Origin: Thermoleophilaceae bacterium
Lineage (GTDB): Bacteria; Actinomycetota; Thermoleophilia; Solirubrobacterales; Thermoleophilaceae
Assembly: GCA_030446485.1 (NCBI GenBank)
Contig: JAUJNF010000004.1
Coordinates: forward strand, 62,001 to 126,000
DNA: 64,000 nt
Reading direction: 5' to 3'
Shown here: one piece after another, positions 1-64,000 of the stretch
Layout: each line of letters begins with the position of its first letter
Numbering within the stretch: position 1 is the stretch's first letter
Program-made: the position numbers and the translations under genes
Notes under the pieces: generated by a model
Databases searched by the model: none
What the model was told of the DNA's origin: nothing
What the model saw: only the letters and a program-made list of their open reading frames with translations

Positions 1-32
1 CGCGAAGCCGTGTTAACCCCCGGTTAACCCCA

Positions 33-545
33 TTACCAGGGAAGCGCGTGCGGCTGGTCGGGCCCCGCCGCGTGCCGCGCGCCGCGCAGGAAGTGCTCGG
101 CGTCGACCTCCAGGAAGAGCCCGTGAGCCTCGGCCACGACGGTCTCCTCGTCGCGCAGGTCGCCGGCGAGGAAGAGCTTGCGACCCGCGGTGCGCTCCGC
201 CCACGCGCGGATCGTGAAGGCGCGGCCGACCAGCGCCGGCCGGCGGTAGTCGACGCTCAGGTTGACCGTCACCGCCGGCACCCGCATGATCACGAGCAGC
301 GAGCCGAGCGCGTCGTCCAGCAGCGTGGCGATCGCGCCGCCGTGCGCGTAGCCGGGCGCCCCCTCGTGGCGCCGGTCGAGGGTGACCTCGCCGCTCACCC
401 GCTCGCCGTCGGACACGAGCCGCAACCCCATGCCGCACGGGTTGTCCTCGCCGCATCCGAGGCAGTTGGGCTGATGGGGAGGAACGGGGGTCGGCGTGCG
501 CGGAGAGTACGCGGCAGCAGCGGCGCGTAGCGTGCGCGCGGTCAC
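33..545 (-). CDS. PaaI-family hotdog-fold thioesterase
   Basis: Small cytosolic acyl-CoA thioesterase of the PaaI type; the substrate cannot be told from sequence. The 170-residue product has a Pro-rich lead, a Cys cluster NCLGCGEDNPCGM (residues 27-39) often seen in this family, the hotdog helix signature YAHGGAIATLLDDALG, and closing strands around VNLSVDYRRPALVG and EAHGLFLEV. I chose a GTG start that overlaps the nadB stop as GTGA. This makes it the second gene of a nadB transcript. No functional link to NAD synthesis is visible, so co-transcription may be incidental. Confidence 0.85.
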   Translation of the reverse strand: MTARTLRAAAAAYSPRTPTPVPPHQPNCLGCGEDNPCGMGLRLVSDGERVSGEVTLDRRHEGAPGYAHGGAIATLLDDALGSLLVIMRVPAVTVNLSVDYRRPALVGRAFTIRAWAERTAGRKLFLAGDLRDEETVVAEAHGLFLEVDAEHFLRGARHAAGPDQPHALPW

Positions 546-2029
546 TCCCACCGCTCGAAGCGCGGCGCGTCGTTGCCGTCGACCACCGCGTGCAAACCGT
601 CGAGCGCGGGGTCGGTAGCGGGCCGGTCGCTGCGCTGATGGGCCCCGCGGCTCTCGGCCCGGGCCAGGGCGCAGGCGGCAATCGCGCGGGCCAGCGGGAA
701 GGGGTCGCGGCTCAGCTCCAAGAGGTCCGCGGGCGTTCGCGTGAGGCCGGCCAGCCGCCATAGGGCGGCGCGCGTCGGGCGCGGCGGAACCGGGTCCGGA
801 GCCTCGCCGGGAGCCGGTCCGCCGCCCGGGCCCGGAGCGGGCTCGGCCATCGCCGCCAGTCCGGCCCTGCGGCCGAACACGAAGCACTCGGCGAGCGAGT
901 TCGAGGCGAGGCGGTTGGCGCCATGCAGTCCGCTGCAGGCGCACTCGCCCACCGCGTAGAGGCCCGGGAGGGTGGAGCGACCGTCGAGATCGGTGGCGAT
1001 GCCGCCCATCGTGTAGTGGGCTGCCGGAGCCACCGGAACGGGCTCGCGAGTGGCGTCGAACCCCGCCCGCATGAGCGTCGCCGCCACGTTCGGGAAGCGC
1101 TCGAGGTCCACGGCGCGCATGTCCAGGCGCACCTGACCGCCCCCGGACGCGTGGAGCCGTTCCTGGATGGCCGTGGCCACGTGGTCTCGCGGTGCGAGCT
1201 CGTTGACGAAGCGTTCGCCCCCTGCGTCGAGGAGGATGGCGCCCTCGCCGCGGATCGCCTCCGTGATGAGGAAGCCGTCGTGGTCGCCCGCCGCGACGAG
1301 CGCGGTGGGATGGAACTGCACGAGCTCGAGGTCGGCCAGCGCGGCGCCCGCGGCGTGAGCAAGCGTCATGCCGGCGCCGATCGCCCCGCGCGGGTTGGTG
1401 GTGCGCTGCCAGAGAGCCGCAGCCCCTCCGGTGGCCATCACGGTGCCCGCCGCGGCCACAGCCAGCCGCCGGCCCGCGGCGGTTGCGGCCCGCAACCCCA
1501 CGCAGCGGCCCTCGCTCACGGCGAGGCACCCGGCGGTCGTGCCTTCCAGGACCACGATGCGGTCGTGCCCGGCCACCAGCGCCGAGAGCTGGCGCGTGAT
1601 CCGGCGGCCTGTGGCGCTGCCCCCCGCGTGAGCCACCCGACGCCGCGAGTGACCGCCCTCGAGCCCGAGCGCTAGAGCGCCATGGCGGTCGGCATCGAAC
1701 CTCACGCCGGCGTCGAGCAGCTCGTCCACCCGTGCCGGCGCTTCGCGGCACAGCACCTCCACGGCGCTTCGGCGCGACAGCGAGCGGCCCGCCGTGAGGG
1801 TGTCGGCTGCGTGCGAGGCCGGTGAGTCGTCGGCCGCGAACGCGGCGGCCACCCCGCCCTGCGCCCAGTAGCTGGCCGACTGCGCGAGCGGCGAGCGGGA
1901 GACCAGCACTACCCGCGCCCCCGCGCCGGCGGCCACCAGCGCAGCCCACAGCCCGGCCGCGCCCGCTCCGATCACCGCCACGTCCGCTACGAGGGCGTCG
2001 GCCCGGCCGGACGCGTCGCGGGCGAGCAC
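542..2029 (-). CDS. nadB: L-aspartate oxidase NadB
   Basis: FAD enzyme that oxidises L-aspartate to iminoaspartate, the first step of de novo NAD synthesis. The N-terminal dinucleotide fold GAGAAGLWAAL, the family motif SYWAQGGVAAA, substrate-loop sequences VQFHPTALV and TEAIRGEGAILLD, and the FAD-binding VGECACSGLHGANRLASNS are all present. At 495 residues it is somewhat shorter than the usual 520-540, the loss being in the C-terminal helical domain. The start is a GTG. nadA and nadC are not in the window; they may lie to the left. A 79-base gap separates it from the divergent amidohydrolase. Confidence 0.93.
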   Translation of the reverse strand: MLARDASGRADALVADVAVIGAGAAGLWAALVAAGAGARVVLVSRSPLAQSASYWAQGGVAAAFAADDSPASHAADTLTAGRSLSRRSAVEVLCREAPARVDELLDAGVRFDADRHGALALGLEGGHSRRRVAHAGGSATGRRITRQLSALVAGHDRIVVLEGTTAGCLAVSEGRCVGLRAATAAGRRLAVAAAGTVMATGGAAALWQRTTNPRGAIGAGMTLAHAAGAALADLELVQFHPTALVAAGDHDGFLITEAIRGEGAILLDAGGERFVNELAPRDHVATAIQERLHASGGGQVRLDMRAVDLERFPNVAATLMRAGFDATREPVPVAPAAHYTMGGIATDLDGRSTLPGLYAVGECACSGLHGANRLASNSLAECFVFGRRAGLAAMAEPAPGPGGGPAPGEAPDPVPPRPTRAALWRLAGLTRTPADLLELSRDPFPLARAIAACALARAESRGAHQRSDRPATDPALDGLHAVVDGNDAPRFERWE

Positions 2030-2108
2030 CTCAGCCGTCGCGCCGGCGGGTGCGGCCGTTGGACGCCGATGCGCAAGCGGGGCGGCCCATCGCGCGTACC
2101 GTAGTGCC

Positions 2109-3125
2109 GTGGCTGCGCCCGACCCCCTCTACTTTCGCCACCGGGCCTCGGGCGATCACGACACCGGATCGCATCCCGAGGGTCCGGGGCGGATCCCCGC
2201 GATCGAGCGGGAGCTCAGCGACCGCGGCTGGCTCGGTTACGCCCGGAGAGAGGCGCCGCCGGCCACCACGCGGGCGCTGACCGCCGTTCACCCGCAGGGC
2301 CACGTCGACGCGGTGCGGGCGATGAGCGAGCGCGGAGGTGGCGCCTTCGACACAGACACCCTGGCCAGTCCGGGCTCCTACACCGCGGCGCTGCACGCGG
2401 CCGGCGGCGCCTGCGCGCTCGTGGAGGCGCTGCTCGCCGGAGAGGCCCGCGCCGGCTTCAGCGGGATGCGGCCCCCCGGCCACCACGCCGAGCCGGCGCG
2501 CGCGATGGGCTTCTGTCTCTTCAACAGCGTGGCGGTGGCCGCCCGCCACGCGCTCGACTCACTGGGCGCGCGACGAGTGCTCGTGCTCGACTGGGACGTG
2601 CACCACGGCAACGGGACCAACGACATCTTCCACGCGAGCCGGGAGGTGCTGTTCGCGAGCATCCACCAGTGGCCGCTGTATCCCGGCACCGGCCCGTTGG
2701 AGGACGTGGGGTCGGGCGACGGCGAAGGTCACACGATCAACCTGCCGGTGCCACCCGGATCGGTCGAGGATGGGTGGCTGTCGCTCGTCGAGCACGTCGT
2801 CGTTCCGGTCGCAAGGCGATTCGAGCCGGATCTCGTGCTCATCTCCGCGGGCTTCGACGCTCACGAGGACGACCCCCTGGCCCAGTGCCGGCTTCGGGAG
2901 AGCTCGTTTGCGGAGATGGCGCTGCACATGCGGGCCCTCGGCCAGGAGCTGAGCGTGCCGGTCGGCGCGGTGCTCGAGGGTGGCTACGACCTCGACGCCC
3001 TCGCCGGCTCGGTGGCCGCCACCCTGCAGGCGCTGGCTGGCGAGAGCGCGCCCCGCTCGGTGGCGCCCGACGGGCTCACCGCCCGGGCCCTGCGCGCGGT
3101 GGGTCGCTACTGGGATCTCGACTGA
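2109..3125 (+). CDS. Histone deacetylase/AcuC-family amidohydrolase
   Basis: Zn-dependent deacetylase of the arginase/deacetylase superfamily, 338 residues from a GTG start. The hallmark active site is complete: GMRPPGHHAE with the two catalytic His, LDWDVHHGNGT with two Zn ligands, ISAGFDAHEDDP with the third ligand, and LEGGYDLDAL with the transition-state Tyr. Bacterial relatives act on acetylpolyamines, acetoin-utilisation targets (AcuC) or acetyl-lysine; sequence alone does not decide which. No acetyl-CoA synthetase or acetyltransferase is adjacent, so the substrate stays open. Confidence 0.9.
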   Translation: MAAPDPLYFRHRASGDHDTGSHPEGPGRIPAIERELSDRGWLGYARREAPPATTRALTAVHPQGHVDAVRAMSERGGGAFDTDTLASPGSYTAALHAAGGACALVEALLAGEARAGFSGMRPPGHHAEPARAMGFCLFNSVAVAARHALDSLGARRVLVLDWDVHHGNGTNDIFHASREVLFASIHQWPLYPGTGPLEDVGSGDGEGHTINLPVPPGSVEDGWLSLVEHVVVPVARRFEPDLVLISAGFDAHEDDPLAQCRLRESSFAEMALHMRALGQELSVPVGAVLEGGYDLDALAGSVAATLQALAGESAPRSVAPDGLTARALRAVGRYWDLD

Positions 3126-3158
3126 GGGCCCATCGCCGCGGGGCATGGAGGCGTCGCG

Positions 3159-4118
3159 CTAAGGACTCCGAGCGGTCAGGTCGCGGTACAGCTCCCGCAC
3201 CCGCTCGGCCATCCGCTCGCGGCCGAAGAGCGCCGCGCGGGCGCGACCGTGGATCCGGCGCCCACTGGCCAGGCACGACTCGAGTTCCGCGACCCAGCGG
3301 CCCTCGTCGAAGGGCGCGCAGAGCGCGCCGGCCACGCCGGCCAGTGCTGTGGGCGCAACGCCCACGTCGGTGGAGAGCACCGGCACGTTGCAGGCGAGCG
3401 CCTCCAGGGCGGCGAGCCCGAACGACTCGCGGTCCGAGGTCACGAGCACCGCGTCGGCGGCGTTCACGAGCAGCGGAACCTCCTCCGGCGGGGTGGCTCC
3501 TAGCGTGATCAGCTCGGCGCCGGGCACGGCCGCCGCCAGGCGTCGCGCGCGGTCGCCGCGCTTCTCGGCGCGGGCGGGATTGGCGGGGAACAGGAGGTAG
3601 GGGCGCGAGGGATCGAGACCGAGCCGGCGGCGCGCCTCGGCGCGGTCGAGTGGGCGGAAGCGATCGAGGTTCACCCCGCACGGCAGCACGGCGACCAGCC
3701 TGGTGCTGCCCGCTCCCCCAAGGCCTGCCCGCGGGGTGCGAGCAAGTCCCGACGACACGACCGCCGGGGCGTCCACGAGCCGGGCGAGCGCGCGCGACAG
3801 CGGACCGGCCGTGCGGTCGTGCAGGTCGGTGCCGTGGTAGGTCACGACCCGCGCGCGCGGTTGGGGGACCGCCAGCGCGCTCCAGCCCGTCAGCCCGTAG
3901 TGGGAATGCACGATGTCGAAGCGCTGGTCGGCGTGCCCGTGCCTGAGGGCCCGCGCCGCCCGGGCGTAGGACCGCCAGCCGCCGCCGTGGGGAAAGGCAA
4001 AGACCTCGACGTCCAGCCCGTCGAGCTCCTGCAGCGCCTCGACCTGGTCCCTGACGAACGCCCCGGAGGCGGGCCGCGCGGCTGACGGCCACATGTTCGT
4101 GACGACGAGCACCCGCAT
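3159..4118 (-). CDS. GT4-family glycosyltransferase
   Basis: Retaining GT-B glycosyltransferase, 319 residues, starting at ATG. The N-terminal half carries RVLVVTNMWPS and HSHYGLTGW; the C-terminal nucleotide-sugar domain has RPYLLFPANPARAEKR and the GT4 E-x7-E segment SDRESFGLAALEALACNVPV. It is shorter than most GT4 enzymes (about 380), with a compact acceptor domain. It stands alone, convergent with the deacetylase, so donor and acceptor are unknown. A role in cell-surface glycan synthesis is an inference. Confidence 0.85.
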   Translation of the reverse strand: MRVLVVTNMWPSAARPASGAFVRDQVEALQELDGLDVEVFAFPHGGGWRSYARAARALRHGHADQRFDIVHSHYGLTGWSALAVPQPRARVVTYHGTDLHDRTAGPLSRALARLVDAPAVVSSGLARTPRAGLGGAGSTRLVAVLPCGVNLDRFRPLDRAEARRRLGLDPSRPYLLFPANPARAEKRGDRARRLAAAVPGAELITLGATPPEEVPLLVNAADAVLVTSDRESFGLAALEALACNVPVLSTDVGVAPTALAGVAGALCAPFDEGRWVAELESCLASGRRIHGRARAALFGRERMAERVRELYRDLTARSP

Positions 4119-4270
4119 CGCGGCGGCAGCGTAGCCGTCACCCGAGCGCGCCCGGGCGGGTCAGGGCAGGTTGTCACGCACCCGTCGCCGATTCGTATCG
4201 CTCACGTGTGGAGCAGTGACGCGCACTGCCGGACCATCGTCGTCCGGAAGGCGAATCACGGAGGTGAGCG

Positions 4271-4501
4271 ATGTACAGAGGGATGGGTTACCTGCACGCG
4301 CTGGGCGCGGAATGGCAGCGGCGGCTTCGTGCCGAGGGCGGTCAGGGCACGGTCGAGTACGTGGCCCTGATCCTGCTCGTGGCGCTCGTCATGGCCGGAG
4401 TGCTGGCGGCGATGAAGGGCTTCAAGACCGATCAGGGGCAGGATCTGGGGGACACCATCATCGCCAAGATCCGGGAGGCGGTGAAGAAGATCCAGTTCTG
4501 A
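4271..4501 (+). CDS. Flp/TadE-type pilin-like small membrane protein
   Basis: A 76-residue protein with a positively charged leader followed by EGGQGTVEYVALILLVAL. This matches the class III (Flp pilin) prepilin pattern: cleavage before a Gln/Thr-Val-Glu-Tyr start and a single hydrophobic helix. A strong ribosome-binding site, GGAGGTG, lies about five bases before the ATG and fixes the start. No prepilin peptidase, TadA ATPase or other tad gene is in the window, so assembly genes would have to be elsewhere. A small hairpin (CCGGAC/GTCCGG, 4229-4247) sits in its leader. Confidence 0.75.
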   Translation: MYRGMGYLHALGAEWQRRLRAEGGQGTVEYVALILLVALVMAGVLAAMKGFKTDQGQDLGDTIIAKIREAVKKIQF

Positions 4502-4505
4502 GCCG

Positions 4506-4543
4506 GCGCCGGCGCCCGTCCTCCACGGAGCGGGCGCCGGCGC
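4506..4543 (+). terminator. Hairpin terminator after the pilin gene
   Basis: A 13-bp perfect stem (4506-4518 with 4531-4543) and a 12-base loop follow the pilin stop directly. There is no U-tract, as is usual in high-GC actinobacteria. Confidence 0.65.
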
Positions 4544-4598
4544 TCGGCCTCCGAGCGCGTCAGGCCCCGGACCCGTGCGGCCCGGCGCCCGTGACAAC

Positions 4599-5453
4599 AT
4601 GCGCCGGGTGAGCGCTCCCGACGCCTCTCAGCCGATAGCGGTCTTCGACTCCGGTGTCGGGGGCCTGACCGTGCTGCACGAATGCCTCGTGTCGGTTCCA
4701 CACGAGGACTTCGTGTACTTCGGGGACACCGCTCGCTTCCCGTACGGCGATCGCTCGCCCTCGGAGCTCGAGGCCTTCGCGCTGCAGATCGCGGCGCTGC
4801 TCGTCGAGGAGGGGGCGAAGCTGCTGGTGGTGGCCTGCAACTCGGCCACCGCCGCCGCCCTTCCGGCGCTGCGGCGCGAGCTGGACGGGCGAGTATCGGT
4901 GCTCGGTGTCATCGAGCCCGAGTCGCGACTGGCGGCGGCGGTATCGGCCGGTCGGCGGATCGGCCTGCTGGCCACCCCGGCCACGGTCGCGAGCCGGGCC
5001 TACGAGCGGGCACTGGTCGACGCCGCCCCGATGGTGGCGCTCGTGGCGGTGGCGTGCCCTGAGCTCGCGTCGCTCATCCAGCTCGGCGGTGAGGTCGACG
5101 ACCGCCTCGTGGCGACCGTCGAGGGATACTGCGCGCCGCTGCGCGAGGCCGAGGTGGACACCGTTGTCCTCGGCTGCACGCACTATCCGCTGATCCGCCC
5201 AATCATCCAGCGTGCGCTCGGCCGCGGCGTCACCGTCGTCGGCTCGGGACAGGCCATGGCCGAGACGGTCGCCGCCGAGCTCCGCGCCAAGGGGCTCGGG
5301 CGGCCTGAGGCCCGCCGGGGCTCCTACCGCTTCCTCTGCTCGGGCGAGCCGGAGGCCTTCCGCGCCCTCGGCACGCGCTTTCTCCAGCTGCCGCTGGGCG
5401 AGGTGCACCGCGTCGAGCTTTCGGACCCCGTGGCCGCCGGAGCCGCCGCATGA
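4599..5453 (+). CDS. murI: Glutamate racemase MurI
   Basis: Cofactor-independent racemase making D-glutamate for peptidoglycan. Both catalytic Cys are present, in [13 protein letters not shown] and [10 protein letters not shown], along with the N-terminal [11 protein letters not shown] and [12 protein letters not shown] use ATG 4599 (284 residues); GTG 4608 is also possible, while GTG 4575 would add an atypical leader. It overlaps rph by ATGA, so murI, rph, rdgB and the CDF gene form one operon. Confidence 0.95.
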
Positions 5454-6175
5454 GGGCCGACGGCCGCGCCGCGGACGCGCTGAGGCCCACCACCATCGAG
5501 CCCGGCTTCGTGCGCTCGGCCACCGGCTCCGCGCTCATCTCCCAGGGCGGCACCCGGGTGATCTGCACGGCCTCGGCGGTGGAGAGCGTGCCGCGCTGGA
5601 TGGCGGGCAGGGGCCGCGGGTGGGTCACCGCCGAGTACGGCATGCTGCCCGCCTCGACCGGGGAGCGCAAGCAGCGCGACGTCACGCGCGGGCGCCCCGA
5701 CGGTCGCACCGTCGAGATCCAGCGGCTGATCGGACGCTCGCTGCGGGGGGTGATCGACTTCGAGGCGCTCGGTGAGCGCACGATCTACGTTGACTGTGAC
5801 GTGCTCGAGGCCGACGGTGGCACCCGCTGCGCCGCCATCACCGGCGGCTATGCCGCCCTCCAGCTGGCCCTCGCGCGGCTGGTGGACGAGGGCAAGCTCG
5901 ACGGCCTGCCGCTGACCCAGGCGGTGGCCGCCGTGTCGTGCGGCATGGTCGGCGGCGAGGCCCTGCTCGACCTCGATTACCCGGAGGACTCGACGGCGGA
6001 GGTGGACATGAACGTGGTGATGACCGCCGGCGGCGGCCTGGTGGAGGTGCAGGCTACGGCCGAGCGCACGCCGCTGTCGCGTGCCTCGCTCGACGCCCTG
6101 CTCGAGCTGGCCGCGGCGGGCATCGCCGAGCTGGGAGTGGTCCAGGCCCAGGCCGCCGGCGCCCTGCCGGGCTGA
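5450..6175 (+). CDS. rph: Ribonuclease PH
   Basis: Phosphorolytic 3'-5' exonuclease that trims tRNA 3' ends. The 241-residue length is standard. Recognisable segments are [40 protein letters not shown] and [16 protein letters not shown]; the acidic metal/phosphate region [20 protein letters not shown] is intact. The ATG overlaps the murI stop. The murI-rph-rdgB order is common in actinobacteria. Confidence 0.96.
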
Positions 6176-6193
6176 GCGTCTCGAGGCGGACCC

Positions 6194-6829
6194 GTGCGAG
6201 CGGAGCCCACCGACGGCGCGCCCCGGGCAGAGCTGGTCGTGGCCACGCGCAACGAGCACAAGCTGCGCGAGCTGCAGGCGTTGCTCGCCGACCATCGACT
6301 GGTGCCCCTGCCACCCGAGGTCGAGCTGCCACCCGAGACCGGCGCGACCTTCGCCGAGAACGCGCGCGTGAAGGCCGTGGTCGCGAGCCGCGCAACCGGC
6401 CGCAGAGCTATCGCCGACGACTCGGGCATCGAGGCCGCCGCCCTGGGCGGCGCGCCCGGGGTGCGCTCGGCTCGCTTCGCGGGCGAGGGGGCGAGCGACG
6501 AGGAGAACCTCGCCAAGCTCCTGCGCGACGTGCCCGAAGACGGCGACCGCCGGGTGGCCTACGTCTGCGCGCTGGTGCACGCGACTCCGGACGGAGCCGC
6601 CGTGACCTTCGAGGCCGGCTGCAAGGGCACGCTGGCCAGGGTGCCCCGCGGCTCCGGAGGGTTCGGCTACGACCCGGCCTTCATACCCGCGGACCTGGAC
6701 GAGGGCGACGAGCGGACGATGGCCGAGCTGACCGTTCGGGAGAAGGACGCCATCAGCCACCGTGGCCGCGCGGCGCGCGCGCTTGCGACCTGGCTGGCGG
6801 GCGAGGCCGGCGCGTCGAGGCGGGCGTGA
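6194..6829 (+). CDS. rdgB: XTP/dITP diphosphatase RdgB
   Basis: House-cleaning pyrophosphatase that removes non-canonical purine nucleotides (dITP, XTP). The Ham1 signatures are present: VVATRNEHKLRELQ at the N-terminus, IADDSGIEAAALGGAPG, GFGYDPAFIP and the C-terminal SHRGRAARAL. It has 211 residues from a GTG, 18 bases after rph. Its TGA overlaps the next gene's GTG. Confidence 0.95.
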   Translation: MRAEPTDGAPRAELVVATRNEHKLRELQALLADHRLVPLPPEVELPPETGATFAENARVKAVVASRATGRRAIADDSGIEAAALGGAPGVRSARFAGEGASDEENLAKLLRDVPEDGDRRVAYVCALVHATPDGAAVTFEAGCKGTLARVPRGSGGFGYDPAFIPADLDEGDERTMAELTVREKDAISHRGRAARALATWLAGEAGASRRA

Positions 6830-7797
6830 AGCGCCGCCGTCTCTCGGGCACTCCGCTCGCCGCCGCGATCCGCGCCCCCACGGGCATGATCGATCCGGTG
6901 GCCGATCACCCGCGCAAGGCGCGGGCGGCCGCGGTCTCGATCGCCTCGAACTGCCTCCTGATCGTGCTGAAGATCGTGGCCGGCGCGCTCACCGGGTCGA
7001 TCGCCATCCTCACCGAGGCGGTGCACTCGAGCATCGACCTCGTCGCCTCCGTCGTTGCGTACTTCTCGATCCGCAAGGCCGACGAGCCGGCCGACGACGA
7101 CCACCAGTACGGGCACGCCAAGGTCGAGAACCTCGCTGCCGCGATCGAGGGGATGCTGATCCTGGTCGGCGCCGGGGTGATCCTGTTCGAGTCGGTGCGG
7201 CGCCTGGCCGACCCGGCTCCCGTCGACACCATCGGCGTGGGCATCGCGGTGATCGGCTTCTCGGCGCTCGCCAACCTCGGCGTGTCCACCTACCTCTACC
7301 GGCAGGCCCGGCTGACCGACTCGCCGGCGCTCGAGGGCGACGCGGCGCATCTGCGCACGGACGCCGTCACGTCGGCCGGCGTGCTCGTGGCGCTGGTGCT
7401 CGTGGAGGCGACCGGCATCGAGGCGATCGACCCTGCGGCCGCACTGCTCGTGGCCGTGGCGATCGTGGGGGCGGGGACCAGGGTGCTCACCCGCTCCACC
7501 AGGGTGCTCGTGGACGAGTCGCTGCCGGCCGACGAGCTCGACGCCGTGCGCGCGGCGGTAGCGGGCCACGGGGCCCCCGAGGTCACCGGCTTCCACAAGC
7601 TACGGGCCCGCCGGGCGGGCAGCCGCCGCTACGTGGACCTGCACGTGCAGTTCCGCCCGGGTACGACCCTCGAGCGGGCACACCGCGTCTCCCACGAGCT
7701 CCAGCGGCGGATCGACGGCAGCGTGCGCAACGCCGACGTGCTGATTCACCTGGAGCCGGAGAACGTGGAGCACGACCCTCGGCGTGAGGCGCCCTAG
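6826..7797 (+). CDS. Cation diffusion facilitator family transporter
   Basis: Inner-membrane divalent-cation/H+ antiporter of the CDF family (Zn, Fe, Mn or Co cannot be separated here). The two H-x3-D metal sites are visible as EAVHSSIDLVAS in TM2 and AAHLRTDAVTSAG in TM5, with a C-terminal cytoplasmic domain ending VLIHLEPE. The GTG at 6826 overlaps the rdgB stop (GTGA), giving 323 residues; ATG 6886 is an alternative giving 303. Coupling to rdgB favours the first. Confidence 0.92.
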   Translation: MKRRRLSGTPLAAAIRAPTGMIDPVADHPRKARAAAVSIASNCLLIVLKIVAGALTGSIAILTEAVHSSIDLVASVVAYFSIRKADEPADDDHQYGHAKVENLAAAIEGMLILVGAGVILFESVRRLADPAPVDTIGVGIAVIGFSALANLGVSTYLYRQARLTDSPALEGDAAHLRTDAVTSAGVLVALVLVEATGIEAIDPAAALLVAVAIVGAGTRVLTRSTRVLVDESLPADELDAVRAAVAGHGAPEVTGFHKLRARRAGSRRYVDLHVQFRPGTTLERAHRVSHELQRRIDGSVRNADVLIHLEPENVEHDPRREAP

Positions 7798-7815
7798 AGA
7801 GAAGGCCCAGTAGAT

Positions 7816-7956
7816 CTAGCGCAGGTTCACCGCCGCCGCCGCCCCGACGGCCAGGAACACGGCGAAATAGCCCACGTAGTCGTTCAGCAGCAGCAGGACC
7901 GCGGCTATGAGGCAGGCAAGGACGGTGGTCAGCCACGCGATTCGGGACAGCGGCAC
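7816..7956 (-). CDS. Small two-helix membrane protein
   Basis: A 46-residue reading frame from GTG. Two hydrophobic stretches (IAWLTTVLACLIAAVLLLL and YVGYFAVFLAVGAAAAV) are separated by the polar turn NDYVG. It converges on the CDF gene. I do not recognise the family; the clean hydrophobic pattern and codon bias suggest a real small membrane protein. Confidence 0.5.
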   Translation of the reverse strand: MPLSRIAWLTTVLACLIAAVLLLLNDYVGYFAVFLAVGAAAAVNLR

Positions 7957-8032
7957 ACCGCTATTCTGCCCGCCAGCTCGTGAACCGCTCGTCGCCGCAC
8001 CCAGGGACGGCCCGGCACGCCGCCGCGAGCGG

Positions 8033-8407
8033 GTGACGCCGCCCGGCGAACCGGCGCTCAGCCCCGAGCTCGCGCTCGACTACCTGGCGGCCCTCTCGAC
8101 CGACATCCGGGCCGGGGTGCTGCTGGACGACACGGGTTCGGTGGTTGCGTACTGCGGCTTCGGCGATGACTCCGCCGCCCGGCTCGGCGAGCTGGCGCTC
8201 GAGCTGTTCAGCCGCGCACAGGAGGCGGCGCCGCCGGAGATGGGAGCGGTCGCCCAGGTCGAGGTGACCTCCCTGGACGGCGGCGTCTTCGCCGTGCGCC
8301 GCGGCAGCCGGGTCCTCGCGGTCGTGACCGGACGCTTCGCGCTGGCTTCGCTCATGTTCTACGACCTGCGCAGTGTGCTCACCGACCTCGAAGGGGTGGC
8401 CGCGTGA
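8033..8407 (+). CDS. Roadblock/LC7-like regulatory protein
   Basis: A 124-residue protein whose pattern (long helix, GVLLDDTGSVVAYCG strand turn, a second helix, then GGVFAVRRGSRVLAVVTGR and SLMFYDLRSVLTDLE) fits the Roadblock/LC7 fold. In actinobacteria such proteins regulate small GTPases. The start is taken at GTG 8033; upstream codons read as low-complexity sequence. It overlaps the next small gene by GTGA. No MglA-like GTPase is nearby, so the partner is unknown. Confidence 0.6.
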   Translation: MTPPGEPALSPELALDYLAALSTDIRAGVLLDDTGSVVAYCGFGDDSAARLGELALELFSRAQEAAPPEMGAVAQVEVTSLDGGVFAVRRGSRVLAVVTGRFALASLMFYDLRSVLTDLEGVAA

Positions 8408-8610
8408 AGGACGAGCAGCGGCGCCCGCCCGGCCGCGGCCTGACCGGAAGCGTGGCCGCCGCCGTCAGGCGCCGGCAGCAGGATCGCGAGCCCCGCGTGG
8501 TGCTCTACAACGCCGCCGGGCATCCGCGCGTGCTGCCGCCCGCGGCCGCCGGCTACGACGCCCTGCTCGACACCGCCGATCAGCTCATCCGCCTTACCAG
8601 CGCGCCGTAG
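8404..8610 (+). CDS. Small conserved-looking hypothetical protein
   Basis: 68 residues, starting at a GTG inside the stop of the roadblock-like gene, so almost certainly co-translated with it. It is basic at the N-terminus (RRRQQDREPR), then PRVVLYNAAGHPRVLPP and a helical tail ending DTADQLIRLTSAP. No family recognised. Its coupling suggests that it is a partner or regulator of the upstream protein. Confidence 0.55.
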   Translation: MKDEQRRPPGRGLTGSVAAAVRRRQQDREPRVVLYNAAGHPRVLPPAAAGYDALLDTADQLIRLTSAP

Positions 8611-8617
8611 ATGATCG

Positions 8618-8648
8618 CCCGCACCCGCTGAATGCCGCAAAGTGCGGG
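8618..8648 (+). terminator. Candidate hairpin terminator upstream of the HU gene
   Basis: CCCGCAC (8618-8624) pairs with GTGCGGG (8642-8648) across a 17-base loop, just after the stop of the small hypothetical gene and before the HU leader. Confidence 0.4.
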
Positions 8649-8750
8649 ATTCGTTCGAAGGCGCGGGCCCCGATCGGCCTCGCGCGCCTGCGGCTGTCCG
8701 CGCGCCTTGTTAGCTTCGCGGGCTCACCAGCACTGCTAAGGAGGAGTCGA

Positions 8751-9029
8751 GTGACGAAGTCCGAGTTTGTGGATCAGGTCGCGTCTCAGTCGGGCCTGGG
8801 CAAGACGGAGGCCTCCAGCGCGGTCGATGCGGTCCTCAAGGTGGTCGAGGAGACGCTCAGCCGCGGGGGCGACATCAACTTCACCGGCTTCGGCAAGTTC
8901 AGCGTTGCCGAGCGCGGCGCACGCCAGGGGGTGAACCCGCAGACCGGCGAGCGGATCGAGATCGCAGCCAGCCGGGTCCCCCGCTTCAGCGCCGGCTCGG
9001 CGCTCAAGAAGTCCGTCAAGGGCGGCTGA
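8751..9029 (+). CDS. hup: HU-family nucleoid DNA-binding protein
   Basis: Histone-like protein of 92 residues that bends and compacts DNA as a dimer. It opens TKSEFVDQVASQSGLGKTEA and contains the beta-arm region GFGKFSVAERGARQGVNPQT followed by IEIAASRVPRFSAGSALK. An excellent ribosome-binding site, AAGGAGGAG, sits five bases before the GTG start. It lacks the long Lys/Ala-rich C-terminal tail of mycobacterial HupB. Confidence 0.95.
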   Translation: MTKSEFVDQVASQSGLGKTEASSAVDAVLKVVEETLSRGGDINFTGFGKFSVAERGARQGVNPQTGERIEIAASRVPRFSAGSALKKSVKGG

Positions 9030-9054
9030 CCCCGCGTCGCCCGGGCCCTCCCCG

Positions 9055-10038
9055 ATGAGCGGGGAGGGAAGCCCGGAGCGGCCCGGCGGACCGATGGCGG
9101 TCGGCTTCCCCGACCGCCTGGCCGCCCTGGTGGAGCGGCGGCAGAGCCAGATCGTCCTCGGGCTCGACCCGGATCCGGCGGCGCTGTGGCCGAGCGGTGA
9201 GCCTCGCGCCGGCGCGGTGGGGGACGGCGGCGCGGACCGGGCCGACGGCGGCGACCGGGCACGGCTCACCGGCATGGCCGTCGCGGCGCACTGCCGTGCG
9301 GTCATTGCCGCGGCGGCGCCGGCCTGCGTGGCCGTGAAGCTGCAGCTCGCGTGCTTCGAACGGCTTGGAGCGCCGGGATGGGAAGCGCTCGCGGCCGCCG
9401 TCCGGGCGGGCCGCGAGGCGGGGCTGCTCGTGCTCGCCGACGGCAAGCGCGGCGATGTGCCCGTCACGGCCCGGGCCTACGCGCAGGCGCTCGTGGGGGA
9501 GACTCCGGGGCCCTACGGGCCCGTCCCAGGGCTCGGCGTCGACGCCTTCACGGCCAACCCGCTGCTCGGCCGGGACGCGCTCGAGCCGCTGGTGTCGGCT
9601 GCCGCGCACGCTCGCGCCGCGTGCTTCTGCCTGGTGCGCACCTCCAACGCGGGAGCCGCGGACATCCAGGACCTGCCCGGGCCGCGGGGACCGGTCCACG
9701 AGGAGCTCGCGCGCATGGTCGACGCGCTGGGCTCGGGCTCGGTGGGCCGTTCGGGACTGTCGGCCGTCGGCGCCGTCACGGGGGCGACGAACCCGGGGGT
9801 GCTGGCGCGACTGCGCGAGCTGATGCCGCGCGCCATCTTCCTCCTCCCGGGCGTTGGTGCCCAAGGGGGGGAGGTGGCGGCCCTCGGGCCCGCGTTCGAG
9901 CCCCATCCGGCCGCCGGCCTCGTCAGCGCCTCGCGCTCGATCGTCGGTGCCCATCGCGACGGGGAGGAGGAGCCCCACGCCGCGGCGGCCGCCGCGGCGG
10001 AGGAGCTGCGGGCGGCGACGTGGGCGCTGGTCGCGTGA
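9055..10038 (+). CDS. pyrF: Orotidine 5'-phosphate decarboxylase (type 2)
   Basis: Last enzyme of de novo UMP synthesis, in the longer type-2 form of 327 residues. The catalytic Lys/Asp motif is in LVLADGKRGDVPVTA. Substrate phosphate-binding segments LPGVGAQGGE and LVSASRSIV are near the C-terminus, and QIVLGLDPDP opens the barrel. An acidic/Gly-rich insert (about residues 52-70, GDGGADRADGGDR) lengthens the first loop. ATG 9055 is used; ATG 9094 would trim only a disordered leader. No other pyr gene is adjacent. Confidence 0.93.
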   Translation: MSGEGSPERPGGPMAVGFPDRLAALVERRQSQIVLGLDPDPAALWPSGEPRAGAVGDGGADRADGGDRARLTGMAVAAHCRAVIAAAAPACVAVKLQLACFERLGAPGWEALAAAVRAGREAGLLVLADGKRGDVPVTARAYAQALVGETPGPYGPVPGLGVDAFTANPLLGRDALEPLVSAAAHARAACFCLVRTSNAGAADIQDLPGPRGPVHEELARMVDALGSGSVGRSGLSAVGAVTGATNPGVLARLRELMPRAIFLLPGVGAQGGEVAALGPAFEPHPAAGLVSASRSIVGAHRDGEEEPHAAAAAAAEELRAATWALVA

Positions 10039-10128
10039 CCCCGGGCACGCGGCGCGGCTCGGGCCGGGCTCCTTCGGCCGCCGGCTTGCAGCGGCGCAGG
10101 AGGCCGCCGCTACCATCCGGCGCGGCGT

Positions 10129-10482
10129 ATGGAGGAGAGGTCTCGCAGTCCTTTGCGCATCCTTGCGCCCCTCGCGTTGATCGCGGTGGCGGTCGTCTTC
10201 TCGTTCGTCGTTCTCACCTCCGGCGGCGAAGGTGGCGGCGAGAGCTCGTCCGCCAGCGAGCGCACGGGTGAGCGCCCGCCCCCCAAGAAGCCCAAGGCCA
10301 AGAGCAGGGCCGACCGGCGCGAGGACGAGCTTCCCTCGAGTGCCTACACCGTGAAGATGGGCGACACCCTCGGCGCCATAGCGCTGAAGACCGGGCTCAC
10401 CGTCGAGAAGCTGCAGGAGCTGAACCCCGAGCTCGATCCGCAGGCGCTGGTCTCGGGCCAGCGGGTCAAGCTGCGCGAGTGA
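10129..10482 (+). CDS. Membrane-anchored LysM protein
   Basis: A 117-residue protein with an N-terminal helix (LAPLALIAVAVVFSFVVL), a Lys/Pro/Arg-rich linker (about residues 50-68) and one C-terminal LysM domain (YTVKMGDTLGAIALKTGLT ... SGQRVKL) that should bind peptidoglycan outside the membrane. It ends by overlapping the carboxypeptidase start (GTGA), so the two are probably co-translated and work together in the wall. Confidence 0.85.
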   Translation: MEERSRSPLRILAPLALIAVAVVFSFVVLTSGGEGGGESSSASERTGERPPPKKPKAKSRADRREDELPSSAYTVKMGDTLGAIALKTGLTVEKLQELNPELDPQALVSGQRVKLRE

Positions 10483-11714
10483 TCCGCCCGGCCGGGGCGC
10501 ATGGACGTGGGCCGCGCGCTGTAGCCCTGATCGTCCTCGCGCTCGCGGCCGGGGCTCCGGCGCACGCGGCCGCCCGCGAGCAGCCGGTCCAGGGAGAGTC
10601 GGCGATCGTGGTGGACGCCGGATCGGGTGATGTGCTGCTGGCCGACGACCCGGACGAGCGCCGGCCGATCGCCAGCACCACCAAGCTGATGACGGCGCTG
10701 CTCACCTTGGAGCGGGCGCGGACCGACGCGGTGCTGCCGGCCTCCGACTACGTGGCCGCTCCGATCGAGTCGCAGATCCAACTCCGGCCCGGGGAGCGAC
10801 TGTCGGTGGCGGATCTGCTGACGGCCCTCCTGCTCGAGAGCGCAAACGACGCCGCGGTCGCCCTCGCCGAAGGCGTATCGGGCTCGCGCGCGGCATTCGT
10901 GGACGAGATGAACGCGCGCGCCCGGGAGCTCGGGCTGCGCAACACGAGCTTCGCCAACCCGATCGGCCTCGACGATCCGGACAACTACTCGAGCGCCCGC
11001 GACCTGGCTACGCTCACGCGCGAGCTGCTGCGCAACGAACGCTTCGGCGACATCGTCGACCGTCCCCGCGCAACCCTCACCACCGGGGCCCGGCGCCGTG
11101 TCGTCGAGAACCGCAATGGGCTGGTGCGCCGGCATCCGTTCGTGGACGGCGTGAAGACCGGGCACACGCTGCAGGCCGGCTACGTGCTCGTCGGCTCGGC
11201 CACCGCCCGCGGAAAGCGGATCGTCAGCGTGCTGCTCGGGGCCCCGAGCGATGCCGCACGCGAGGCGGGCACCCTGGCGCTGCTGCGCTACGGCATCGAC
11301 CAGTACCGGCGCGTGCGGGTACTGCGCCAGCGGGCCGCCGCGGGGACGGCGGAGGTGAAGTACCGCGACGGAGAGCAGGCCAGGCTCGTGGCGGGGGCGC
11401 GCGCGACGGTGACCGTCCGGCGCGGCGAGCGGGTCTCCACGCGGGTCGAGGCGCCGGAGGAGCTCGAGGGTCCCCTGCCGGCGGGCGCCCGGGTGGGGTC
11501 GATCACGGTCCTGTACCGAGGCCGTCCGCTCGAGACCGTTCCGCTGGTCACCGCCCACAGCATCCCGGGGGCCGGGCTGCCGCGGATAGTTCTCGCGTCG
11601 CTGGGTACCCCTCTGTCCGTGACGATCCTGCTGCTCGCGCTCGCCGCGGCCGGCCTCGGCGCATCCCGACTTGCCAGGCACCGGCGCCGGCGTGTATCAA
11701 CCAGAGGCTCATGA
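10479..11714 (+). CDS. D-alanyl-D-alanine carboxypeptidase (PBP5-like, S11)
   Basis: Exported low-molecular-weight PBP that trims the terminal D-Ala of peptidoglycan stem peptides. It has a signal peptide (VALIVLALAAGAPAHAAA), the serine motif STTK, SAN and KTGHT triads of family S11, a C-terminal beta domain, and a final TM helix (VTILLLALAAAGLGASRL) before a basic tail. 411 residues from GTG. It is coupled to the LysM gene before it and by ATGA to the sugar kinase after it. Confidence 0.93.
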   Translation: MIRPAGAHGRGPRAVALIVLALAAGAPAHAAAREQPVQGESAIVVDAGSGDVLLADDPDERRPIASTTKLMTALLTLERARTDAVLPASDYVAAPIESQIQLRPGERLSVADLLTALLLESANDAAVALAEGVSGSRAAFVDEMNARARELGLRNTSFANPIGLDDPDNYSSARDLATLTRELLRNERFGDIVDRPRATLTTGARRRVVENRNGLVRRHPFVDGVKTGHTLQAGYVLVGSATARGKRIVSVLLGAPSDAAREAGTLALLRYGIDQYRRVRVLRQRAAAGTAEVKYRDGEQARLVAGARATVTVRRGERVSTRVEAPEELEGPLPAGARVGSITVLYRGRPLETVPLVTAHSIPGAGLPRIVLASLGTPLSVTILLLALAAAGLGASRLARHRRRRVSTRGS

Positions 11715-12676
11715 TCATCACCGTCACCCTCAACGCGGCCATCGACAAGACGCTCGCGGTGCCCAACTTCCGGCTCGGCCGGCGTCACCGGTCGGTGGAG
11801 CAGACCTCGATGGCGGGGGGCAAGGGCGTGAACGTGGCGCGGGCCCTGAAGTCGCTCGGGCAGCCCGTGATCGCCACCGGCGTCGCCGGCGGACCCACGG
11901 GCACGCGCCTCGTCGAGCAGCTCACCGAGGAGGCGATACTGAACGACTTCGTGCGCATCCGCGAGGAGTCGCGCACCTCCACCGCGGTCGTCGATCCGAC
12001 CTCCGGCGAGCAGACCGAGATCAACGAGCGCGGGCCGGCCGTGTCCGAGGGCGAGCTCGAGCTGTTCGTAGACAAGCTCTCCTACCTGGCAAAGGGCGCG
12101 GCCGTGTGCGTGTTCTCGGGGAGCCTTCCCCGCGGCGTCGAGCCGGGGCTCTACGCCCGCCTCATCGAGGACATGCGCCGCCTCGGCGTCACCACCGTCA
12201 TCGACTCCGAGGGCGAGGCCCTCCGCCTCGCCATGCGCGGCGAGCCCACTGTCGTCACGCCCAACGAACGCGAGGCCGAGGAGCTCGTCGGGCACGAGTT
12301 CGCCGAGGAGGAGGACCGCCTGGTGGCCACGCGCGAGATGCTCGAGCTGGGGGCCAGGGAGGCGGTGATGACCCTGCCTACCGGCTGCGTGGCCCTCGTG
12401 GGCGATGGCGAGACGCGCCTCCACCGCGTGACCCTCGAGCCGCTCGAGACCCCGGTGTCCGCGGTCGGGTCGGGCGACGCCTTCCTGGCGGGGTACGTGT
12501 CGGCGCGCTACGCGGGCGAGTCCCCGGAGGACTGCCTACGCTTCGGCGTGGCCTGCGGGGCCGAGTCCACCCAGCACTTCGGCGCCGGCGTGCTCGATCC
12601 GCGCCGGGTCGAGCGCCTGCTGCCGGACGTGGAGCTCGAGGTCCTGGCGGAGCCGGTGCTGGGGCCGCGCGGCTAG
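11711..12676 (+). CDS. PfkB-family sugar kinase (1-phosphofructokinase type)
   Basis: Ribokinase-superfamily kinase of 321 residues. The opening MIITVTLNAAIDKT and the GGKGVNVARALKSLG motif are typical of 1-phosphofructokinase and tagatose-6-phosphate kinase; the anion-hole/catalytic motif SAVGSGDAFLAGY is intact. No fructose PTS genes are adjacent, so a 6-phosphofructokinase-2-like role is also possible. The start overlaps the carboxypeptidase stop (ATGA). Confidence 0.85.
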   Translation: MIITVTLNAAIDKTLAVPNFRLGRRHRSVEQTSMAGGKGVNVARALKSLGQPVIATGVAGGPTGTRLVEQLTEEAILNDFVRIREESRTSTAVVDPTSGEQTEINERGPAVSEGELELFVDKLSYLAKGAAVCVFSGSLPRGVEPGLYARLIEDMRRLGVTTVIDSEGEALRLAMRGEPTVVTPNEREAEELVGHEFAEEEDRLVATREMLELGAREAVMTLPTGCVALVGDGETRLHRVTLEPLETPVSAVGSGDAFLAGYVSARYAGESPEDCLRFGVACGAESTQHFGAGVLDPRRVERLLPDVELEVLAEPVLGPRG

Positions 12677-12725
12677 CAGTTAGTACCCTCGCTGTTCAGT
12701 CCGCCGCCGACCCTAGGATTCCTGC

Positions 12726-14024
12726 ATGGAGATCGACATCGGTAGAGGCAAGAAGGGCCGCCGCGCCTACGGCTTCGACGAGATAGCCATCGTCCCGTCG
12801 CGCCGCACGCGCGATCCCGACGACATCGACATCACGTGGACGCTCGGCCCCTACCGATTCGAGCTGCCGCTGCTGGCGGCGGCGATGGACGGTGTCGTAT
12901 CCCCCCGTACGGCGGGGATCATCGGCCGGCTGGGCGGCCTGGCCGTGCTCAACCTGGAGGGCATCTTCACGCGCTACGAGGATGCCGACGAGCAGCTCGA
13001 GCGCATCGCCCAGCTGCCCCGGGAGGTGGCCACCGCGGAGATGCAGTCGATCTACCGCGCGCCGCTTCAGCCCGAGCTCATCCCGCAGCGCATCCGCGAG
13101 ATCAAGGAGCAGGGCGGGGTGGCCGCCGCGTCCCTCACGCCGCAGCGCGTGCGCGACCACTACGAGGCCGCGCTCGACGCCGGCCTCGACATCCTCGTCA
13201 TCCAAGGCACGGTGATCTCGGCCGAGCACGTCTCGACGGTCACCGAGCCGCTCAACCTCAAGGAGTTCATCAAGGAGGTGCCGATCCCGGTGGTGGTCGG
13301 CGGCTGCGCCTCCTACTCCACGGGCCTGCACCTCATGCGCACCGGCGCGGTGGGCGTGCTCGTGGGCGTCGGTCCCGGCGCGGCCTGCACCACGCGGGGC
13401 GTGCTGGGCGTGGGCGTCCCGCAGGCCACCGCGATAGCCGACGTCCAAGCGGCGCGCTCCCAGCACATGCTGGAGACGGGCGACTACTGCAAGGTCATCG
13501 CCGACGGCGGCATGCGCAACGGCGGCGACATCGCCAAGGCCTTCGCGTGCGGGGCGGACGCCGTGATGATCGGGTCGCCGCTGGCGCGCGCGCACGAGGC
13601 GCCGGGGAACGGCTTCCACTGGGGCATGGCCACCTTCCACTCCTCGCTGCCGCGTGGCGCGCGCGTCAAGACCACGCAGAACGGAACGCTCGAGCAGATA
13701 CTGCTCGGCCCCGCCCACGAGAACGACGGCACGTTCAACCTGATGGGGAGCCTGCGCACCTCAATGGCCACCTGCGGCTACGAGGACATTCCGTCCTTCC
13801 ACCGCGCCGAGGTGATGGTCGCACCATCGCTGCAGACCGAGGGCAAGCACCTGCAGCGCGACCAGGGCGTGGGGATGGCCGCGGCCGCCGCGGCGGTGGC
13901 TCCCTCGCGCGACTCGGTGCTGGCCGACACACCGGTCAACGGCGATGGCGCGATGTCGGTCGGGAGTCCGGAGCCGCCGGTGCCGGTGGGCGTCTCCGAG
14001 GGCGAAGCGCTAGCCGCACGGTGA
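12726..14024 (+). CDS. guaB3: IMP dehydrogenase-family protein GuaB3
   Basis: TIM-barrel protein of the IMPDH/GMP reductase family without CBS domains, 432 residues, matching the GuaB3 subfamily found in actinobacteria and cyanobacteria. The catalytic-Cys loop is [19 protein letters not shown], the phosphate-binding glycines are [16 protein letters not shown], and the N-terminus [20 protein letters not shown] is subfamily-typical. The C-terminal 40 residues ([10 protein letters not shown] to the end) look disordered. Canonical GuaB is not in the window. Being next to guaA suggests a role in guanine nucleotide balance; the exact reaction of GuaB3 is less settled than that of GuaB. Confidence 0.88.
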
Positions 14025-14052
14025 GCCTGCGCTCGGCGCGGCGCGGTCGCCC

Positions 14053-15648
14053 TTGACCGGTCCGGACGCAGCCACCGTCGAGCTGCCGCCAGCGGCTCCG
14101 CGGGCCTCCGACACCCAGGAGGTCCTGGTGCTGGACTTCGGGGGCCAGTACTCACAGCTGATCGCGCGCCGGGTGCGCGAGCAGGGCGTGTTCTCGGAGC
14201 TCCTTCCCCACGACGTGCCGCTCGACGAGATCCGCGGGCGCGCGCCGGCCGGCCTGATCCTCAGCGGCGGTCCGTCGTCGGTCTACTCGCCGGGAGCGCC
14301 GCCGCTGCGCCCAGAGCTGCTCGAGCTTGGGGTGCCGGTGCTCGGCATCTGCTACGGCATGCAGGCGATGGCCTACGTGCTGGGCGGTCGCGTCGAGGGC
14401 GCCCCGAAGGGAGAGTTCGGGCGCTCACGGCTCACCGTGCACGAGCCCGGGCGGCTCCTGCAGGGCCTGCCCCACGAGCAGTCGTGCCTGATGAGCCATC
14501 GCGACACGGTGTTCGCGCCGCCGCCCGGCTTCCGGGCGCTCGCCTCGTCTGACGAGTCGCCGGTGGCGGCGTTCGAGGACACCGCTCGGGGCCTTTACGG
14601 CATTCAGTTCCACCCCGAGGTCGATCTCACGCCGCACGGCTCCGAGATCCTCGCCCGCTTCCTGTCCGAGGGCTGCGGCTGCGACATGTCCTGGACTCCC
14701 GAGTCGGTGATCGACGAGGCGGTCGAGCGCATCCGCCGCCAGGTGGGCGACGGGAGGGTGATCTGCGGCCTGTCGGGCGGGGTCGACTCCTCGGTGGCCG
14801 CGCTGCTCACCCACCGCGCCGTGGGCGATCAGCTCACGTGCGTCTTCGTCGACCACGGCATGATGCGCCGTAACGAGGGCGACCAGGTGATCGCCGCGTT
14901 CCGCGACGCGTTCGGGGTGCCGCTCGTCGCGGTCGACGCGCGCGAGCGCTTCCTGGCGCGCCTGGCCGGGGTCACCGAGCCGGAGGGCAAGCGCAAGGCG
15001 ATCGGCTCGGAGTTCATACGCGTCTTCGAGGAGGAGGCGGCGCGGATCGGCAATCCGCGCTACCTGGTGCAGGGCACCCTCTACTCGGACGTGATCGAGT
15101 CCGGTGGCGGCACCGGTGCGGCCACCATCAAGTCCCACCACAACGTGGGTGGGCTGCCCACCGACCTGAGCTTCGAGCTGGTGGAGCCGCTGCGCACGCT
15201 GTTCAAGGACGAGGTCCGCGAGGTCGGGGCGGCCCTCGGCATGTCGGAGCGGCTGGTGTGGCGCCAGCCCTTCCCGGGCCCCGGCCTGGCCATCCGCGTC
15301 GTCGGGGGCGAGGTCACGGAGGAGCGCCTGGCCATCCTGCGCGACGCCGACTTCATCCTCCAGGAAGAGGTCCGCGCCGCCGGCCTCTACCGCGAGCTGT
15401 GGCAGTCGTTCTGCGTGCTGCCCGCCGAGCTGCGTACCGTCGGCGTGCAGGGCGACGAGCGGAGCTACGGCTACGTGATCGCCATCCGCGCGGTCACGAG
15501 CCAGGACGCCATGACCGCCGAGTGGGCGCGGCTGCCGCACGACCTGGTCGCGCGGGTGTCCTCGCGGCTGATCAATGAGATCTCGGCGGTGAATCGGGTG
15601 GTGTTGGATGTCACGTCCAAGCCCCCCGGCACCATCGAATGGGAGTAG
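14053..15648 (+). CDS. guaA: GMP synthase (glutamine-hydrolysing)
   Basis: Converts XMP to GMP. It has an N-terminal class I glutamine amidotransferase ([17 protein letters not shown], nucleophile in [11 protein letters not shown], His/Glu in GIQFHPEVD), an ATP-pyrophosphatase domain ([15 protein letters not shown]) and the C-terminal dimerisation domain ending [11 protein letters not shown]. 531 residues. The start is TTG 14053, giving a 23-residue leader before the conserved core. It lies 28 bases after guaB3. Confidence 0.95.
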
Positions 15649-15750
15649 ACCCGCGATAAGCGGCGCCACTCGGCGTCCTCGGCACTCGGCTTGGCCCACC
15701 AAGCCGTCGTGCCTGCGTCCTTGATTGGCTTGCTTCTCGCGGGTCTACTC
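15643..15750. repeat. Inverted-repeat element at the guaA 3' end
   Basis: Perfect 14-bp inverted repeats GAGTAGACCCGCGA (15643-15656) and TCGCGGGTCTACTC (15737-15750) enclose 80 bases. Inside is a second hairpin, GGCTTGG/CCAAGCC. The left arm contains the guaA TAG stop. It could be a long-stem terminator or a MITE-like remnant. From its end to 15829 I see no gene. Confidence 0.6.
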
Positions 15751-15828
15751 GCCGCTGCGTGGCCCCCTCCGGCGTCGTGTGCGTTCCGTAACGCAGTGCG
15801 ATCGTCCCTGACGGCCCTTCCCTCGGGA

Positions 15829-16398
15829 TCAGGACAGGATCCCGCTCGGTCGAGGCCGAGCGGAACTCGCAGCATCTAGAGCTGCCGACGCCGCCCGCTG
15901 CTTACGCTGTCCGTACCAGGTCATACCCCGCGGCTTGTACACCGACAGCGTGGCGGCCACGATCAACAGCAGGAGCCCGAGACCGGCGTGAATCAGGGGC
16001 GATGGGCTCCTCAGCCCGCTGAGATCGCCGCCGGATGACGGCGTCTGTGCGGCGACGCCTGCTAAGTAGCCAAGCGTCTGCATGTACAGCAGCAAGACGA
16101 CGATCGCAACGACGTTGATCACGAGTTTGACCAGGATCCAGTAGTGCCGGAACAAGCCCCACCTGGTGCCCAGGGACTGAACCAGCCCGGTGAGCAGTGA
16201 GGCGAGGCTCAACGGGATCAGAACAGACCACCCGGCCGGCTCCATGGCGAGATAGACGGCACGCACCACCTGTGCATCCTGGCTGGTCAGACCGACGACG
16301 CTGAGCGCTAGCAAGACAGCGACCGCGCCGAGCCAACCGACCGAGGAAACGATGTGCGCGGTGAGCACGAACTTGCGCAGATGGGGCCTCACGGTCAT
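15829..16398 (-). CDS. Multi-pass membrane protein (DUF2269-like)
   Basis: 189 residues with four or five hydrophobic helices: FVLTAHIVSSVGWLGAVAVL, PAGWSVLIPLSLASLLTGLV, YWILVKLVINVVAIVVLLL and IHAGLGLLLLIVAATLSVY. It ends in a basic Ala/Arg tail. The opening H-I-V-S-S-V-G-W-L-G pattern resembles DUF2269-type membrane proteins of unknown function. The start is ATG 16398 (GTG 16401 is equivalent); it overlaps the stop of the upstream gene, so the two are one transcription unit opposite TetR. Codon choice looks less GC-biased than the flanks. Confidence 0.75.
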   Translation of the reverse strand: MTVRPHLRKFVLTAHIVSSVGWLGAVAVLLALSVVGLTSQDAQVVRAVYLAMEPAGWSVLIPLSLASLLTGLVQSLGTRWGLFRHYWILVKLVINVVAIVVLLLYMQTLGYLAGVAAQTPSSGGDLSGLRSPSPLIHAGLGLLLLIVAATLSVYKPRGMTWYGQRKQRAASAALDAASSARPRPSGILS

Positions 16399-16691
16399 CA
16401 CGGCTTGTGGCCCCCCGCGGGCGGCTTGTGGCCACCCGCGCCACCGGACCCTGTGACGCTGGATGGCGGTGGCTGGCCACCGGCGTCACCCGACGGTGTG
16501 TGCCGCCCAGGACCATGGCCACCGCCGCCGGTGAGAAGCACGACGCCAACCAGCACGACGAGGACAACGGCGATGATCCCGAGCACCTTCACCCACCGCG
16601 GTGCGCCAGTGCTCGATCCGCGACCGGGGCCGACGCCGGTTTCGTCCCCGGCGTCGCGGTAGGTGGCTGAGTAAGGGGGCGAGTCGGCCAT
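16398..16691 (-). CDS. Single-TM protein with Gly/His/Pro-rich tail
   Basis: 97 residues: a Tyr/Asp/Gly-rich cytosolic N-terminus, one helix (VLGIIAVVLVVLVGVVLL), then a low-complexity external tail GGGGHGPGRHTPSGDAGG ending in two copies of GGHKP. The His-spaced tail might bind metal; that is only an inference. A ribosome-binding site (AGAGGAGAA) precedes the ATG. It is the first gene of the unit divergent from TetR and so is probably repressed by it. Confidence 0.7.
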   Translation of the reverse strand: MADSPPYSATYRDAGDETGVGPGRGSSTGAPRWVKVLGIIAVVLVVLVGVVLLTGGGGHGPGRHTPSGDAGGQPPPSSVTGSGGAGGHKPPAGGHKP

Positions 16692-16752
16692 ATGCGTGTT
16701 CTCCTCTGTTGCGCGCGGGGTCCCGAGGTCTCGGTGTAACGCCAGGGTACCA

Positions 16753-16763
16753 GACAGTCTGTC
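16753..16763. promoter_or_regulatory. Candidate TetR operator
   Basis: Near-palindrome GACAGTCTGTC lies in the 123-bp divergent region between the TetR gene and the membrane-protein unit. Such short palindromes are typical TetR-family half-site pairs; binding is inferred from position only. Confidence 0.35.
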
Positions 16764-16814
16764 GATATCAAGGGCAGAGTGTGTCGCTATCGTCGTCATG
16801 TATCCTCGTGTGTG

Positions 16815-17414
16815 ATGCCAAAGCTGTGGAACGACACGGTCGAGGAGCACCGCCGCGCGGTGCGCGACGCGACCCTGGACACCACCGCGGCGCTGGTGGC
16901 CGAGCACGGGCTGCTGTCGGTGACGATGTCGCGGATCGCCGAGGAGACCGGCATCGGACGTGCGACGCTGTACAAGTACTTCTCAGACGTCGACGCGATC
17001 CTTGTCGCCTGGCACGAACGTCAGGTCACCGGCCACCTGAAGCATCTCGCCGAAGCCCGGGACCAGGCCGGCGACGCTGGCAAGCGGCTCGAAGCTGTGC
17101 TCGAGGCGTACGCGCTCATCCAGCACGAGCACCACGACACGGAGCTTGCGACGCTCCTCCATCGAGGTGAGCACGTCGCCCGAGCGCAGCAGCACCTCAG
17201 CGACTTGGTCCGAGATCTGGTGACCGAGGGCGCGCGGGCCGGCGACCTCCGCGACGATGTCGCGCCTGACGAGCTCGCGAGCTACTGCCTCCACGCCCTC
17301 ACTGCAGCCGGCGCCCTGCCCTCCAAGGCCGCGGTCCGTCGGCTCGTCGCTGTCACTCTGGCCGGGTTGCGCCCCCCTGCCGACTCGCTCCGCCGCCCAT
17401 CGCGGCGCAGGTGA
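16815..17414 (+). CDS. TetR/AcrR-family transcriptional regulator
   Basis: 199 residues from ATG 16815. The N-terminal HTH is clear (AALVAEHGLLSVTMSRIAEE then TGIGRATLYKYFSDVDAIL); the C-terminal ligand domain is helical and His-rich in the middle (IQHEHHDTELATLLHRGEH). It is divergent from two membrane proteins that it most likely controls, sensing an unknown ligand. The upstream 12-codon extension was rejected because it runs over the divergent promoter. Confidence 0.88.
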   Translation: MPKLWNDTVEEHRRAVRDATLDTTAALVAEHGLLSVTMSRIAEETGIGRATLYKYFSDVDAILVAWHERQVTGHLKHLAEARDQAGDAGKRLEAVLEAYALIQHEHHDTELATLLHRGEHVARAQQHLSDLVRDLVTEGARAGDLRDDVAPDELASYCLHALTAAGALPSKAAVRRLVAVTLAGLRPPADSLRRPSRRR

Positions 17415-17442
17415 GCGCACAGGTTCGTCGCGTTCACCTGCG
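17406..17442. terminator. Hairpin terminator at the tetR end
   Basis: CGCAGGTGA (17406-17414, including the tetR TGA) pairs with TCACCTGCG (17434-17442), and the stem extends inward by three more pairs with one G-U. It lies between convergent tetR and the M23 peptidase gene and may serve both. Confidence 0.65.
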
Positions 17443-17487
17443 TACCGGGAGGATCGGTGCGCCCTGCCGGCCCGACCTCTCAGCCGT

Positions 17488-18735
17488 CTAGCTCGCGGCG
17501 TCCCAGGACCGTAGGCTGGGCAGCGGGTCGAACGGCCTCCCGCCGTCGTACCAGCCGGGCGCGCTCCACATCTCGAAGTGCAGGTGGCATCCCTGTGCGT
17601 TGCCCGACTCTCCCACCGTGCCGATCGCCTGGCCCGTGGCCACCCGCTGCCCGGGCTTCAGGGGCGAGCGGGAGGTGAGGTGCATGTAGGCGTAGTCGAC
17701 GCCGGTGCCGGCGCCGTCGATCACGATGTAGTTGCCGGCGGCGGAGTGGTACTGGTTGAACTTCACGACGCCCCCGCGGGCCGCCACCAGCGGCGTGCCA
17801 CAGCGCGCGAACACGTCCTGGCCCTGGTGCGAGCGGCCCGACCGTCCGGAGCCGAACCGGGACCCGGAGCTGCCGTAGTCGTGCTTTCCGCGGATCGGGA
17901 AGATGTGGCCGAAGAGGACGAAGGCATCGGGCGACTTGCGAGTGGCCGCCGAGTTGCTCACCTTCACGCCGTTCTTACCGACGGCGGTGATCCGGAAGGC
18001 GTAGCGCCCCTCGGGAGCCATGCGGCGTCGCGCGCCGCCGCCCCAGCTGACGCTCTGGATCGTATCCGGGCTGACGCGGGGCCGCGACCATGACTTGACG
18101 ACCCTGCGCTCCGACAGGCGGACCAGATCGATCCGCACCGAAACCGGCTCGGGATGCCTGACGCGGTAGGTGAACACGAGGCCGCGGCGCTGTCCGTAGA
18201 AGAGCTTGTCGCCGCTCGTCGAGGTCTCGATCCGCGGCGCGGCGGACTGCGGCTCGGGGGCCCTCTCGGCCGGGGGCGGCTCGGCGGGGGTGGACGGAGG
18301 CGGGGATGGCCCCGGCCGCGGCTTGGGCTCGCTTGCTTCGCGCACGGTGAGCGTCCCGGTCGGCCGCGAGTGAGCGCCCGGGCCGACCCACGCGGCGAGC
18401 GGGCCCGTGGCGGCCTCGGGGGGCACCGTCAGCCGGATGGTGGTGTCGCTCGCCGGCTCGACTCCGACGGAGGTGTCGTCGCCGCTGCCGGAGCGGCCGT
18501 GAAAGACGACCGTGGTCACGTCGGCGAGGTTGCGCCCGCGGATCTTCAGCTTGCTGCCGCTCACCACGCCGCCTGCGGACGGGCACCCGTTGGTGCACTG
18601 GAAGCTCTCGATCACCGGCACCGGCGCGGCCTCGGCGCCGGAGGCGCCCGCCAGGCCGGCCGCGGCGACCACGCCCGTGACGCCAAGCGCCCTGCGACGA
18701 AGGGAGAACCCAGTCCTCGAAAGCAACGTATGCAC
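17488..18735 (-). CDS. Secreted M23 metallopeptidase with IPT/TIG-like domain
   Basis: Predicted peptidoglycan endopeptidase, 415 residues. It has a signal peptide ending near GAEAAPVP, an IPT/TIG-like beta-sandwich with a Cys pair (residues about 45-120, QCTNGCPSAGGVVSGSKLKI), a Pro-rich spacer, a second beta-rich segment, and a C-terminal LytM/M23 domain. Zn ligands are in SHQGQDVFARCG and GCHLHFEMW, and YMHLTS is also conserved. The GTG start lies directly against a c-di-AMP riboswitch, with GAGAGG just before it. Cell-wall remodelling under c-di-AMP control is therefore very likely. Confidence 0.92.
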   Translation of the reverse strand: MHTLLSRTGFSLRRRALGVTGVVAAAGLAGASGAEAAPVPVIESFQCTNGCPSAGGVVSGSKLKIRGRNLADVTTVVFHGRSGSGDDTSVGVEPASDTTIRLTVPPEAATGPLAAWVGPGAHSRPTGTLTVREASEPKPRPGPSPPPSTPAEPPPAERAPEPQSAAPRIETSTSGDKLFYGQRRGLVFTYRVRHPEPVSVRIDLVRLSERRVVKSWSRPRVSPDTIQSVSWGGGARRRMAPEGRYAFRITAVGKNGVKVSNSAATRKSPDAFVLFGHIFPIRGKHDYGSSGSRFGSGRSGRSHQGQDVFARCGTPLVAARGGVVKFNQYHSAAGNYIVIDGAGTGVDYAYMHLTSRSPLKPGQRVATGQAIGTVGESGNAQGCHLHFEMWSAPGWYDGGRPFDPLPSLRSWDAAS

Positions 18736-18736
18736 G

Positions 18737-18900
18737 GCCTCTCGCTCGCGCCTACGGGGTTAGCTGACGGGCTCGCGCTCTGCGCTACGACAGCGAGTGC
18801 GTGACGCACTCGGTCCGATTCGCCCCCCGGAGGTCTCCCTCCGACTGGTTCCCCCGTTCCCCGGCGGCATGGCCCCCGGGGATTCGGCTCCTTGTACGGC
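18737..18900 (-). promoter_or_regulatory. Cyclic di-AMP riboswitch (ydaO/yuaA class)
   Basis: Read on the minus strand, the leader contains the near-invariant 3' block GTCAGCTAACCCCGTAGGCG (18768-18749), the purine-rich GGGGAACGGGGGAACC (18862-18847) and GGGCGAATC (18825-18817), in the order and spacing of the ydaO motif. Family knowledge: it binds c-di-AMP and usually lowers expression of cell-wall hydrolases or osmolyte and K+ transporters. Its 3' stem runs into the GAGAGG ribosome-binding site and the GTG start, so translational control is plausible. Confidence 0.93.
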
Positions 18901-18920
18901 TGACGGCGGGGCACTATATA
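18892..18920 (+). promoter_or_regulatory. Candidate sigma70-type promoter for rplM-rpsI
   Basis: TTGTAC (18892-18897), a 17-base spacer, then TATATA (18915-18920), 122 bases before the rplM start. TATATA is self-complementary and also sits just upstream of the opposite-strand riboswitch, so it may act as a shared -10 core. The minus-strand -35 is not convincing. Confidence 0.5.
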
Positions 18921-19042
18921 CACGCTCGCCGTCGCCATGGGAGGCGGGGGCCGCCCGGCCGCTTCCTGCCCCATCTGCCACTATGTCGGATCGGTTGCAC
19001 GCGGCCGCGCCGATCTCGGCGGCATCGTGCGCCACCCTCGGC

Positions 19043-19480
19043 ATGAAGACCTACGTAGCCACCCCAGCCACCCGCGAGCGCAACTGGCTCGTCGTCGACG
19101 CGACCGGGCAGACGCTCGGACGGCTGGCCACGCAGATCGCCGACGCCCTGCGCGGCAAGCGCAAGCCCGAGTACACCCCCCACTGCGACGTCGGAGACTT
19201 CGTGATCGTGGTGAACGCCGAGCGCATCTCGGTCACCGGGAACAAGCGCAGCGAGAAGCTGTACCACCGGCACTCGGGCTATCCCGGCGGCCTGCGCACG
19301 CGCACGCTCGAGGAGATGCTCGCGCGCCGCCCCGAGGAGGTCATCCGCCTGGCCGTGAAGGGGATGCTGCCGCGCAACCGGCTGGCCCGCGCCCAGCTCA
19401 CCAAGCTGAAGGTCTACGCCGGCCCCGATCACCCGCACGTCGCCCAGAAGCCGCAGCCCATGGAGGTCGCCGCGCGATGA
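19043..19480 (+). CDS. rplM: 50S ribosomal protein L13
   Basis: 145 residues from ATG. Signature segments are [34 protein letters not shown] and [20 protein letters not shown], then the C-terminal [19 protein letters not shown]. It is the first gene of the conserved rplM-rpsI-glmM cluster and overlaps rpsI by ATGA. Confidence 0.97.
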
Positions 19481-20487
19481 TCGACGACGAGGAACGCCCC
19501 GACTCCGAGGACGCGGCCGGCGACACACCGCCTGCGGGGGGGGAGACGCCGCCCGAGGAGCTCGTCGAGGAGGTCGGCTCCATGGGCGCCGAGACGGTCC
19601 CCGACGCCGGGGAGGACGAGGCGCCGAGCACCGCGGCTGACGAAGGCGACGCCGCGGAGGCCTCCGCGGAGGAGCCGCCCGCCGGGGACGAGGAGGCACC
19701 GGGGACCGACGCCGGAGCGGCGGAGCCCGTCACGGCCGAGCCCGCCGCGGAGGACCCCGCTGCCGCCGACACCGACGTCGACGGCGCGGATGAACCAGCC
19801 GTGGCCGGGACCGACTCGGCCGAGCAGCCGGTTGCCGAGGAGACCTCAGCAGAACCGCCCCCGCCCGGCCGGCCTCCGCGACCGGCCTCCGAGGAGACCC
19901 AGGAGAGGACGGCCGACGTGGTCCCGGGTGCGGACCTCGAGCCCGACCTCGTCCTCGATGGAGAGACCACCGGCATCGCCGGCGACGCGTACGCCGACCC
20001 CTATGCGGAGCCCGAGGCCCAGGTGGACGCCGAGGCCGGGGTCCTCGACGAGGAGGAGGCGCCGGCACCCGTGACCGCCACGCCGCTCGACCTGGCCGCC
20101 GACGCGCGCTATCGGGCCACCGGCAAGCGCAAGACGGCGGTGGCCCGCGTCATCCTCAGGCCGGGACCCGGCAACTACACGATCAACGGCCGGCCGCTCG
20201 AGACCTTCTTCCCGCGGCCGACGCTCCAGCGCACCGCGCGCCTTCCGCTCGAGGCGGCCGGCTACGAGACGCGCATGGACGTGGTGGCCCGCATCCACGG
20301 CGGCGGTGTCTCCTCGCAGGCCGGCGCGCTTCGCCACGGGGTGGCGCGGGCCCTGGTCGAGGCCGATCCCAACCTGCGCAGCGAGCTCAAGCGCCGCGGC
20401 TTCCTCACCCGTGACGCCCGGGCCAAGGAACGCAAGAAGGCCGGCCTCAAGAAGGCCCGCAAGCGTCCGCAGTTCTCGAAGCGCTAG
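19477..20487 (+). CDS. rpsI: 30S ribosomal protein S9 with long acidic N-terminal extension
   Basis: The last 128 residues or so (from about 209) are ordinary S9: [51 protein letters not shown] and the C-terminal RPQFSKR that reaches the decoding site. Before that lies an extension of about 205 residues rich in Glu, Asp, Ala, Pro and Thr, with no Lys and only four Arg before the S9 core. The frame is uninterrupted and the ATG overlaps the rplM stop, which supports the long start; GTG 20070 would give an S9 of normal size. Actinobacterial S9 often has a short extension, but this is far longer. Total 336 residues against a usual 130-170. Confidence 0.9.
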
Positions 20488-20494
20488 CCACCCC

Positions 20495-21808
20495 TTGGCG
20501 AGGAAGCTGTTCGGCACCGACGGGGTGCGTGGCCTGGCCGGCGACTTCCTGTCGGCCGAGCTCGCGCTCGCGCTGGGGCGCGGAGCGGCGGCGGTGTCGC
20601 CCGCAGAGGCGCCTCAGGTGCTGATCGTGCGGGACACGCGCGAGTCCGGCGAGATGCTCGAGGCCGCCCTGGCGGCGGGCGTGGCCGCGGCGGGAGGCCA
20701 CGCGCTGCTCGGCGGGGTGCTGCCCACGCCCGGGGCGGCGCTGCTCGTGCGTCGCTACGGGTTCGACCTCGGGGCGGTGGTTTCCGCGTCGCACAACCCG
20801 TACCGCGACAACGGCATCAAGTTCTTCGGTCCCGACGGCACGAAGCTCTCGGACGACGACGAGCGCGGCGTGGAGCACGTGGTGGACCACCCGCCCGGAC
20901 CGCGGCGGCCCGGCCGCGTGCGCGAGCTCCACGCCGCCGGTGCCGACTACCTGCGCGAGCTGCAATCGCGGTTCCAGGACCTCGACCTGTCCGGCAAGCG
21001 GGTGGCGCTCGACTGCGCCAACGGGGCGACCTACCGGGTGGCGCCGGAGATATTCCGTCGCCTGGGCGCCGAGGTCACGACGCGGGCGGTCAGCCCCGAC
21101 GGCCGCAACATCAACGACGGCTGCGGCTCCACGCACATCGCTCACCTGGCCGGCGTGGTCCGCGAGGGCGACTTCGACCTCGGCTTCGCCTTCGACGGCG
21201 ACGGCGACCGTGTGCTGGCCGTGGACCGCCGTGGGGAGGTGGTCGACGGCGACGAGCTGATCGCGCTGGCGGCGCTGCACCTCCGGAGGGCGGGCCGCCT
21301 TCCGGGCGACGGCGTGGCCGTCACCGTGATGACCAACTTCGGCTTCCACCAGGCCATGGACGCCGCCGGCATCCAGGTGGCCACGACGCCGGTGGGGGAC
21401 CGCAGCGTGCTGGGCGAGCTACTGCGGCGCGGGTGGGCGCTCGGCGGCGAGCAATCGGGCCACGTGATCGAGACCGGGTTCGTTCCGTCCGGCGACGGGC
21501 TCGCGGCGGCCCTCCTGCTGCTCGAGGCCCTCGACGGCCGCGACCTGGCCGAGCGCGACGCCATGCACCGGCTGCCGCAGCGGCTCGTGAACGTGCGGGT
21601 CGCCGACCGCGACGCCCTCGAGGGATCCACGGAGGTATGGAAGGCGGTTGAGCGCGAGGAGCAGGCTCTCGACGGCCGCGGCCGCGTCCTGCTCAGGCCG
21701 TCGGGCACCGAGCCGCTGGTGCGGGTGATGGTGGAGGCGCCCGACGAGCAGGAGTGCGAGGAGATCGCGGGGCGGCTGGTGGCGACGGTGGAGCAGCAGT
21801 TGGTGTAG
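20495..21808 (+). CDS. glmM: Phosphoglucosamine mutase GlmM
   Basis: Interconverts glucosamine-6-P and glucosamine-1-P on the way to UDP-GlcNAc. It starts at TTG (ARKLFGTDGVRG follows at once), with the phosphoserine loop VVSASHNPYRDNG, the metal loop FAFDGDGDRVL, the sugar loop GGEQSGHVI and the phosphate-binding RPSGTEPLVRVMVE. 437 residues, eight bases after rpsI. With glmS downstream, this segment supplies amino-sugar precursors. Confidence 0.95.
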   Translation: MARKLFGTDGVRGLAGDFLSAELALALGRGAAAVSPAEAPQVLIVRDTRESGEMLEAALAAGVAAAGGHALLGGVLPTPGAALLVRRYGFDLGAVVSASHNPYRDNGIKFFGPDGTKLSDDDERGVEHVVDHPPGPRRPGRVRELHAAGADYLRELQSRFQDLDLSGKRVALDCANGATYRVAPEIFRRLGAEVTTRAVSPDGRNINDGCGSTHIAHLAGVVREGDFDLGFAFDGDGDRVLAVDRRGEVVDGDELIALAALHLRRAGRLPGDGVAVTVMTNFGFHQAMDAAGIQVATTPVGDRSVLGELLRRGWALGGEQSGHVIETGFVPSGDGLAAALLLLEALDGRDLAERDAMHRLPQRLVNVRVADRDALEGSTEVWKAVEREEQALDGRGRVLLRPSGTEPLVRVMVEAPDEQECEEIAGRLVATVEQQLV

Positions 21809-21872
21809 GGGCGCGGGACCCACGAAGGGCCCGCTCCGCTGCTAGCATCGCCACCCTCAAGAAGGACTTCCC

Positions 21873-21904
21873 GAGAGCCGCGCCGAAGCGGCTCTCAGCG
21901 TTTT
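21873..21904 (+). terminator. Intrinsic terminator or attenuator between glmM and glmS
   Basis: Perfect 9-bp stem GAGAGCCGC (21873-21881) / GCGGCTCTC (21888-21896), a 6-base loop, then AGCGTTTT. This is the only hairpin with a U-tract that I noticed in the window. It lies in the 150-bp glmM-glmS gap. Confidence 0.75.
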
Positions 21905-21958
21905 CAGAAGCGATGCCTGGGCCCGGCCCGGGTGGCGGAAGGGGCTCTGGACGGCGTC

Positions 21959-23841
21959 ATGTGCGGCATCGTCGGTCATGTAGGCAGCAGGGCCAGCCGT
22001 GAGCTGCTTCTGCGCGGGCTCGAGAAGCTCGAGTACCGCGGGTACGACTCCGCGGGCGTGGCGCTGCTCTCCGGCGGGCGGATCGAGTCGGTCCGCTCGG
22101 TCGGCAACCTGGCCTTCCTGCGCGAAGCCGTGGAGGTGGCCGCGGGGAACGCGTTGCGGACGACCGCGGGCCAGGGACAGCCGCGGTGGCCACCGCCGAG
22201 CCCGAGGCCACCACCGGCATCGGCCACACGCGCTGGGCGACCCACGGCCGCGTGAGCGAGGAGAACGCCCACCCGCACTCCGATACCGCCGACCGCATCG
22301 AGGTGGCGATGAACGGCATCGTCGAGAACCACGCGGAGCTGCGCCGCCGGCTCGAGGGCGAGGGCGCCGTCTTCTCCAGCGAGACCGACTCCGAGGTGGT
22401 GCCCCACCTGATCGCCCACCACTACGACGGCGACCTCGTCGAGGCCGTGCGCCGCGCCTATGCGGAGCTGCGTGGCCACTACGCGTTCGTGGCCATGTGC
22501 GCCGACGAGCCCGGCCTGCTCGTGGGCGCGCGCAAGGAATGCCCGCTGGTGGTGGGCATCGGCGACGACGAGGCCTTCTTCGGCTCCGCCATCAGCTCGT
22601 TCCTCAGCGAGACGCGCCGTGTGCAGTGGGTCGAGAACGGCGAGATCGTGGCCCTCCGCCCGGCGGGCGCCGAGTTCTTCACGGCCGGTGGCGAGCCGAT
22701 CGAGCGCGAGGTCACCGACATCGACTGGGACGAGGAGACCGCCGAGAAAGCCGGCTACGAGACGTTCATGCTCAAGGAGATCCACGAGCAGGCCGACGCC
22801 GTGGCCGAGACGGTGGCCGACCGCGTCAGCGGCGACAGGGTCCACCTCGGGGACATCGGCCTCACCGACGAGGAGCTGCGCGGCCTGCGCCGCGTGGTGA
22901 TCGTGGCCTGCGGCACCTCGTACCACGCCGGCCTGGTCGGCCGCTACGCGATCGAGGAGTGGGCGCGGGTGCCGGTGGAGATCGACATCGCGTCCGAGTA
23001 CCGCTACCGCAACCCGGTGGTGGACGCGCGCGACCTGGTGATCGGCATCTCGCAGTCGGGGGAGACCGCCGACACCCTCGCCGCGATGCGCCTGGCCCGC
23101 GAGCGCGGGGCCAAGGTGCTGGCCGTGGCCAACGTCATGGGCAGCCAGGCCACGCGCGACTCCGACGGCGTCATCTTCACCCGCGCCGGCCTGGAGATCG
23201 GGGTGGCGGCCACCAAGACCTACGTGGCGCAGGTGGCCGTGATGTACCTGCTCGGGCTGAAGCTCGCCCAGGTGCACGGCACGCTGGACCCGGATCGGCT
23301 CTCGACCCTATGCCGCGAGCTGCGGGAGCTTCCGCACAAGATCACCGAGCTGCTCGAGCGGGTCGAGGAGCCGGTGCGCCGGATCGCGGAGCGCTGGAAG
23401 GACTCCGAGTTCTTTCTCTATCTCGGCCGCCACGTCGGCCTGCCGGTGTGCCTCGAGGGCGCGCTAAAGCTCAAGGAGGTCTCCTACATCCCCACCGACG
23501 CCTACGCCGCCGGTGAGATGAAGCACGGGCCGATCGCCCTGCTCGACGAGAGCACGCCGGTGGTGTGCGTGGCCACCGACTCGCCGGTGCTGGAGAAGGT
23601 GATGTCCAACATGTCGGAGGTGCAGGCCCGCGGCGCGCACGTGATCGCGATCGCGACCGAGGGCGGCGACGAGGTGCTGGGCGCAGCCGAAGAGGTGATC
23701 ACGGTGCCGCGCAGCGACTGGCTGCTGCAGCCCATCCTGGCCGCCGTGCCGCTGCAGCTCTTGGCTTACTACATCGCGCGGGCGCGGGGGTTGAACGTGG
23801 ACCAGCCACGCAACCTCGCGAAGACGGTCACGGTCGAATAG
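21959..23841 (+). CDS. glmS: Glucosamine-fructose-6-phosphate aminotransferase, frameshifted as given
   Basis: Glutamine-dependent synthesis of glucosamine-6-P. The N-terminal nucleophile Cys2 (MCGIVGHVGS) and LEKLEYRGYDSAGVALLSGG are in one frame (21959 to about 22150). The rest, from TTGIGHTRWATHGRV to the C-terminal NLAKTVTVE and including both SIS domains (VACGTSYHAG, ISQSGETADTLAAM), is in the -1 frame and runs to 23841. One missing base in or near the GGGG run at 22144-22147 would restore a continuous, full-length enzyme. The gene is normally essential, so a sequence error is the simplest reading; a true mutation cannot be excluded. Confidence 0.9.
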
Positions 23842-24299
23842 CCACGACGGACCCCATAGCGGCGCTCCAGGAGCGCGTAGGCGACTCGCTCGGCCCGACC
23901 GAGTGGCGGGTGGTGTCGCAGGAGGACATCGACACGTTCGCCGGCCTCACCGGCGACCACCAGTGGATCCACGTGGACGTGGAGCGCGCTGCGCGCGAGA
24001 GCCCGTTCGGCACCACCATCGCCCACGGCAACCTGACCCTGTCGCTGATCGACGGGATGCGGGAGGGGCTGCTGCCCTCGCCCGAGGGCGTGATCGGCGT
24101 GAACTACGGCTGGAACCGCGTGCGCTTCCCCGCGCCGGTGCCGGCGGGCTCGCGCGTGCGCGCGCGGGCGGAGGTGGTGTCCGTGGAGGACGTGGGCAAC
24201 GGCTGGTGGCAGGTGGTGCAGCGCTTCACCGTCGAGGTCGAGGGGGGTGAGAAGCCGGTGTGCGTGGCCGACAGCGTGGGGCGGGTGCGGATCGGCTGA
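23838..24299 (+). CDS. MaoC/NodN-like (R)-hydratase-fold protein
   Basis: Hotdog-fold dehydratase-like protein. The hydratase signature is DTFAGLTGDHQWIHVDVERA with Asp/His catalytic residues, followed by SPFGTTIAHGNLTLSLI. Family members typically carry about 20 residues before this motif (here AALQERVGDSLGPTEWRV). No ATG, GTG or TTG precedes that stretch in frame; the frame instead meets ATA at 23838, which overlaps the glmS TAG as ATAG. I give the coding region from there (153 residues). GTG 23910 is the first ordinary start and would cut the conserved N-terminus. Confidence 0.75.
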   Translation: MATTDPIAALQERVGDSLGPTEWRVVSQEDIDTFAGLTGDHQWIHVDVERAARESPFGTTIAHGNLTLSLIDGMREGLLPSPEGVIGVNYGWNRVRFPAPVPAGSRVRARAEVVSVEDVGNGWWQVVQRFTVEVEGGEKPVCVADSVGRVRIG

Positions 24300-24314
24300 G
24301 CGGTGCAGTGCCGC

Positions 24315-24334
24315 CGGTAAGACCACTCTTACCG
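24315..24334 (+). terminator. Hairpin between the MaoC-like gene and acpS
   Basis: CGGTAAGA (24315-24322), loop CCAC, TCTTACCG (24327-24334): a perfect 8-bp stem just after the stop. There is no U-run; it could equally be an operator. Confidence 0.5.
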
Positions 24335-24421
24335 CTCGGTACGGATGTCTCTGGCCGCTGAGTAGGTAGGCGTCTGACCGAGGGGCGGCGCCTTCGAATA
24401 CCACTTATCGTGCGGGCAGCT

Positions 24422-24796
24422 ATGGCAAGCGACTCGAGCGCAGGTGGAGGGGTGGGCATCGACATGCTCGAGATCGAGCGCCTCGAGCGGGCGCTCAGGC
24501 GTAGGCCTCGACTCGCCGAACGGCTGTTCACCGAGGCCGAACGCGCGTACGCCACCGGGCGCGCGCGCCGGGCACAGCACCTCGCCGCCCGCTTCTGCGC
24601 CAAGGAAGCGGTGGCCAAGGCCCTCGCGCTCGAGGCGTGGAGCCATCGCGACGTGGAGGTGGTGGCCACCGGCACCGCCCCGGCCGTGCGCCTCGGTGGA
24701 GCGGCCGCGGCACGAGCCGCCGAGCTCGGGGCGGAGGTGGTCGTCTCGCTCACCCACACTCGCACCACCGCCGCGGCCGTCGCCATCCTGCGATGA
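24422..24796 (+). CDS. acpS: Holo-[acyl-carrier-protein] synthase
   Basis: Transfers phosphopantetheine from CoA to acyl carrier proteins. It shows GIDMLEIERLERALRRRP (metal Asp), LFTEAERAYA and AARFCAKEAVAKALA (metal Glu). 124 residues from ATG 24422; GTG 24410 would add four residues. It is coupled by ATGA to the NAD(P)HX repair gene, an arrangement common in actinobacteria. Confidence 0.94.
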   Translation: MASDSSAGGGVGIDMLEIERLERALRRRPRLAERLFTEAERAYATGRARRAQHLAARFCAKEAVAKALALEAWSHRDVEVVATGTAPAVRLGGAAAARAAELGAEVVVSLTHTRTTAAAVAILR

Positions 24797-26304
24797 GCCT
24801 CCCCGACTGGCTCGACCCGCTCTACGAGGCGCAGGAGATGCGCGCTGTCGACGCCTGGGCCGTCGGGCGGGAGCGCGTGCCCTCGCTCGAGCTGATGGAG
24901 CGCGCGGCCGAGGGCCTCGTCCGGGTGACAGTCGACTTCGGCCGGGAGGGCCCCATCAGGATCGTCGTGGGCGGTGGCAACAACGGCGGCGACGGCCTGG
25001 CGGCAGCGCGGCTCCTGCGCGAGGAGGGCCGAACGGTCGACGTGCTGGCCGCGGCCGACATGGACGGCCTCCGAGGAGACGCCGGCGCCAACCTCGAGCG
25101 GCTGCCCGGCGAGCCGCCGCGGCGGTTCTCGCGCGAGGCCCTCGACGGCTCGGGCGTGATCGTCGACGCCCTCTTGGGCACCGGCTTCAGCGGCGCTCCA
25201 CGCGAGCCGGTGGCATCGGCGGTCGCCGCCATCAACGCGGCCGGCGCCCCGGTCGTGGCCTGCGACGTGCCGTCGGGGGTGGACGCGTCCACGGGGGAGA
25301 TCGCGGGCGAGGCCGTGGAGGCGGACGTCACGGCCACCTTCCACGGTGAGAAGGTCGGCCTGAGGATCGCGCCGGGCACGTTCCATTCGGGCGAAGTGCG
25401 CGTCGTGGCGATCGGCGTCCCGCAGGGGGCGCCGGCACCGACGACCGCGGGACTCATCTCCGAGCGGGTGCTGTCGCTGGTTCCGGGTCGATCCCGCTCC
25501 GGCTCGAAGTTCACGTCCGGGGTGTTGGCCATCGCCGGCGGCGCCCGCGGGCTCACGGGCGCGCCGGTGATGGCCGCGCTCGCCGCCATGCGCGCCGGCG
25601 CCGGCTACGTGCAGGTGGCGGTGCCCGCCTCCGTCGAGCCGTCGCTCGCGTTGCGCCTCCTCGAGGCGATGACCCGCGGGCTGCCCGAAGACGAGGGCGC
25701 GCACGCGGCGGCCGGGGTCGCGGGGGTCGCGGAGCTGGCCGAGCGCGCGGGGTGCGTGGTGCTGGGACCGGGGCTTGGCCGGTCGGACGGCGCGGTCGCG
25801 TTCGCGCGCGGGGTGGCGGCGGCGGTCGAGGCGCCCCTGCTGATCGACGCCGACGGCCTCAATGCACACGTTGGGGCGCTGGACACGCTCCGGGGGCGCT
25901 CCGCCCCCACCGTGCTCACGCCCCACGCCGGCGAGCTCGGCCGGCTGCTCGAGACCGACTCCGCGGCGGTCGAGGCCCGTCGGCTCGCGTCCGTGCGGGA
26001 GGTCGCCGAGCGCAGCGGCTGCGTCGTCCTGCTGAAGGGCGATGACACGCTGGTGGCCGCGCCCGGCGGCCCGGTGGCGGTGTCTCCGGGAGGCACCGCT
26101 GCTCTGGCCACGGCCGGCACGGGCGACGTGCTCGCGGGCGTGATCGGCACGCTGATGGCGAAGGGCCTTGATCCGTTCGCCGCCGCGGCTGCTGGAGCTC
26201 TGGCCCATGTGCGCGCCGGGAAGGCGGCGGCCGCGCGGTATGGAGCCGATCACACCATCGCGAGCGACGTGATCGACGCCCTCCCGGAGGGCTTCCGCCC
26301 CTGA
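24793..26304 (+). CDS. nnr: Bifunctional NAD(P)H-hydrate epimerase/dehydratase
   Basis: Repairs damaged NAD(P)HX. The N-terminal epimerase domain (residues 1 to about 215) has VVGGGNNGGDGLAAARLL and VACDVPSGVDASTG; the C-terminal ADP-dependent dehydratase domain has KFTSGVLAIAGGARGLTGAP, VLTPHAGELGRLL, VVLLKGDDTLVAAP and LATAGTGDVLAGVIG. 503 residues, the usual size of the fused form. ATG overlaps the acpS stop. Confidence 0.95.
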   Translation: MSLPDWLDPLYEAQEMRAVDAWAVGRERVPSLELMERAAEGLVRVTVDFGREGPIRIVVGGGNNGGDGLAAARLLREEGRTVDVLAAADMDGLRGDAGANLERLPGEPPRRFSREALDGSGVIVDALLGTGFSGAPREPVASAVAAINAAGAPVVACDVPSGVDASTGEIAGEAVEADVTATFHGEKVGLRIAPGTFHSGEVRVVAIGVPQGAPAPTTAGLISERVLSLVPGRSRSGSKFTSGVLAIAGGARGLTGAPVMAALAAMRAGAGYVQVAVPASVEPSLALRLLEAMTRGLPEDEGAHAAAGVAGVAELAERAGCVVLGPGLGRSDGAVAFARGVAAAVEAPLLIDADGLNAHVGALDTLRGRSAPTVLTPHAGELGRLLETDSAAVEARRLASVREVAERSGCVVLLKGDDTLVAAPGGPVAVSPGGTAALATAGTGDVLAGVIGTLMAKGLDPFAAAAAGALAHVRAGKAAAARYGADHTIASDVIDALPEGFRP

Positions 26305-26336
26305 CGGCGGCCGTCAACTCGCTAGGGTCAAACGAG

Positions 26337-26801
26337 GTGCCCGAGCTCGTACGCGAAATCATGGATTCCGACCCGGTGACGGTCACGCCGGACACCGAGG
26401 TCGAGGCCGTGATCCGCCTGCTCCGCCGGCACGAGCTGCCCGGGGTCCCGGTCGTGACCGACGGCGGTCGCTGCGTCGGGATCGTGACCGAGTCCGACCT
26501 CGTGCTCGCCGACGAGGAGGGCGACCTTCACCTCCCGCATCATGTGAACCTGTTCGGCGGCATGGTGTTCCTCGAGCCCCTCAGCCGCTTCGAGGAGCGG
26601 CTCCGGAAGGCGGCGGCCTCGACCGCGGAGGACATGATGACCGCCGAGCCCACGACCATCGGGCCCGAGGCCACGGCCGCCGAGGCCGCCCGCCTGATCG
26701 CGGACAGCGGCCACAACCGCCTGCCGGTGGTCGAGCACGGGCGGCTCGTCGGCGTCGTGACCCGGCTCGACGTGCTGCAGGCCCTCGCCGGCCGGTCGTA
26801 G
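26337..26801 (+). CDS. Tandem CBS-domain protein
   Basis: 154 residues made of two CBS motifs: MDSDPVTVTPDTEVEAVIRL ... GIVTESDLV and MTAEPTTIGPEATAAEAARL ... GVVTRLDVL. They are joined by a helical stretch with a His-rich LHLPHHVNLFGGM. Such proteins bind adenine nucleotides or SAM as sensors. There is no fused effector, so the partner is unknown. It shares one base with the alr start. Confidence 0.88.
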   Translation: MPELVREIMDSDPVTVTPDTEVEAVIRLLRRHELPGVPVVTDGGRCVGIVTESDLVLADEEGDLHLPHHVNLFGGMVFLEPLSRFEERLRKAAASTAEDMMTAEPTTIGPEATAAEAARLIADSGHNRLPVVEHGRLVGVVTRLDVLQALAGRS

Positions 26802-27982
26802 TGTCCACCCCGAGGACCGCGCCGGACGAGGCGGTGCTCGCATCCGGCGGCCCCAAGCCCGAGCCGGAAAAGGTGGAGCGCGCAGTAGCCCGGATCGACC
26901 TCGGCGCCGTCACCCGCAACTGCGCCCACCTGCGCTCCCTGCTTACCGGCGGCGCCGAGCTGTGCGCCGTCGTGAAGGCCGACGGCTACGGGCACGGCGC
27001 CACGCAGTGCGCGCGAGCGGCCCTGCGCGGTGGTGCCACCTGGCTCGCCGTGGCCACCGCACGCGAGGCGGAGGAGCTGCGCGCCGGCGGCCTCGACTGC
27101 CGGCTGCTGGTGCTGGGCGCGCTGACCCCCGAGGACGCCGCCACCGCCGTGGCGGCCTCGGCCGAGGTGGTGGCCTGGCGCGAGGATCTCGTCGAGCGCC
27201 TGGCCGGCATGGCGCGCGCCGCGCCGGTGCGCGTGCACGTGAAGCTCGACACCGGGATGGGCCGCCTGGGCACCGGTGACCGCGAGGAGGCCGCGCGCGT
27301 GGCGGCCCGCGTGGCCGCCCACCCGCGCCTGGGGCTCGCGGGCGTGATGAGCCACTTCGCCACCGCCGACGAGCTGGGGGACGAGCACTTCCCGGCGCAA
27401 CTGCGTTCCTTCACCGCGTTCGTCGAGGAGATGCGCGCTCTCTACCCGGATCTGGTCGCCCACGCCGCCAACAGCGCCGCCACCTATCGCGATCCGGCCG
27501 CCCACTTCGACCTCGTTCGCTGCGGGGTGGCCGTGTACGGTCTCGATCCCTTCCAGAGCGACCCCGCCGAGCGCGACCTCGAGCCCGCGCTTGCGCTCGA
27601 GTCCTATGTGGCCGAGGTCAAGCCGCTCGCCACCGGACAGAGCGCCGGGTACGGCCGGCGCTTCGTGGCCTCGGAGCCCACCTGCATCGGCGTGCTGCCG
27701 ATCGGCTACGGCGACGGGGTGAGAAGGGGGCTCACCAACAACGCCGAGGTGCTGGTGGGCGGGGGGTTCCACCCGCTGGTGGGCACGGTGAGCATGGACA
27801 ACATCACGGTCGACCTCGGGCCGGACACGCCCGCCCGTCCGGGGGAGCCGGCGGTGTTGATCGGAGCTCAGGGTGGCGAGCGACTCACCGCCGAGGAGAT
27901 GGCTCGCAGGCTCGACACCATCAACTACGAGGTCACCTGCGGCCTGAGTCCGCGGGTGGCGCGCACCTACGCAGGGGAATGA
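26801..27982 (+). CDS. alr: Alanine racemase
   Basis: PLP enzyme supplying D-alanine for peptidoglycan. The PLP Lys lies in CAVVKADGYGHGA and the second catalytic base Tyr in QSAGYGRRFVA; MSHFATADE and GVLPIGYGDGVRRG are also conserved. 393 residues from GTG, with a disordered leader of about 30 residues. It overlaps the CBS gene before it and is coupled by ATGA to the gene after it. Confidence 0.95.
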   Translation: MSTPRTAPDEAVLASGGPKPEPEKVERAVARIDLGAVTRNCAHLRSLLTGGAELCAVVKADGYGHGATQCARAALRGGATWLAVATAREAEELRAGGLDCRLLVLGALTPEDAATAVAASAEVVAWREDLVERLAGMARAAPVRVHVKLDTGMGRLGTGDREEAARVAARVAAHPRLGLAGVMSHFATADELGDEHFPAQLRSFTAFVEEMRALYPDLVAHAANSAATYRDPAAHFDLVRCGVAVYGLDPFQSDPAERDLEPALALESYVAEVKPLATGQSAGYGRRFVASEPTCIGVLPIGYGDGVRRGLTNNAEVLVGGGFHPLVGTVSMDNITVDLGPDTPARPGEPAVLIGAQGGERLTAEEMARRLDTINYEVTCGLSPRVARTYAGE

Positions 27983-29415
27983 CGGCCCCGCTCGAGCAGC
28001 TCCAGAGTGCGGCGCCGGTCAAGGCGGCGCACCACGCGCTCGCGGGGGTCGAGGGCGGGGCCTACGTGGTGGGCGGCACCGTGCGCGATGCGCTGCTCGA
28101 GCGGCCGCTTCGCGATATCGACCTCGTGGTGAGCGGCCCGGTCGAGGAAGCCGCCCGCACGATCGGACGCGTGCTCCGCGGCCCCGTGTTCCGCCTGTCC
28201 GAGGCCTTTGGGGCGTGGCGGGTGCTCGACCGCGAGCGGCGCTTCACGTTCGACCTCTCGCCGATGCAGGGAGAGTCCATCGCCGCCGACCTCGCGCGGC
28301 GGGACTTCACGGTGAACGCCATGGCCGTGCCGCTCGGCGGCGGCGAGCTGCTCGACCCGCACGGCGGTCGCGCCGACGCGAGCGCCGGCGTCCTGCGCGT
28401 GCTGGGCGAGTCGGCCTATCGCGACGATCCGCTGCGCGCGCTCCGCCTGGCGCGCCTGAGCGCGGAGCTCGGCCTGGTGCCCGACGCGGAGACCGAGCGG
28501 CTCACCGGCGCAGCCGCCGCCGCGGTCACGCAGGCCTCGCCCGAGCGGGTGTTCGCCGAGCTCCGGCGCCTGGTGGTGGCCCCCGGTGTCCTCGAGGGGC
28601 TGGCGCTCGCCGACCGGACGGGGCTCGTGGCCGCGGTGCTTCCGGAGCTCGCTGCGCTGCATGGCGTCGAGCAGAGCCACTTCCACCACCTCGACGTGCA
28701 CGGCCACACGCTCGAGGTGCTCAGGCAGCAGATCGCGCTCGAGCACGACCTGGGGTCGGCGTTCGGCGACCAGGCCGGACGCCTCGGAGCCGTGCTCGAC
28801 GAGCCGCTCGGCGACGATCTGACACGCGCTCAGGCGCTGCGCTTCGGCGCGCTCCTGCACGACATCGGCAAGCCCGCCACGTGCCGCGTGCGCCCGGACG
28901 GGCGGGTCACCTTCATCGGACACGACTCAGCGGGCGAGGAGATCATCGGCGCGATATGCCGCCGCCTGCGCACTAGCGCGCGGCTCGAGGATTACCTGCG
29001 CGCCCTCACCCGCAACCACCTGGTGCTCGGCTTCCTGGTCCGCGAGCGGCCGCTCTCGCGGGAGCTCGTTTACCGCTACCTGACGGCGTGTCAGCCCGTC
29101 GAGGTGGAGGTCACCGTGCTGTCGTGCGCCGACCGCCTGGCCACCCGCGGCCGCAACGCCGAGCGCGCCATCGCCGCGCATCTCGAGCTGGCGCGCGAGC
29201 TCATGGCCGAGGCGCTCGAGTGGCGGACGGCCGGGCCGCCCAAGCCGGCGGTGAACGGCCGCGTGCTCACCCGCGAGGCCGGCATCCCCCCGGGACCCGA
29301 GCTCGGGGCCGTGCTGCAGCGGCTGGCCGAGGCGCGCTTCACCGGGGAGGCCGCCACGCGCGAGGAGGCGCTGGCCCTCGCGCGGCGCTTCCACGACCCG
29401 GCTCGGGCAGAATGA
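27979..29415 (+). CDS. CCA-adding/poly(A) polymerase-family nucleotidyltransferase with HD domain
   Basis: Class II tRNA nucleotidyltransferase family, 478 residues. The head has GGTVRDALLERPLRDIDLVV with catalytic acidic residues and ARRDFTVNAMAVPLGGGEL. The C-terminal part is an HD phosphohydrolase domain (HHLDVHGHTLEVLRQQ, LLHDIGKPATC). CCA addition to tRNA is most likely; A-adding or poly(A) activity cannot be excluded. The ATG overlaps the alr stop. Confidence 0.85.
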   Translation: MTAPLEQLQSAAPVKAAHHALAGVEGGAYVVGGTVRDALLERPLRDIDLVVSGPVEEAARTIGRVLRGPVFRLSEAFGAWRVLDRERRFTFDLSPMQGESIAADLARRDFTVNAMAVPLGGGELLDPHGGRADASAGVLRVLGESAYRDDPLRALRLARLSAELGLVPDAETERLTGAAAAAVTQASPERVFAELRRLVVAPGVLEGLALADRTGLVAAVLPELAALHGVEQSHFHHLDVHGHTLEVLRQQIALEHDLGSAFGDQAGRLGAVLDEPLGDDLTRAQALRFGALLHDIGKPATCRVRPDGRVTFIGHDSAGEEIIGAICRRLRTSARLEDYLRALTRNHLVLGFLVRERPLSRELVYRYLTACQPVEVEVTVLSCADRLATRGRNAERAIAAHLELARELMAEALEWRTAGPPKPAVNGRVLTREAGIPPGPELGAVLQRLAEARFTGEAATREEALALARRFHDPARAE

Positions 29416-29422
29416 CGCCCGG

Positions 29423-30397
29423 ATGATCGTCGACTGCGCCGTATACGAGAACGGCACGCGCAGGAAGGGCGAGCTGCCCCTTGACCACGCCTACGAGGCG
29501 GGGCGCGACGGCGACAACGCCTTCGTCTGGATCGGCCTGCACGAGCCGAGCGAGCACGAGTTCGAGTCCGTCCGCGCGGAGTTCGACCTCCACGACCTGG
29601 CCGTGGAGGACGCCATCAAGGCCCATCAGCGGCCGAAGCTCGAGAACTACGGCGACTCGCTCTTCCTCGTGCTGAAGACGGCGCGCTACAACGACGAGGC
29701 CGAGGACGTCGAGTTCGGCGAGATCCTGCTGTTCGTCGGCCCGACGTTCGTGGTGTCGGTGCGGCACGGCGACGCCAGCGAGTTGCACGAGGTGCGGGAG
29801 GAGGTCGAGCGGCGCCGCGACCTCCTGAGCTGCGGCACCGGCGCGGTGCTGCACGCGATCGTCGACCGGGTGGTGGACGACTACGTGCCCGTGGTGGAGG
29901 GCCTCGACAACGACATCGAGGAGATCGAGCGCCAGGTCTTCTCTCCGCGGCGCCGCAACGCCGCCGAGCGGATCTACAAGCTGAAGCGCGAGGTGCTCGC
30001 CTTCCACCGCTCCACCGCCCCGCTGATCGACCCGTTGAGCCGCCTGGCCCGTGAGCCGCACCCGATCGTGCACGAGGACATCCGCAAGTACTTCGGAGAC
30101 GTGCACGACCACCTCCTGCGCGTGGTCGACGAGGTGGACAACTCGAGCGCCCTGCTCACGAGCGGCCTGCAGGCCAACCTCGCGCAGGTCGGGGTGCAGC
30201 AGAACGAGGACGTGCGCCGGATCTCGGCGTGGGTGGCGATTGCCGCGGCCAACACGCTGGTCGCGGGCATCTACGGCATGAACTTCGAGCACATGCCGGA
30301 GCTGAGCTGGGAGCTCGGCTATCCGTTGGCACTCGGGGTGATGGTGCTGATCGGCGCGTTGCTCTACTGGCGCTTCCGGCGAGCGGGCTGGCTGTAG
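29423..30397 (+). CDS. corA: CorA-family magnesium/cobalt transporter
   Basis: Homopentameric Mg2+ channel, 324 residues: a large N-terminal cytoplasmic domain, a long pore helix, two C-terminal TM helices, the selectivity signature YGMNFEHMPE and a basic end (YWRFRRAGWL). It starts at ATG, eight bases after the nucleotidyltransferase. Confidence 0.93.
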   Translation: MIVDCAVYENGTRRKGELPLDHAYEAGRDGDNAFVWIGLHEPSEHEFESVRAEFDLHDLAVEDAIKAHQRPKLENYGDSLFLVLKTARYNDEAEDVEFGEILLFVGPTFVVSVRHGDASELHEVREEVERRRDLLSCGTGAVLHAIVDRVVDDYVPVVEGLDNDIEEIERQVFSPRRRNAAERIYKLKREVLAFHRSTAPLIDPLSRLAREPHPIVHEDIRKYFGDVHDHLLRVVDEVDNSSALLTSGLQANLAQVGVQQNEDVRRISAWVAIAAANTLVAGIYGMNFEHMPELSWELGYPLALGVMVLIGALLYWRFRRAGWL

Positions 30398-30431
30398 GCC
30401 GCGACCGCGGACGGGTAGGCTTCCGCGCCCC

Positions 30432-30839
30432 GTGGCGCCTGACTGCATCTTCTGCGCGATCGTGGCCGGCGAGCTGCCGGCCGAGCGCGTCGACGAGGAC
30501 GAGCACACGATCGCCTTCATGGACATCAACCCGTGGACCCGCGGACACGCGCTGGTGATACCGCGCGAGCACTCGAAGAACCTCTACGAGATCGAGCCGC
30601 ACGATCTCGCCCGCACCGCGACGGCCGCCAAGCGCCTGTCGCTGCGCATGCGCGACGCGCTCGGGTGCGACGGGGTGAACCTGCTGAACGCCTGCGAGCC
30701 GGCGGCCTGGCAGACGGTCTTCCACTTCCACGTTCACGTGATCCCCCGCTACGCCGACGATCCGCTCGACCTACCGACCCAACCTCGGTCTGGAGACAGT
30801 GGTGAGATCGCCGCCGCGGCCGAGGAGCTCCGTGCCTGA
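30432..30839 (+). CDS. HIT-family nucleotide-binding hydrolase
   Basis: 135 residues with the N-terminal Zn-type Cys pair (DCIFCAIVAGELPA) and the histidine triad TVFHFHVHVIPRY. Family members hydrolyse AMP-lysine or AMP-NH2-like or dinucleotide substrates. GTG start. It overlaps the enoyl-CoA hydratase gene by eight bases. Confidence 0.92.
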   Translation: MAPDCIFCAIVAGELPAERVDEDEHTIAFMDINPWTRGHALVIPREHSKNLYEIEPHDLARTATAAKRLSLRMRDALGCDGVNLLNACEPAAWQTVFHFHVHVIPRYADDPLDLPTQPRSGDSGEIAAAAEELRA

Positions 30840-31608
30840 CACCGCCCGCCTGGAGCGACACGGCGACGTCGGGGCCGTGGTGATCGACGCGCCACCGCTC
30901 AACCTGTTCGGCGAGGCGCTCACTCGCGACCTGATCGCCGTGCTGGAGGAGGTGGCCGCCGATCTGCCGCGCGCGCTGCTCATCCGGGCCGAGGGCGAGC
31001 TGTTCACCGGCGGTGCCGACGTGCACGTGTTCGAGGGGAAGACGCCCGAGGAGGGCGGCGCGTTCTTCGGCGACCTGATCCAGATCGTCCACCGGCTCGA
31101 GGACATGCCGATCCCGACGCTGTCGGCCGTGCACGGCCTGTGCCTCACGGCCGGCTTCGAGCTGTCGCTGGCCTGCGACATGATCTGGGCCTCCGAGTCG
31201 GCGCGCTTCGGTCTGGTCGAGATAGTGGTGGGACTCACGCCCGGAATGGGCGGCACCCAGCGGGTGGCCGAGCGCGCGGGGCCGGCCCGCGCCCGCGAGC
31301 TCGTGATGAGCGGTGGCCTGTTCGAAGCCGCGACGCTCGAGCGCTGGAACGTGGTGAACCGCGTGCTGCCCGACGCCGAGCTCGCCGAGAAGTCGATGCG
31401 CTTCGCCGAGCGCCTGGCCGCCGGTCCGACGCTCGCCCACGCTGCCACGAAGCGCATGGTGCGGGCCTACCTCGACGAGGGCGTGCGGGGCGCCGACGCC
31501 CGCATCGGGGAGATCTCCGGCTCGCTGTTCGGGACCGAGGACCTGCAGGCCGCGGTGAAGAAGTTCCTCGCGGAGGGTCCCGGCAAGGCGACGTTCGAGG
31601 GGCGGTGA
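30832..31608 (+). CDS. Enoyl-CoA hydratase/isomerase family protein
   Basis: 258-residue crotonase-fold protein. Oxyanion-hole segments are FTGGADVHVF and SAVHGLCLTAGFEL; the two family Glu positions are kept (GFELSLACD and FGLVEIVVGLTPGMGGTQR). This favours a true hydratase. I start it at GTG 30832 because the conserved sequence begins at once; a longer start would run 11 codons into the HIT gene. It is coupled by GTGA to an alpha/beta hydrolase. Confidence 0.88.
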   Translation: MPDTARLERHGDVGAVVIDAPPLNLFGEALTRDLIAVLEEVAADLPRALLIRAEGELFTGGADVHVFEGKTPEEGGAFFGDLIQIVHRLEDMPIPTLSAVHGLCLTAGFELSLACDMIWASESARFGLVEIVVGLTPGMGGTQRVAERAGPARARELVMSGGLFEAATLERWNVVNRVLPDAELAEKSMRFAERLAAGPTLAHAATKRMVRAYLDEGVRGADARIGEISGSLFGTEDLQAAVKKFLAEGPGKATFEGR

Positions 31609-32477
31609 GCGCGCCGGCCGCCGCGGCGCGGGCCGCGGCGGCGCCCGCGCGACAGACCGGCGCGGGCATCGCCGGCCACGACGGCGTGTGGCTGGCCTGG
31701 CGCGCGTTCGGCGAGGGCGACCCGATCCTGCTGATCATGGGCTTCATGGGCAGCGGCCGCGCCTGGTACCGCCTGCTGCCGCACCTGGCGGGTCCGTCGA
31801 GCCCGTCGCCGCGCCGGGCGGTGACAATGGACAACCGAGGTACCGGGGAGTCCGACCGCCCGCTCGGCCTGTGGACGATGGACGACCTGGCGGGCGACGC
31901 GCTCGCGGTGATGGACGCCGCGGGCCTCGACAGCGCCCACGTGGTGGGGGCCTCGATGGGCGGCATGATCGCCCAGCACCTCGCGCTCGATCACCCCGAG
32001 CGAGTGCGGTCGCTGACCCTGGCCTGCACCCACCCGGGCGGGCGCCGGCCGGGCGGCCTGCCCTGGCGCATGCTCGCGAGCCTGGCGCTGCGACCCGTCT
32101 TCGGTCCGGAGCGCACCTTCCCGCTGGTGGCACCGCTGCTCTACTCGGAACGGACGCGCACAGCCCATCGCGACCGCCTGGCCGAGGACCTCGACATGCG
32201 CTTCCAGGACGGAACTCCGGTGGCCACCGCCCCGGCTCAGATGGCGGCGATCCTCGGCCATGACACCCGGCCGCGCCTGCACGAGCTGACGATGCCGGTG
32301 CTGGTGGTGCACGGGGCCGAGGACGCCCTCGTGCCACCGAGCGCCGCCGAGGAGCTGGCCCGGCTGATCCCGGGTGCGCGGCTCGAGATCATCCCGCACT
32401 GCGGCCACGTCCTGACCACCGATGCCGAGGGCGAGGCGGCCGCCGCGGTCCTGGGATTCCTCGACTGCGTCGCGTGA
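31605..32477 (+). CDS. Alpha/beta hydrolase
   Basis: 290 residues. An Ala-rich leader precedes a typical fold: ILLIMGFMGSGRAWYRLL (oxyanion loop), MDNRGTGESDRP, nucleophile elbow VVGASMGGMIAQ, acid GAEDALVPP and His in IPHCGHVL. Substrate unknown; this set of motifs is common in esterases and lactonases. The start overlaps the crotonase stop (GTGA). Confidence 0.88.
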   Translation: MSAPAAAARAAAAPARQTGAGIAGHDGVWLAWRAFGEGDPILLIMGFMGSGRAWYRLLPHLAGPSSPSPRRAVTMDNRGTGESDRPLGLWTMDDLAGDALAVMDAAGLDSAHVVGASMGGMIAQHLALDHPERVRSLTLACTHPGGRRPGGLPWRMLASLALRPVFGPERTFPLVAPLLYSERTRTAHRDRLAEDLDMRFQDGTPVATAPAQMAAILGHDTRPRLHELTMPVLVVHGAEDALVPPSAAEELARLIPGARLEIIPHCGHVLTTDAEGEAAAAVLGFLDCVA

Positions 32478-32532
32478 CCGGAAGCGGCCTGTGGTGCTAG
32501 CGTTTCCGCCCGTGGCCGGGGAGTCGCCCGGG

Positions 32533-32643
32533 ATGACAAGCAAGTGCCGATGGTGCGGACTGCCACGAGCAGCGAGCAGGGCGCGCAACACAGGAGAGTG
32601 CAACACGCATGGCAACCGGAACCGTCAAGTGGTTCAACGATGA
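32533..32643 (+). CDS. Possible small Zn-finger-like ORF upstream of and overlapping the cold-shock gene
   Basis: A 36-codon frame starting [19 protein letters not shown], with Cys5, Cys8, Cys23 and His26 (CxxC then CxxH) and GGGGAG about nine bases before its ATG. It runs over the cold-shock start in another frame. It may be a leader peptide or chance. Confidence 0.25.
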
Positions 32644-32812
32644 GAAGGGCTACGGCTTCATCACGCCCGACGAGGGCGACCGTGACCTGTTCGTACACCA
32701 CTCCGGCATAAACGGCTCGGGCTTCAAGACCCTCCAGGAGAACTCCAAGGTCTCCTATGAGGAGGAGTCGGGCGACAAGGGTCCCAAGGCGGTCAACGTC
32801 ACCAAGATCTGA
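32609..32812 (+). CDS. cspA: Cold-shock protein (CspA family)
   Basis: 67-residue OB-fold RNA chaperone with RNP1 KGYGFITP and RNP2 LFVHHSGI. The ATG is preceded by AGGAGAG about ten bases away. The following gene encodes IF-1, another OB-fold RNA-binding protein, 43 bases on. Confidence 0.97.
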
Positions 32813-32855
32813 CTGGTGGCGCCGGCGCGCGCGACCGTCGTCTACGGCTAATCGC

Positions 32856-33074
32856 ATGTCCAAGGAAGAGAAGATCGAGATGGAGGGCGAGGTCACCGAG
32901 GCCCTGCCCAACACGATGTTTCGCGTGACCCTCGACAACGGTCACGACGTGCTCGGACATATCTCCGGCAAGATGCGGAGGCACTACATCCGCATCCTGC
33001 CGGGGGACCGCATCAAGATCGAGTTGTCGCCGTACGACCTCGATCGCGGGCGCATCACCTACCGCTACAAGTAG
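32856..33074 (+). CDS. infA: Translation initiation factor IF-1
   Basis: 72 residues: [38 protein letters not shown] and [19 protein letters not shown], the full OB-fold of IF-1. It normally sits in the map-rpmJ-rpsM ribosomal cluster; here it follows a cold-shock gene. Whether this is the only copy cannot be judged from one window. Confidence 0.96.
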
Positions 33075-33090
33075 GCCTGAGCCCGGCGCT

Positions 33091-34446
33091 TCAGGCCGGC
33101 GCCGGCTCCGCGCGCGCGGTGGGCGGCACGGCGTCGACGTGCCGGCGTCCGGTGACGCGCTCGATGTGCTCGGCGGCGTCCAGCAGGCGCGCCTCCTCGC
33201 CCCACGGGGCCAGGAGCTGGAGGGCCATCGGCAGGCCGCTCGAGTGCAGCCCCACGGGGATCGAGATGCCGGGTATGCCGGCCAGGTTGGCGATGCCGCA
33301 CTGACGCACGTTGCCGGGATCCGGCGGCGCGGGGCCGGAGGGGAGGGTCACGGTGGGGTTGGCGATCGGCGGCGCGGGGGCGGGCACCGTGGGCCAGGCG
33401 AGCACCTCGCAGCGCTCGAAGGCCGCGGCCAGCGAGCGGCGCAGCAGCGCACGCACGCGGTCGGCGCGCAGCAGCAGCTGAGCCGGGAACAGCAGCTCGT
33501 ACTTCACGAGCGCACGGACGATCGGCTCCGCCTCCTCGAGCTCTTCGCGCCCGAGGGACGGCAGCCCCTCGAGCGTGAGCCGCAGCACGGTGGCGATGCC
33601 CGCGTGCTCGGCACCCTCGAGGGCCAGCTCCGGGATCCGCCAGCCGGCAGCGTCGAGCGCCTCTCGGCAGGCGCCGTCGATCTCCGGGTCGAGGTCCTCC
33701 CAGAACGGAGATGGCACGATTCCCACCCGTAGGCCACTCGCGTCGGCTGCCGGCAGGGCTCGGCCGCTGAGCACCTCGCCGAAGAGGCGGGTGTCCCCGG
33801 CGTCACGGCACATCGGCCCGGCGGCGCCCATCGTCGAGTAGCCGTGGGTGTAGCCGTCGACCGGAGTCGAGCCGAAGGTCAGCTTCAGGCCGGTGATCCC
33901 GCAGTAGGCGGCGGGCAACCGGACCGATCCGCCGCCGTCGGTGCCCACCGCCGCCGCCACCAGGCGCGCGCCCACCGCCGCCGCGGATCCGCCCGACGAG
34001 CCGCCGCCGCAGCTCTCGACCCGCCACGGGTTGCCGACCGGCCCGTAGGCGGAGATGTGCCCGGTGCTCCCGCCGCCCCAGAAGTGCGTGTTGGTCACGC
34101 CGACCACCACCGCGCCGGCGTCGCGCAGGCGGCGATACATGCCGGACTCGCCCCGCGGGGCCTGCTCGCGGGGCGACCCGTCGCGCGGCGCGCGCCAGGG
34201 CAGGGCGAACATGTCCTTGACGGCCACGGGCACGCCGCGCAGCGGCCCGTCGGGCGCTGCGGCCAGCATGTGCTCTGCCTCCTCCGCGGAGCCGGACACG
34301 ATCGAGTTGAGCTGCGGGTCGCGCTCGGCGATGCGCGCGTAGGTGGCGGCGAGCAGGTCAGAGGGGTCGAGCTCCCCCGCGGCGATGCTCGCGGCCTGCG
34401 CGCGGAGGGACAGGTCCTGGGGGTGGCTCGGGCCGTGACCGCTCAT
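33091..34446 (-). CDS. Amidase-signature family hydrolase
   Basis: 451 residues. The Ser-cisSer-Lys triad is readable: Lys77 in AVKDMFALP, the GGGSSGGSAAA loop around 147-157 and Ser174 in GTDGGGSVRLPAAYCG. No gatB or gatC lies nearby and it lacks GatA-specific context, so it is a free-standing amidase of unknown substrate. It is co-translated (ATGA) with the small protein upstream. Confidence 0.9.
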   Translation of the reverse strand: MSGHGPSHPQDLSLRAQAASIAAGELDPSDLLAATYARIAERDPQLNSIVSGSAEEAEHMLAAAPDGPLRGVPVAVKDMFALPWRAPRDGSPREQAPRGESGMYRRLRDAGAVVVGVTNTHFWGGGSTGHISAYGPVGNPWRVESCGGGSSGGSAAAVGARLVAAAVGTDGGGSVRLPAAYCGITGLKLTFGSTPVDGYTHGYSTMGAAGPMCRDAGDTRLFGEVLSGRALPAADASGLRVGIVPSPFWEDLDPEIDGACREALDAAGWRIPELALEGAEHAGIATVLRLTLEGLPSLGREELEEAEPIVRALVKYELLFPAQLLLRADRVRALLRRSLAAAFERCEVLAWPTVPAPAPPIANPTVTLPSGPAPPDPGNVRQCGIANLAGIPGISIPVGLHSSGLPMALQLLAPWGEEARLLDAAEHIERVTGRRHVDAVPPTARAEPAPA

Positions 34447-34652
34447 TGCCGGGCTCGTCGGGCGCTCGGCGGCGGCCGGCCGGGGTCGAGGTCCGGCTCG
34501 GGCCAGACGCCGGCCAGGTCGGCGCGCTCGAGCGCCTCGAGCGCCGGTCCGTAAGCCGCCCGGGCGGCGCGGATGATGGCCAGGTCGACGTCGGTTACGT
34601 CGACTTCGGCGAGGCTCAGGCCGGAGCGCACGTAGCGTTCGAAGTCATCCAT
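34443..34652 (-). CDS. Small amidase-associated protein
   Basis: 69 residues: an acidic-aromatic start MDDFERYVRSGLSLAEVDV, a helix DLAIIRAARAAYGPALEAL, and a Pro/Arg tail. It ends inside the amidase start codon. Small helical partners encoded just before amidases (for example AtzG with AtzE) stabilise the enzyme; the same role is an inference here. Confidence 0.7.
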   Translation of the reverse strand: MDDFERYVRSGLSLAEVDVTDVDLAIIRAARAAYGPALEALERADLAGVWPEPDLDPGRPPPSARRARQ

Positions 34653-34698
34653 CGAAGGCGGAGGCTAACCGAGCCTCGGGCGCTACCATCGCGCGCGC

Positions 34699-35043
34699 AT
34701 GACCACTGAGGGGTGGATTTTCATGGTCGGGTTCCGCGTGATCGACGTTGGCGCCCTGATCGTGTTCCTCGTGTGGTTCTTCCGCCAGCGCTTCGACGCC
34801 GACGATCCCCCCGAGGACGACGGACCGGGCGGAGGGGGCCCGCCGCCCGACCCCGACCGCGGGCCGGGCGGCGGTGGGCACGTCCTGCCGCTGGACAGGG
34901 TCGAGTCCGGCCGGCGGCGGGTGCGTTCCCACGGTCTCCGGGAGGGCTGGGTGCGGCGGCGCGGCGGGGAGCCGATACCGCGTCCGCGGCCAACGCGCGT
35001 GCGCCGGCCGCACACTCCGGTGCCGGCGCACCGACGGCCCTAG
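34699..35043 (+). CDS. Small membrane protein with disordered tail
   Basis: 114 residues: one N-terminal helix (FRVIDVGALIVFLVWFF), then an acidic Gly/Pro linker and a strongly basic tail (RRRVRSHGLREGWVRRR). No family recognised. It is divergent from the amidase pair. Confidence 0.6.
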   Translation: MTTEGWIFMVGFRVIDVGALIVFLVWFFRQRFDADDPPEDDGPGGGGPPPDPDRGPGGGGHVLPLDRVESGRRRVRSHGLREGWVRRRGGEPIPRPRPTRVRRPHTPVPAHRRP

Positions 35044-35082
35044 TGGGCCTTCTCTCAACGTTTCACTAGCGGACCGTCTTCG

Positions 35083-35436
35083 TCAGCAGTCCCCGGGGTT
35101 CTGGTTGCAGAAGTCCTCGAACCGGTCCGCTGCGGTATTGGGCGGAGGCGGCGTGTCGTTCGCGGGGCTGTCGGGCACCGCCGGATCGGGTGTCGGCGTG
35201 GGGGCCGCCCCGGTGATCGTCGGCTCGGGCTCCGGCGCCGGCTCGGGAGCGGTGCCGGTCGGGTCGGTCGTGGTCTCGTCGGTGGTGGTCTGCCCGTCGG
35301 CCGGTGCGAAGTCTCCGCCGGGCACCTTGAGCTCCGGCTTGGCCGGCACCTTCTCGGGCTCGTTGCCGCCGCAGGCCGCCCCCACCACAGCCACCGCCGC
35401 GGCCACCAGGCACGCGACCAAGCGCCGCGAGAGCAC
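35083..35436 (-). CDS. Putative lipoprotein, Thr/Pro/Glu-rich
   Basis: 117 residues from GTG 35436. A basic-hydrophobic signal (RRLVACLVAAAVAVVGAACG) has a Cys at a weak lipobox. Then come charged and Thr/Pro-rich repeats (TTTDETTTDPTG, PEPAPEPEPT) and a C-terminal DRFEDFCNQNPGDC with two Cys that could form a disulphide. It begins two bases after the stop of the Zn-ribbon-like gene, so the two are co-transcribed. Confidence 0.65.
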   Translation of the reverse strand: MLSRRLVACLVAAAVAVVGAACGGNEPEKVPAKPELKVPGGDFAPADGQTTTDETTTDPTGTAPEPAPEPEPTITGAAPTPTPDPAVPDSPANDTPPPPNTAADRFEDFCNQNPGDC

Positions 35437-35438
35437 GA

Positions 35439-35711
35439 TTACTGGGACTCGAGGGCCGGTAGGCGCCGGCCGCAATGCAGGCAATCGTTCAGGTCCTTCG
35501 GCACGAGCTGCTCGAGCGAGCAGCCGCAGATGCGCAGGTTGTCGACTGACCACGGGAGGTTGCTGGGGGAGGGTGCCAGCGGGAGCAGCTTGCCCACGAC
35601 CTGGAACTCCTCTCCGGACTCCTTGTCCACGTATACCGTGCCGGGCTCGACCTCGCGGATGACCTCGCGGTCGGAACGCGCGCGCAGCCGGTACCTCTGA
35701 CGCTCGGACAT
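35439..35711 (-). CDS. Small protein with C-terminal Zn-ribbon-like cysteines
   Basis: 90 residues. The N-terminal half is a basic helix then VEPGTVYVDKESGEEFQVVG; the C-terminal half holds ICGCSLEQL and DCLHCGRRL, a CxC ... CxxC arrangement fit for one Zn. I do not recognise the family. Confidence 0.65.
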   Translation of the reverse strand: MSERQRYRLRARSDREVIREVEPGTVYVDKESGEEFQVVGKLLPLAPSPSNLPWSVDNLRICGCSLEQLVPKDLNDCLHCGRRLPALESQ

Positions 35712-35807
35712 CGGCGTGGAAAGCTATCAGGGGCCGCCGGCGGCTCCGCGTGATGGCGGCACGCTCACGGTCGACCGCCGGACGGCGCGGGCCGGGATAC
35801 TCGCCCC

Positions 35808-37385
35808 GTGCGCGTACTCATCTTCCACGGGTACCTACTGCGTGGCACCGGCAGCAACATCTACAACGCGAGCCTCGCGCAGGCGCTCGTGGAGCTCGGG
35901 CACGAGGTGCACCTCCTCTGCCAGGACCGTGACGCCGGAGATCTCCCCGTCGTCGACGCGGTCGGCACGTGGAACGACGACGGGTTGCGGGTACGCGTCA
36001 CACGCGAGCCCGTTCGCTGCACCGCCTACCTGCCGGACATAGGCCGCGTGCTGCCCGTCTACGTGGCCGATCCCTACGAGCACTTCGACGCCGTGCCCTT
36101 CACCGGGCTCGATCGGGCGGCGGTCGACCACTACGTGGCGGCCAACGTCGCGGCGGTGCGCGCGGTGACCGCCCGCGCCAGCCCCGAGGTGGCGCTGGCC
36201 AACCACGCGGTGATGGGACCGGTGGTGCTGGCCCGGGCGCTCGGTGCAGGGGTTCCCTACGCGGTGAAGATCCACGGGAGCGCGCTCGAGTACACGGTCG
36301 CCCGCGCCCCCGAGCGGTTCCTTCCCTACGCGCGCGAGGGGCTCGCCGCGGCCGCCGGGGTGCTCGTGGGCTCGGGCCACACCGCGGGCCGCCTGTGGGA
36401 CACGCTCGACGACCCCGAGCTCCCGGAGAAGACCCGCCTCGGGCCGCCGGGAGTCGACGTGCAGCGGTTTCGCCCCCGCAGCCCGGACGAGCGCGCACCC
36501 GGCCTGCGCGCGCTCGCGGCGCGGATGCCGGAGGAGGCCGCCGGCTGGGGCGGGGAGCACGGCGCGGCGCAGGCCTTCACGGCCCTTGCCGACGGAGATG
36601 CCCCGATCGTCAGCTTCGTCGGGAAGCTGATCGTGTCGAAGGGCGTCGAGCTGCTGCTTGCCGCGTGGCCGCTCGTGCTCGCGCGGGTGCCGGAGGCCCG
36701 CCTCTGCCTCGTCGGCTTTGGCACGCTGAGGCCGGCGCTCGGGCGCATGGTCGAGGCGCTGACCGCGGGAGACCTCGACGCCGTGCGCGACATGGCCCGG
36801 CGGGGCCGGGAGCTGGAGGGCGGCTCGGCTGACGAGATGGAGCAGCTCGCCGCCTTCCTCGACCGGCTCGAGGGCGCGGCGCGCGGGGACTACCGCCGGA
36901 GCGCCGCGCGCACCGCTGGCACCGTCTTCTTCACCGGACGCCTGGAGCACGGGGACCTCCCGGAGCTGCTCGGGGCGTCGGCCGCCCAGGTCGTGCCCAG
37001 CACGTTCCCGGAGGCCTTCGGGATGGTGGCGGCCGAGGCCGCGGCCTGCGGCGCGCTGCCGATCGCTGCGGCGCACTCGGGCCTCGCCGAGGTGAGCGCC
37101 ACGCTCGCCCCGGCGCTCGACCCCAGCCTGCGCCGCCTGCTGTCCTTCCCGCTTGGTCCCTCGGCGGTGCCGGACCTGGCCGAGCGCCTGGTCGAGTGGC
37201 TGCTGCTACCGCCAGAGCGGCGGCGTTCCGAGGCGGCGGCGCGGGCCGGCCTGGCACGTGCCCGCTACGGCTGGGAGGGGGTGGCCCGGGGGGTCATCGC
37301 CGCCGCGGAGGGCCGCCTGGACGAACTCCCGCGGCCGGTGGTGGCCGGGACCGGCCGGGACGCGCCTGCCGACGCGCCACCATAG
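35808..37385 (+). CDS. GT4-family glycosyltransferase with large insert
   Basis: 525-residue GT-B enzyme starting at GTG. The N-terminal domain opens MRVLIFHGYLLRGTGSNIYN, the donor domain has SFVGKLIVSKGVELLL and the E-x7-E region STFPEAFGMVAAEAAACGAL. It is about 120 residues longer than most GT4 enzymes, with an insert around 310-365 (DMARRGRELEGGSADEMEQL) between donor-domain strands. It stands alone; role unknown. Confidence 0.85.
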   Translation: MRVLIFHGYLLRGTGSNIYNASLAQALVELGHEVHLLCQDRDAGDLPVVDAVGTWNDDGLRVRVTREPVRCTAYLPDIGRVLPVYVADPYEHFDAVPFTGLDRAAVDHYVAANVAAVRAVTARASPEVALANHAVMGPVVLARALGAGVPYAVKIHGSALEYTVARAPERFLPYAREGLAAAAGVLVGSGHTAGRLWDTLDDPELPEKTRLGPPGVDVQRFRPRSPDERAPGLRALAARMPEEAAGWGGEHGAAQAFTALADGDAPIVSFVGKLIVSKGVELLLAAWPLVLARVPEARLCLVGFGTLRPALGRMVEALTAGDLDAVRDMARRGRELEGGSADEMEQLAAFLDRLEGAARGDYRRSAARTAGTVFFTGRLEHGDLPELLGASAAQVVPSTFPEAFGMVAAEAAACGALPIAAAHSGLAEVSATLAPALDPSLRRLLSFPLGPSAVPDLAERLVEWLLLPPERRRSEAAARAGLARARYGWEGVARGVIAAAEGRLDELPRPVVAGTGRDAPADAPP

Positions 37386-37435
37386 GCCCTGAGTGGTCAT
37401 GTCCGGCGTCCTGAGCGGCTAATCTGTGCGCCGAC

Positions 37436-38161
37436 TTGAGGGCCTTTCGCACACTGATCCGGCCGCTCGGAGTGGCCGCGGCCTCCGCGGCGCTTCTGGC
37501 CGTGTCCGGCTGCGGCGCCTCCGAGGAGCCCGACCTCGTGAACGGCAAGGAGCTCTTCGTGGGCAAGGGCACGTGCGGCAGCTGCCATACGCTCGCGCGC
37601 GCGGGAACCAAGGGCAACCGCGGTCCCAGCCTCGACGAGTCGTTTGGTCCGGCGCTCGACGACGGCCTTGGCAAGAGCACGGTGGCCGGAGTCGTCGAGC
37701 AGCAGATCTCCGAGGTGCGGCGCAACAGCACCATGCCCGAGGATCTCGTGACCGGGCAGGACGCCCGCGACGTGGCGGCCTACGTGGCCGCGGTGGCCGG
37801 GCAGCCCGGAGAGGACACGGGTGTCCTGGCCCTGGCCGGACGCCCCGAGGTGAGCGACAAGCCGGTGGTGGCCGACGGCGGACAGGCGGAGATCCCCGCC
37901 GACCCCTCCGGGGCCCTGGCGTTCGTGGCGCGCTTCATCGAGGCCGACGGCGGTCAGGTGACCCTCAACATGCCGAACCCGTCGCCGATCGACCACAACG
38001 TCGCGATCAAGGGCGCGGGCGTCGATGAGAAGGGCCCGGTGGTGGGCAACGGCGGCACCTCCGAGGTCTCCGCGGAGCTCGAGCCGGGCAAGTACGTCTT
38101 CTACTGCAGCGTGCCGGGCCACGAGGAGGGCGGCATGCGGGGCGAGCTCACCGTCGAGTAA
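37436..38161 (+). CDS. Lipoprotein fusing cytochrome c and a cupredoxin domain
   Basis: 241 residues from TTG. A lipobox AVSGC (Cys26) anchors it outside the membrane. A class I cytochrome c domain follows with haem site GTCGSCH (Cys47, Cys50, His51) and axial Met in NSTMPEDL. The C-terminal blue-copper domain (from about 145) has His in PIDHNVAIKG and the Cys/His/Met set in YCSVPGHEEGGM. It probably carries electrons to the CuA site of the oxidase encoded 1-5 kb away. Confidence 0.88.
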   Translation: MRAFRTLIRPLGVAAASAALLAVSGCGASEEPDLVNGKELFVGKGTCGSCHTLARAGTKGNRGPSLDESFGPALDDGLGKSTVAGVVEQQISEVRRNSTMPEDLVTGQDARDVAAYVAAVAGQPGEDTGVLALAGRPEVSDKPVVADGGQAEIPADPSGALAFVARFIEADGGQVTLNMPNPSPIDHNVAIKGAGVDEKGPVVGNGGTSEVSAELEPGKYVFYCSVPGHEEGGMRGELTVE

Positions 38162-38170
38162 GGATCGGAC

Positions 38171-38192
38171 GCGCGCGTCGGGTAACGCGCGC
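38171..38192 (+). terminator. Hairpin between convergent genes
   Basis: GCGCGCGT (38171-38178) and ACGCGCGC (38185-38192) form a perfect 8-bp stem with loop CGGGTA, ten bases after the cytochrome-cupredoxin stop. Confidence 0.6.
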
Positions 38193-38223
38193 GAGGGCGT
38201 CGCCGCCGCGGGCGCGGCAGCGC

Positions 38224-38976
38224 TCAGCCCACCAGCGCCCTGAGGTCGGGCAGCAGCCCTGGCCCGGCGGCCACCAACCCGGCCGGCTCGCCGCCGTAGC
38301 TCTCCACCCCGCCGCCCGCCTCGAGCACGAGGAGCGTTCCAGCCGACCAGTCCCAGGGGTTGCCACCGCGCTCGAAGTAGCCGTCGAGCCGCCCGGCGGC
38401 CACCCACGCCAGGTCGAGCGCCGCCGATCCGGCACGGCGGATGTCCCGGACCGCGGGCAGCACTCGCAGCAGCACGTCGGCCTGTGCCGCGCGCACCTCG
38501 CCCGTGTACCCGAAGCCCGTGGCCACGAGCGACGTCGCGAGCTCCCCGGCGTCGCGGACCCGCACCGGGGAGCCGTTCAGCCGAGCGCCCTGGCCGCGCG
38601 CGGCGCAGAACGTCTCCGCCCGCACCGGATCGTGCACCACGCCGGCGAGGCCCCCGTCGCCGTCCTCCAACCCGACGCTCACCGACCACGCCGGATAGCC
38701 CCACAGGTAGTTGGTGGTGCCGTCGAGCGGATCCACGATCCACGTGCGCCCACTCGACCCCTCCCGCGAAGCGCCCTCCTCCCCGAGCACCCCGTCCTGC
38801 GGCCGCTCCCGCGCAAGCAGCTCGACGAGAACCGCCTCGGCCTCCCGATCGGCATCCGAGACCATGTCCGTGTCCGAGGACTTCGCCTCGACCCCCCTGG
38901 CGACCCGCCCAAACCGCTCGAGCAGCAGCCCCCCGGCCTCCCTGGCGGCCCGCTCAGCGAGCTCGAGATCGTTCAG
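38224..38976 (-). CDS. Inositol monophosphatase-family phosphatase, apparent CTG start
   Basis: Mg-dependent phosphatase of the IMPase/histidinol-phosphatase family. Metal residues are in GEEGASREG, WIVDPLDGTTNYLWGYP and the C-terminal NPWDWSAGTLLVLEAGG. ATG 38865 would give only 213 residues and lose the conserved first helices. Frame and homology continue upstream (DLELAERAAREAGGLLLERF, then EAKSSDTDMVSDADREAE) to a CTG at 38976 that overlaps the preceding gene's TGA as CTGA, giving 250 residues, the normal size. No ATG, GTG or TTG lies between that CTG and the next in-frame stop upstream. Confidence 0.85.
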   Translation of the reverse strand: MNDLELAERAAREAGGLLLERFGRVARGVEAKSSDTDMVSDADREAEAVLVELLARERPQDGVLGEEGASREGSSGRTWIVDPLDGTTNYLWGYPAWSVSVGLEDGDGGLAGVVHDPVRAETFCAARGQGARLNGSPVRVRDAGELATSLVATGFGYTGEVRAAQADVLLRVLPAVRDIRRAGSAALDLAWVAAGRLDGYFERGGNPWDWSAGTLLVLEAGGGVESYGGEPAGLVAAGPGLLPDLRALVG

Positions 38977-39080
38977 AGGGCCCGAACCAGGAGAACGACA
39001 GCAACGACGAGCCCGATGACAAGGGCGACATAGAGAAGGAAGCGGAAAGCCTCGGCCTCGGAGCGAAGGGGGTTAAGCAC
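38973..39080 (-). CDS. Very small single-helix membrane protein
   Basis: 35 residues from GTG 39080: NPLRSEAEAFRFLLYVALV then a Val/Leu-rich helix ending LLVRAL. Its stop overlaps the apparent CTG start of the phosphatase. It lies downstream of ctaE on the same strand, so it may be a small oxidase-associated subunit; that is a guess from position. Confidence 0.6.
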   Translation of the reverse strand: MLNPLRSEAEAFRFLLYVALVIGLVVAVVLLVRAL

Positions 39081-39116
39081 GTGGAGGGAGCCTCGGAACG
39101 GCCCGAACCCTAGGCA

Positions 39117-39222
39117 GTACGAGCCGGGTGGCGAAAAGCGAGCTAGGCAAGGACGCAGGGAGAGGACAATGGCGGAGCCATGGCCTCGACCGAGGACGCC
39201 GCATAGCGAAGCTTTGCAGCCG
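39117..39222. repeat. Structured intergenic element downstream of ctaE
   Basis: Between the ctaE stop and the small gene lies a stretch with imperfect inverted ends (GCGAAAAGCGAGCTAGGC near 39131 against GCATAGCGAAGCTTTGC near 39201) and a central perfect hairpin ATGGC-GGA-GCCAT (39169-39181). It looks like an extragenic repeat or an RNA element; I see no reading frame of note. Confidence 0.4.
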
Positions 39223-39224
39223 CC

Positions 39225-39863
39225 TCAGAGCACGTAGATGGAGGCATAAACGAGGATCCACATGATGTCGACGAAGTGCCAATAGATCCCCGGCACCTCC
39301 ACCCCCCGATGGTCCTTCGGCGTGAAGTGCCCCCGAAAGGCCCGCACGGTGGCGAACAGCAACAACGTCAAGCCAACGAACACGTGGGCGCCGTGCAGGC
39401 CCGTCAGCCCGTAGAAGATCGACCCCTGCGCGTGGTCGCCCGGTGCGAAGCCGATGTGCACGTACTCGTTGACCTGAATGGCGAGGAACGTCGCGCCCAG
39501 CAGGAACGTGGTGAGCAGCCCGGCGCGCAGCCCCGCCCGGTTCTCGTTCTTGGCCGATTCGAGCGCCCAGTGCATCGTGAAGCTCGAGGAGATGAGGATC
39601 GCCGTGTTCACGCCGGCCACTGCCACCGGCAGGTGCGTGCCCTCCGCCGGCCACGCCTCGTTCGCCACACCCCGGATGAAGAAGTACGCGGTGAAGAACG
39701 CTCCGAAGAGCATGATCTCCGAGATGATGAAGAGCAGCATCCCGAGGAACTGCGCATCTACGCGCGAGGAGCGGTTGGCCTCGGGCGGACCGTGGTGATC
39801 GTGGGTGACCGGCTTCTCGCCGGGCTCGAGCCGCGCCGGGAACGAGACGGAGGCCGACTCCAT
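39225..39863 (-). CDS. ctaE: Cytochrome c oxidase subunit III
   Basis: 212 residues with five or so TM helices. Conserved features are FIISEIMLFGAFFTAYFFIR, a mid-protein LAIQVNEYVH, FYGLTGLHGAHVFVGLTLLL and the C-terminal YWHFVDIMWILVYASIYVL. It is the last structural gene of the ctaC-ctaD-USP-ctaE operon and overlaps the USP gene by ATGA. Confidence 0.94.
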   Translation of the reverse strand: MESASVSFPARLEPGEKPVTHDHHGPPEANRSSRVDAQFLGMLLFIISEIMLFGAFFTAYFFIRGVANEAWPAEGTHLPVAVAGVNTAILISSSFTMHWALESAKNENRAGLRAGLLTTFLLGATFLAIQVNEYVHIGFAPGDHAQGSIFYGLTGLHGAHVFVGLTLLLFATVRAFRGHFTPKDHRGVEVPGIYWHFVDIMWILVYASIYVL

Positions 39864-40735
39864 CAGGCGCCCGCCTGCGTGGGCACGCCCCTACGGGCCT
39901 CCGCCGGCTCGACCACCACGTGCTCGACGGGCTTGGCGGTATAGGAGCGGACGCGCTCGATCAGGTCGCCTCGCATCCAGCCGGAACGGGTGGCCGGGAA
40001 GGTCGAGATCACGATCTCGTCGATCGTGTAGTGCTGCAGGGCGTTCCTGATCGCCGTGTACGGGTCGGTGTCCATGATCTGCCCGGAAGCCTCGAGGCCC
40101 TCCGCCGTGAGCCGCTCGAGCGTGGTGGCCAGGCGCTGCGTTGGGTCGGTGGCCCCCTTCCCGCCCCGGGGACAGATCACCACGAAGCTCCGCGGCGACT
40201 GGTCGGCTTTGTCCCTCAGCAGGTGTATCAGGGACTCGCCAGCCACCGTCTCATTGGCCACGACCAGCGTGTTGGTCACCTCGTCCTTGTCGGCCTCGAG
40301 GTCCACCACCACGTGGTCCACCGGCACGCCGGTGTCCTGGCGCACGCGCTCGATCAGGTCGCGCCGCATCCAGCCGGAGCGCGTCGCGGGGTGGGTGGAG
40401 ATGATGATGCAGTCGGCCCCGTAGGCGGCCACGGCGTCGGTGGTGGCCGAGTAGGGGTCGGGGTCCATCACGGCCCCGGTGGCGAGGATGCCCACGGCCC
40501 GCAGCTGGGCGAGCGTGGTGGTCAGGCGGTTCTCCGCCGCCTTCAGGGAGTTGTCGTCGTAGATGACGTAGCCCTCGCGCGGCCTGTTCTGCGGGCAGAT
40601 GACCGTGACGGCGAACGGTCGTCCCTCGGCGTGCGCCTCCTCGGCCTTCTTCCTGACCTCGTCGATCAGCGCCCGTCCGCCGACCGTCTCGTTGGCCACC
40701 ACGAGTATCCGGAAGGGCTGCGGCCGCGTGGTCAC
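39863..40735 (-). CDS. Tandem USP-like protein inside the oxidase operon
   Basis: 290 residues made of two homologous halves. Each starts with LVVANETV (ILVVANETVGGRALIDE; TLVVANETVAGESLIHL), contains a VICP segment and D(P/T)DPY, and ends with TRSGWMR-DLIERVR then VxHVVV. The Rossmann-like pattern resembles the universal stress protein superfamily, but the ATP-binding G-x2-G-x9-GS motif is not evident. GTG start overlaps the ctaD stop (GTGA), and its stop overlaps ctaE, so it is co-translated with both. Role unknown; oxidase assembly or stress sensing are possibilities. Confidence 0.8.
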   Translation of the reverse strand: MTTRPQPFRILVVANETVGGRALIDEVRKKAEEAHAEGRPFAVTVICPQNRPREGYVIYDDNSLKAAENRLTTTLAQLRAVGILATGAVMDPDPYSATTDAVAAYGADCIIISTHPATRSGWMRRDLIERVRQDTGVPVDHVVVDLEADKDEVTNTLVVANETVAGESLIHLLRDKADQSPRSFVVICPRGGKGATDPTQRLATTLERLTAEGLEASGQIMDTDPYTAIRNALQHYTIDEIVISTFPATRSGWMRGDLIERVRSYTAKPVEHVVVEPAEARRGVPTQAGA

Positions 40736-42630
40736 TCGTGCGCGACCCCCGACGTCCCGGCGGGCACGGGCTCCTTCTCCCGATCCTTGAACACGCCGTG
40801 CACCGCGCCCGGCACGCCGTACTCGTACGGTCCGCCGACCACGGTGGGGATGTCGTCGAAGTTGAACAGCGGCGGCGGTGAGGACACCTGCCACTCGAGG
40901 GTGTGCGCACGCCAGGGGTTGGCGGCGGCACGGGGCCCGTTGCGCCAGCTCGTGACCATGTTGTAGAGGAAGATCAGGAAGCTCAGGCCGAACAGGAAGC
41001 TCGAGACCGAGATGATCGCGTTCAGCGACGCGAACTGGTCGGCGTAGTCCGCCACGCGCCGCGGCATGCCGTCGATCCCGACGAAGTGCATCGGCCCGAA
41101 GGTGAGGTTGAAGAAGACGAAGGAGAGCCAGAAGTGGATCTTCCCGAGCGTCTCGTCGTACATGCGCCCGGTCATCTTGGGGAACCAGAAGTAGAGCCCT
41201 GCGAAGATCGTGAACACGCTGCCGCCGAACAGCACGTAGTGGATGTGGGCCACCACGAAGTACGTGTCGGAGACATGGATGACCACCGGCAGGATGGCCA
41301 GCACGATGCCGCTGATGCCGCCGAGCGTGAACATCGTGATGAAGCCGAGCGCGAAGAGCATCGGCGTGGTGAGATGGATCACCCCTCGCCACAGGGTGGC
41401 GAGCCACGAGAAGATCTTGATGCCGGTGGGCACCGCGATCAGCATGGTCGTGATCATCATCGGCACGCGCAGCCAGGAGAACATGCCGGAGACGAACATG
41501 TGGTGCGCCCAGACCGTGAAGCCGAGGATCACGATGGCCACCAGCGAGAAGGCCATCATCCGGTAGCCGAACACCGGCTTGCGGGCGTTGGCCGAGATCA
41601 CCTCGCTGACGATGCCGAACCCGGGCAGCATCATGATGTAAACGGCCGGGTGCGAGTAGAACCAGAAGATGTGCTGGTACATGACCACGTCGCCGCCGCC
41701 GCCGGGGTTGAAGAAGTGCGTCCCGAGCGCGCGGTCGAACAGCACGAGGAACTGCGAGCCGGCGATGAACGGCGTGGCGATCACCACGAGCAGCGAGGTG
41801 GTGAAGTTCGCCCACACGAGCAGGGGCATGCGGAAGAAGGTGAGCCCTGGGGCCCGCATGGTGATGATCGTCACCAGGAAGTTGAGCGCGGTGGCGATCG
41901 ACGAGGCGCCGGCGAACTGGACGGCGATCGTGAAGAAGGTCTGCCCGACCGGCATCTCGGTGGAGAGCGGCGCGTACGCCGTCCAGCCGGTCGCGAACGC
42001 GCCGCCGGGGGCCAGGAAGCTCGCGGTCATCATCACCCCGGCCACCGGGAGCATCCAGAACGACAGCGCGTTCAGGCGCGGGAAGGCCATGTCCGGCGCC
42101 CCGATCATCAGCGGGATCACGTAGTTGGCGATGCCGGCGAACACCGGGATGATGAACAGGAAGATCATCAGCGAGGCGTGCACCGAGAACAGCCCGTTGT
42201 AGGTGTTCGGGTCCACGAACTGGGTGCCCGGCGCCGCCAGCTCGGCGCGGATGAGCATGGCCATCAGCCCGCCGAGGACGAAGAAGACGAACGTGGTGAC
42301 GATGTACTGGATGCCGATCACCTTGTGATCGGTGTTGACGCGGAAGTAGTCCCGCCAGGACCGTGCGCCGTGCCCGGAGTGGTCGTCGGGCACGGTCGGC
42401 GCGCCCGAGGCCCACCGGAACCAGTAGTCGAAGCAGCCGATCCCGAGGAGGAACGCGACACCCATGGAGATGAGCGCCACGGTGGTGATGGCCTCGCCGT
42501 CGACGAGCGGCTCGTAGCCGTAGAGGGCGCGCACGAGCACGACCAACCCGAAGGCGAACAGGGCGCCGGCGAGGACGCTGAGCGCGGCGCGGTACCAGCC
42601 GGGCGCGGTGAGTCGAGCGGTCATCGTCAT
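40732..42630 (-). CDS. ctaD: Cytochrome c oxidase subunit I (A2-type) with N-terminal two-TM extension
   Basis: Haem-copper oxidase catalytic subunit, 632 residues from ATG 42630. Ligand positions are visible: haem a His in LFSVHASLMIFLF, CuB and Tyr in FYSHPAVYIMMLPGFG, His pair in WAHHMF, haem His in VVAHIHYVLFGG. YSHPAVY is the A2-subclass motif, replacing the GHPEVY Glu of A1 enzymes. Before the usual start (SWRDYFRVNTDHKVIG) is an extension of about 100 residues with two TM helices (LSVLAGALFAFGLVVLVRAL and ITTVALISMGVAFLLGIGCF), perhaps a fused small subunit. Confidence 0.95.
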   Translation of the reverse strand: MTMTARLTAPGWYRAALSVLAGALFAFGLVVLVRALYGYEPLVDGEAITTVALISMGVAFLLGIGCFDYWFRWASGAPTVPDDHSGHGARSWRDYFRVNTDHKVIGIQYIVTTFVFFVLGGLMAMLIRAELAAPGTQFVDPNTYNGLFSVHASLMIFLFIIPVFAGIANYVIPLMIGAPDMAFPRLNALSFWMLPVAGVMMTASFLAPGGAFATGWTAYAPLSTEMPVGQTFFTIAVQFAGASSIATALNFLVTIITMRAPGLTFFRMPLLVWANFTTSLLVVIATPFIAGSQFLVLFDRALGTHFFNPGGGGDVVMYQHIFWFYSHPAVYIMMLPGFGIVSEVISANARKPVFGYRMMAFSLVAIVILGFTVWAHHMFVSGMFSWLRVPMMITTMLIAVPTGIKIFSWLATLWRGVIHLTTPMLFALGFITMFTLGGISGIVLAILPVVIHVSDTYFVVAHIHYVLFGGSVFTIFAGLYFWFPKMTGRMYDETLGKIHFWLSFVFFNLTFGPMHFVGIDGMPRRVADYADQFASLNAIISVSSFLFGLSFLIFLYNMVTSWRNGPRAAANPWRAHTLEWQVSSPPPLFNFDDIPTVVGGPYEYGVPGAVHGVFKDREKEPVPAGTSGVAHE

Positions 42631-42685
42631 CCGGCGATTCCCGTCATGCGACGCGGCATCGTACCCGCGCGCCGGCGCACGGGCG

Positions 42686-43459
42686 TCATTGGCTGCGCAC
42701 CCCGGTCGAGGTGGTGGAGGGGCCGGCCGAGACGTTGGCGGCTCCGGCGCCCCGCTTCTTCTCGAGCCAGGCGGCGAACTCGGACTCCGGCACGACCTTG
42801 AGGCTCTGGCGCATGGTGGCGTGTCCGAGCCCACAGAGCTCGGTGCAGACGATCGAGTAGTTCCCCTGGCGGTTCGGGGTCACCCGGAAGGAGGTCGTGA
42901 GCCCGGGCACGGCGTCCATCTTCATCCGGAACGCGGGCACCCAGAACGAGTGGATCACGTCCTCGGCGGTGATGTCGAACTTGACGGGGCGGTGCTCGGG
43001 GAGCACGAGGTCGTCCGTCCGCACCGTCTTGCCGCTGGCGTCGGGATAGGCGAAGTGCCAGGCGAACTGCTGGCCGGTGACCCGCACGACCATCTCGTTG
43101 GCCCGGGGCTCCTCCTGCTCGTCGAGGACGATCCAGGCGTAGACCGACAGTACCGACACGATCACGAAGGGCACGATCACCCAGATCAGCTCCAGGCGGG
43201 CGCTGCCGTGGATCGGCTCGCCGTCGCCCATGTCGCCCGGACGCGCGCGGAAGCGCATGACGCTGTAGACGACGACCGTCATCACCCCGACGAAGATGGG
43301 GATCGAGACGAACAGGAGGACGTCGTAGAGCACATCGACGTCGTTCGACGTCGTCGAGGCCTGCGTGGGGAACCAGTCGATCGCGTAGACGATCGCCACG
43401 CCCACGATCGAGGCGAGCGTGGCGAGGGCCAGCATCCGCGAAAGCGGGGTGTTACGCAA
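42686..43459 (-). CDS. ctaC: Cytochrome c oxidase subunit II (CuA)
   Basis: 257 residues. Two N-terminal TM helices, then a cupredoxin domain with the full CuA set: His in EDVIHSFWVPAF and CTELCGLGHATM. Start TTG 43459 follows a good ribosome-binding site (GAAAGGA). The C-terminus is a Ser/Thr/Gly tail. It is the first gene of the operon. No cytochrome c is fused here; the cytochrome-cupredoxin lipoprotein at 37436-38161 may supply that function. Confidence 0.95.
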   Translation of the reverse strand: MRNTPLSRMLALATLASIVGVAIVYAIDWFPTQASTTSNDVDVLYDVLLFVSIPIFVGVMTVVVYSVMRFRARPGDMGDGEPIHGSARLELIWVIVPFVIVSVLSVYAWIVLDEQEEPRANEMVVRVTGQQFAWHFAYPDASGKTVRTDDLVLPEHRPVKFDITAEDVIHSFWVPAFRMKMDAVPGLTTSFRVTPNRQGNYSIVCTELCGLGHATMRQSLKVVPESEFAAWLEKKRGAGAANVSAGPSTTSTGVRSQ

Positions 43460-43611
43460 CCGCAGTCCTTTCGGAAATCACGGCGGGCGATGTTAATTGA
43501 AGGAGCCGGCGTAGGCGCAGGCCTGGCGCGCCGGCACAGGCTTCCACCCGCTCAGCCCCGGGCGCTCCGGGCCACGGCCGTCGCGGGCCCGGTCCGGCGG
43601 ACGATCCGCGT

Positions 43612-44007
43612 TCAGGCGGCCAGCGACCGTCCGACGGGCGGGGCGGCTCGCGGGGCGAAGTCCTCGCGACGGCGGAAGTTGGACGGCGGCGCTCCGTGGT
43701 GGCGACGAAAGGCCTTCGCGAACTGCGCGGGCTGGCGATACCCGACGCTGACCGCCACCTCGCGCACCGGGGACGAGCCGTCCTGAAGCAGGCGCAGCGC
43801 ATTGCGCATGCGCACCTCGGCGACGTACCCGCGGAAGCTCGTGCCCCCGACTTCGGCGAAGGCGCGCTGCAGCTGCCGCCTCGAGGTAGCGATCTGCCGT
43901 GCCACCCCTTCGAGGTCGAGCACGCGGTCGAAGTCGCGCTCGATGATCGCCGCGGCTTCCTCGTAGAGCGCCTGGCGGCGGTGAATGGTGCCCTCGCGCT
44001 TGGCCAC
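43612..44007 (-). CDS. Stand-alone AraC-type DNA-binding protein
   Basis: 131 residues containing only the two-HTH AraC/XylS domain: LEGVARQIATSRRQLQRAFA, then VREVAVSVGYRQPAQFAKAF and RRHHGAPPSNFRR. There is no ligand-binding domain. GTG start. It is divergent from the diiron protein gene, with about 50-115 bases between, which suggests that it controls that locus. Confidence 0.85.
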   Translation of the reverse strand: MAKREGTIHRRQALYEEAAAIIERDFDRVLDLEGVARQIATSRRQLQRAFAEVGGTSFRGYVAEVRMRNALRLLQDGSSPVREVAVSVGYRQPAQFAKAFRRHHGAPPSNFRRREDFAPRAAPPVGRSLAA

Positions 44008-44123
44008 GTGTATGTATACGGACGCGCGCGCCTTCCGGATCGAAGACGAACCCGCGGATGAGATGGTTCGCCGCGGCGCCGGAAGGTCCCCAAACGGCGT
44101 TTAACCCCCACGCCCCCCGGGGG

Positions 44124-45137
44124 ATGCCCCTCTCGAGCGTGCGCCTGCCCGAACCCCGTGGAAACCTGAGCGAGTACCTCTTCGACCGGCTCTCGGCGCC
44201 GCCTGAGGCGCTGGTCGATCCGCCGCGCGCGGGCGATGACGTCCTTGCCGGCGAGGACTTTCAGCTCGCCCTGTACGCCTGCTACGAGCTGCACTACCGC
44301 TCTTTCGACGATGTGGCCGACGACTGGGAGTGGGAGCCGTCGCTGCTCGCCTTCCGGGCGGGCCTCGAGCGAGCCTTCGAGCGGCGTCTCCGGGAGGCGT
44401 CGGGCCCGGATGCCGCCCCCAGAGACGACACCGCCGCCGCGCTGTTCGCGCTGATCGCGGCAGCCGACGGACCGTCGGTCTCGCGCTTCCTCGAGACCCG
44501 CGGAACCCTGGACCACTTCCGGGAGCTCGCCGTACACCGGTCCGCCTACCAGCTCAAGGAGGCCGATCCCCATTCGTGGGCGATCCCGAGGCTCACGGGA
44601 CCGGCCAAGGTGGCGCTCGTCGAGATCCAGGCCGACGAGTACGGCGGCGGCCGAGCCGACCGGCTCCACTCCCAGCTCTTCGCAAACACGATGGAGGCCC
44701 TGGGCCTCGAGGGCAGGTACGGCGCCTACCTCGACCACATCCCGGGTAGCACCCTCGCCACGGTCAACGTCATGTCGCTGTTCGGCCTCCATCGGCGCCT
44801 CCGCGGCGCGATCGTCGGACATCTCGCGGCGGTCGAGATCGACTCGTCGGTGCCGAACCGGCGCTACGCCAACGGCCTGCGGCGCCTGGGGCTGTCCGGC
44901 GCGGCGACCGATTTCTACGACGAGCACGTCGAGGCCGATGCCGTGCACGAGAACCTGGCGGCGCACGACCTGGCCGGTTCCCTGGCCCGGGACCAGCCCG
45001 AGCTGGCCGGGGACATCCTGTTCGGCGCCCGCGCCATGCTGCTGCTGGACGAGCCGGTAACCGCGCGGATGCTCGACCGCTGGAGCCAGGGCCGGACCTC
45101 GCTCCTGCGCCCACTGGGCGCGCCGGTCGCCGTTTGA
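44124..45137 (+). CDS. Haem-oxygenase-like diiron protein (iron-containing redox enzyme family)
   Basis: 337 residues from ATG 44124 (ATG 44058 would add 22). All-helical pattern with candidate metal residues in YACYELHYRSFDDVADDWEW, FRELAVHRSAYQLKEADPHS and VALVEIQADEYGGGRADRLH: Glu/His spacing typical of haem-oxygenase-like di-iron oxidases, a group that includes CADD, BesC, UndA and SznF. A second conserved helix is FYDEHVEADAVHENLAAHDL. Substrate unknown. The downstream glycosyltransferase is coupled by TTGA, and a CDGSH Fe-S protein and methyltransferase are close. Confidence 0.8.
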   Translation: MPLSSVRLPEPRGNLSEYLFDRLSAPPEALVDPPRAGDDVLAGEDFQLALYACYELHYRSFDDVADDWEWEPSLLAFRAGLERAFERRLREASGPDAAPRDDTAAALFALIAAADGPSVSRFLETRGTLDHFRELAVHRSAYQLKEADPHSWAIPRLTGPAKVALVEIQADEYGGGRADRLHSQLFANTMEALGLEGRYGAYLDHIPGSTLATVNVMSLFGLHRRLRGAIVGHLAAVEIDSSVPNRRYANGLRRLGLSGAATDFYDEHVEADAVHENLAAHDLAGSLARDQPELAGDILFGARAMLLLDEPVTARMLDRWSQGRTSLLRPLGAPVAV

Positions 45138-46111
45138 GCGGCGAGCGGCTCGCCGCCACCTACGTGCTCCCGATCCGCTGGGAGGAGGACGAGGGCCTCG
45201 GCGAGCTCAGCGCCTACCTGCGCTGGGTGGCCGAGCGCATGGAGCTCGTGGTGGTGGACGGGTCGCCGCCGGCGGCCTTCGAGCGCCACGCCTCAGCCTG
45301 GGGTTCGTTCGCGAAGCACGTGCCTCCCGACAGCGAGCTGCGCTTTGCGTACCGCAAGGTGAACGGCGTGGTCACCGGGCTGGCGACCGCCGGCCACGAC
45401 CGCGTGATCCTGGCCGACGACGACGTGCGCTACGGCGAGGCGGAGCTGCGCCGGATGGCGAGCCTGCTGGACGAGGCCGACTGCGTCGCGCCCCAGAACT
45501 TCTTCGACCCGGCTCCCTGGCACGCACGCTGGGACACCGCCCGCAGCCTCCTGAACCGGGCGATCGGCGGCGACTACCCCGGCACGCTGGGGGTACGGCG
45601 GTCGCGGCTCCCCGGCGGGCGCTACGACGGCGACGTGCTGTTCGAGAACCTCGAGCTGATGCGAACGGTGGAGGCCGCCGGCGGCACGGTGGCACGCCCC
45701 CTCGACCTGTTCGTGCGCCGCCTTCCGCCCTCCGCGGGGCACTTCTGGTCCCAGCGGGTGCGCCAGGCCTATGACGACTTCGCGCTTCCGGCGCGGATGG
45801 CGCTGTGGCTCGCGCTGGGACCGGCGGTCGTGCTGATGCTCGCCCGCCGTCGCTGGGGGGTCCTGGTGGGCGCCGGGGTGGCCTCGATGGCGGTGGCGGA
45901 GCTCGGCCGCGTCCGCGCGGGCGGCACGCGCGTCTTCCCCGCCGGGGCGTCGGCCTTCGCACCGGCCTGGCTGCTGGAGCGGGCCGTGACCTCGTGGCTG
46001 GCCGTCTGGTCGCGCCTGCGGCACGGGGGCGTGCGCTACGGCGACATGCTGATCGCGCGGGCGGCCACGCCTCCCGGCGAGCTCAGGAAGCGCTTCGGGA
46101 CGGCGCCGTGA
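45134..46111 (+). CDS. GT2-like glycosyltransferase with C-terminal membrane segment
   Basis: 325 residues from a TTG that overlaps the diiron gene stop. N-terminal GT-A part: TYVLPIRWEEDEG, MELVVVDGSPPA and DRVILADDDVRYGEAELRRM, where LADDDV resembles the metal-binding DxD. The C-terminal third has hydrophobic helices (MALWLALGPAVVLMLARRRW; VLVGAGVASMAVAELG). It is unusual to find such an enzyme coupled to a diiron protein; acceptor unknown. Confidence 0.75.
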   Translation: MSGERLAATYVLPIRWEEDEGLGELSAYLRWVAERMELVVVDGSPPAAFERHASAWGSFAKHVPPDSELRFAYRKVNGVVTGLATAGHDRVILADDDVRYGEAELRRMASLLDEADCVAPQNFFDPAPWHARWDTARSLLNRAIGGDYPGTLGVRRSRLPGGRYDGDVLFENLELMRTVEAAGGTVARPLDLFVRRLPPSAGHFWSQRVRQAYDDFALPARMALWLALGPAVVLMLARRRWGVLVGAGVASMAVAELGRVRAGGTRVFPAGASAFAPAWLLERAVTSWLAVWSRLRHGGVRYGDMLIARAATPPGELRKRFGTAP

Positions 46112-46122
46112 GGCCGCCCGGC

Positions 46123-46383
46123 CTAGCGGTCGCCCTCGGCGCCGCCCTCCGCCCTGAAGCCGATCAGCTTGTGCGTGCCGTCGCAGAACGGCCGGATCTG
46201 CGACTTGCCGCACCGGCACAGGGCGACGGTCTTCCTGCGAGCGTCGATCTCGCGACCGTCCTGGTCGACGATCCTGAACGGCCCCCGTACGACGTAGGGG
46301 CCGTCGCGATAGGGCGTGATCACCACCTCGGGGTCGACGGCGGGCTCGCCGGCCGTGCCACCCTCCGGCGGCTCGGGCGTCAT
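46123..46383 (-). CDS. CDGSH iron-sulphur domain protein
   Basis: 86 residues with the complete [2Fe-2S] CDGSH motif CRCGKSQIRPFCDGTH (three Cys, one His). An N-terminal strand region (YRDGPYVVRGPFRIVDQDGR) precedes it. It lies on the opposite strand between the glycosyltransferase and the methyltransferase. The conserved motif indicates redox or cluster-transfer function; partnership with the diiron enzyme is inferred from location. Confidence 0.92.
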   Translation of the reverse strand: MTPEPPEGGTAGEPAVDPEVVITPYRDGPYVVRGPFRIVDQDGREIDARRKTVALCRCGKSQIRPFCDGTHKLIGFRAEGGAEGDR

Positions 46384-46403
46384 CGGTCCACCGCCGCAGC
46401 CAC

Positions 46404-47147
46404 GTGAGCGCAGCGGACCACGATCCGACCGCCTACGGGCGCGGGGTCGCCGACGCCTACGACGAGCTCTACGCGGCGATTCCCGACACCGACGAGGCGG
46501 TTTCGTGCCTCGCCGGCCTCGCCGGGCCGGGCCCGGTGCTCGAGCTCGGAGTCGGCACCGGCCGCCTCGCGCTGCCGCTCGCCCGCCGCGGCCTGCGCGT
46601 CCACGGGATGGACTCCTCGCCGGAGATGGTGGAGCTGCTGCGCGCGAAGGCCCCCGAGGGGGACGGCATCGAGGTGGTGGTGGGCGACTTCGCCGAGACG
46701 GTCCTCGGTGAGCGCTTCACGCTCGTCGTGCTGGCCATCAACACGATCTTCGCGCTGCCCGACCAGGGCGCGCAGGTGCGCTGCTTCCGGAACGCGGCTG
46801 CGCACCTGGAGCCCGGCGGCGTGTTCGTGGTGGAGGCCTACGTGCTCGACCCGGCCGCCCTGCGCGACGGGCCGACGGTGCAGCCGCGCTTCGTCGACGA
46901 CGGCCACGTGGAGCTGCAGGTGGCGAGCTACGACGCGGCCACCCAGCGCATGCAGAGGACGCTCGTGCACCTGCGCGAGGGCGGGATCAGGCTGGTGCCG
47001 GTCAACGACCGCTACGCCTCGCCCGCCGAGCTCAACCTGATGGCGCAGATGGCCGGCCTGCGCCTGCGCGAGCGCTGGGGCGACTGGAGCCGCCGGGCGT
47101 TCGACGGCTCGAGTCGCCGGCACGTCTCGGTGTACGAGCGGCCCTGA
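46404..47147 (+). CDS. SAM-dependent class I methyltransferase
   Basis: 247 residues from GTG. SAM motif I VLELGVGTGRLALPLARRG, motif II VHGMDSSPEMVELLRAKAP and post-motif LVVLAINTIFALPDQGAQ are clear. The C-terminal half is a beta-rich cap. It is divergent from the CDGSH gene by 20 bases. The substrate may be a small molecule made in this locus; that is inference. Confidence 0.88.
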   Translation: MSAADHDPTAYGRGVADAYDELYAAIPDTDEAVSCLAGLAGPGPVLELGVGTGRLALPLARRGLRVHGMDSSPEMVELLRAKAPEGDGIEVVVGDFAETVLGERFTLVVLAINTIFALPDQGAQVRCFRNAAAHLEPGGVFVVEAYVLDPAALRDGPTVQPRFVDDGHVELQVASYDAATQRMQRTLVHLREGGIRLVPVNDRYASPAELNLMAQMAGLRLRERWGDWSRRAFDGSSRRHVSVYERP

Positions 47148-47157
47148 CCGCCGCCCG

Positions 47158-47394
47158 CTAGTGCTCGAGCGGAAGCTCGGCCATCTCCTGGCGAGCGTCC
47201 CGGACCCAGCGGACGGTGGCGACCAAGACGATGAGCATGCCGGCGCCGAAGACGAGCCAGGAGATGAGCACTCCAGCCAGAGCGATGGTCAGCCCGAACG
47301 CGATGAAGACGGGCAGGTACGAGGGTCCCGGCAGGTGCACCTGCTCGCCCGCGGGCGGAACCGCCTCGCCCCTCGAAGCAACCTCTTCGGCCAT
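47158..47394 (-). CDS. Small two-TM protein resembling oxidase subunit IV
   Basis: 78 residues. After a polar start, EQVHLPGPSYLPVFIAFGL leads into two helices (FIAFGLTIALAGVLISWLVF; AGMLIVLVATVRWV) and a C-terminal ARQEMAELPLEH. The HLPGPS and ELPLEH elements resemble actinobacterial cytochrome oxidase subunit IV-like proteins as I remember them; no search was possible. It forms a pair with the upstream small gene. Confidence 0.65.
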   Translation of the reverse strand: MAEEVASRGEAVPPAGEQVHLPGPSYLPVFIAFGLTIALAGVLISWLVFGAGMLIVLVATVRWVRDARQEMAELPLEH

Positions 47395-47397
47395 CGC

Positions 47398-47532
47398 TCA
47401 GTTCCCGGCCAGGTAGACGAAGGCCGCCAGGAAGGAGGCACCGAACACCAGCACCGAGATGCCGCTGGCGATCAGCGCGGTGCGCACGTTCCTCTGGGCG
47501 AGGCGACGGTTCACGGACCGTGATGTTGCCAC
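47398..47532 (-). CDS. Small single-TM protein, possible oxidase accessory
   Basis: 44 residues from GTG 47532 (GTG 47514 also possible): basic NRRLAQRNVRTALIA, then a helix SVLVFGASFLAAFVYLAG. It lies three bases before the subunit IV-like gene. Short one-helix proteins of this kind accompany actinobacterial oxidases; the link is an inference. Confidence 0.5.
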   Translation of the reverse strand: MATSRSVNRRLAQRNVRTALIASGISVLVFGASFLAAFVYLAGN

Positions 47533-47575
47533 ATCGCCTTCGCGCCCGGCGCCCCAGGCTCGTCGCACGCGACCG

Positions 47576-47809
47576 TCAGGCCGACTGGGGCTCGACGCCG
47601 GTCTCCGAGGTCCGAGGCTCCGGAAGTGCCGCAAGGAGCTCCGGAGGGAGGCGTTCGCTCGCCCTCCACACCTCGACGCCCGTGACCCGGCCGGTTTCAC
47701 GCTCACGCAGTAACAGGCCCCACTCGTGGTCCTCGCCGTAGGTTCGTCGGCCGTCCAAGCTTTCCAGGTCGAGCAGAGCTATGTCTTCCTGTCGTGCGTA
47801 GTGGCTCAT
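47576..47809 (-). CDS. Small hypothetical protein (DUF2283-like)
   Basis: 77 residues: ARQEDIALLDLESLDGRRTY, then strands EWGLLLRERETGRVTGVEVW and a helix ASERLPPELLAALPEP. The strand-turn-strand pattern GRVTGVEVW resembles DUF2283-type proteins. Role unknown. Confidence 0.6.
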   Translation of the reverse strand: MSHYARQEDIALLDLESLDGRRTYGEDHEWGLLLRERETGRVTGVEVWRASERLPPELLAALPEPRTSETGVEPQSA

Positions 47810-47847
47810 CGGCGCTTTCAGAGGCTAACGCTGCGGCCATAGGGTCA

Positions 47848-48645
47848 CTACCCGAGCCGACGGGCGCCGCGGTGCCTGGCGGGGCGGTGGAAATCCCCGC
47901 CGCACTCCCGCCACACCCCGCGCCGCGCGCCGCGCGCCCGCCGCTCGGCGCGCCGGTAGCGCCGCTCCGCGGTCAGCCGCCCGCCGGAGGCGGCGAAGCG
48001 GGCCCACCCGCGCGAGAGTTGGGTGGCCGCCAGGTCGCCGCCGCCACGGACCCGCGCGTAGGCCAGAAGGCGACCGCCCCGGTCGAAGAGCGGCTGCGAG
48101 GCGTCCGTCGTGAGGGTCACGCGTCGCTCGCGACTGCCGTGCCCGTCGAAGAACCCGTCTCCGTCCGAGTCACGCAGGTGCCTGAAGCTGAGCCGCGCCA
48201 GCGACGCGGTGGCCTGAGCGCCGCCACAGTGACCGATGCGCCGGGGCGTCGCGGGCCGCGGCGTGTCGAGGCCAAGCAGCCGCACGGTGTAGTAGGGCCG
48301 CTGCGCACCGAAGGCGCGCACCCGGAGCGTGTTGCCGCTGAAGACCTTCAGCGTCTTGGCCTCGATCTTCTGCACGGGCCCGTCCCCGCCCCCGTCGGGC
48401 TCGCTGCGCTTGCTGCACGGGCAGGGCAGGGACTCGCAGGCCACGCCGTTGCCGTCCGAGTCGAGACTGTCCGGGTCCTCGTCCGGGCCGCCACGCTCGA
48501 GGAAGTAGTCCTGGGCCGCCTTCTGCGAGCCGAAGTCGCTGCAGTTCCTGTCGTCGGCAGGCGCCGCGGAGGCCACCTCCGCTCCCACGTCACCGCACAC
48601 CGCCATTGCCGCGACCGCCGCAGCCACTGTCCCGAACGCCCTCAT
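47848..48645 (-). CDS. Secreted Excalibur plus degenerate thermonuclease-like protein
   Basis: 265 residues with a strong GGAGG ribosome-binding site. It has a signal peptide (to about residue 29), then an Excalibur calcium-binding domain (NCSDFGSQKAAQDYF ... DPDSLDSDGNGVACESLPC, about 33-75), then a staphylococcal-nuclease-like OB fold from about 98 (LKVFSGNTLRVRAF, YYTVRLLGLDTPR, GRLLAYARV). Against nuclease numbering, the Ca ligands D19 and D21 are Ser103 and Asn105 and the catalytic Glu43 is Arg130, while the R35 (Arg122) and D40 (Asp127) equivalents are kept. It may be inactive or altered. Confidence 0.82.
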   Translation of the reverse strand: MRAFGTVAAAVAAMAVCGDVGAEVASAAPADDRNCSDFGSQKAAQDYFLERGGPDEDPDSLDSDGNGVACESLPCPCSKRSEPDGGGDGPVQKIEAKTLKVFSGNTLRVRAFGAQRPYYTVRLLGLDTPRPATPRRIGHCGGAQATASLARLSFRHLRDSDGDGFFDGHGSRERRVTLTTDASQPLFDRGGRLLAYARVRGGGDLAATQLSRGWARFAASGGRLTAERRYRRAERRARGARRGVWRECGGDFHRPARHRGARRLG

Positions 48646-48835
48646 GTCGACCTCCTCCACGGCAGCGCCGTGCTCGCTCCGGTCGCACCGATGGCGACCT
48701 CTGAGCGACGAAGAGAGGGCGACGGGCGATTCGCCCCCCTGGGTCACACGCCGCGCAGGGCTCCGCCGTCCAGCGCGGCCCGCGCCGGAGCCTGGAGCCA
48801 CGCCAGATCGGCGTCCAGCTCGGCCCGATGGTGCG

Positions 48836-48958
48836 ATGCGAAGCGGCCATGGCGTGCTCCTGGTGGTTTCGCTCGCAGCCGGGGCGGTGCTCGCCAGCGG
48901 GCTGGCGCTCCGCGCGCGCTCGCGCGCGGCCGCGAGAACGGACCTGCATCTCCCCTGA
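48836..48958 (+). CDS. Possible small single-helix protein
   Basis: A 40-codon frame from ATG: MRSGHGVLLVVSLAAGAVLA, then a basic tail RARSRAAARTDL. It lies in the 388-base gap between the nuclease-like gene and rpiB. No ribosome-binding site stands out. The rest of that gap shows only a short GGGCG-ATT-CGCCC hairpin (48724-48736). Confidence 0.3.
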   Translation: MRSGHGVLLVVSLAAGAVLASGLALRARSRAAARTDLHLP

Positions 48959-49033
48959 GCCGGTGGATTGGCGCACGCAATCGTGCTTCGGCAGCACTCT
49001 GAGAAGGGCGGCCGGGGCCGCCTGCACCCGCTC

Positions 49034-49495
49034 TTACAGGTCGGCCTCGAGCCCGTCCCGCTCGATCGCCTCGATCTTCGCCAGCCGCCGCCGGTGTCTC
49101 TCCTCGCCGGTGAAGGTCGCCGCCGCGTAGGCCAGGAGGATGTCGTGGGCCAGGTTCGGGCCGATCACGCGCGCTCCCATGCACAGCACGTTCATGTCGT
49201 CGTGCTCCACCCCCTGATGGGCCGTGTAGGTGTCGTGCACGGTGGCGGCCCGGATGCCCGGTACCTTCGCCGCGGCCACCGAGACGCCGGCGCCCGAGCC
49301 GCAGACCACGACGCCGCGCTCGGCCTCGCCGCCGCGGACGGCCCGACAAACGGCGAGGGCCACATCGGGATAGTCGACGGGCTCGGTCGAGTTGGTGCCC
49401 AGGTCGATCGGCTCGTGCCCCGCCTCACGCACCGTGGCCAGCACCGACTCCTTGAGGGGAAAGCCGGCGTGATCGAAGCCGCAGGCGATCCTCAC
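49034..49495 (-). CDS. rpiB: Ribose-5-phosphate isomerase B
   Basis: 153 residues; interconverts ribose-5-P and ribulose-5-P. It opens MRIACGFDHAGFPLKESV, with DYPDVALAVCRAV, the active-site VVCGSGAGVSVAAAK and MNVLCMGARVIG. GTG overlaps the ROK gene stop (GTGA). Together they form a small operon divergent from the pentose-phosphate operon. Confidence 0.94.
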   Translation of the reverse strand: MRIACGFDHAGFPLKESVLATVREAGHEPIDLGTNSTEPVDYPDVALAVCRAVRGGEAERGVVVCGSGAGVSVAAAKVPGIRAATVHDTYTAHQGVEHDDMNVLCMGARVIGPNLAHDILLAYAAATFTGEERHRRRLAKIEAIERDGLEADL

Positions 49496-50505
49496 GCCGG
49501 GGCCCCCGCGCGCTCGGCGCCGAGCTCCTGCCCGGCGAGCAGGGCCGCTCCGCGAAGCCCGGCCTCCGGCCCGTACCGCGACAGCCGCACGTCGGTGCGT
49601 TCCCCGACGCCGGGAAGGGTGAAGCGCGCCGCCACCTCGCGGGCGGGATCGAGCAGCAGGTCGCCCGCCGCGGAAACGCCGCCGCCGATGGCCACCACTT
49701 CGGGGTCGAAGGTGTTGATGGCGTTGGCGATGCCCACCCCGAGCCGCTCGCCCAGCAGCCGCACCGCGCGGCGGGCGGGCTCGTCGCCGGCGCGCGCGGC
49801 CTCCACCGCGTCGCGGCCCGTGAGCTTCTCCCCCGAGGCCGCCAGCTGCCCGAGCGCCGAGTCCGGCGACGCCTCGGCGGCCTGCGCGGCTAGCCGGTCG
49901 AGCGCGCGCCCGGCGGCCAGCGCCTCGAGCGAGCCGGGCTGGGGGAAGCGCTCCGCCGCGGCGGGTGCGCCGTCCTCCAGGTCGAGCCCCACGATCAGGT
50001 GGCCGAGCTCAGCCGCGGCGCCGGTGGCCCCGCGGTAGATCCGTCCGCCGAGCACCAGCCCGCCGCCCACGCCCGTGCCGACCGTGAACATCACGAGGTC
50101 GGAGATCACCTGCCGATCGCCGTCGTGGGCCTCGGCCAGGGCGGCGCAGTTGGCGTCGTTGTCCACGAACACCGGCACGCCCAGGCGCTCGCGCAGCAGC
50201 TCGCGCAGCGGCACGTCCCGCAGCGGGATGTTCACGCTCGACTTCACGCGGCCGGTGGCGAACTCGATGGTCGAGGGCACTCCGATGCCCACGGCGGCGG
50301 CCCCGGAGCCGGCCGCGGCCTCGATCGCCCCGGCGATCTGCTCGATCAACTCGTCGGAGCTGTCGAGGTCGGTGGGCACCTGGCGCGCCTCGCCGAGCTG
50401 GGCGCCGTCGAGGGCGGCCACCGCGAGCTTTGTGCCGCCGAGATCGACGCCGATCAGGCGCCCGTTCACAGCTTGCTCGGGGATCGGGTCGTCACGCACC
50501 CGCAC
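49492..50505 (-). CDS. ROK-family sugar kinase (glucokinase-like) lacking the Zn cysteines
   Basis: 337 residues. ATP/phosphate motif LIGVDLGGTKLAVAALDG, catalytic Asp in VFVDNDANCAALAEAHDG, and FTVGTGVGGGLVLGGRIYRG and VVAIGGGVSAAGDL are conserved, which suggests glucose phosphorylation. After AELGHLIVG, where ROK proteins carry the CxCGxxGC zinc motif, the sequence is LDLEDGAPAAAERFPQPGSL with no Cys. GTG start; 90 bases separate it from divergent tkt. Confidence 0.87.
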   Translation of the reverse strand: MRVRDDPIPEQAVNGRLIGVDLGGTKLAVAALDGAQLGEARQVPTDLDSSDELIEQIAGAIEAAAGSGAAAVGIGVPSTIEFATGRVKSSVNIPLRDVPLRELLRERLGVPVFVDNDANCAALAEAHDGDRQVISDLVMFTVGTGVGGGLVLGGRIYRGATGAAAELGHLIVGLDLEDGAPAAAERFPQPGSLEALAAGRALDRLAAQAAEASPDSALGQLAASGEKLTGRDAVEAARAGDEPARRAVRLLGERLGVGIANAINTFDPEVVAIGGGVSAAGDLLLDPAREVAARFTLPGVGERTDVRLSRYGPEAGLRGAALLAGQELGAERAGAPA

Positions 50506-50595
50506 GCTAGCGCCCCGTCAAGGTTTCGCCCGCCGTTAGGAGTCCTCCCCGCCCCGCCTGGGTAATGTCCGCTGCAAGCGAGCGGGAGGAGAGAG

Positions 50596-52644
50596 ATGGC
50601 GACGACGGAGGCCGACACGCGGACGCTGGACGAGCTGTGCGTGAACACCATCCGCACGCTGTCGATGGATGCCGTCCAGAAGGCGAACTCCGGCCATCCC
50701 GGCACGCCCATGGCCCTCGCTCCGCTGGCCTACGTGCTGTACACGCGGGTGATGCGCCACAACCCGGGCAACGACGACTGGCCGGGCCGCGACCGCTTCA
50801 TCCTCAGCAACGGCCACGCGTCGATGCTCCTCTACTCGATGCTCTACCTCACGGGCTACGAGCTCACGCTCGAGGACCTCAAGAACTTCCGTCAGGTGGG
50901 CAGCCCCACCGCCGGCCACCCCGAGCGCAAGTACACGCCGGGCATCGAGATCACCACCGGGCCGCTGGGTCAGGGGCTCGCATCGTCGGTGGGGATCGCG
51001 CTGGCCGAGCGCATCATGGCCGAGCGCTTCAACACCGCCGAGCACCAGGTGGTCGATCACCACACCTTCGTCTCGTGCAGCGACGGCGACCTCCAGGAGG
51101 GCGTCGCCTCCGAGGCGTGCTCGCTGGCCGGCCACCTGGGCCTCGGGCGGCTGATCGCCTTCTACGACGACAACCACATCTCGATCGAAGGCGACACCGA
51201 GCTCTCCTTCTCCGAGGACGTCCCCCAGCGCTTCGAGGCCTACGGCTGGCACGTGATCAACCTCGGTGAGGACATCTCCCTCGATCGCATCGAAGCCGCC
51301 GCCCGGGAGGCCATGGAGGTCGAGGACCGTCCCTCGCTCGTGATCCTCCGAACCCACATCGCCACCGGCGCGCCCAACGCCCAGGACACCGCCGAGTCCC
51401 ACGGGGCGCCGCTCGGGGAGGAGGAGATCCGGCTGACCAAGGAGGCCTACGGTTGGCCCACCGAGCCGACCTTCCACGTGCCCGAGGAGGCCCTCGCGCA
51501 CTTCCGCGAGTGCTGCGAACGCGGGCGCGAGCAGGAGGAGGAGTGGAACGAGCGGGTGGCCGCCTACCGCGATGCCGAGCCCGAGCTGTGGAGCCAGCTG
51601 AGCGAGATCCTCGAGAAGCGCATGCCGGACCGCTGGGACGGCGACGTTCCGCGCTTCGACCCCGCTGACAAGCCGGTGGCCACGCGCAAGGCGTCCCAGA
51701 AGGTGATCCAGTGGGCGGCGGGGCAGGTGCCGCACCTGGTGGGCGGCTCTGCCGATCTCGCGCCCTCGACCTCGACGCTGATCGAGGACGCGGGCGACAT
51801 CGGGCCCCACCACTTCGCCGGGCGCAACCTGCACTTCGGCATCCGTGAGCACGCAATGGGGGCGATGATCAACGGCATGACGATCAGCGGGCTGCGGGCC
51901 TTCGGGGCCACCTTCCTGATCTTCAGCGACTACATGCGCGGCGCGATGCGGCTGGCGGCCCTGATGGAGCTGCCGTCGATCTTCGTCTACACGCACGATT
52001 CGATCGGCCTGGGGGAGGACGGCCCGACCCACCAGGCGGTCGAGCAGCTCGTGGGCCTGCGCGCGGTCCCGCGCCTGTACGTGCTGCGCCCCGCGGACGC
52101 CAACGAGACGGCGCTCTGCTGGCGCTTCGCCCTGCGCCAGACCGACAACCCCTCGGCCCTCGCGCTCTCGCGCCAGAACCTCCCAATCATCGATCCGGAC
52201 TCGATTCCCGACGACGCCGTTGAGCGCGGCGCCTACGTCCTGCGCGACGGCACGAACGGCGACGGCCAGCCCGACGTGATCCTCATGGCCTCGGGCTCCG
52301 AGGTGAGCCTGTGCATGGACACCGCCGACCTGCTCGAGGTGGAGGGCGTGGCCACCCGCGTCGTGAGCATGCCCTGCATGGACCGGTTCGCCGAGCAGGA
52401 CGACGACTACCGCGAGCAGGTCCTGCCGCGGGGGTGCCGCGCGAAGCTGGCCGTCGAGGCCGCGAGCCCGTTCAGCTGGTACCGCTGGGTCGGGGAGGAC
52501 GGCGACACCGTGTGCATGGAGACCTTCGGGGAGTCAGGGCCCTACAAGGAGGTGTTCGAGCACTTCGGCTTCACCACCGACAACGTGGCAGCGCGCGCCC
52601 GCGCGGTGGTCGAGCGGCTCGGCGTCGAAGCGGGGCACTCGTGA
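50596..52644 (+). CDS. tkt: Transketolase
   Basis: TPP enzyme of the non-oxidative pentose phosphate pathway, 682 residues. Landmarks: KANSGHPGTPMALAPLAYVL, SNGHASMLLYSMLYL, TGPLGQGLASSVG, TPP motif CSDGDLQEGVASEACSLAGH and FGIREHAMGAMINGM with the catalytic Glu. The ATG follows GGGAGGAG. It is the first gene of a long operon running to 61719. Confidence 0.96.
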   Translation: MATTEADTRTLDELCVNTIRTLSMDAVQKANSGHPGTPMALAPLAYVLYTRVMRHNPGNDDWPGRDRFILSNGHASMLLYSMLYLTGYELTLEDLKNFRQVGSPTAGHPERKYTPGIEITTGPLGQGLASSVGIALAERIMAERFNTAEHQVVDHHTFVSCSDGDLQEGVASEACSLAGHLGLGRLIAFYDDNHISIEGDTELSFSEDVPQRFEAYGWHVINLGEDISLDRIEAAAREAMEVEDRPSLVILRTHIATGAPNAQDTAESHGAPLGEEEIRLTKEAYGWPTEPTFHVPEEALAHFRECCERGREQEEEWNERVAAYRDAEPELWSQLSEILEKRMPDRWDGDVPRFDPADKPVATRKASQKVIQWAAGQVPHLVGGSADLAPSTSTLIEDAGDIGPHHFAGRNLHFGIREHAMGAMINGMTISGLRAFGATFLIFSDYMRGAMRLAALMELPSIFVYTHDSIGLGEDGPTHQAVEQLVGLRAVPRLYVLRPADANETALCWRFALRQTDNPSALALSRQNLPIIDPDSIPDDAVERGAYVLRDGTNGDGQPDVILMASGSEVSLCMDTADLLEVEGVATRVVSMPCMDRFAEQDDDYREQVLPRGCRAKLAVEAASPFSWYRWVGEDGDTVCMETFGESGPYKEVFEHFGFTTDNVAARARAVVERLGVEAGHS

Positions 52645-52648
52645 CCCG

Positions 52649-52674
52649 GTGGACAGTGGACGTGGACAGTAGAC
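52649..52674. repeat. 13-bp tandem repeat between tkt and tal-pgi
   Basis: GTGGACAGTGGAC (52649-52661) followed at once by GTGGACAGTAGAC (52662-52674). The word GTGGACAG recurs in the inverted-repeat element between zwf and opcA. Confidence 0.6.
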
Positions 52675-52725
52675 AGGGTCCGTGCCCACGGTCGCCTGAG
52701 CAGACTCGATGAAAAGGGGAGACAG

Positions 52726-55491
52726 ATGAGCGTCCAGGCACAGGTGAACGAGCGGCTCGCCGCCATGACCGAGGCGGGGACCGCCGTGTGGCTCGACCAG
52801 ATCCGGCGCACGCTCATCGAGGACGGTGAGCTGGAGCGGCTCGTGACCGAGGACTCGCTGCGCGGCCTGACCTCCAACCCCGCCATCTTCGAGAAGGCCA
52901 TCCTCGGCAGCGACGACTACGACGAGGCCCTCGTCGAGTTCGCCCGCGAGGGACTGTCCGCCGAGGAGATCTTCGACCGCATCGCGGTCTACGACGTGCA
53001 GGGGGCGTGCGACGTGCTGCGCCCCGTGTGGGAGTCGCTCGAGGGGAGGGACGGCTTCGTCTCGCTCGAGGTGGCCCCGCGCCTGGCCCACGACACCGAG
53101 GGCACGGTCGAGGCCGCCCAGCACTACTGGGACATCGTCGACCGCGCCAACCTGATGGTCAAGATCCCCGGCACCGACGCCGGCATCCCCGCCGTCGAGG
53201 AGATGATCTCGCGCGGCGTGAACGTGAACGTGACGCTGCTGTTCTCGGTCGAGGCCTACGCCACCGCGCAGGACGCCTTCATCCGCGGGCTCGAGCGCCG
53301 GCAGGAGGCCGGCGGGTCGCTGGACGTGCACTCGGTGGCGAGCTTCTTCGTCTCGCGGGTGGACACCGAGGTGGACAAGCGCCTCGAGAAGAGCGGCCGC
53401 ACCGACCTCCAGGGCACCGCCGCGCTGGCCAACGCGCGCCTCGCCTATCAGCGCTTCAAGGAGGTCTTCTACGGCGAGCGCTTCGCCGCCCTGAAGGCGG
53501 CCGGCGCCCCCGTGCAGCGGCCACTGTGGGCCTCGACGGGGGTGAAGAACCCGAACTACGCGGAGACCATGTACGTGGACGGTCTGATCGCGCCCGACAC
53601 CGTGAACACCATGCCGATGGCCACGCTGCTGGCCGCCGCCGAGCACCTCGAGGTCACCGGCGCGACCGCCGACGAGGACCCGGAGGTGACCAAGCGCACC
53701 CTGGACGCCCTGTCCGAGGCCGGCGTCGATCTCGACGACGTCACCGACTTCCTGCTGAAGGACGGCGTCGACAAGTTCGTGACGCCGGCCAACAAGCTCT
53801 TTGCGGCGATCGAGAGCCGCCGCGAGGCGGTCACGACGGGGCGCCCCGCCACCTTCGAGTCGAACCTGCCCGACCATCTCGAGCCGAAGCTCGCGGCGCG
53901 GGTCAAGCAGGCCAAGGAGGAGGACGTGGCCCGGCGCATCTGGCGCAAGGACCCGAGCCTCTGGGGTGGGGGGCCGGAGATCGAGGACCGCCTCGGCTGG
54001 CTGAACGTCGCCGACGCCATGCGCGAGGAGGTCGACGACCTGAACGCCTTCCGCGAGGAGTGCCGGGCCGACGGCCTCACCGACGTGGCGCTGCTCGGGA
54101 TGGGCGGCTCGAGCCTCGCTCCGGAGGTCTTCCGCCAGAGCTTCGACACGGGCGAGGGCGGGCTGCGCCTGCACGTGCTCGACTCCACCGACGCCGGCGC
54201 CGTCCTGTCGCTCGAGCGTCGCCTCGAGCTCGACAAGACGCTGTTCATCGTCTCCAGCAAGTCCGGCGGCACGATCGAGCCCAACTCGATGTTCCGCTAC
54301 TTCCACCAGCAGCTGGCGGCGCAGGTCGGAGAGGACGCGGACCGGCACTTCGCCGCGATCACCGACCCGGGCAGCTCCCTGCAGCAGCTCGCCACCGAGC
54401 ACGGCTTCCGGCGCACCTTCGTCAACGACCCGAACATCGGCGGGCGCTACTCGGCGCTGTCGTTCTTCGGCCTCGTGCCCGCGGCGCTGATGGGGGTGGA
54501 CCTCGAGAAGCTGCTGGACAGCGCCGGCGCCGCCGAGGAGGCGTGCGCCAACTACGACAGCTCGGCGAGCAACTCGGGCCTGTGGCTGGGGCTGATCCTC
54601 GGCGAGCTGGCGCTCCACGGCGTGGACAAGCTCACCTTCCAGGCCTCCGAGCCGATCGGCAGCTTCGGGCTGTGGGCCGAGCAGCTCGTGGCCGAGAGCA
54701 CCGGCAAGCAGCGGAAGGGCATCGTGCCGGTGGCCCTCGAGCCCACGGGGGGGCCCGACGCCTACGGGCCGGACCGCGTGTTCGTGCACCTGCGCCCGCG
54801 CGAGGAGGCCGACGAGGCCTTCGGCCCGGAGACGATCGACCTCGTGGACGCCGGGCACGCGGTGCTCACCGTCTTCTTCGACGGCCCCGAGGACCTCGGG
54901 CGGATCTTCTTCTTCGCGGAGTTCGCCACCGCGGTGGCCGGCTGGGTGCTCGGCATCAACCCGTTCGATCAGCCCAACGTGCAGGAGGCCAAGGACGCCA
55001 CCAGCAAGGTGCTTGAGCGCTACGCGAGCGAGGGCAGCCTGCCCGAGGTCCCGAGCGCGGGCGATGCCGCGCTGAAGGCCCTGTTCGGCGGCGTCGAGCC
55101 GCCGAGCTACGTGAGCCTGCACGGCTACGTGGAGCCCTCGGACGACCTCGACACCGCGATCGCGGAGCTGCGCACGGTGATCCGCGACGCCACCAGGGCC
55201 ACGACGACCTTCGGCTACGGGCCGCGCTTCCTGCACTCGACCGGGCAGCTGCACAAGGGTGGTCCCGCCACGGGCGTCTTCCTGCAGCTGGTCCACGACG
55301 GCGACGAGGACGTCGAGATCCCGGACGCGGGCCACTCGTTCACCACCCTGAAGAACGCGCAGGCCATCGGGGACCTCGAGACCCTGCGCGCCCACGACCT
55401 CCCGGCCGAGCGGGTGCGCCTGGAGGGCGATCCGGTGGCGGGCGTGCGGGAGCTGACCACCAAGATCCGCGACCTCCTGGGAGGAGACTGA
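52726..55491 (+). CDS. tal-pgi: Transaldolase-glucose-6-phosphate isomerase fusion
   Basis: 921 residues. The transaldolase domain (1 to about 370) has LTSNPAIFEKAILGSDDYDE, Schiff-base Lys146 in NLMVKIPGTDAG and PLWASTGVKNPNYAETMYVD. The isomerase domain (about 375-921) has LLGMGGSSLAPEV near 458, IVSSKSGGTIEPNSM near 510, NSGLWLGLILGELAL and LHSTGQLHKGG. ATG preceded by GGGGAG. Such Tal-Pgi fusions exist in scattered bacteria. It lets one polypeptide link sedoheptulose/erythrose chemistry with F6P-G6P exchange next to zwf. Confidence 0.95.
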   Translation: MSVQAQVNERLAAMTEAGTAVWLDQIRRTLIEDGELERLVTEDSLRGLTSNPAIFEKAILGSDDYDEALVEFAREGLSAEEIFDRIAVYDVQGACDVLRPVWESLEGRDGFVSLEVAPRLAHDTEGTVEAAQHYWDIVDRANLMVKIPGTDAGIPAVEEMISRGVNVNVTLLFSVEAYATAQDAFIRGLERRQEAGGSLDVHSVASFFVSRVDTEVDKRLEKSGRTDLQGTAALANARLAYQRFKEVFYGERFAALKAAGAPVQRPLWASTGVKNPNYAETMYVDGLIAPDTVNTMPMATLLAAAEHLEVTGATADEDPEVTKRTLDALSEAGVDLDDVTDFLLKDGVDKFVTPANKLFAAIESRREAVTTGRPATFESNLPDHLEPKLAARVKQAKEEDVARRIWRKDPSLWGGGPEIEDRLGWLNVADAMREEVDDLNAFREECRADGLTDVALLGMGGSSLAPEVFRQSFDTGEGGLRLHVLDSTDAGAVLSLERRLELDKTLFIVSSKSGGTIEPNSMFRYFHQQLAAQVGEDADRHFAAITDPGSSLQQLATEHGFRRTFVNDPNIGGRYSALSFFGLVPAALMGVDLEKLLDSAGAAEEACANYDSSASNSGLWLGLILGELALHGVDKLTFQASEPIGSFGLWAEQLVAESTGKQRKGIVPVALEPTGGPDAYGPDRVFVHLRPREEADEAFGPETIDLVDAGHAVLTVFFDGPEDLGRIFFFAEFATAVAGWVLGINPFDQPNVQEAKDATSKVLERYASEGSLPEVPSAGDAALKALFGGVEPPSYVSLHGYVEPSDDLDTAIAELRTVIRDATRATTTFGYGPRFLHSTGQLHKGGPATGVFLQLVHDGDEDVEIPDAGHSFTTLKNAQAIGDLETLRAHDLPAERVRLEGDPVAGVRELTTKIRDLLGGD

Positions 55492-55493
55492 GC

Positions 55494-56429
55494 ATGCAGA
55501 TCGGCTTCGTAGGGCTCGGCCGCATGGGCGGCTCGATGGCGCACCGCATCGTGCGTGACTCGGACCACGAGGTGTTCGGCTGGAACAAGGGCCAGGAGCA
55601 GATCGACCAGTTGGAGGTGAACGGCGGCACCGGCGCCGAATCGCTCGAGGACCTGGTGGCGAAGCTCGAGACGCCGCGTCACGTCTGGGTGATGGTGCCG
55701 GCGGGCGAGGCGACGCAGCAGACGATCGCGAAGCTGCTCGAGGTGCTCGACGAGGGCGACCTGATCGTGGACGGCGGCAACTCCCGCTGGACGGACTCCA
55801 AGGAGAACGGCGAGCGCTGCCGCGCCCAGGGCGTCGAGTTCGTGGACGTGGGCACGAGCGGCGGGGTCTGGGGCCTCGCGAACGGCTACTGCATGATGGT
55901 CGGCGGGAACGCCGACGCGGTGGAGCGGCTGGCCCCGATCCTCGACGTGCTGGCCCCGCCGGAGGGCTGGGACCACATGGGCGAGAACGGCTCGGGCCAC
56001 TACGTGAAGATGGTGCACAACGGCATCGAGTACGGGATGCTGCAGGCCTACGCCGAGGGCTTCGCGCTGCTGCACAAGTCGCCCTACGGACTCGATCTCA
56101 AGGAGATCGCGCACGTGTGGAACCAGGGCTCGGTGGTGCGCTCGTGGCTCTGCGAGCTCGCGGAGGCGGCCTTCGACAAGGAGGGCGACGACCTCAAGGA
56201 CATCCGCGGCTACGTGGAGGACTCCGGCGAGGGCCGCTGGACGGTGCTCGACGCGATCGACCAGTCGGTGAACGCCCCGGTGATCACGCTGTCGCTCATG
56301 TCGCGCTTCGCCTCGCGGGATGCCGAGGGCTACTCCAACCGTGTGATCGCCGCGCTGCGCAACCAGTTCGGCGGCCATGCGATCCAGGCCGCCGAGCAGG
56401 TGGCGGCCAAGGAAGACGGGTCGGGTTAG
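55494..56429 (+). CDS. gnd: 6-phosphogluconate dehydrogenase (short form)
   Basis: 311 residues, the short Gnd type of about 300. N-terminal MQIGFVGLGRMGGSMAHRIV (NAD(P) fold), IVDGGNSRWTDSKENGERC, FVDVGTSGGVWGLANGYCMM and the substrate/catalytic segment GSGHYVKMVHNGIEYGMLQA. Gly-rich fold followed by residues NKGQEQ, with no Arg pair, may favour NAD+ over NADP+; this is inference. It starts two bases after the tal-pgi stop. Confidence 0.95.
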   Translation: MQIGFVGLGRMGGSMAHRIVRDSDHEVFGWNKGQEQIDQLEVNGGTGAESLEDLVAKLETPRHVWVMVPAGEATQQTIAKLLEVLDEGDLIVDGGNSRWTDSKENGERCRAQGVEFVDVGTSGGVWGLANGYCMMVGGNADAVERLAPILDVLAPPEGWDHMGENGSGHYVKMVHNGIEYGMLQAYAEGFALLHKSPYGLDLKEIAHVWNQGSVVRSWLCELAEAAFDKEGDDLKDIRGYVEDSGEGRWTVLDAIDQSVNAPVITLSLMSRFASRDAEGYSNRVIAALRNQFGGHAIQAAEQVAAKEDGSG

Positions 56430-56431
56430 CC

Positions 56432-57958
56432 GTGGCCACCGTAGTCGAGCAGAACCCGCTCGTCGAGGGGCTCGAGCGGCTCCCGGTCCATCCCACCACG
56501 CTCGTGATCTTCGGCGCCACCGGCGACCTCGCCAAGCGCAAGCTGCTCCCCGCGCTCTACAACCTCGCCCACGAGGGAGCGTTGCCCGAGCGCTTCAACC
56601 TGATCGGCGTCTCGCGCAGCGACATGCCCGACGAGGACTATCGCGCCATCGCGCGGGAGTCGATCGAGAAATACTCGCGCACCAAGACCGACGACAAGGT
56701 GCTGAGCGCGCTGCTCGAGCACGTGCGCTACGTGTCCGGGACCTTCGACACCCTGGACCCCTACGACGGTCTTCAGCGCGTGGCCGACGAGTTCGACGAG
56801 GAGGCGGGCATCCCGTTCAACCGCGTCTACTACCTCTCGACGGCACCGAGCTTCTTCCCGATGATCATCGACGCCCTGGGCCAGCGGGGCCTCGACGAGC
56901 GCGAGGATGCCGAGGTGCGCGTGGTGATCGAGAAGCCGTTCGGCACCACGCTCGAGGAGGCGCTCGACCTCAACCGCCAGGTGCTCCACGTCTTCGACGA
57001 GCGGCAGGTCTTCCGCATCGACCACTACCTGGGCAAGGAGACCGTCCAGAACGTCCTCGCCTTCCGCTTCGCCAACGGCATGTTCGAGCCGCTGTGGAAC
57101 CGCAACTACATCGACCACGTGCAGATCACGGCTTCCGAGGACATCGGCATCGGCACCCGGGCGGGCTACTACGACGAGTCGGGTGCGCTGCGCGACCTCG
57201 TGCAGAACCACATGCTGCAGCTCCTGACGCTCCTGTGCATGGAGCCTCCTGTCGACTTCTCGGCCGACGAGGTCCGCGGTGAGAAGGTGAAGGTGCTGCA
57301 CGCGATCGCTCCGATCACGCCCGACACCGTGTCCGACATCGCGGTGCGGGCCCAGTACGCCGGCGGTGTGGTGGGCGGCGAGGCGGCCCCGGGCTACCTC
57401 GAGGAGGAGGGCGTCCCCGACGACTCCAACACGGAAACCTACGCGGCCCTCAGGCTGCACGTGGACAACTGGCGCTGGGCCGGGGTGCCCTTCTACCTGC
57501 GCACCGGCAAGCGCCTGGCGCGCAAGGTCACGGAGATCGCCGTCACCCTCAAGCCCGTGCCGCACCTGGCCTTCGGGCAGGACGGCTCGGTGGGGGTGAA
57601 GCCGAACCAGCTCATCCTCACGGTGCAGCCCAACGAGGGGGTGTCGCTGTCGCTCGGGGCCAAGATCCCCGGCACCCGGATGCGCATCCGCCCGGTGAAC
57701 ATGGAGTTCCTCTACGGCACGGCGTTCCTGTCGCAGTCCCCCGAGGCCTACGAGCGGCTGATCATGGACGCCATGCGCGGCGACGCCACCCTCTTCACCC
57801 GCGACGACGAGGTCGAGGGCCAGTGGCGCATCTGCGATCCGATCCTCGAGCACTGGGCGGAGACCCCTGGGCCGCTTCCCACCTACCGCGCGGGCTCGCA
57901 GGGGCCGGAGGAGGCGGAGCGGCTGCTGCTGCCGGGGACGAAGTGGCGGGCCATCTAG
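56432..57958 (+). CDS. zwf: Glucose-6-phosphate 1-dehydrogenase
   Basis: 508 residues. NADP fold TLVIFGATGDLAKRKLLPAL, FNRVYYLSTAP, substrate motif VFRIDHYLGKETVQNVLAFR with the catalytic His region, and WRWAGVPFYLRTGKRL. GTG start, two bases after gnd. Its TAG is part of the inverted-repeat element that follows. Confidence 0.96.
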   Translation: MATVVEQNPLVEGLERLPVHPTTLVIFGATGDLAKRKLLPALYNLAHEGALPERFNLIGVSRSDMPDEDYRAIARESIEKYSRTKTDDKVLSALLEHVRYVSGTFDTLDPYDGLQRVADEFDEEAGIPFNRVYYLSTAPSFFPMIIDALGQRGLDEREDAEVRVVIEKPFGTTLEEALDLNRQVLHVFDERQVFRIDHYLGKETVQNVLAFRFANGMFEPLWNRNYIDHVQITASEDIGIGTRAGYYDESGALRDLVQNHMLQLLTLLCMEPPVDFSADEVRGEKVKVLHAIAPITPDTVSDIAVRAQYAGGVVGGEAAPGYLEEEGVPDDSNTETYAALRLHVDNWRWAGVPFYLRTGKRLARKVTEIAVTLKPVPHLAFGQDGSVGVKPNQLILTVQPNEGVSLSLGAKIPGTRMRIRPVNMEFLYGTAFLSQSPEAYERLIMDAMRGDATLFTRDDEVEGQWRICDPILEHWAETPGPLPTYRAGSQGPEEAERLLLPGTKWRAI

Positions 57959-58041
57959 TGGACGGCGCACGGGGCACGGTGGACAGGCCTGACCCTGCTG
58001 CGCGGTCTCCCGTCCACCGTCCTCCGTCCACCGTCCACTAG
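57955..58041. repeat. Nested inverted-repeat element between zwf and opcA
   Basis: CTAGTGGACGG (57955-57965) and CCGTCCACTAG (58031-58041) are perfect 11-bp inverted ends. Inside, ACGGTGGAC (57976-57984) pairs with GTCCACCGT (58012-58020). The left arm holds the zwf stop; the right end is two bases before the opcA ATG. It could fold as a long hairpin in the operon mRNA. Confidence 0.65.
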
Positions 58042-58043
58042 CG

Positions 58044-59093
58044 ATGGAAGGCGTCTGGAGCGCGGAGGACACCACGCCGGGCGCCATCGAGTCGGCGCTC
58101 AGGGGGCTGCTGCGCGAGCGCTACACGCAGGAGCACCACGGGATACCCGCGCGGGTGCTCAACCTCGTGGTGGTGGTGGACAGGGACTGGCGGGGCGAGA
58201 TCGAGAACCGCCTGGCCCGCACCGGGCGCTACCACCCGTCGCGCACCATCGTGTGCGCGGTCGAGGAGCGCCGCACGGCGATCGACGCGGTGGTCACGCT
58301 CGGCGCCGACAGCGATGACGAGGAGGACGATGTCACGCCGATCCGCGAGCGCGTCGAGCTGAAGGTCGGCCGCCAGCATCTGAAGCACCTCGCGACCGTG
58401 GTGGACCCGCTCGTGGTCACCGACCTGGCGACCGTGGTGTGGGCCCCGCACGGCCATGCCGAGGCCGTCGACTCGCTGCGCGCGCTCGCGCAGGTGGTCC
58501 TGCTGGACTCGGTCGAGGAGCCGGAGCCACGTGAGGCCATCGCCCGCGCCGGCGAGCTGGCCGAGCGCGCCTACGTGGTGGACCTGGCCTGGCTGCGCAG
58601 CACGCCCTGGCGCGAGCGCATCACCGCGAGCTTCGACCCGCCCATGTGGCGCTCCGAGCTCGCGGCCATCAGCTCGGTCACCGTGCGCCACCACCCGTCC
58701 TCGGTGGCGGCCGCCACCCTGCTGCTCGGCTGGCTGTCCTCGCGGCTCGGGTGGCAGCCGGGCTCGGTGGTCGGCGGGGGCGGGGCGCTAACCGGCCGGG
58801 CACGCGGCCGCCGCGGCGACGTGGCCATGCGGCTCGAGCCGGCCGGACAGGACGTGCCCGGCCTGGCCGGGATCACCGCGGAAACCTCGCGCGGCATGAG
58901 CCTGTCGCTCGACCGCGGCGAGGGAGGCCTGCGGGCCGTGCGCCGCAGGCGGGACGGCTCGGAGTCCGCCTGGACGCTCCTCGGGGCGTCGCGGGGGGAG
59001 GCGGGCATCCTCGGCGAGGGCATCCGCCAGGCGCTCCTGCGCGATCCGACCTACCGCCCGGCGGTGCGAGCGGCAGGGCAGATGCTCGGGTGA
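58044..59093 (+). CDS. opcA: OpcA, glucose-6-phosphate dehydrogenase assembly/allosteric protein
   Basis: 349 residues. OpcA activates or assembles G6PDH in cyanobacteria and actinobacteria and has no catalytic motif of its own. Recognised from its place after zwf and from family-like segments RVLNLVVVVDRDWRGEIENR, HPSRTIVCAVEERR, DPLVVTDLATVVWAP and WRSELAAISSVTVRHHP. GTGA overlap with pgl. Confidence 0.9.
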   Translation: MEGVWSAEDTTPGAIESALRGLLRERYTQEHHGIPARVLNLVVVVDRDWRGEIENRLARTGRYHPSRTIVCAVEERRTAIDAVVTLGADSDDEEDDVTPIRERVELKVGRQHLKHLATVVDPLVVTDLATVVWAPHGHAEAVDSLRALAQVVLLDSVEEPEPREAIARAGELAERAYVVDLAWLRSTPWRERITASFDPPMWRSELAAISSVTVRHHPSSVAAATLLLGWLSSRLGWQPGSVVGGGGALTGRARGRRGDVAMRLEPAGQDVPGLAGITAETSRGMSLSLDRGEGGLRAVRRRRDGSESAWTLLGASRGEAGILGEGIRQALLRDPTYRPAVRAAGQMLG

Positions 59094-59806
59094 GCCGCGC
59101 GTCGGGGCCGGAGCTACTGGTTCTCCGGGATCCCGCGGGTGCGGCGGCCGACCGGATCATCTCGGCCGCCGAGGCCGGCGGGCACATCGCCCTGGCGGGC
59201 GGGTCCACGCCGAGGGCCGCCTACGAGGCCGTGGCCGGCTCCGGCGCCGACCTCACGAGCGCCACGTTCTGGTTCGGAGACGAGCGCTGCGTCGCTCCCG
59301 ACCACGACGACTCGAACTTCAGGATGGCTCGCGCGGCCTTGTTCGACCGTCTCGACTACGAGCCGGCGGTGCGGCGCATGCGAGGAGAGCTCGGGCCGGA
59401 CGAGGGCGCCCGTGCCTACGAGCGCGAGCTCGGGGAGGGGCTGCCCGACGGGCGCTTCGATCTCGTGCTGCTCGGGCTCGGGCCGGACGGCCACTGCGCC
59501 TCGCTGTTCCCGCACGCGCCGGCGCTGGACGAGCGGGACCGCCCCGTCACCGGCGTGCACCAAGCCGGGATGGAGCCGCTGGTGGCCCGCATCACGCTGA
59601 CCCTGCCGGCGATCGGCGCGGCCCGCGAGGTGGTGTTCCTGGCCGCCGGCGAGGGAAAGGCCGACGCGGTGGCGCGGGCCTTCGGCTCCCCGCCCGACCC
59701 CAGCACGCCCGCGAGCCTCGTGGCGCCGACCGACGGCGCGCTGGTGGTGCTGCTCGACGCGGCGGCCGCCGCGCTGTACCCGGGGGCCGGTGACGCCTCC
59801 CGGTGA
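59090..59806 (+). CDS. pgl: 6-phosphogluconolactonase
   Basis: 238 residues of the DevB/NagB-like fold: HIALAGGSTPRAAYEAVAG, FWFGDERCVAPDHDDSNFRM and LVLLGLGPDGHCASLFPHAP with the active-site Asp-Gly-His, then ARITLTLPAI and VVFLAAGEGKADAV. GTG start in the opcA stop; its own stop overlaps the GH15 gene. Confidence 0.94.
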   Translation: MSRASGPELLVLRDPAGAAADRIISAAEAGGHIALAGGSTPRAAYEAVAGSGADLTSATFWFGDERCVAPDHDDSNFRMARAALFDRLDYEPAVRRMRGELGPDEGARAYERELGEGLPDGRFDLVLLGLGPDGHCASLFPHAPALDERDRPVTGVHQAGMEPLVARITLTLPAIGAAREVVFLAAGEGKADAVARAFGSPPDPSTPASLVAPTDGALVVLLDAAAAALYPGAGDASR

Positions 59807-61719
59807 GATCGCACGTGGACGGAGCCAGGGGCCCGAGCCCCTTCCCGGCGATAGCCGACTACGCCTTCCTCTCGGACTGCGAGACCACCGCCCTCGTGGC
59901 CCCGAGCGGCAACGTGGAGTGGATGTGCCTGCCGCGGATGGACTCGCCCAGCGTGTTCGGATCGCTGCTCGACCGCGACGCCGGCTACTTCCGGCTGGGG
60001 CCCGCCGACGTGACGGTCCCGGCCGGCCGGCGCTACCTGCCGGGCACGATGGTGCTCGAGACCACATGGGGAACCCGCTCGGGCTGGGTGATCATCCGGG
60101 ACGTGCTGCTCGTCGGGCCGTGGCACCACGAGGACGACCGCTCCCACACGCATCGCCGCTCGCCCACCGACAACGACGCCGATCACGTGCTGCTGCGCAC
60201 GATCAGGTGCGTGAACGGCTCGGTGGAGATCAACCTGGACTGCGAGCCGGCCTTCGACTACGGACGGGTCCGGGCCGAGTGGGACTACTCCGGGCCCGGC
60301 TACCACGAGGCCGTGGCCCGGGCACCGGGCGTCGACTTCGAGCTGCGGCTCACCACCGACCTGCGCCTGGGCTTCGAGGGCCCGCGCGCGCGGGCGCGCA
60401 CCACCCTCCACGACGGCGACCTGGGCTTCTGCGCCCTGGCCTGGACCACGCACGCGGGACCCGCCAGCTACGACGAGGCCCACGACCGCCTCGTGAAGAC
60501 CGCCGACTACTGGCACGAGTGGCTCTCCCACGGTGACTTCCCCGACCACCCGTGGCGCGTCTTCCTGCAGCGCAGCGCGCTCACGTTGAAGGGCCTGAGC
60601 TACGCGCCCACGGGCGCGCTGGCCGCGGCGGCCACCACCTCGCTGCCGGAGACCCCGGGGGGCGAGCGCAACTGGGACTACCGCTACAGCTGGATCCGCG
60701 ACGCCACCTTCATGCTCTGGGGCCTCTACACCCTCGGCTTCGACTGGGAGGCAAACGACTTCTTCTACTTCATCGCCGATGTGGCGCAGGGTGACGAGGA
60801 CCTGCAGGTGATGTACGGAGTGGGCGGCGAGCGGCAGCTCGACGAGCGCACGCTCGACCACCTCTCGGGCTACGAGGGCGCCCGTCCGGTGCGCATCGGC
60901 AACGGCGCGTACAACCAGGAGCAGCACGACATCTGGGGCGCCGTGCTCGACTCGGTGTACCTGCACACCAAGTCGCGCGACTACCTGCCCGAGTCGCTGT
61001 GGCCAACGCTCAAGCACCAGGTCGAGGCGGCCCTCGCCCACTGGCGGCGCCCTGACCGCGGCATCTGGGAGGTGCGCGGCGAGCCGAAGCACTTCACCTC
61101 CTCGAAGGTGATGTGCTGGGTGGCCGCCGATCGCGGCGCCCGCCTGGCGCGCCTGCGGCAGGACCAGGCGTGCGTGGACCGCTGGCAGGCGGCGGCCGAC
61201 GAGATCCACGCCGACGTATGCGCCAACGGCCTCGACGAGCGCGGCGTGTTCGTCCAGCACTACGACACCGACGCACTCGACGCGTCGGTGCTGCTGATGC
61301 CGCTCTTCCGCTTCCTACCCGCGAGCGACGAGCGCATACGCAGGACGGTGCTCACGATCGCGGACGAGCTAACCGACGACGGCCTGGTGCTGCGCTACCG
61401 CGTGGAGGAGACCGACGACGGCCTGTCCGGGCGCGAGGGCACCTTCGCGATTTGCTCCTTCTGGCTCGTGTCGGCGCTCGCCGAGATCGGAGAGGCGGCC
61501 CGCGCCCGCGACCTGTGCGAGAAGCTCCTCTCCTACGCGAGCGCGCTGCAGCTCTACGCCGAGGAGATCGACCCACGCAGCGGGCGCCATCTGGGCAACT
61601 TCCCCCAGGCCTTCACCCACCTCGCCCTGATCAACGCGGTGATGCACGTGGTGCGCGCCGACCAGGCGCTCGAGGCGCAGCAGTTCTCGATCGAGCGGCA
61701 GATAGAGCGCGGGGGCTGA
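59803..61719 (+). CDS. GH15-family glucoamylase/trehalase
   Basis: 638 residues, no signal peptide. N-terminal beta-sandwich (IADYAFLSDCETTALVAPSG, VEWMCLPRMDSPSVFGSLLD), then the (alpha/alpha)6 barrel with RNWDYRYSWIRDATFMLWGL and GIWEVRGEPKHFTSSKVMCW, whose Glu is a likely catalytic acid. Cytosolic actinobacterial GH15 proteins include trehalases. Its coupling to pgl (GTGA) suggests that it feeds glucose, via the ROK kinase opposite, into the pentose phosphate pathway. Confidence 0.88.
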   Translation: MRSHVDGARGPSPFPAIADYAFLSDCETTALVAPSGNVEWMCLPRMDSPSVFGSLLDRDAGYFRLGPADVTVPAGRRYLPGTMVLETTWGTRSGWVIIRDVLLVGPWHHEDDRSHTHRRSPTDNDADHVLLRTIRCVNGSVEINLDCEPAFDYGRVRAEWDYSGPGYHEAVARAPGVDFELRLTTDLRLGFEGPRARARTTLHDGDLGFCALAWTTHAGPASYDEAHDRLVKTADYWHEWLSHGDFPDHPWRVFLQRSALTLKGLSYAPTGALAAAATTSLPETPGGERNWDYRYSWIRDATFMLWGLYTLGFDWEANDFFYFIADVAQGDEDLQVMYGVGGERQLDERTLDHLSGYEGARPVRIGNGAYNQEQHDIWGAVLDSVYLHTKSRDYLPESLWPTLKHQVEAALAHWRRPDRGIWEVRGEPKHFTSSKVMCWVAADRGARLARLRQDQACVDRWQAAADEIHADVCANGLDERGVFVQHYDTDALDASVLLMPLFRFLPASDERIRRTVLTIADELTDDGLVLRYRVEETDDGLSGREGTFAICSFWLVSALAEIGEAARARDLCEKLLSYASALQLYAEEIDPRSGRHLGNFPQAFTHLALINAVMHVVRADQALEAQQFSIERQIERGG

Positions 61720-61751
61720 GGCGGCGCGGCCCGGAGGCGGCTCGAGCCGCG

Positions 61752-62159
61752 TCAGGTGGGGAGTAGCTGAACGTCGATGCCGAAGGACTCGTAGACCGGC
61801 ATGGCGCGGCGATCGCAGGTGACGAGCGTGGCGTCCGCTTCCGCGACCGTCGCGGCCACGAGCGCGTCATAGGTGGCTCCGCCGCTGATCTCGAAGGTGA
61901 GAAGCGACTCCATCAGCGACCGGTGCCCGCTAGGGCTGAGCGAGACGAGCTCGCCGGAGAATCGCCTCCTGAGGAACTCGAGCACCGGCGCCGGCGAGGC
62001 GCGACCGGGGGGAGGCATCCTCGTGAGCGCGGAGTACGTCTCCAGAGCGCAGTGGGCCATCAGCGGCCCGCCATCTCCGAGCGCCCTGTCCGCAACTTCG
62101 TGTTGGGCGTGCCAGCCGGCGAACGCAGCGACGATCGCGCTCGTGTCCGCAAGGGTCAC
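61752..62159 (-). CDS. PIN-domain toxin (VapC-like)
   Basis: 135 residues. Acidic PIN residues: Asp5 in LADTSAIVAAF, Glu in HCALETYSALTRM, and Asp in TYDALVAATVAEADATLVTCD. Predicted Mg-dependent ribonuclease toxin. GTG start overlaps the antitoxin stop (GTGA). Confidence 0.9.
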   Translation of the reverse strand: MTLADTSAIVAAFAGWHAQHEVADRALGDGGPLMAHCALETYSALTRMPPPGRASPAPVLEFLRRRFSGELVSLSPSGHRSLMESLLTFEISGGATYDALVAATVAEADATLVTCDRRAMPVYESFGIDVQLLPT

Positions 62160-62401
62160 CGTCGCGTCTGCTCGACCACCGCCCGTACCTGCTCCGCGGT
62201 GAGCGCCGGCAGTGGCTCGGCGGGAACCGCCCGCACGCCGTTGGGCCCGGGCTCCAGGCGCATGGGCGTAGCGAGCAGGCGTACCTCGAGCAGTCCGTCT
62301 CTGGCCTCGAGCTCGAGCGCTTGACCCGGAGAGAGGCCGAGCGCCTCACGCAGCGGCTTGGGGACCACGATTCGTCCCGCGCCGTCGATGGTAGTTCTCA
62401 T
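62156..62401 (-). CDS. SpoVT/AbrB-type antitoxin
   Basis: 81 residues. The N-terminal swapped-hairpin DNA-binding domain reads TTIDGAGRIVVPKPLREALG then GQALELEARDGLLEVRLL; the C-terminal helix ALTAEQVRAVVEQ is the likely toxin-binding part. It is first in its pair, and its ATG lies inside an inverted repeat that is a probable self-operator. Confidence 0.9.
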   Translation of the reverse strand: MRTTIDGAGRIVVPKPLREALGLSPGQALELEARDGLLEVRLLATPMRLEPGPNGVRAVPAEPLPALTAEQVRAVVEQTRR

Positions 62402-62417
62402 GGTACGACGATACCAT
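62400..62417. promoter_or_regulatory. Candidate antitoxin operator
   Basis: ATGGTA-N6-TACCAT inverted repeat overlapping the AbrB-type antitoxin start codon; autoregulation is typical for such modules. Confidence 0.45.
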
Positions 62418-62465
62418 CGGGACCCTCCGCGACGACCCTACGGGCCCTCTCCGGGGGCGGTAGTA

Positions 62466-62475
62466 CCATATATGG
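62466..62475. promoter_or_regulatory. Candidate RHH operator
   Basis: Perfect palindrome CCATATATGG one base before the RHH antitoxin ATG, in an AT-rich patch that stands out from the flanking sequence and probably also holds its promoter. Confidence 0.45.
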
Positions 62476-62476
62476 C

Positions 62477-62713
62477 ATGGTGAAGACCACGGTTTACCTC
62501 GCGGAGCGCGAGGCTGCGGCGCTTCGTCGGCTGTCCGCGGCGACGGGCCGCTCCCAGGCAGAGATCATCAGGGAGGCGGTGGCGACGGCGACCGCCTCGG
62601 CGAGCAAGCGCACCTTCCTTTCCCACGGGGCCGGTCGAGGCACCGGGGAGCCGGTGGGCCGCCGAGCCGACGCCCTGGTGCGAGAGGAGCTCGGCAGCCG
62701 ATCGAAGCGCTGA
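62477..62713 (+). CDS. Ribbon-helix-helix antitoxin (CopG/VapB-like)
   Basis: 78 residues: beta-strand VKTTVYLAEREAAALRRLS and helices TGRSQAEIIREAVATATA form the RHH fold; the tail (GRRADALVREELGSRSKR) should wrap the PIN toxin downstream. ATG 62477 is used; upstream codons only extend into the operator. Confidence 0.9.
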   Translation: MVKTTVYLAEREAAALRRLSAATGRSQAEIIREAVATATASASKRTFLSHGAGRGTGEPVGRRADALVREELGSRSKR

Positions 62714-63126
62714 TCGTCGACGCCGGGCCGTTGTACGCGTCGGTCGACGCTGCCGATCCCGACCACGCCGCCGTCCGCGAGACGCTTTCCGCATGGCCAG
62801 GCGAGCTGGTGGTTTCCACCCTCTCCGCAGTCGAGGCGGACTACCTGATCCTCAGTCGGCTTGGCGTCGACGCGGAGCTTCTCTTCGTCGAGGACCTCGC
62901 CGGCGCCTACGTGCTCGGCGGCCTCGACACAGCAGGGGTCCGGGCGGCCGCCGAGCTCTGTCGCCGGTACCGGGACCACGAGCTCGGCCTCGCCGACGCG
63001 TCGATCGTCGTCCTTGCGGAGCGGTGGTCGACGCGCTCGATCGCCACCTTCGACGAGCGCCACTTTCGAGCGGTGACGCCGCTCCAAGGCGGCAGCTTCC
63101 GCCTCCTGCCCGTCGACGCGCCGTAG
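62710..63126 (+). CDS. PIN-domain toxin, apparent CTG start
   Basis: 138 residues if begun at CTG 62710, which overlaps the antitoxin TGA as CTGA. That start gives IVDAGPLYASV with the first catalytic Asp at position 4. The first TTG (62731) would delete that Asp, and no ATG or GTG lies upstream in frame before it. Other PIN acids: Glu in STLSAVEADYLIL, Asp in GLADASIVVLAERW and Asp in IATFDERHF. Predicted RNase toxin neutralised by the RHH protein. Confidence 0.87.
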   Translation: MIVDAGPLYASVDAADPDHAAVRETLSAWPGELVVSTLSAVEADYLILSRLGVDAELLFVEDLAGAYVLGGLDTAGVRAAAELCRRYRDHELGLADASIVVLAERWSTRSIATFDERHFRAVTPLQGGSFRLLPVDAP

Positions 63127-63130
63127 CGAG

Positions 63131-63955
63131 TCAGATCAGCGAGCGGAGGAACATTCCGATCTGACGGGCAACTTGCTCCGGCGCGTCCTCCTGTAGGAAG
63201 TGGCCGGCCTCCTCGATCACCACTAGCTGGGCGCCGGGGATTTCCTTCTTGAAGCGGTGGGCGCCGGCCACCGGCGCGAACTCGTCTTGTCCGCCCCACA
63301 GGATGAGCGTGGGCACCGCCAGCTGGCCGAGCCGGCCCTGATAGGGCTCGAGCTTCTCGAAGTTCCCCGAGCGGTAGAGCTCGAGCTGGCCCTGGCGGCG
63401 CTGCTCGTCGCCGTAGGCCTTCCAGAACTCGTCGAGGGCGTCGTCCGGGATGTTCGGGCTCGCCTGCCGCAGGGCCGCGCCGAACAGCTCGCGAGTCATG
63501 TTCGCCATCAGCTCCTCGCCCTGGCCGGGCGTACGAAGCACCTGAGCCAGTCCGTGCCACCTCCCGTCTGGGAAGAAGCCGGTGTTACTTACCACCAGCG
63601 CGCTGACCTCCTCGGGGTGGTCGCAGGCCCACCGCAGGCCGATCAGCCCTCCCCAGTCGTGCACCACGAGCACGAGCCGCTCCAGGTCGAGCGCCCGGCG
63701 AAAGCGCTCGACGCTCTCCATCTGCCGCTCCCACGTGCCGGGCGGGGCGGCCGGCGAGTCGCCAAAGCCGGGTAGGTCGGGCGCGAGCGCGCGGTAGCCC
63801 GCGTCCGCGACCGCCGGAAGCACGTGGCGCCAGATGTAGGAGGACTCCGGGTAGCCGTGGAGGAGGAGGGCGGCGTGGGCGGGGTCACCGCCGCCGTCCG
63901 GGAGGGCCTCGCGGTAGGCCATCCCGTCGACGGTCGACTGGATGACCGCGCCCAC
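63131..63955 (-). CDS. Alpha/beta hydrolase, haloalkane dehalogenase/epoxide hydrolase-like
   Basis: 274 residues from GTG. Oxyanion region LLLHGYPESSYIWRHVLPA, nucleophile elbow VVHDWGGLIGLRWA (Asp nucleophile followed by Trp), acid GGQDEFAPV and His in EEAGHFLQED. An Asp nucleophile excludes ordinary esterases and fits dehalogenases or epoxide hydrolases; the two cannot be separated here. It converges on the PIN toxin gene with four bases between. Confidence 0.88.
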   Translation of the reverse strand: MGAVIQSTVDGMAYREALPDGGGDPAHAALLLHGYPESSYIWRHVLPAVADAGYRALAPDLPGFGDSPAAPPGTWERQMESVERFRRALDLERLVLVVHDWGGLIGLRWACDHPEEVSALVVSNTGFFPDGRWHGLAQVLRTPGQGEELMANMTRELFGAALRQASPNIPDDALDEFWKAYGDEQRRQGQLELYRSGNFEKLEPYQGRLGQLAVPTLILWGGQDEFAPVAGAHRFKKEIPGAQLVVIEEAGHFLQEDAPEQVARQIGMFLRSLI

Positions 63956-64000
63956 GGCGCTACTGGCCCGGCGGTGAGCCGCTCTGGAAGCGGCTCGTCT

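What the first reader, a model, noticed from the sequence alone, without database searches (positions are those of the whole stretch)
18737..18900. c-di-AMP riboswitch abutting the start codon of an M23 peptidase
The conserved ydaO blocks are present on the minus strand, and the 3' terminal stem holds the putative ribosome-binding site and ends at the GTG. This placement suggests control of translation rather than termination and links c-di-AMP to cell-wall hydrolysis.
Basis: partly seen in the sequence, partly recalled or inferred. Interest (0 to 1): 0.55.

Follow-up and report, generated by a model that had tools for sequence, protein, structure and literature searches.

The report
c-di-AMP riboswitch without its usual pseudoknot
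An RNA switch for the signal molecule c-di-AMP sits just in front of a cell-wall-cutting enzyme gene, as in many actinobacteria, but this copy lacks the loop that its relatives use to cover the ribosome landing site, so it probably shuts off protein making in another way or has lost part of its control.

Summary
The riboswitch is real: RF00379 matches 18899-18734 (-) at 50.0 bits, gathering score 38. It precedes a secreted M23 peptidase, with no terminator in between. rplM/riboswitch/M23 synteny holds in the order: 25 of 30 M23 loci have divergent rplM, and 23 of those 25 keep the riboswitch. The terminal stem P1 is 3 bp; the ribosome-binding-site-like GAGAGG (18743-18738) lies outside it, in the tail. 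Twelve of 22 orthologues start 20-26 nt after P1, which favours TTG at 18726 over GTG at 18735. In most relatives a hairpin loop (CUCUUUC) pairs with this tail (GAAAGAG): the known ydaO pseudoknot, supported here by covariation. The window copy lacks the loop (GCGC-AGA-GCGC), although its core is intact. All copies in nine genomes: 41 of 62 can form the pseudoknot, 21 cannot; the latter keep core and start spacing. Translational c-di-AMP control and the cell-wall link are in print (PMC9960051, PMC10117811). Verdict: a genuine c-di-AMP riboswitch, probably a translational OFF switch, of a pseudoknot-less variety whose mechanism is open. Binding and switching are untested.

The parts
18734..18899 (-). 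c-di-AMP (ydaO/yuaA) riboswitch aptamer, RF00379
   Evidence: cmscan 50.0 bits, gathering 38, E 1.2e-8; same place 50 bits in the whole-genome search
18886..18888 (-). P1, 5' strand (GCC), pairs with 18752-18750
   Evidence: Rfam alignment; positions counted on the sequence
18750..18752 (-). P1, 3' strand (GGC); end of the closing stem
   Evidence: Rfam alignment
18775..18785 (-). shortened hairpin GCGC-AGA-GCGC; in most relatives this loop is CUCUUUC-like and pairs with the tail
   Evidence: 7-position deletion against RF00379; alignment with relatives; loop AGA gives no helix with the tail
18738..18743 (-). Shine-Dalgarno-like GAGAGG in the tail, outside P1
   Evidence: sequence; about the same place as GAAAGAG of relatives
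18724..18726 (-). TTG, start codon favoured by the spacing of orthologues (23 nt after P1, 11 nt after GAGAGG)
   Evidence: start offsets in orthologues
18733..18735 (-).
   Evidence: ORF list
17488..18735 (-). secreted M23 peptidase (415 aa from GTG, 412 from TTG; signal-peptide-like N-terminus by eye; HxxxD and HxH of M23 present, motif recalled)
   Evidence: PF01551 81.7 bits, residues 302-398; nearest NCBIfam models are peptidoglycan endopeptidases, all far below their cut-offs
19043..19480 (+). rplM (L13), divergent neighbour, conserved next to the riboswitch-M23 unit
   Evidence: PF00572; 25 of 30 M23 loci have divergent L13

Best explanation
A c-di-AMP-binding RNA aptamer in the leader of a secreted M23 peptidase gene of a Solirubrobacterales-like actinobacterium (placement inferred from named organisms with very similar riboswitches). 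It most likely acts as an OFF switch on translation initiation: when DisA-made c-di-AMP is high, the aptamer with P1 closed sits 14-23 nt upstream of the start codon, inside or at the edge of the ribosome's landing zone, and keeps the 30S subunit off. Unlike most relatives it cannot also cover the Shine-Dalgarno region with its hairpin loop, because the loop is gone; so blocking would rest on closeness of the folded RNA (steric), and regulation may be weaker. Shown: the aptamer match, its core, the gene, the synteny, the absence of a terminator and of the loop. Inferred: ligand binding, direction, translation level, steric blocking.
For: RF00379 above threshold. Of 49 columns conserved at >=95% in pseudoknot-bearing relatives, the window departs at 2, both in the missing loop. 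No terminator-like site in 18600-19100; own-order sites: 0 of 100 with a terminator by a simple script, median P1-to-start 23 nt, 72 of 100 within 30 nt. Riboswitch kept between rplM and M23 in 23 of 25 syntenic loci. Copies without pseudoknot keep the same start distance (median 21 against 23 nt). A like arrangement is reported as an OFF switch, likely on translation, in C. glutamicum nlpC (PMC9960051, passages). A DAC match in 38 of 41 genomes of the relatives set, the own genome included; in the own genome it is weak, below the cut-off and cut by a contig end, behind a reading frame I take for radA.
Against: No experiment. GAGAGG is retained in the window but has no partner in the aptamer (best alternative p = 0.41). 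In S. coelicolor rpfA, c-di-AMP is reported to cause premature transcription termination although no canonical terminator is present (PMC10117811, PMC9960051, passages), so lack of a terminator does not prove translational control. The copy scores low (50 bits; the best of the seven in this genome 84.2). The start codon is uncertain.
Confidence: 0.6

Rival explanations
1. A riboswitch with a damaged output: the aptamer still binds c-di-AMP but, with the anti-Shine-Dalgarno loop lost, it no longer controls the M23 gene or does so only slightly.
For: The loop is missing and no other partner of the tail is found. The loss arose at least 4 times at this locus on a weakly supported tree, and two orthologues (L084, L092) have no riboswitch match at all.
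Against: The core outside the loop is unchanged. Among the 17 pseudoknot-less copies of eight relatives, 13 have no departure in 42 core columns, much as copies with the pseudoknot (33 of 38). A useless aptamer should decay. The class is common (21 of 62).
Confidence: 0.22
2. Transcriptional control: c-di-AMP provokes termination or pausing within or just after the aptamer without a canonical terminator, as described for rpfA of Streptomyces.
For: Reported for S. coelicolor rpfA (PMC10117811 passages; PMC9960051 discussion passages).
Against: No terminator-like site, 0 of 100 own-order sites by script. In C. glutamicum the nlpC switch did not alter transcript level with c-di-AMP (PMC9960051). 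Start codons held close to P1 make most sense for translation.
Confidence: 0.15
3. The short loop is an assembly error of this incomplete genome and the true sequence has the pseudoknot.
For: The genome is 76% complete in 27 contigs; one genome only.
Against: Short loops of the same form (GCGC-GAGA-GCGC, GCGC-ATA-GCGC, GCGC-ACA-GCGC, GCGC-GTT-GCGC) occur in several other genomes. Four of seven copies in the own genome lack the pseudoknot.
Confidence: 0.03

Closest known systems
ydaO/yuaA c-di-AMP riboswitch class (RF00379; crystallised form 4QLM/4QLN, sequence read in PMC5393176)
   Same: Complete match to the family, intact conserved core, P1, same order of helices.
   Different: The crystallised RNA has loop ...ACUCCUUCG... 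and tail ...CGAAGGAG..., and the text calls its pseudoknot stable (PMC5393176); that these two stretches form it is my reading. The window has GCGC-AGA-GCGC and no such pairing.
C. glutamicum nlpC riboswitch RSnlpC (PMC9960051)
   Same: Actinobacterial, before a wall peptidase, no canonical terminator; OFF and likely translational there.
   Different: There CTCC of the riboswitch is proposed to pair with GGAG of the RBS; here the corresponding loop is absent. M23 instead of NlpC/P60.
S. coelicolor rpfA riboswitch (St-Onge; seen through PMC10117811 and PMC9960051)
   Same: c-di-AMP riboswitch before a wall hydrolase, no canonical terminator.
   Different: Reported to act by premature transcription termination.

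Membership tests
RF00379 c-di-AMP riboswitch | covariance score above the curated threshold | tested here: met
   50.0 against 38 bits, full length
RF00379 c-di-AMP riboswitch | conserved core nucleotides | tested here: met
   47 of 49 columns conserved at >=95% in relatives agree; the 2 departures lie in the lost loop
RF00379 c-di-AMP riboswitch | loop-tail pseudoknot of the crystallised form (peripheral; not in the Rfam consensus line) | tested here: not met
   loop AGA; no helix with the tail. 21 of 62 copies in nine genomes also lack it and most of them score above the family threshold, so I do not treat it as a defining feature
RF00379 c-di-AMP riboswitch | binds c-di-AMP | not testable with these tools
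   no assay; a sub-threshold DAC match cut by a contig end in the own genome
translational (RBS-masking) c-di-AMP riboswitch, as proposed for RSnlpC | no intrinsic terminator, start codon close to the aptamer | tested here: met
translational (RBS-masking) c-di-AMP riboswitch, as proposed for RSnlpC | aptamer element complementary to the RBS | tested here: not met
   loop missing, no alternative partner
translational (RBS-masking) c-di-AMP riboswitch, as proposed for RSnlpC | ligand lowers translation, not transcript level | not testable with these tools
   needs reporters

The most novel reading that the evidence does not exclude
In this actinobacterial order about a third of c-di-AMP riboswitches, the window's among them, form a pseudoknot-free kind in which loop and Shine-Dalgarno pairing were given up repeatedly while the aptamer and its distance to the start codon were kept: the ligand-bound aptamer itself, not RBS pairing, would keep the ribosome off.
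Probability: 0.35. Interest if true: 0.5.

Novelty: new variant of a known kind. Interest (0 to 1): 0.38.

Why it matters
The class, its wall-hydrolase targets and a translational example are known. What is new is a natural series at one conserved locus: orthologous riboswitches with and without the loop that masks the RBS, with intact cores. Comparing them in one reporter would show directly how far the pseudoknot is needed for translational c-di-AMP control, which the held literature leaves as a proposal (PMC9960051).

Tried and rejected
Free folding of the whole leader: the fold found is not the aptamer fold and is not clearly better than shuffles; not used. First pseudoknot counts (regex-based, rejected): they mixed in false sites and the hairpin finder was loose; one search showed that >=5 bp is a lenient test (letter-shuffled loops reach it in a mean of 50.3 of 100), so 'lacks the pseudoknot' is conservative. 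Second count (91 of 101 own-order sites with >=5 bp) used mostly the highest-scoring sites plus the M23 orthologues, so it overstates the pseudoknot; replaced by all copies of nine genomes. Enrichment of loss in the own genome (3 of 7 with pseudoknot against 38 of 55 elsewhere): not significant (Fisher p 0.21), dropped. First tree had wrong reading frames in some rows (L071, L077, L079 and L088 fell together apart); replaced, itself weakly resolved (6 of 22 inner branches starred). Pairing of the tail with the coding sequence: read but not used; GC-rich local folds differ from row to row. Alternative partner of the tail inside the aptamer: 2 of 21 at p<0.05, about what chance would give. Phage-borne c-di-AMP riboswitches: 47 viral contigs hold the 17-base motif, none matches the covariance model. 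Sigma-70-type promoter: none found. Structure papers (Ren & Patel; Gao & Serganov; Jones & Ferre-D'Amare) and Nelson 2013 are not held, so whether pseudoknot-less members are described there is unknown to me; no such description appeared in the listings, and one search found no paper with 'c-di-AMP riboswitch', M23 and peptidase together.

Full report
OBSERVATION. cmscan finds one RNA family in the 64-kb window: RF00379, c-di-AMP riboswitch, 18899-18734 on the minus strand, 50.0 bits against a gathering score of 38, E 1.2e-8, whole model. Downstream on the same strand lies an M23 peptidase (PF01551, 81.7 bits). rplM (L13) is divergent at 19043.

ANATOMY. By the Rfam alignment the closing stem P1 has three standard pairs, 18888-18886 with 18752-18750. 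GTG 18735 follows GAGAGG by 2 nt; TTG 18726 in the same frame follows it by 11 nt. In the 22 other orthologues with a riboswitch, the first in-frame ATG/GTG/TTG lies 20-26 nt after P1 in 12 (11, plus L072; the script missed L072's start). In the other 10 it lies elsewhere or none is seen nearby. The window's TTG is at +23, its GTG at +14. I favour the TTG but cannot exclude the GTG.

THE PSEUDOKNOT OF THE RELATIVES. Aligning 32 sites of the order shows, in most rows, a hairpin GCGC-nCUCUUUCn-GCGC and, in the tail after P1, GAAAGAG, the exact complement, placed where the Shine-Dalgarno sequence should be. On the model-based alignments the seven pairs have 78.9% of cells paired in 98 distinct own-order rows (shuffles 75.6 +- 0.6, 0 of 500 as high; slid by 1-3 columns 50.4-72.0%), and 28 cells changed on both sides against 11.8 in shuffles. 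In 102 rows from named genomes of many phyla the figures are 72.4% (65.1 +- 1.1; slid 51.2-64.5%) and 97 against 49.0. All 7 pairs show changes on both sides in both sets. The covariance model's structure does not hold this helix, so the alignments do not lean towards it by construction; the shuffles ignore relatedness, as the tool warns. The pairing is known: the crystallised ydaO RNA has loop ACUCCUUCG and tail CGAAGGAG, and the text calls its pseudoknot stable (PMC5393176, passages; the match of the two stretches is my reading); a CTCC/GGAG pseudoknot with the RBS is proposed for C. glutamicum nlpC (PMC9960051, passages); a review lists ydaO among riboswitches that hide the RBS by docking (PMC10907184, passage).

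THE WINDOW COPY LACKS IT. The loop here is AGA (GCGC-AGA-GCGC, 18785-18775), a 7-position deletion against Rfam. The best loop-tail helix is 1 bp. The core is intact: of 49 columns conserved at >=95% in relatives with the pseudoknot it departs at two, both in the lost loop. No other part of the aptamer replaces the loop (p 0.41; over all 21 pseudoknot-less copies of nine genomes 2 of 21 at p<0.05).

HOW COMMON. Sites picked by score mislead: 91 of 101 own-order sites had a helix of >=5 bp, but these were mostly the best-scoring ones. Taking every copy at E<=0.001 in eight relatives (55 copies), 38 have it and 17 do not; with the own genome's 7 (3 with, 4 without), 41 of 62 with and 21 without. 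41 of 62 against 61 of 70 (Bacillota plus other phyla) gives Fisher p 0.006, with the caveat that the samples were drawn differently. Pseudoknot-less copies have short loops (3-6 nt in 14 of 21), unchanged cores (13 of the 17 in eight relatives without any departure in 42 columns; 33 of 38 with pseudoknot) and the same distance to the start (median 21 against 23 nt, Mann-Whitney p 0.35). An SD-like motif in the tail is less frequent (11 of 21 against 37 of 41). Start distances rest on a mechanical choice of the longest ORF and are wrong in some rows (L006, L071 and L077 among them).

THE LOCUS. All 61 genomes searched hold M23 relatives; of the 30 loci taken, 25 have rplM divergent (3 of the other 5, L078, L080 and L083, are cut by contig ends; L085 and L086 show no L13 within the stretch), and 23 of the 25 carry a riboswitch between (not L084, L092). 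Of these 23, 5 lack the pseudoknot (window, L067, L070, L072, L073), one is weak (L093, 4 bp), 17 have it. On an M23+L13 tree the state changes at least 4 times, counting 22 rows and leaving out the weak one and the two without riboswitch; only 6 of 22 inner branches are well supported, so the number is provisional.

THE CELL. The own genome has seven copies. Their downstream genes by Pfam: M23 (window, L002, L007), transglycosylase (L003), CAP (L006), none for L001 (sub-threshold NlpC/P60-type NCBIfam hits) and L004. All 41 genomes of the relatives set carry 2-12 copies, against 22 of 119 in an even draw of the phylum (stricter filters). A DAC domain is found in 38 of 41, 37 of them over the cut-off. 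In the own genome it is a 22.8-bit match below the 27-bit cut-off, cut off by a contig end after an ORF I read as radA, the classical disA neighbour (gene names recalled; Pfam and NCBIfam scans of the 78-aa fragment found nothing).

MECHANISM. No terminator-like site in 18600-19100 and 0 of 100 own-order sites by script; 72 of 100 starts within 30 nt of P1 (Bacillota 27 of 38 within 30 nt, terminators in 7 of 38). So translation initiation is the likely step, and OFF the likely sense, by analogy with C. glutamicum (PMC9960051). For the window copy, RBS masking by the loop is excluded, which leaves closeness of the ligand-closed aptamer to the start (steric), or a weakened switch. Transcriptional action as reported for rpfA (PMC10117811) is a rival.

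NOVELTY. The family, the wall-hydrolase link and a likely translational example are in print. I found no account of pseudoknot-less members in the listings, but the key papers are not held. I file it as a member of RF00379 in a pseudoknot-less variety.

Noticed in passing
L073, L075, L076, L088, L091 (M23 orthologues), 18-24 nt after P1: These have no in-frame ATG/GTG/TTG at the conserved start position but a CTG there, which hints at CUG start codons.
   Followed up: partly
G017:C3:23533-23931 (L327, L345): Two c-di-AMP riboswitches point away from each other about 110 nt apart; the minus-strand one lacks the pseudoknot, the plus-strand one has it.
   Followed up: no
G016:C7:978-2072 (L307, L319): Two c-di-AMP riboswitches on the same strand less than 1 kb apart; the second lacks the pseudoknot, the first has it.
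   Followed up: no
G012:C14:38584-39286 (L270, L301): A c-di-AMP riboswitch is divergent from the DAC (c-di-AMP synthase) gene itself.
   Followed up: no
window 19477-20487 (+): rpsI (S9) carries about 208 residues of acidic, low-complexity sequence before the S9 domain (residues 209-336).
   Followed up: partly
for example L104, L133, L144, L145, L151, L160, L172, L189, L197, L201: Strong matches to the riboswitch model in contigs labelled Acidobacteria, Armatimonadetes, Chloroflexi, Cyanobacteria, Verrucomicrobia and Planctomycetota; contig labels were not checked.
   Followed up: no

Follow-up and report, generated by a model that had tools for sequence, protein, structure and literature searches.

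A heme-oxygenase-like dimetal oxygenase (HDO) and a CDGSH [2Fe-2S] protein are encoded close together in a 64,000-nt stretch of DNA from a Thermoleophilaceae soil bacterium (the window), and we find that this pair is a real, conserved module of the Actinomycetota that no paper in the searchable literature describes. In an unbiased test set of 150 actinomycetote genomes, 28 carried the HDO; excluding the window's own genome, a CDGSH gene lay within 1.5 kb of it in 18 of 27, which extends across the phylum the adjacency that the original prediction had pointed out in the window. These 27 genomes encode 34 CDGSH domains, and 19 of these have an HDO no more than 1.5 kb away, where 0.04 would be expected. 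We also assembled 108 loci, comprising the 80 closest to the window HDO (the best of at least 558 relatives from a scan of GTDB genomes, all 80 of them in Actinomycetota) and 28 from an even sample of the phylum, with loci at contig ends included. A strict CDGSH motif was present within 2.6 kb of the HDO at 73 of these loci and was its most frequent neighbour. The two proteins are thus almost certainly functionally linked, and no account of the pairing was found in open-licence papers when CDGSH was searched for together with HDO, N-oxygenase, diiron or Streptomyces.

The window locus (positions 43612–47147) contains five genes (Table 1), all of them intact and situated where they had first been proposed. 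The HDO and the membrane glycosyltransferase had been described as co-translated, in agreement with the overlap of the TTG start of the latter with the HDO stop codon (TTGA, 45134–45137). The locus is as compact as had been claimed, with only 20 bp between the divergent starts of the CDGSH and methyltransferase genes, but it does not form a single operon given that the CDGSH gene is on the opposite strand. Relatives of the HDO start near Met23, and its true start may therefore be the ATG at 44124 rather than 44058. The host genome bin is 2.6 Mb and 76% complete. Cytochrome oxidase genes flank the locus and were rejected as partners, a match being found near only one of the 80 closest loci. Two further features of the flanks were noted by eye and are listed in Table 1.

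Table 1 Coordinates of the window genes and of other loci referred to in the text.
Feature	Location	Strand	Remarks
Two tandem similar universal-stress-like halves	window 39863–40930	-	behind the cytochrome oxidase subunit I gene; by eye
AraC-type DNA-binding protein	window 43612–44007	-	131 aa; HTH_18 only; probably a bystander
HDO	window 44058–45137	+	PF14518, E=2.2e-58
Membrane-associated GT2-type glycosyltransferase	window 45134–46111	+	TTG start
CDGSH [2Fe-2S] protein	window 46123–46383	-	single domain; PF09360, E=6.5e-21
CcbJ-like class I N-methyltransferase	window 46404–47147	+	accessory
Thermonuclease-like domain joined to Excalibur-like calcium-binding motif	window 47848–48801	-	by eye
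Second, weaker PF14518 match (L005)	G000:C20:2266-2631		window's genome; 36 bits
Two tandem CDGSH genes (L123)	G000:C22:13700-16200		window's genome; another subtype
Kitasatospora plasmid copy	L120:1-7942
SznF-like HDO-cupin/Rieske overlap	L133:4515-6262		plasmid record
SznF-like HDO-cupin/Rieske overlap	L136:2932-4655		plasmid record
SznF-like HDO-cupin/Rieske overlap	L137:2968-4742		plasmid record
SznF-like HDO-cupin/Rieske overlap	L138:2932-4633		plasmid record
Sphingobium plasmid pKN1 locus	L135:1-5498

Sequence and predicted structure together identify the window protein as a genuine HDO. It has the three-histidine, three-carboxylate ligand set of the superfamily; the predicted diiron ligands (E168, E194, H204, H290, D294 and H297) do not vary among 34 relatives that are approximately 53–62% identical, and they align at identical spacing with SznF residues 189, 215, 225, 311, 315 and 318, which we take to be the diiron ligands of SznF. 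E260, also invariant in the 34 relatives, aligns with SznF position 281 and is a candidate for the extra glutamate, or fourth carboxylate, that an auxiliary helix supplies in a 3H/4C site of the SznF type; enzymes of that type have an additional glutamate ligand (PMC13108848). An AF2 model (pLDDT 89, pTM 0.87) has the heme-oxygenase-like helical fold, and a Foldseek search with this model returned HDOs as its top matches, HrmI, SznF and RohS ranking first. The closest solved relatives by sequence are the same three proteins (SznF at E=5e-9), all of them N-oxygenases. The original prediction of a haem-oxygenase-like diiron protein thereby passed the structural check proposed for it, all ligands being present in a confident model that resembles N-oxygenases. 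That the enzyme itself oxygenates a nitrogen substrate is, on these resemblances, about as likely as not. It is not an SznF, as it lacks a cupin domain: its chain ends after the HDO domain, and PF14518 is its sole domain match. SznF itself (the streptozotocin N-oxygenase, PDB 6VZY/6M9R) has a C-terminal cupin domain, and the putative partner in its clade is a Rieske rather than a CDGSH protein. Moreover, H172, W174 and R178 are invariant in the window HDO family and differ in SznF in the same alignment, which leaves room for a different substrate or even another type of reaction. HrmI and RohS give the best or near-best fold matches (TM 0.63–0.69), at 17–19% identity over the structural alignment. 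The two belong to antibiotic pathways, where their substrates are lysine or 2-aminoimidazole, and we know of no CDGSH partner for either. A second, weaker PF14518 match is found elsewhere in the window's genome.

The window CDGSH protein carries the CDGSH/NEET motif C-x-C-x2-S-x3-P-x-C-D-G-[ST]-H (CRCGKSQIRPFCDGTH), with predicted ligands C56-x-C58, C67 and H71 (C67-D-G-T-H71). It falls within an HDO-linked subtype (..TVALCRCGxS..PFCDGTHK) that is coherent and separate from the other CDGSH copies of the same genomes, a grouping that is only indicative given how short these sequences are; two tandem genes of another subtype lie elsewhere in the window's genome. Another bacterial CDGSH/NEET protein with a single domain and the same motif (PDB 3TBM, E=1.8e-16) was solved without an assigned function, and the oxygenase linked to the window protein suggests one. 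The position of the CDGSH gene varies among loci, being upstream or downstream of the HDO and on the same or, in most loci, the opposite strand, but it remains close. On the Curtobacterium plasmid pW21 (L122) the two genes overlap with no other cluster gene nearby, and they overlap again, in the opposite order, in Streptomyces CA-256286. No protein fusion of HDO and CDGSH was found among the loci examined, and apparent long frames spanning both proved to be stop-free stretches in GC-rich DNA. Approximately one third of loci have no nearby CDGSH gene, including an acidimicrobial-type group (L099, L104–L107) and several with contig ends, and CDGSH is therefore not strictly required.

The core of the system consists of the HDO and CDGSH, then the glycosyltransferase, with other partners being exchangeable. 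The glycosyltransferase is a complete GT2 enzyme with membrane helices at its C-terminus; it has the GT-A signature of this family (D1, DxD, catalytic acid and QxxR), its conserved motifs D42, D95-D97, E171 and Q207-R208-x-R210-Q211 (QRxRQ) are invariant, and Foldseek matched it to PcManGT (E=3e-9). A profile built from HDO-linked copies detected it in 10 of the 150 genomes at a limit of 1e-30, and in nine of these it adjoins the HDO (co-occurrence Fisher p=7e-7); no score fell between E=1e-135 and the limit, which indicates a discrete subfamily. Conserved clustering, on which the original prediction had staked its case, is therefore found both for this enzyme and for CDGSH. In two Microbispora species the HDO and glycosyltransferase are even fused in one frame. 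Across the 108 loci the glycosyltransferase occurs near the HDO at 40, and it is nearly mutually exclusive with a YbdK/GCS2 ligase (27 loci) and a HemK2-like methyltransferase (29 loci), which replace it in other lineages. As the glycosyltransferase label also changes at least four times on a quick HDO tree, the core has stayed stable while its partners were exchanged. A Kitasatospora plasmid copy encodes, consecutively, SpoIIE/STAS/CsbD stress genes, a YbdK ligase, a dimethylargininase, the HDO, CDGSH and a HemK2-like methyltransferase. By their sequence families, the ligase, the dimethylargininase and the CcbJ-like methyltransferase of the window point to amine or amino-acid chemistry.

This methyltransferase has full-length homology to CcbJ, the celesticetin N-methyltransferase (PDB 4HGY; family profile E=5e-64), but no lincosamide genes lie near the window copy. 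CcbJ-like genes occur near the HDO at 17 of the 108 loci and directly beside it in Streptosporangiaceae. The family is present in 32 of the 150 genomes, and among the sampled HDO genomes it adjoins the HDO only in the window's own. Its proposed place in the locus consequently holds as a neighbour of the HDO here but not as part of the core, for which it was rejected given that the family mostly lies elsewhere in HDO genomes; it is a lineage-limited accessory. The AraC-type protein, previously put forward as the locus's own regulator, could not be upheld as a member of the system. A relative is found near only 3 of the 80 closest loci, at a distance of 5–8 kb, and the protein is probably a bystander.

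The explanation we favour, to which we give about even chances, is that an N-oxygenase-type HDO is reduced by a dedicated CDGSH protein and plugged into varying amine-conjugation steps. The HDO would bind two irons in a site of the SznF/HrmI type, activate O2 and oxygenate a nitrogen in a substrate of the amine or amino-acid type, and CDGSH would re-reduce the diferric site between turnovers. In the window lineage the co-translated GT2 enzyme would then glycosylate the product (or the substrate) at the membrane and the CcbJ-like methyltransferase could N-methylate either, while elsewhere in Actinomycetota the partners of the same core would be a carboxylate-amine ligase of the YbdK type and a methyltransferase resembling HemK2. 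Electron transfer, N-oxygenation and the order of steps are what we infer beyond the gene pair, the predicted metal ligands, the fold class and the coupling and fusion of the glycosyltransferase, which can be read from the sequences. Several observations count against this explanation: the third of loci that lack CDGSH, the use of small reductants by other HDOs, the absence from the cluster of any gene for a CDGSH reductase, the opposite-strand position of CDGSH in the window and in most loci, and the residues H172, W174 and R178 that set the family apart from SznF.

The role of electron donor is suggested by analogy. In all four plasmid records found, admittedly a small set, SznF-like HDO-cupin genes overlap a gene for a Rieske [2Fe-2S] protein; the hosts are Azospirillum, Gloeothece, Methylobacterium and Pantoea (alpha- and gammaproteobacteria and a cyanobacterium). 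In addition, MboA-MboB is a proven case in which an HDO has its own flavin/Fe2S2 reductase; its authors (2026) regard it as perhaps the first pair of an HDO and a dedicated redox partner, and small reductants or mediators serve other HDOs in vitro (PMC13185094). The window resembles that system in that a [2Fe-2S] redox protein is genomically linked to its HDO, but MboA is a 3H/3C desaturase and MboB combines flavin and Fe2S2 (PMC13185094), whereas the window partner is a one-domain CDGSH and no flavin plus Fe2S2 reductase gene stands beside the HDO. A single ferredoxin gene at one CDGSH-less locus (L045) was not recurrent. Given the Rieske overlaps and MboA-MboB, CDGSH is best understood as a [2Fe-2S] donor, in line with the electron supply suggested in the original prediction, and we consider it fairly probable that the protein donates electrons to the HDO. 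A broader proposal is more doubtful and offered tentatively: that a phylum-wide family of diiron N-oxygenases depends on CDGSH as an obligate, dedicated redox partner, that HDOs of the SznF clade generally have a co-encoded [2Fe-2S] donor (CDGSH or Rieske), and that the product of the module is an as yet undiscovered N-oxygenated conjugate with a link to stress.

Alternative scenarios must also be considered. NEET proteins can transfer clusters or iron, and CDGSH could be a donor or maturation factor that loads or repairs a labile HDO diiron site. The gene-pair evidence fits this scenario equally, and HDO cofactors are unusually labile (PMC13108848); we nonetheless regard it as unlikely, as the SznF-like clade has a Rieske protein, an electron carrier and not an iron donor, in the same position, and MboB, the sole HDO partner that is proven, is a reductase. 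We rate as similarly unlikely a general-stress module in which HDO and CDGSH remove or sense reactive oxygen, or make a protective lipid or thiol conjugate, in the manner of DtpC. Genes for SigF/SigB-type sigma factors lie near several loci (three within approximately 5 kb in the 28-genome set), and Streptomyces and Kitasatospora copies are situated amid SigF, SpoIIE, STAS, CsbD and SRPBCC genes, but the sigma association is confined to a minority of loci and was not seen in the window. DtpC of Acinetobacter baumannii, an HDO-type protein that belongs to no classical biosynthetic cluster, is required against desiccation oxidative stress; its gene forms an operon with katE, and the paper mentions no CDGSH (PMC13232832). 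For the minority of loci concerned, these parallels suggest when the module is used rather than what it catalyses, and they are compatible with the N-oxygenase explanation.

It is considerably less probable that the locus is a small specialised-metabolite cluster for a glycosylated, N-methylated and N-oxygenated product, with CDGSH as a mere neighbour. The coupling or fusion of GT2 to the HDO and the adjacent CcbJ-like gene in Streptosporangiaceae would be expected under such a scenario; however, CDGSH is the top neighbour and is kept with the HDO where both glycosyltransferase and methyltransferase are absent, and the distribution is wide and looks vertical, not sporadic. The divergent strands and unrelated flanks could even be taken to reflect chance co-location of unrelated genes, but the excess of pairs over expectation and their proximity through repeated rearrangement leave this a negligible probability; chance is refuted for the HDO, CDGSH and glycosyltransferase, and still likely for the AraC-type gene.

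Bacterial CDGSH proteins are widespread and their role is little known, and the locus, whose HDO-CDGSH pair is present in roughly one in five of the Actinomycetota genomes sampled, offers a testable one. It also bears on the question of how HDOs are re-reduced by naming a second, structurally different HDO-redox pair, and both the compact gene pair of pW21 and the HDO-glycosyltransferase fusion would be convenient for direct biochemistry. A related prediction is that the Rieske proteins encoded next to SznF-like HDO-cupin enzymes serve these enzymes. Most of the HDO-cupin/Rieske loci have genes for an ATP-grasp ligase and a PrmA-like methyltransferase nearby and represent a recurring type of plasmid cluster. 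On the Sphingobium plasmid pKN1, genes for cyanophycin synthetase and cyanophycinase are immediately followed by those for a PF14518 enzyme and a methyltransferase of class I.
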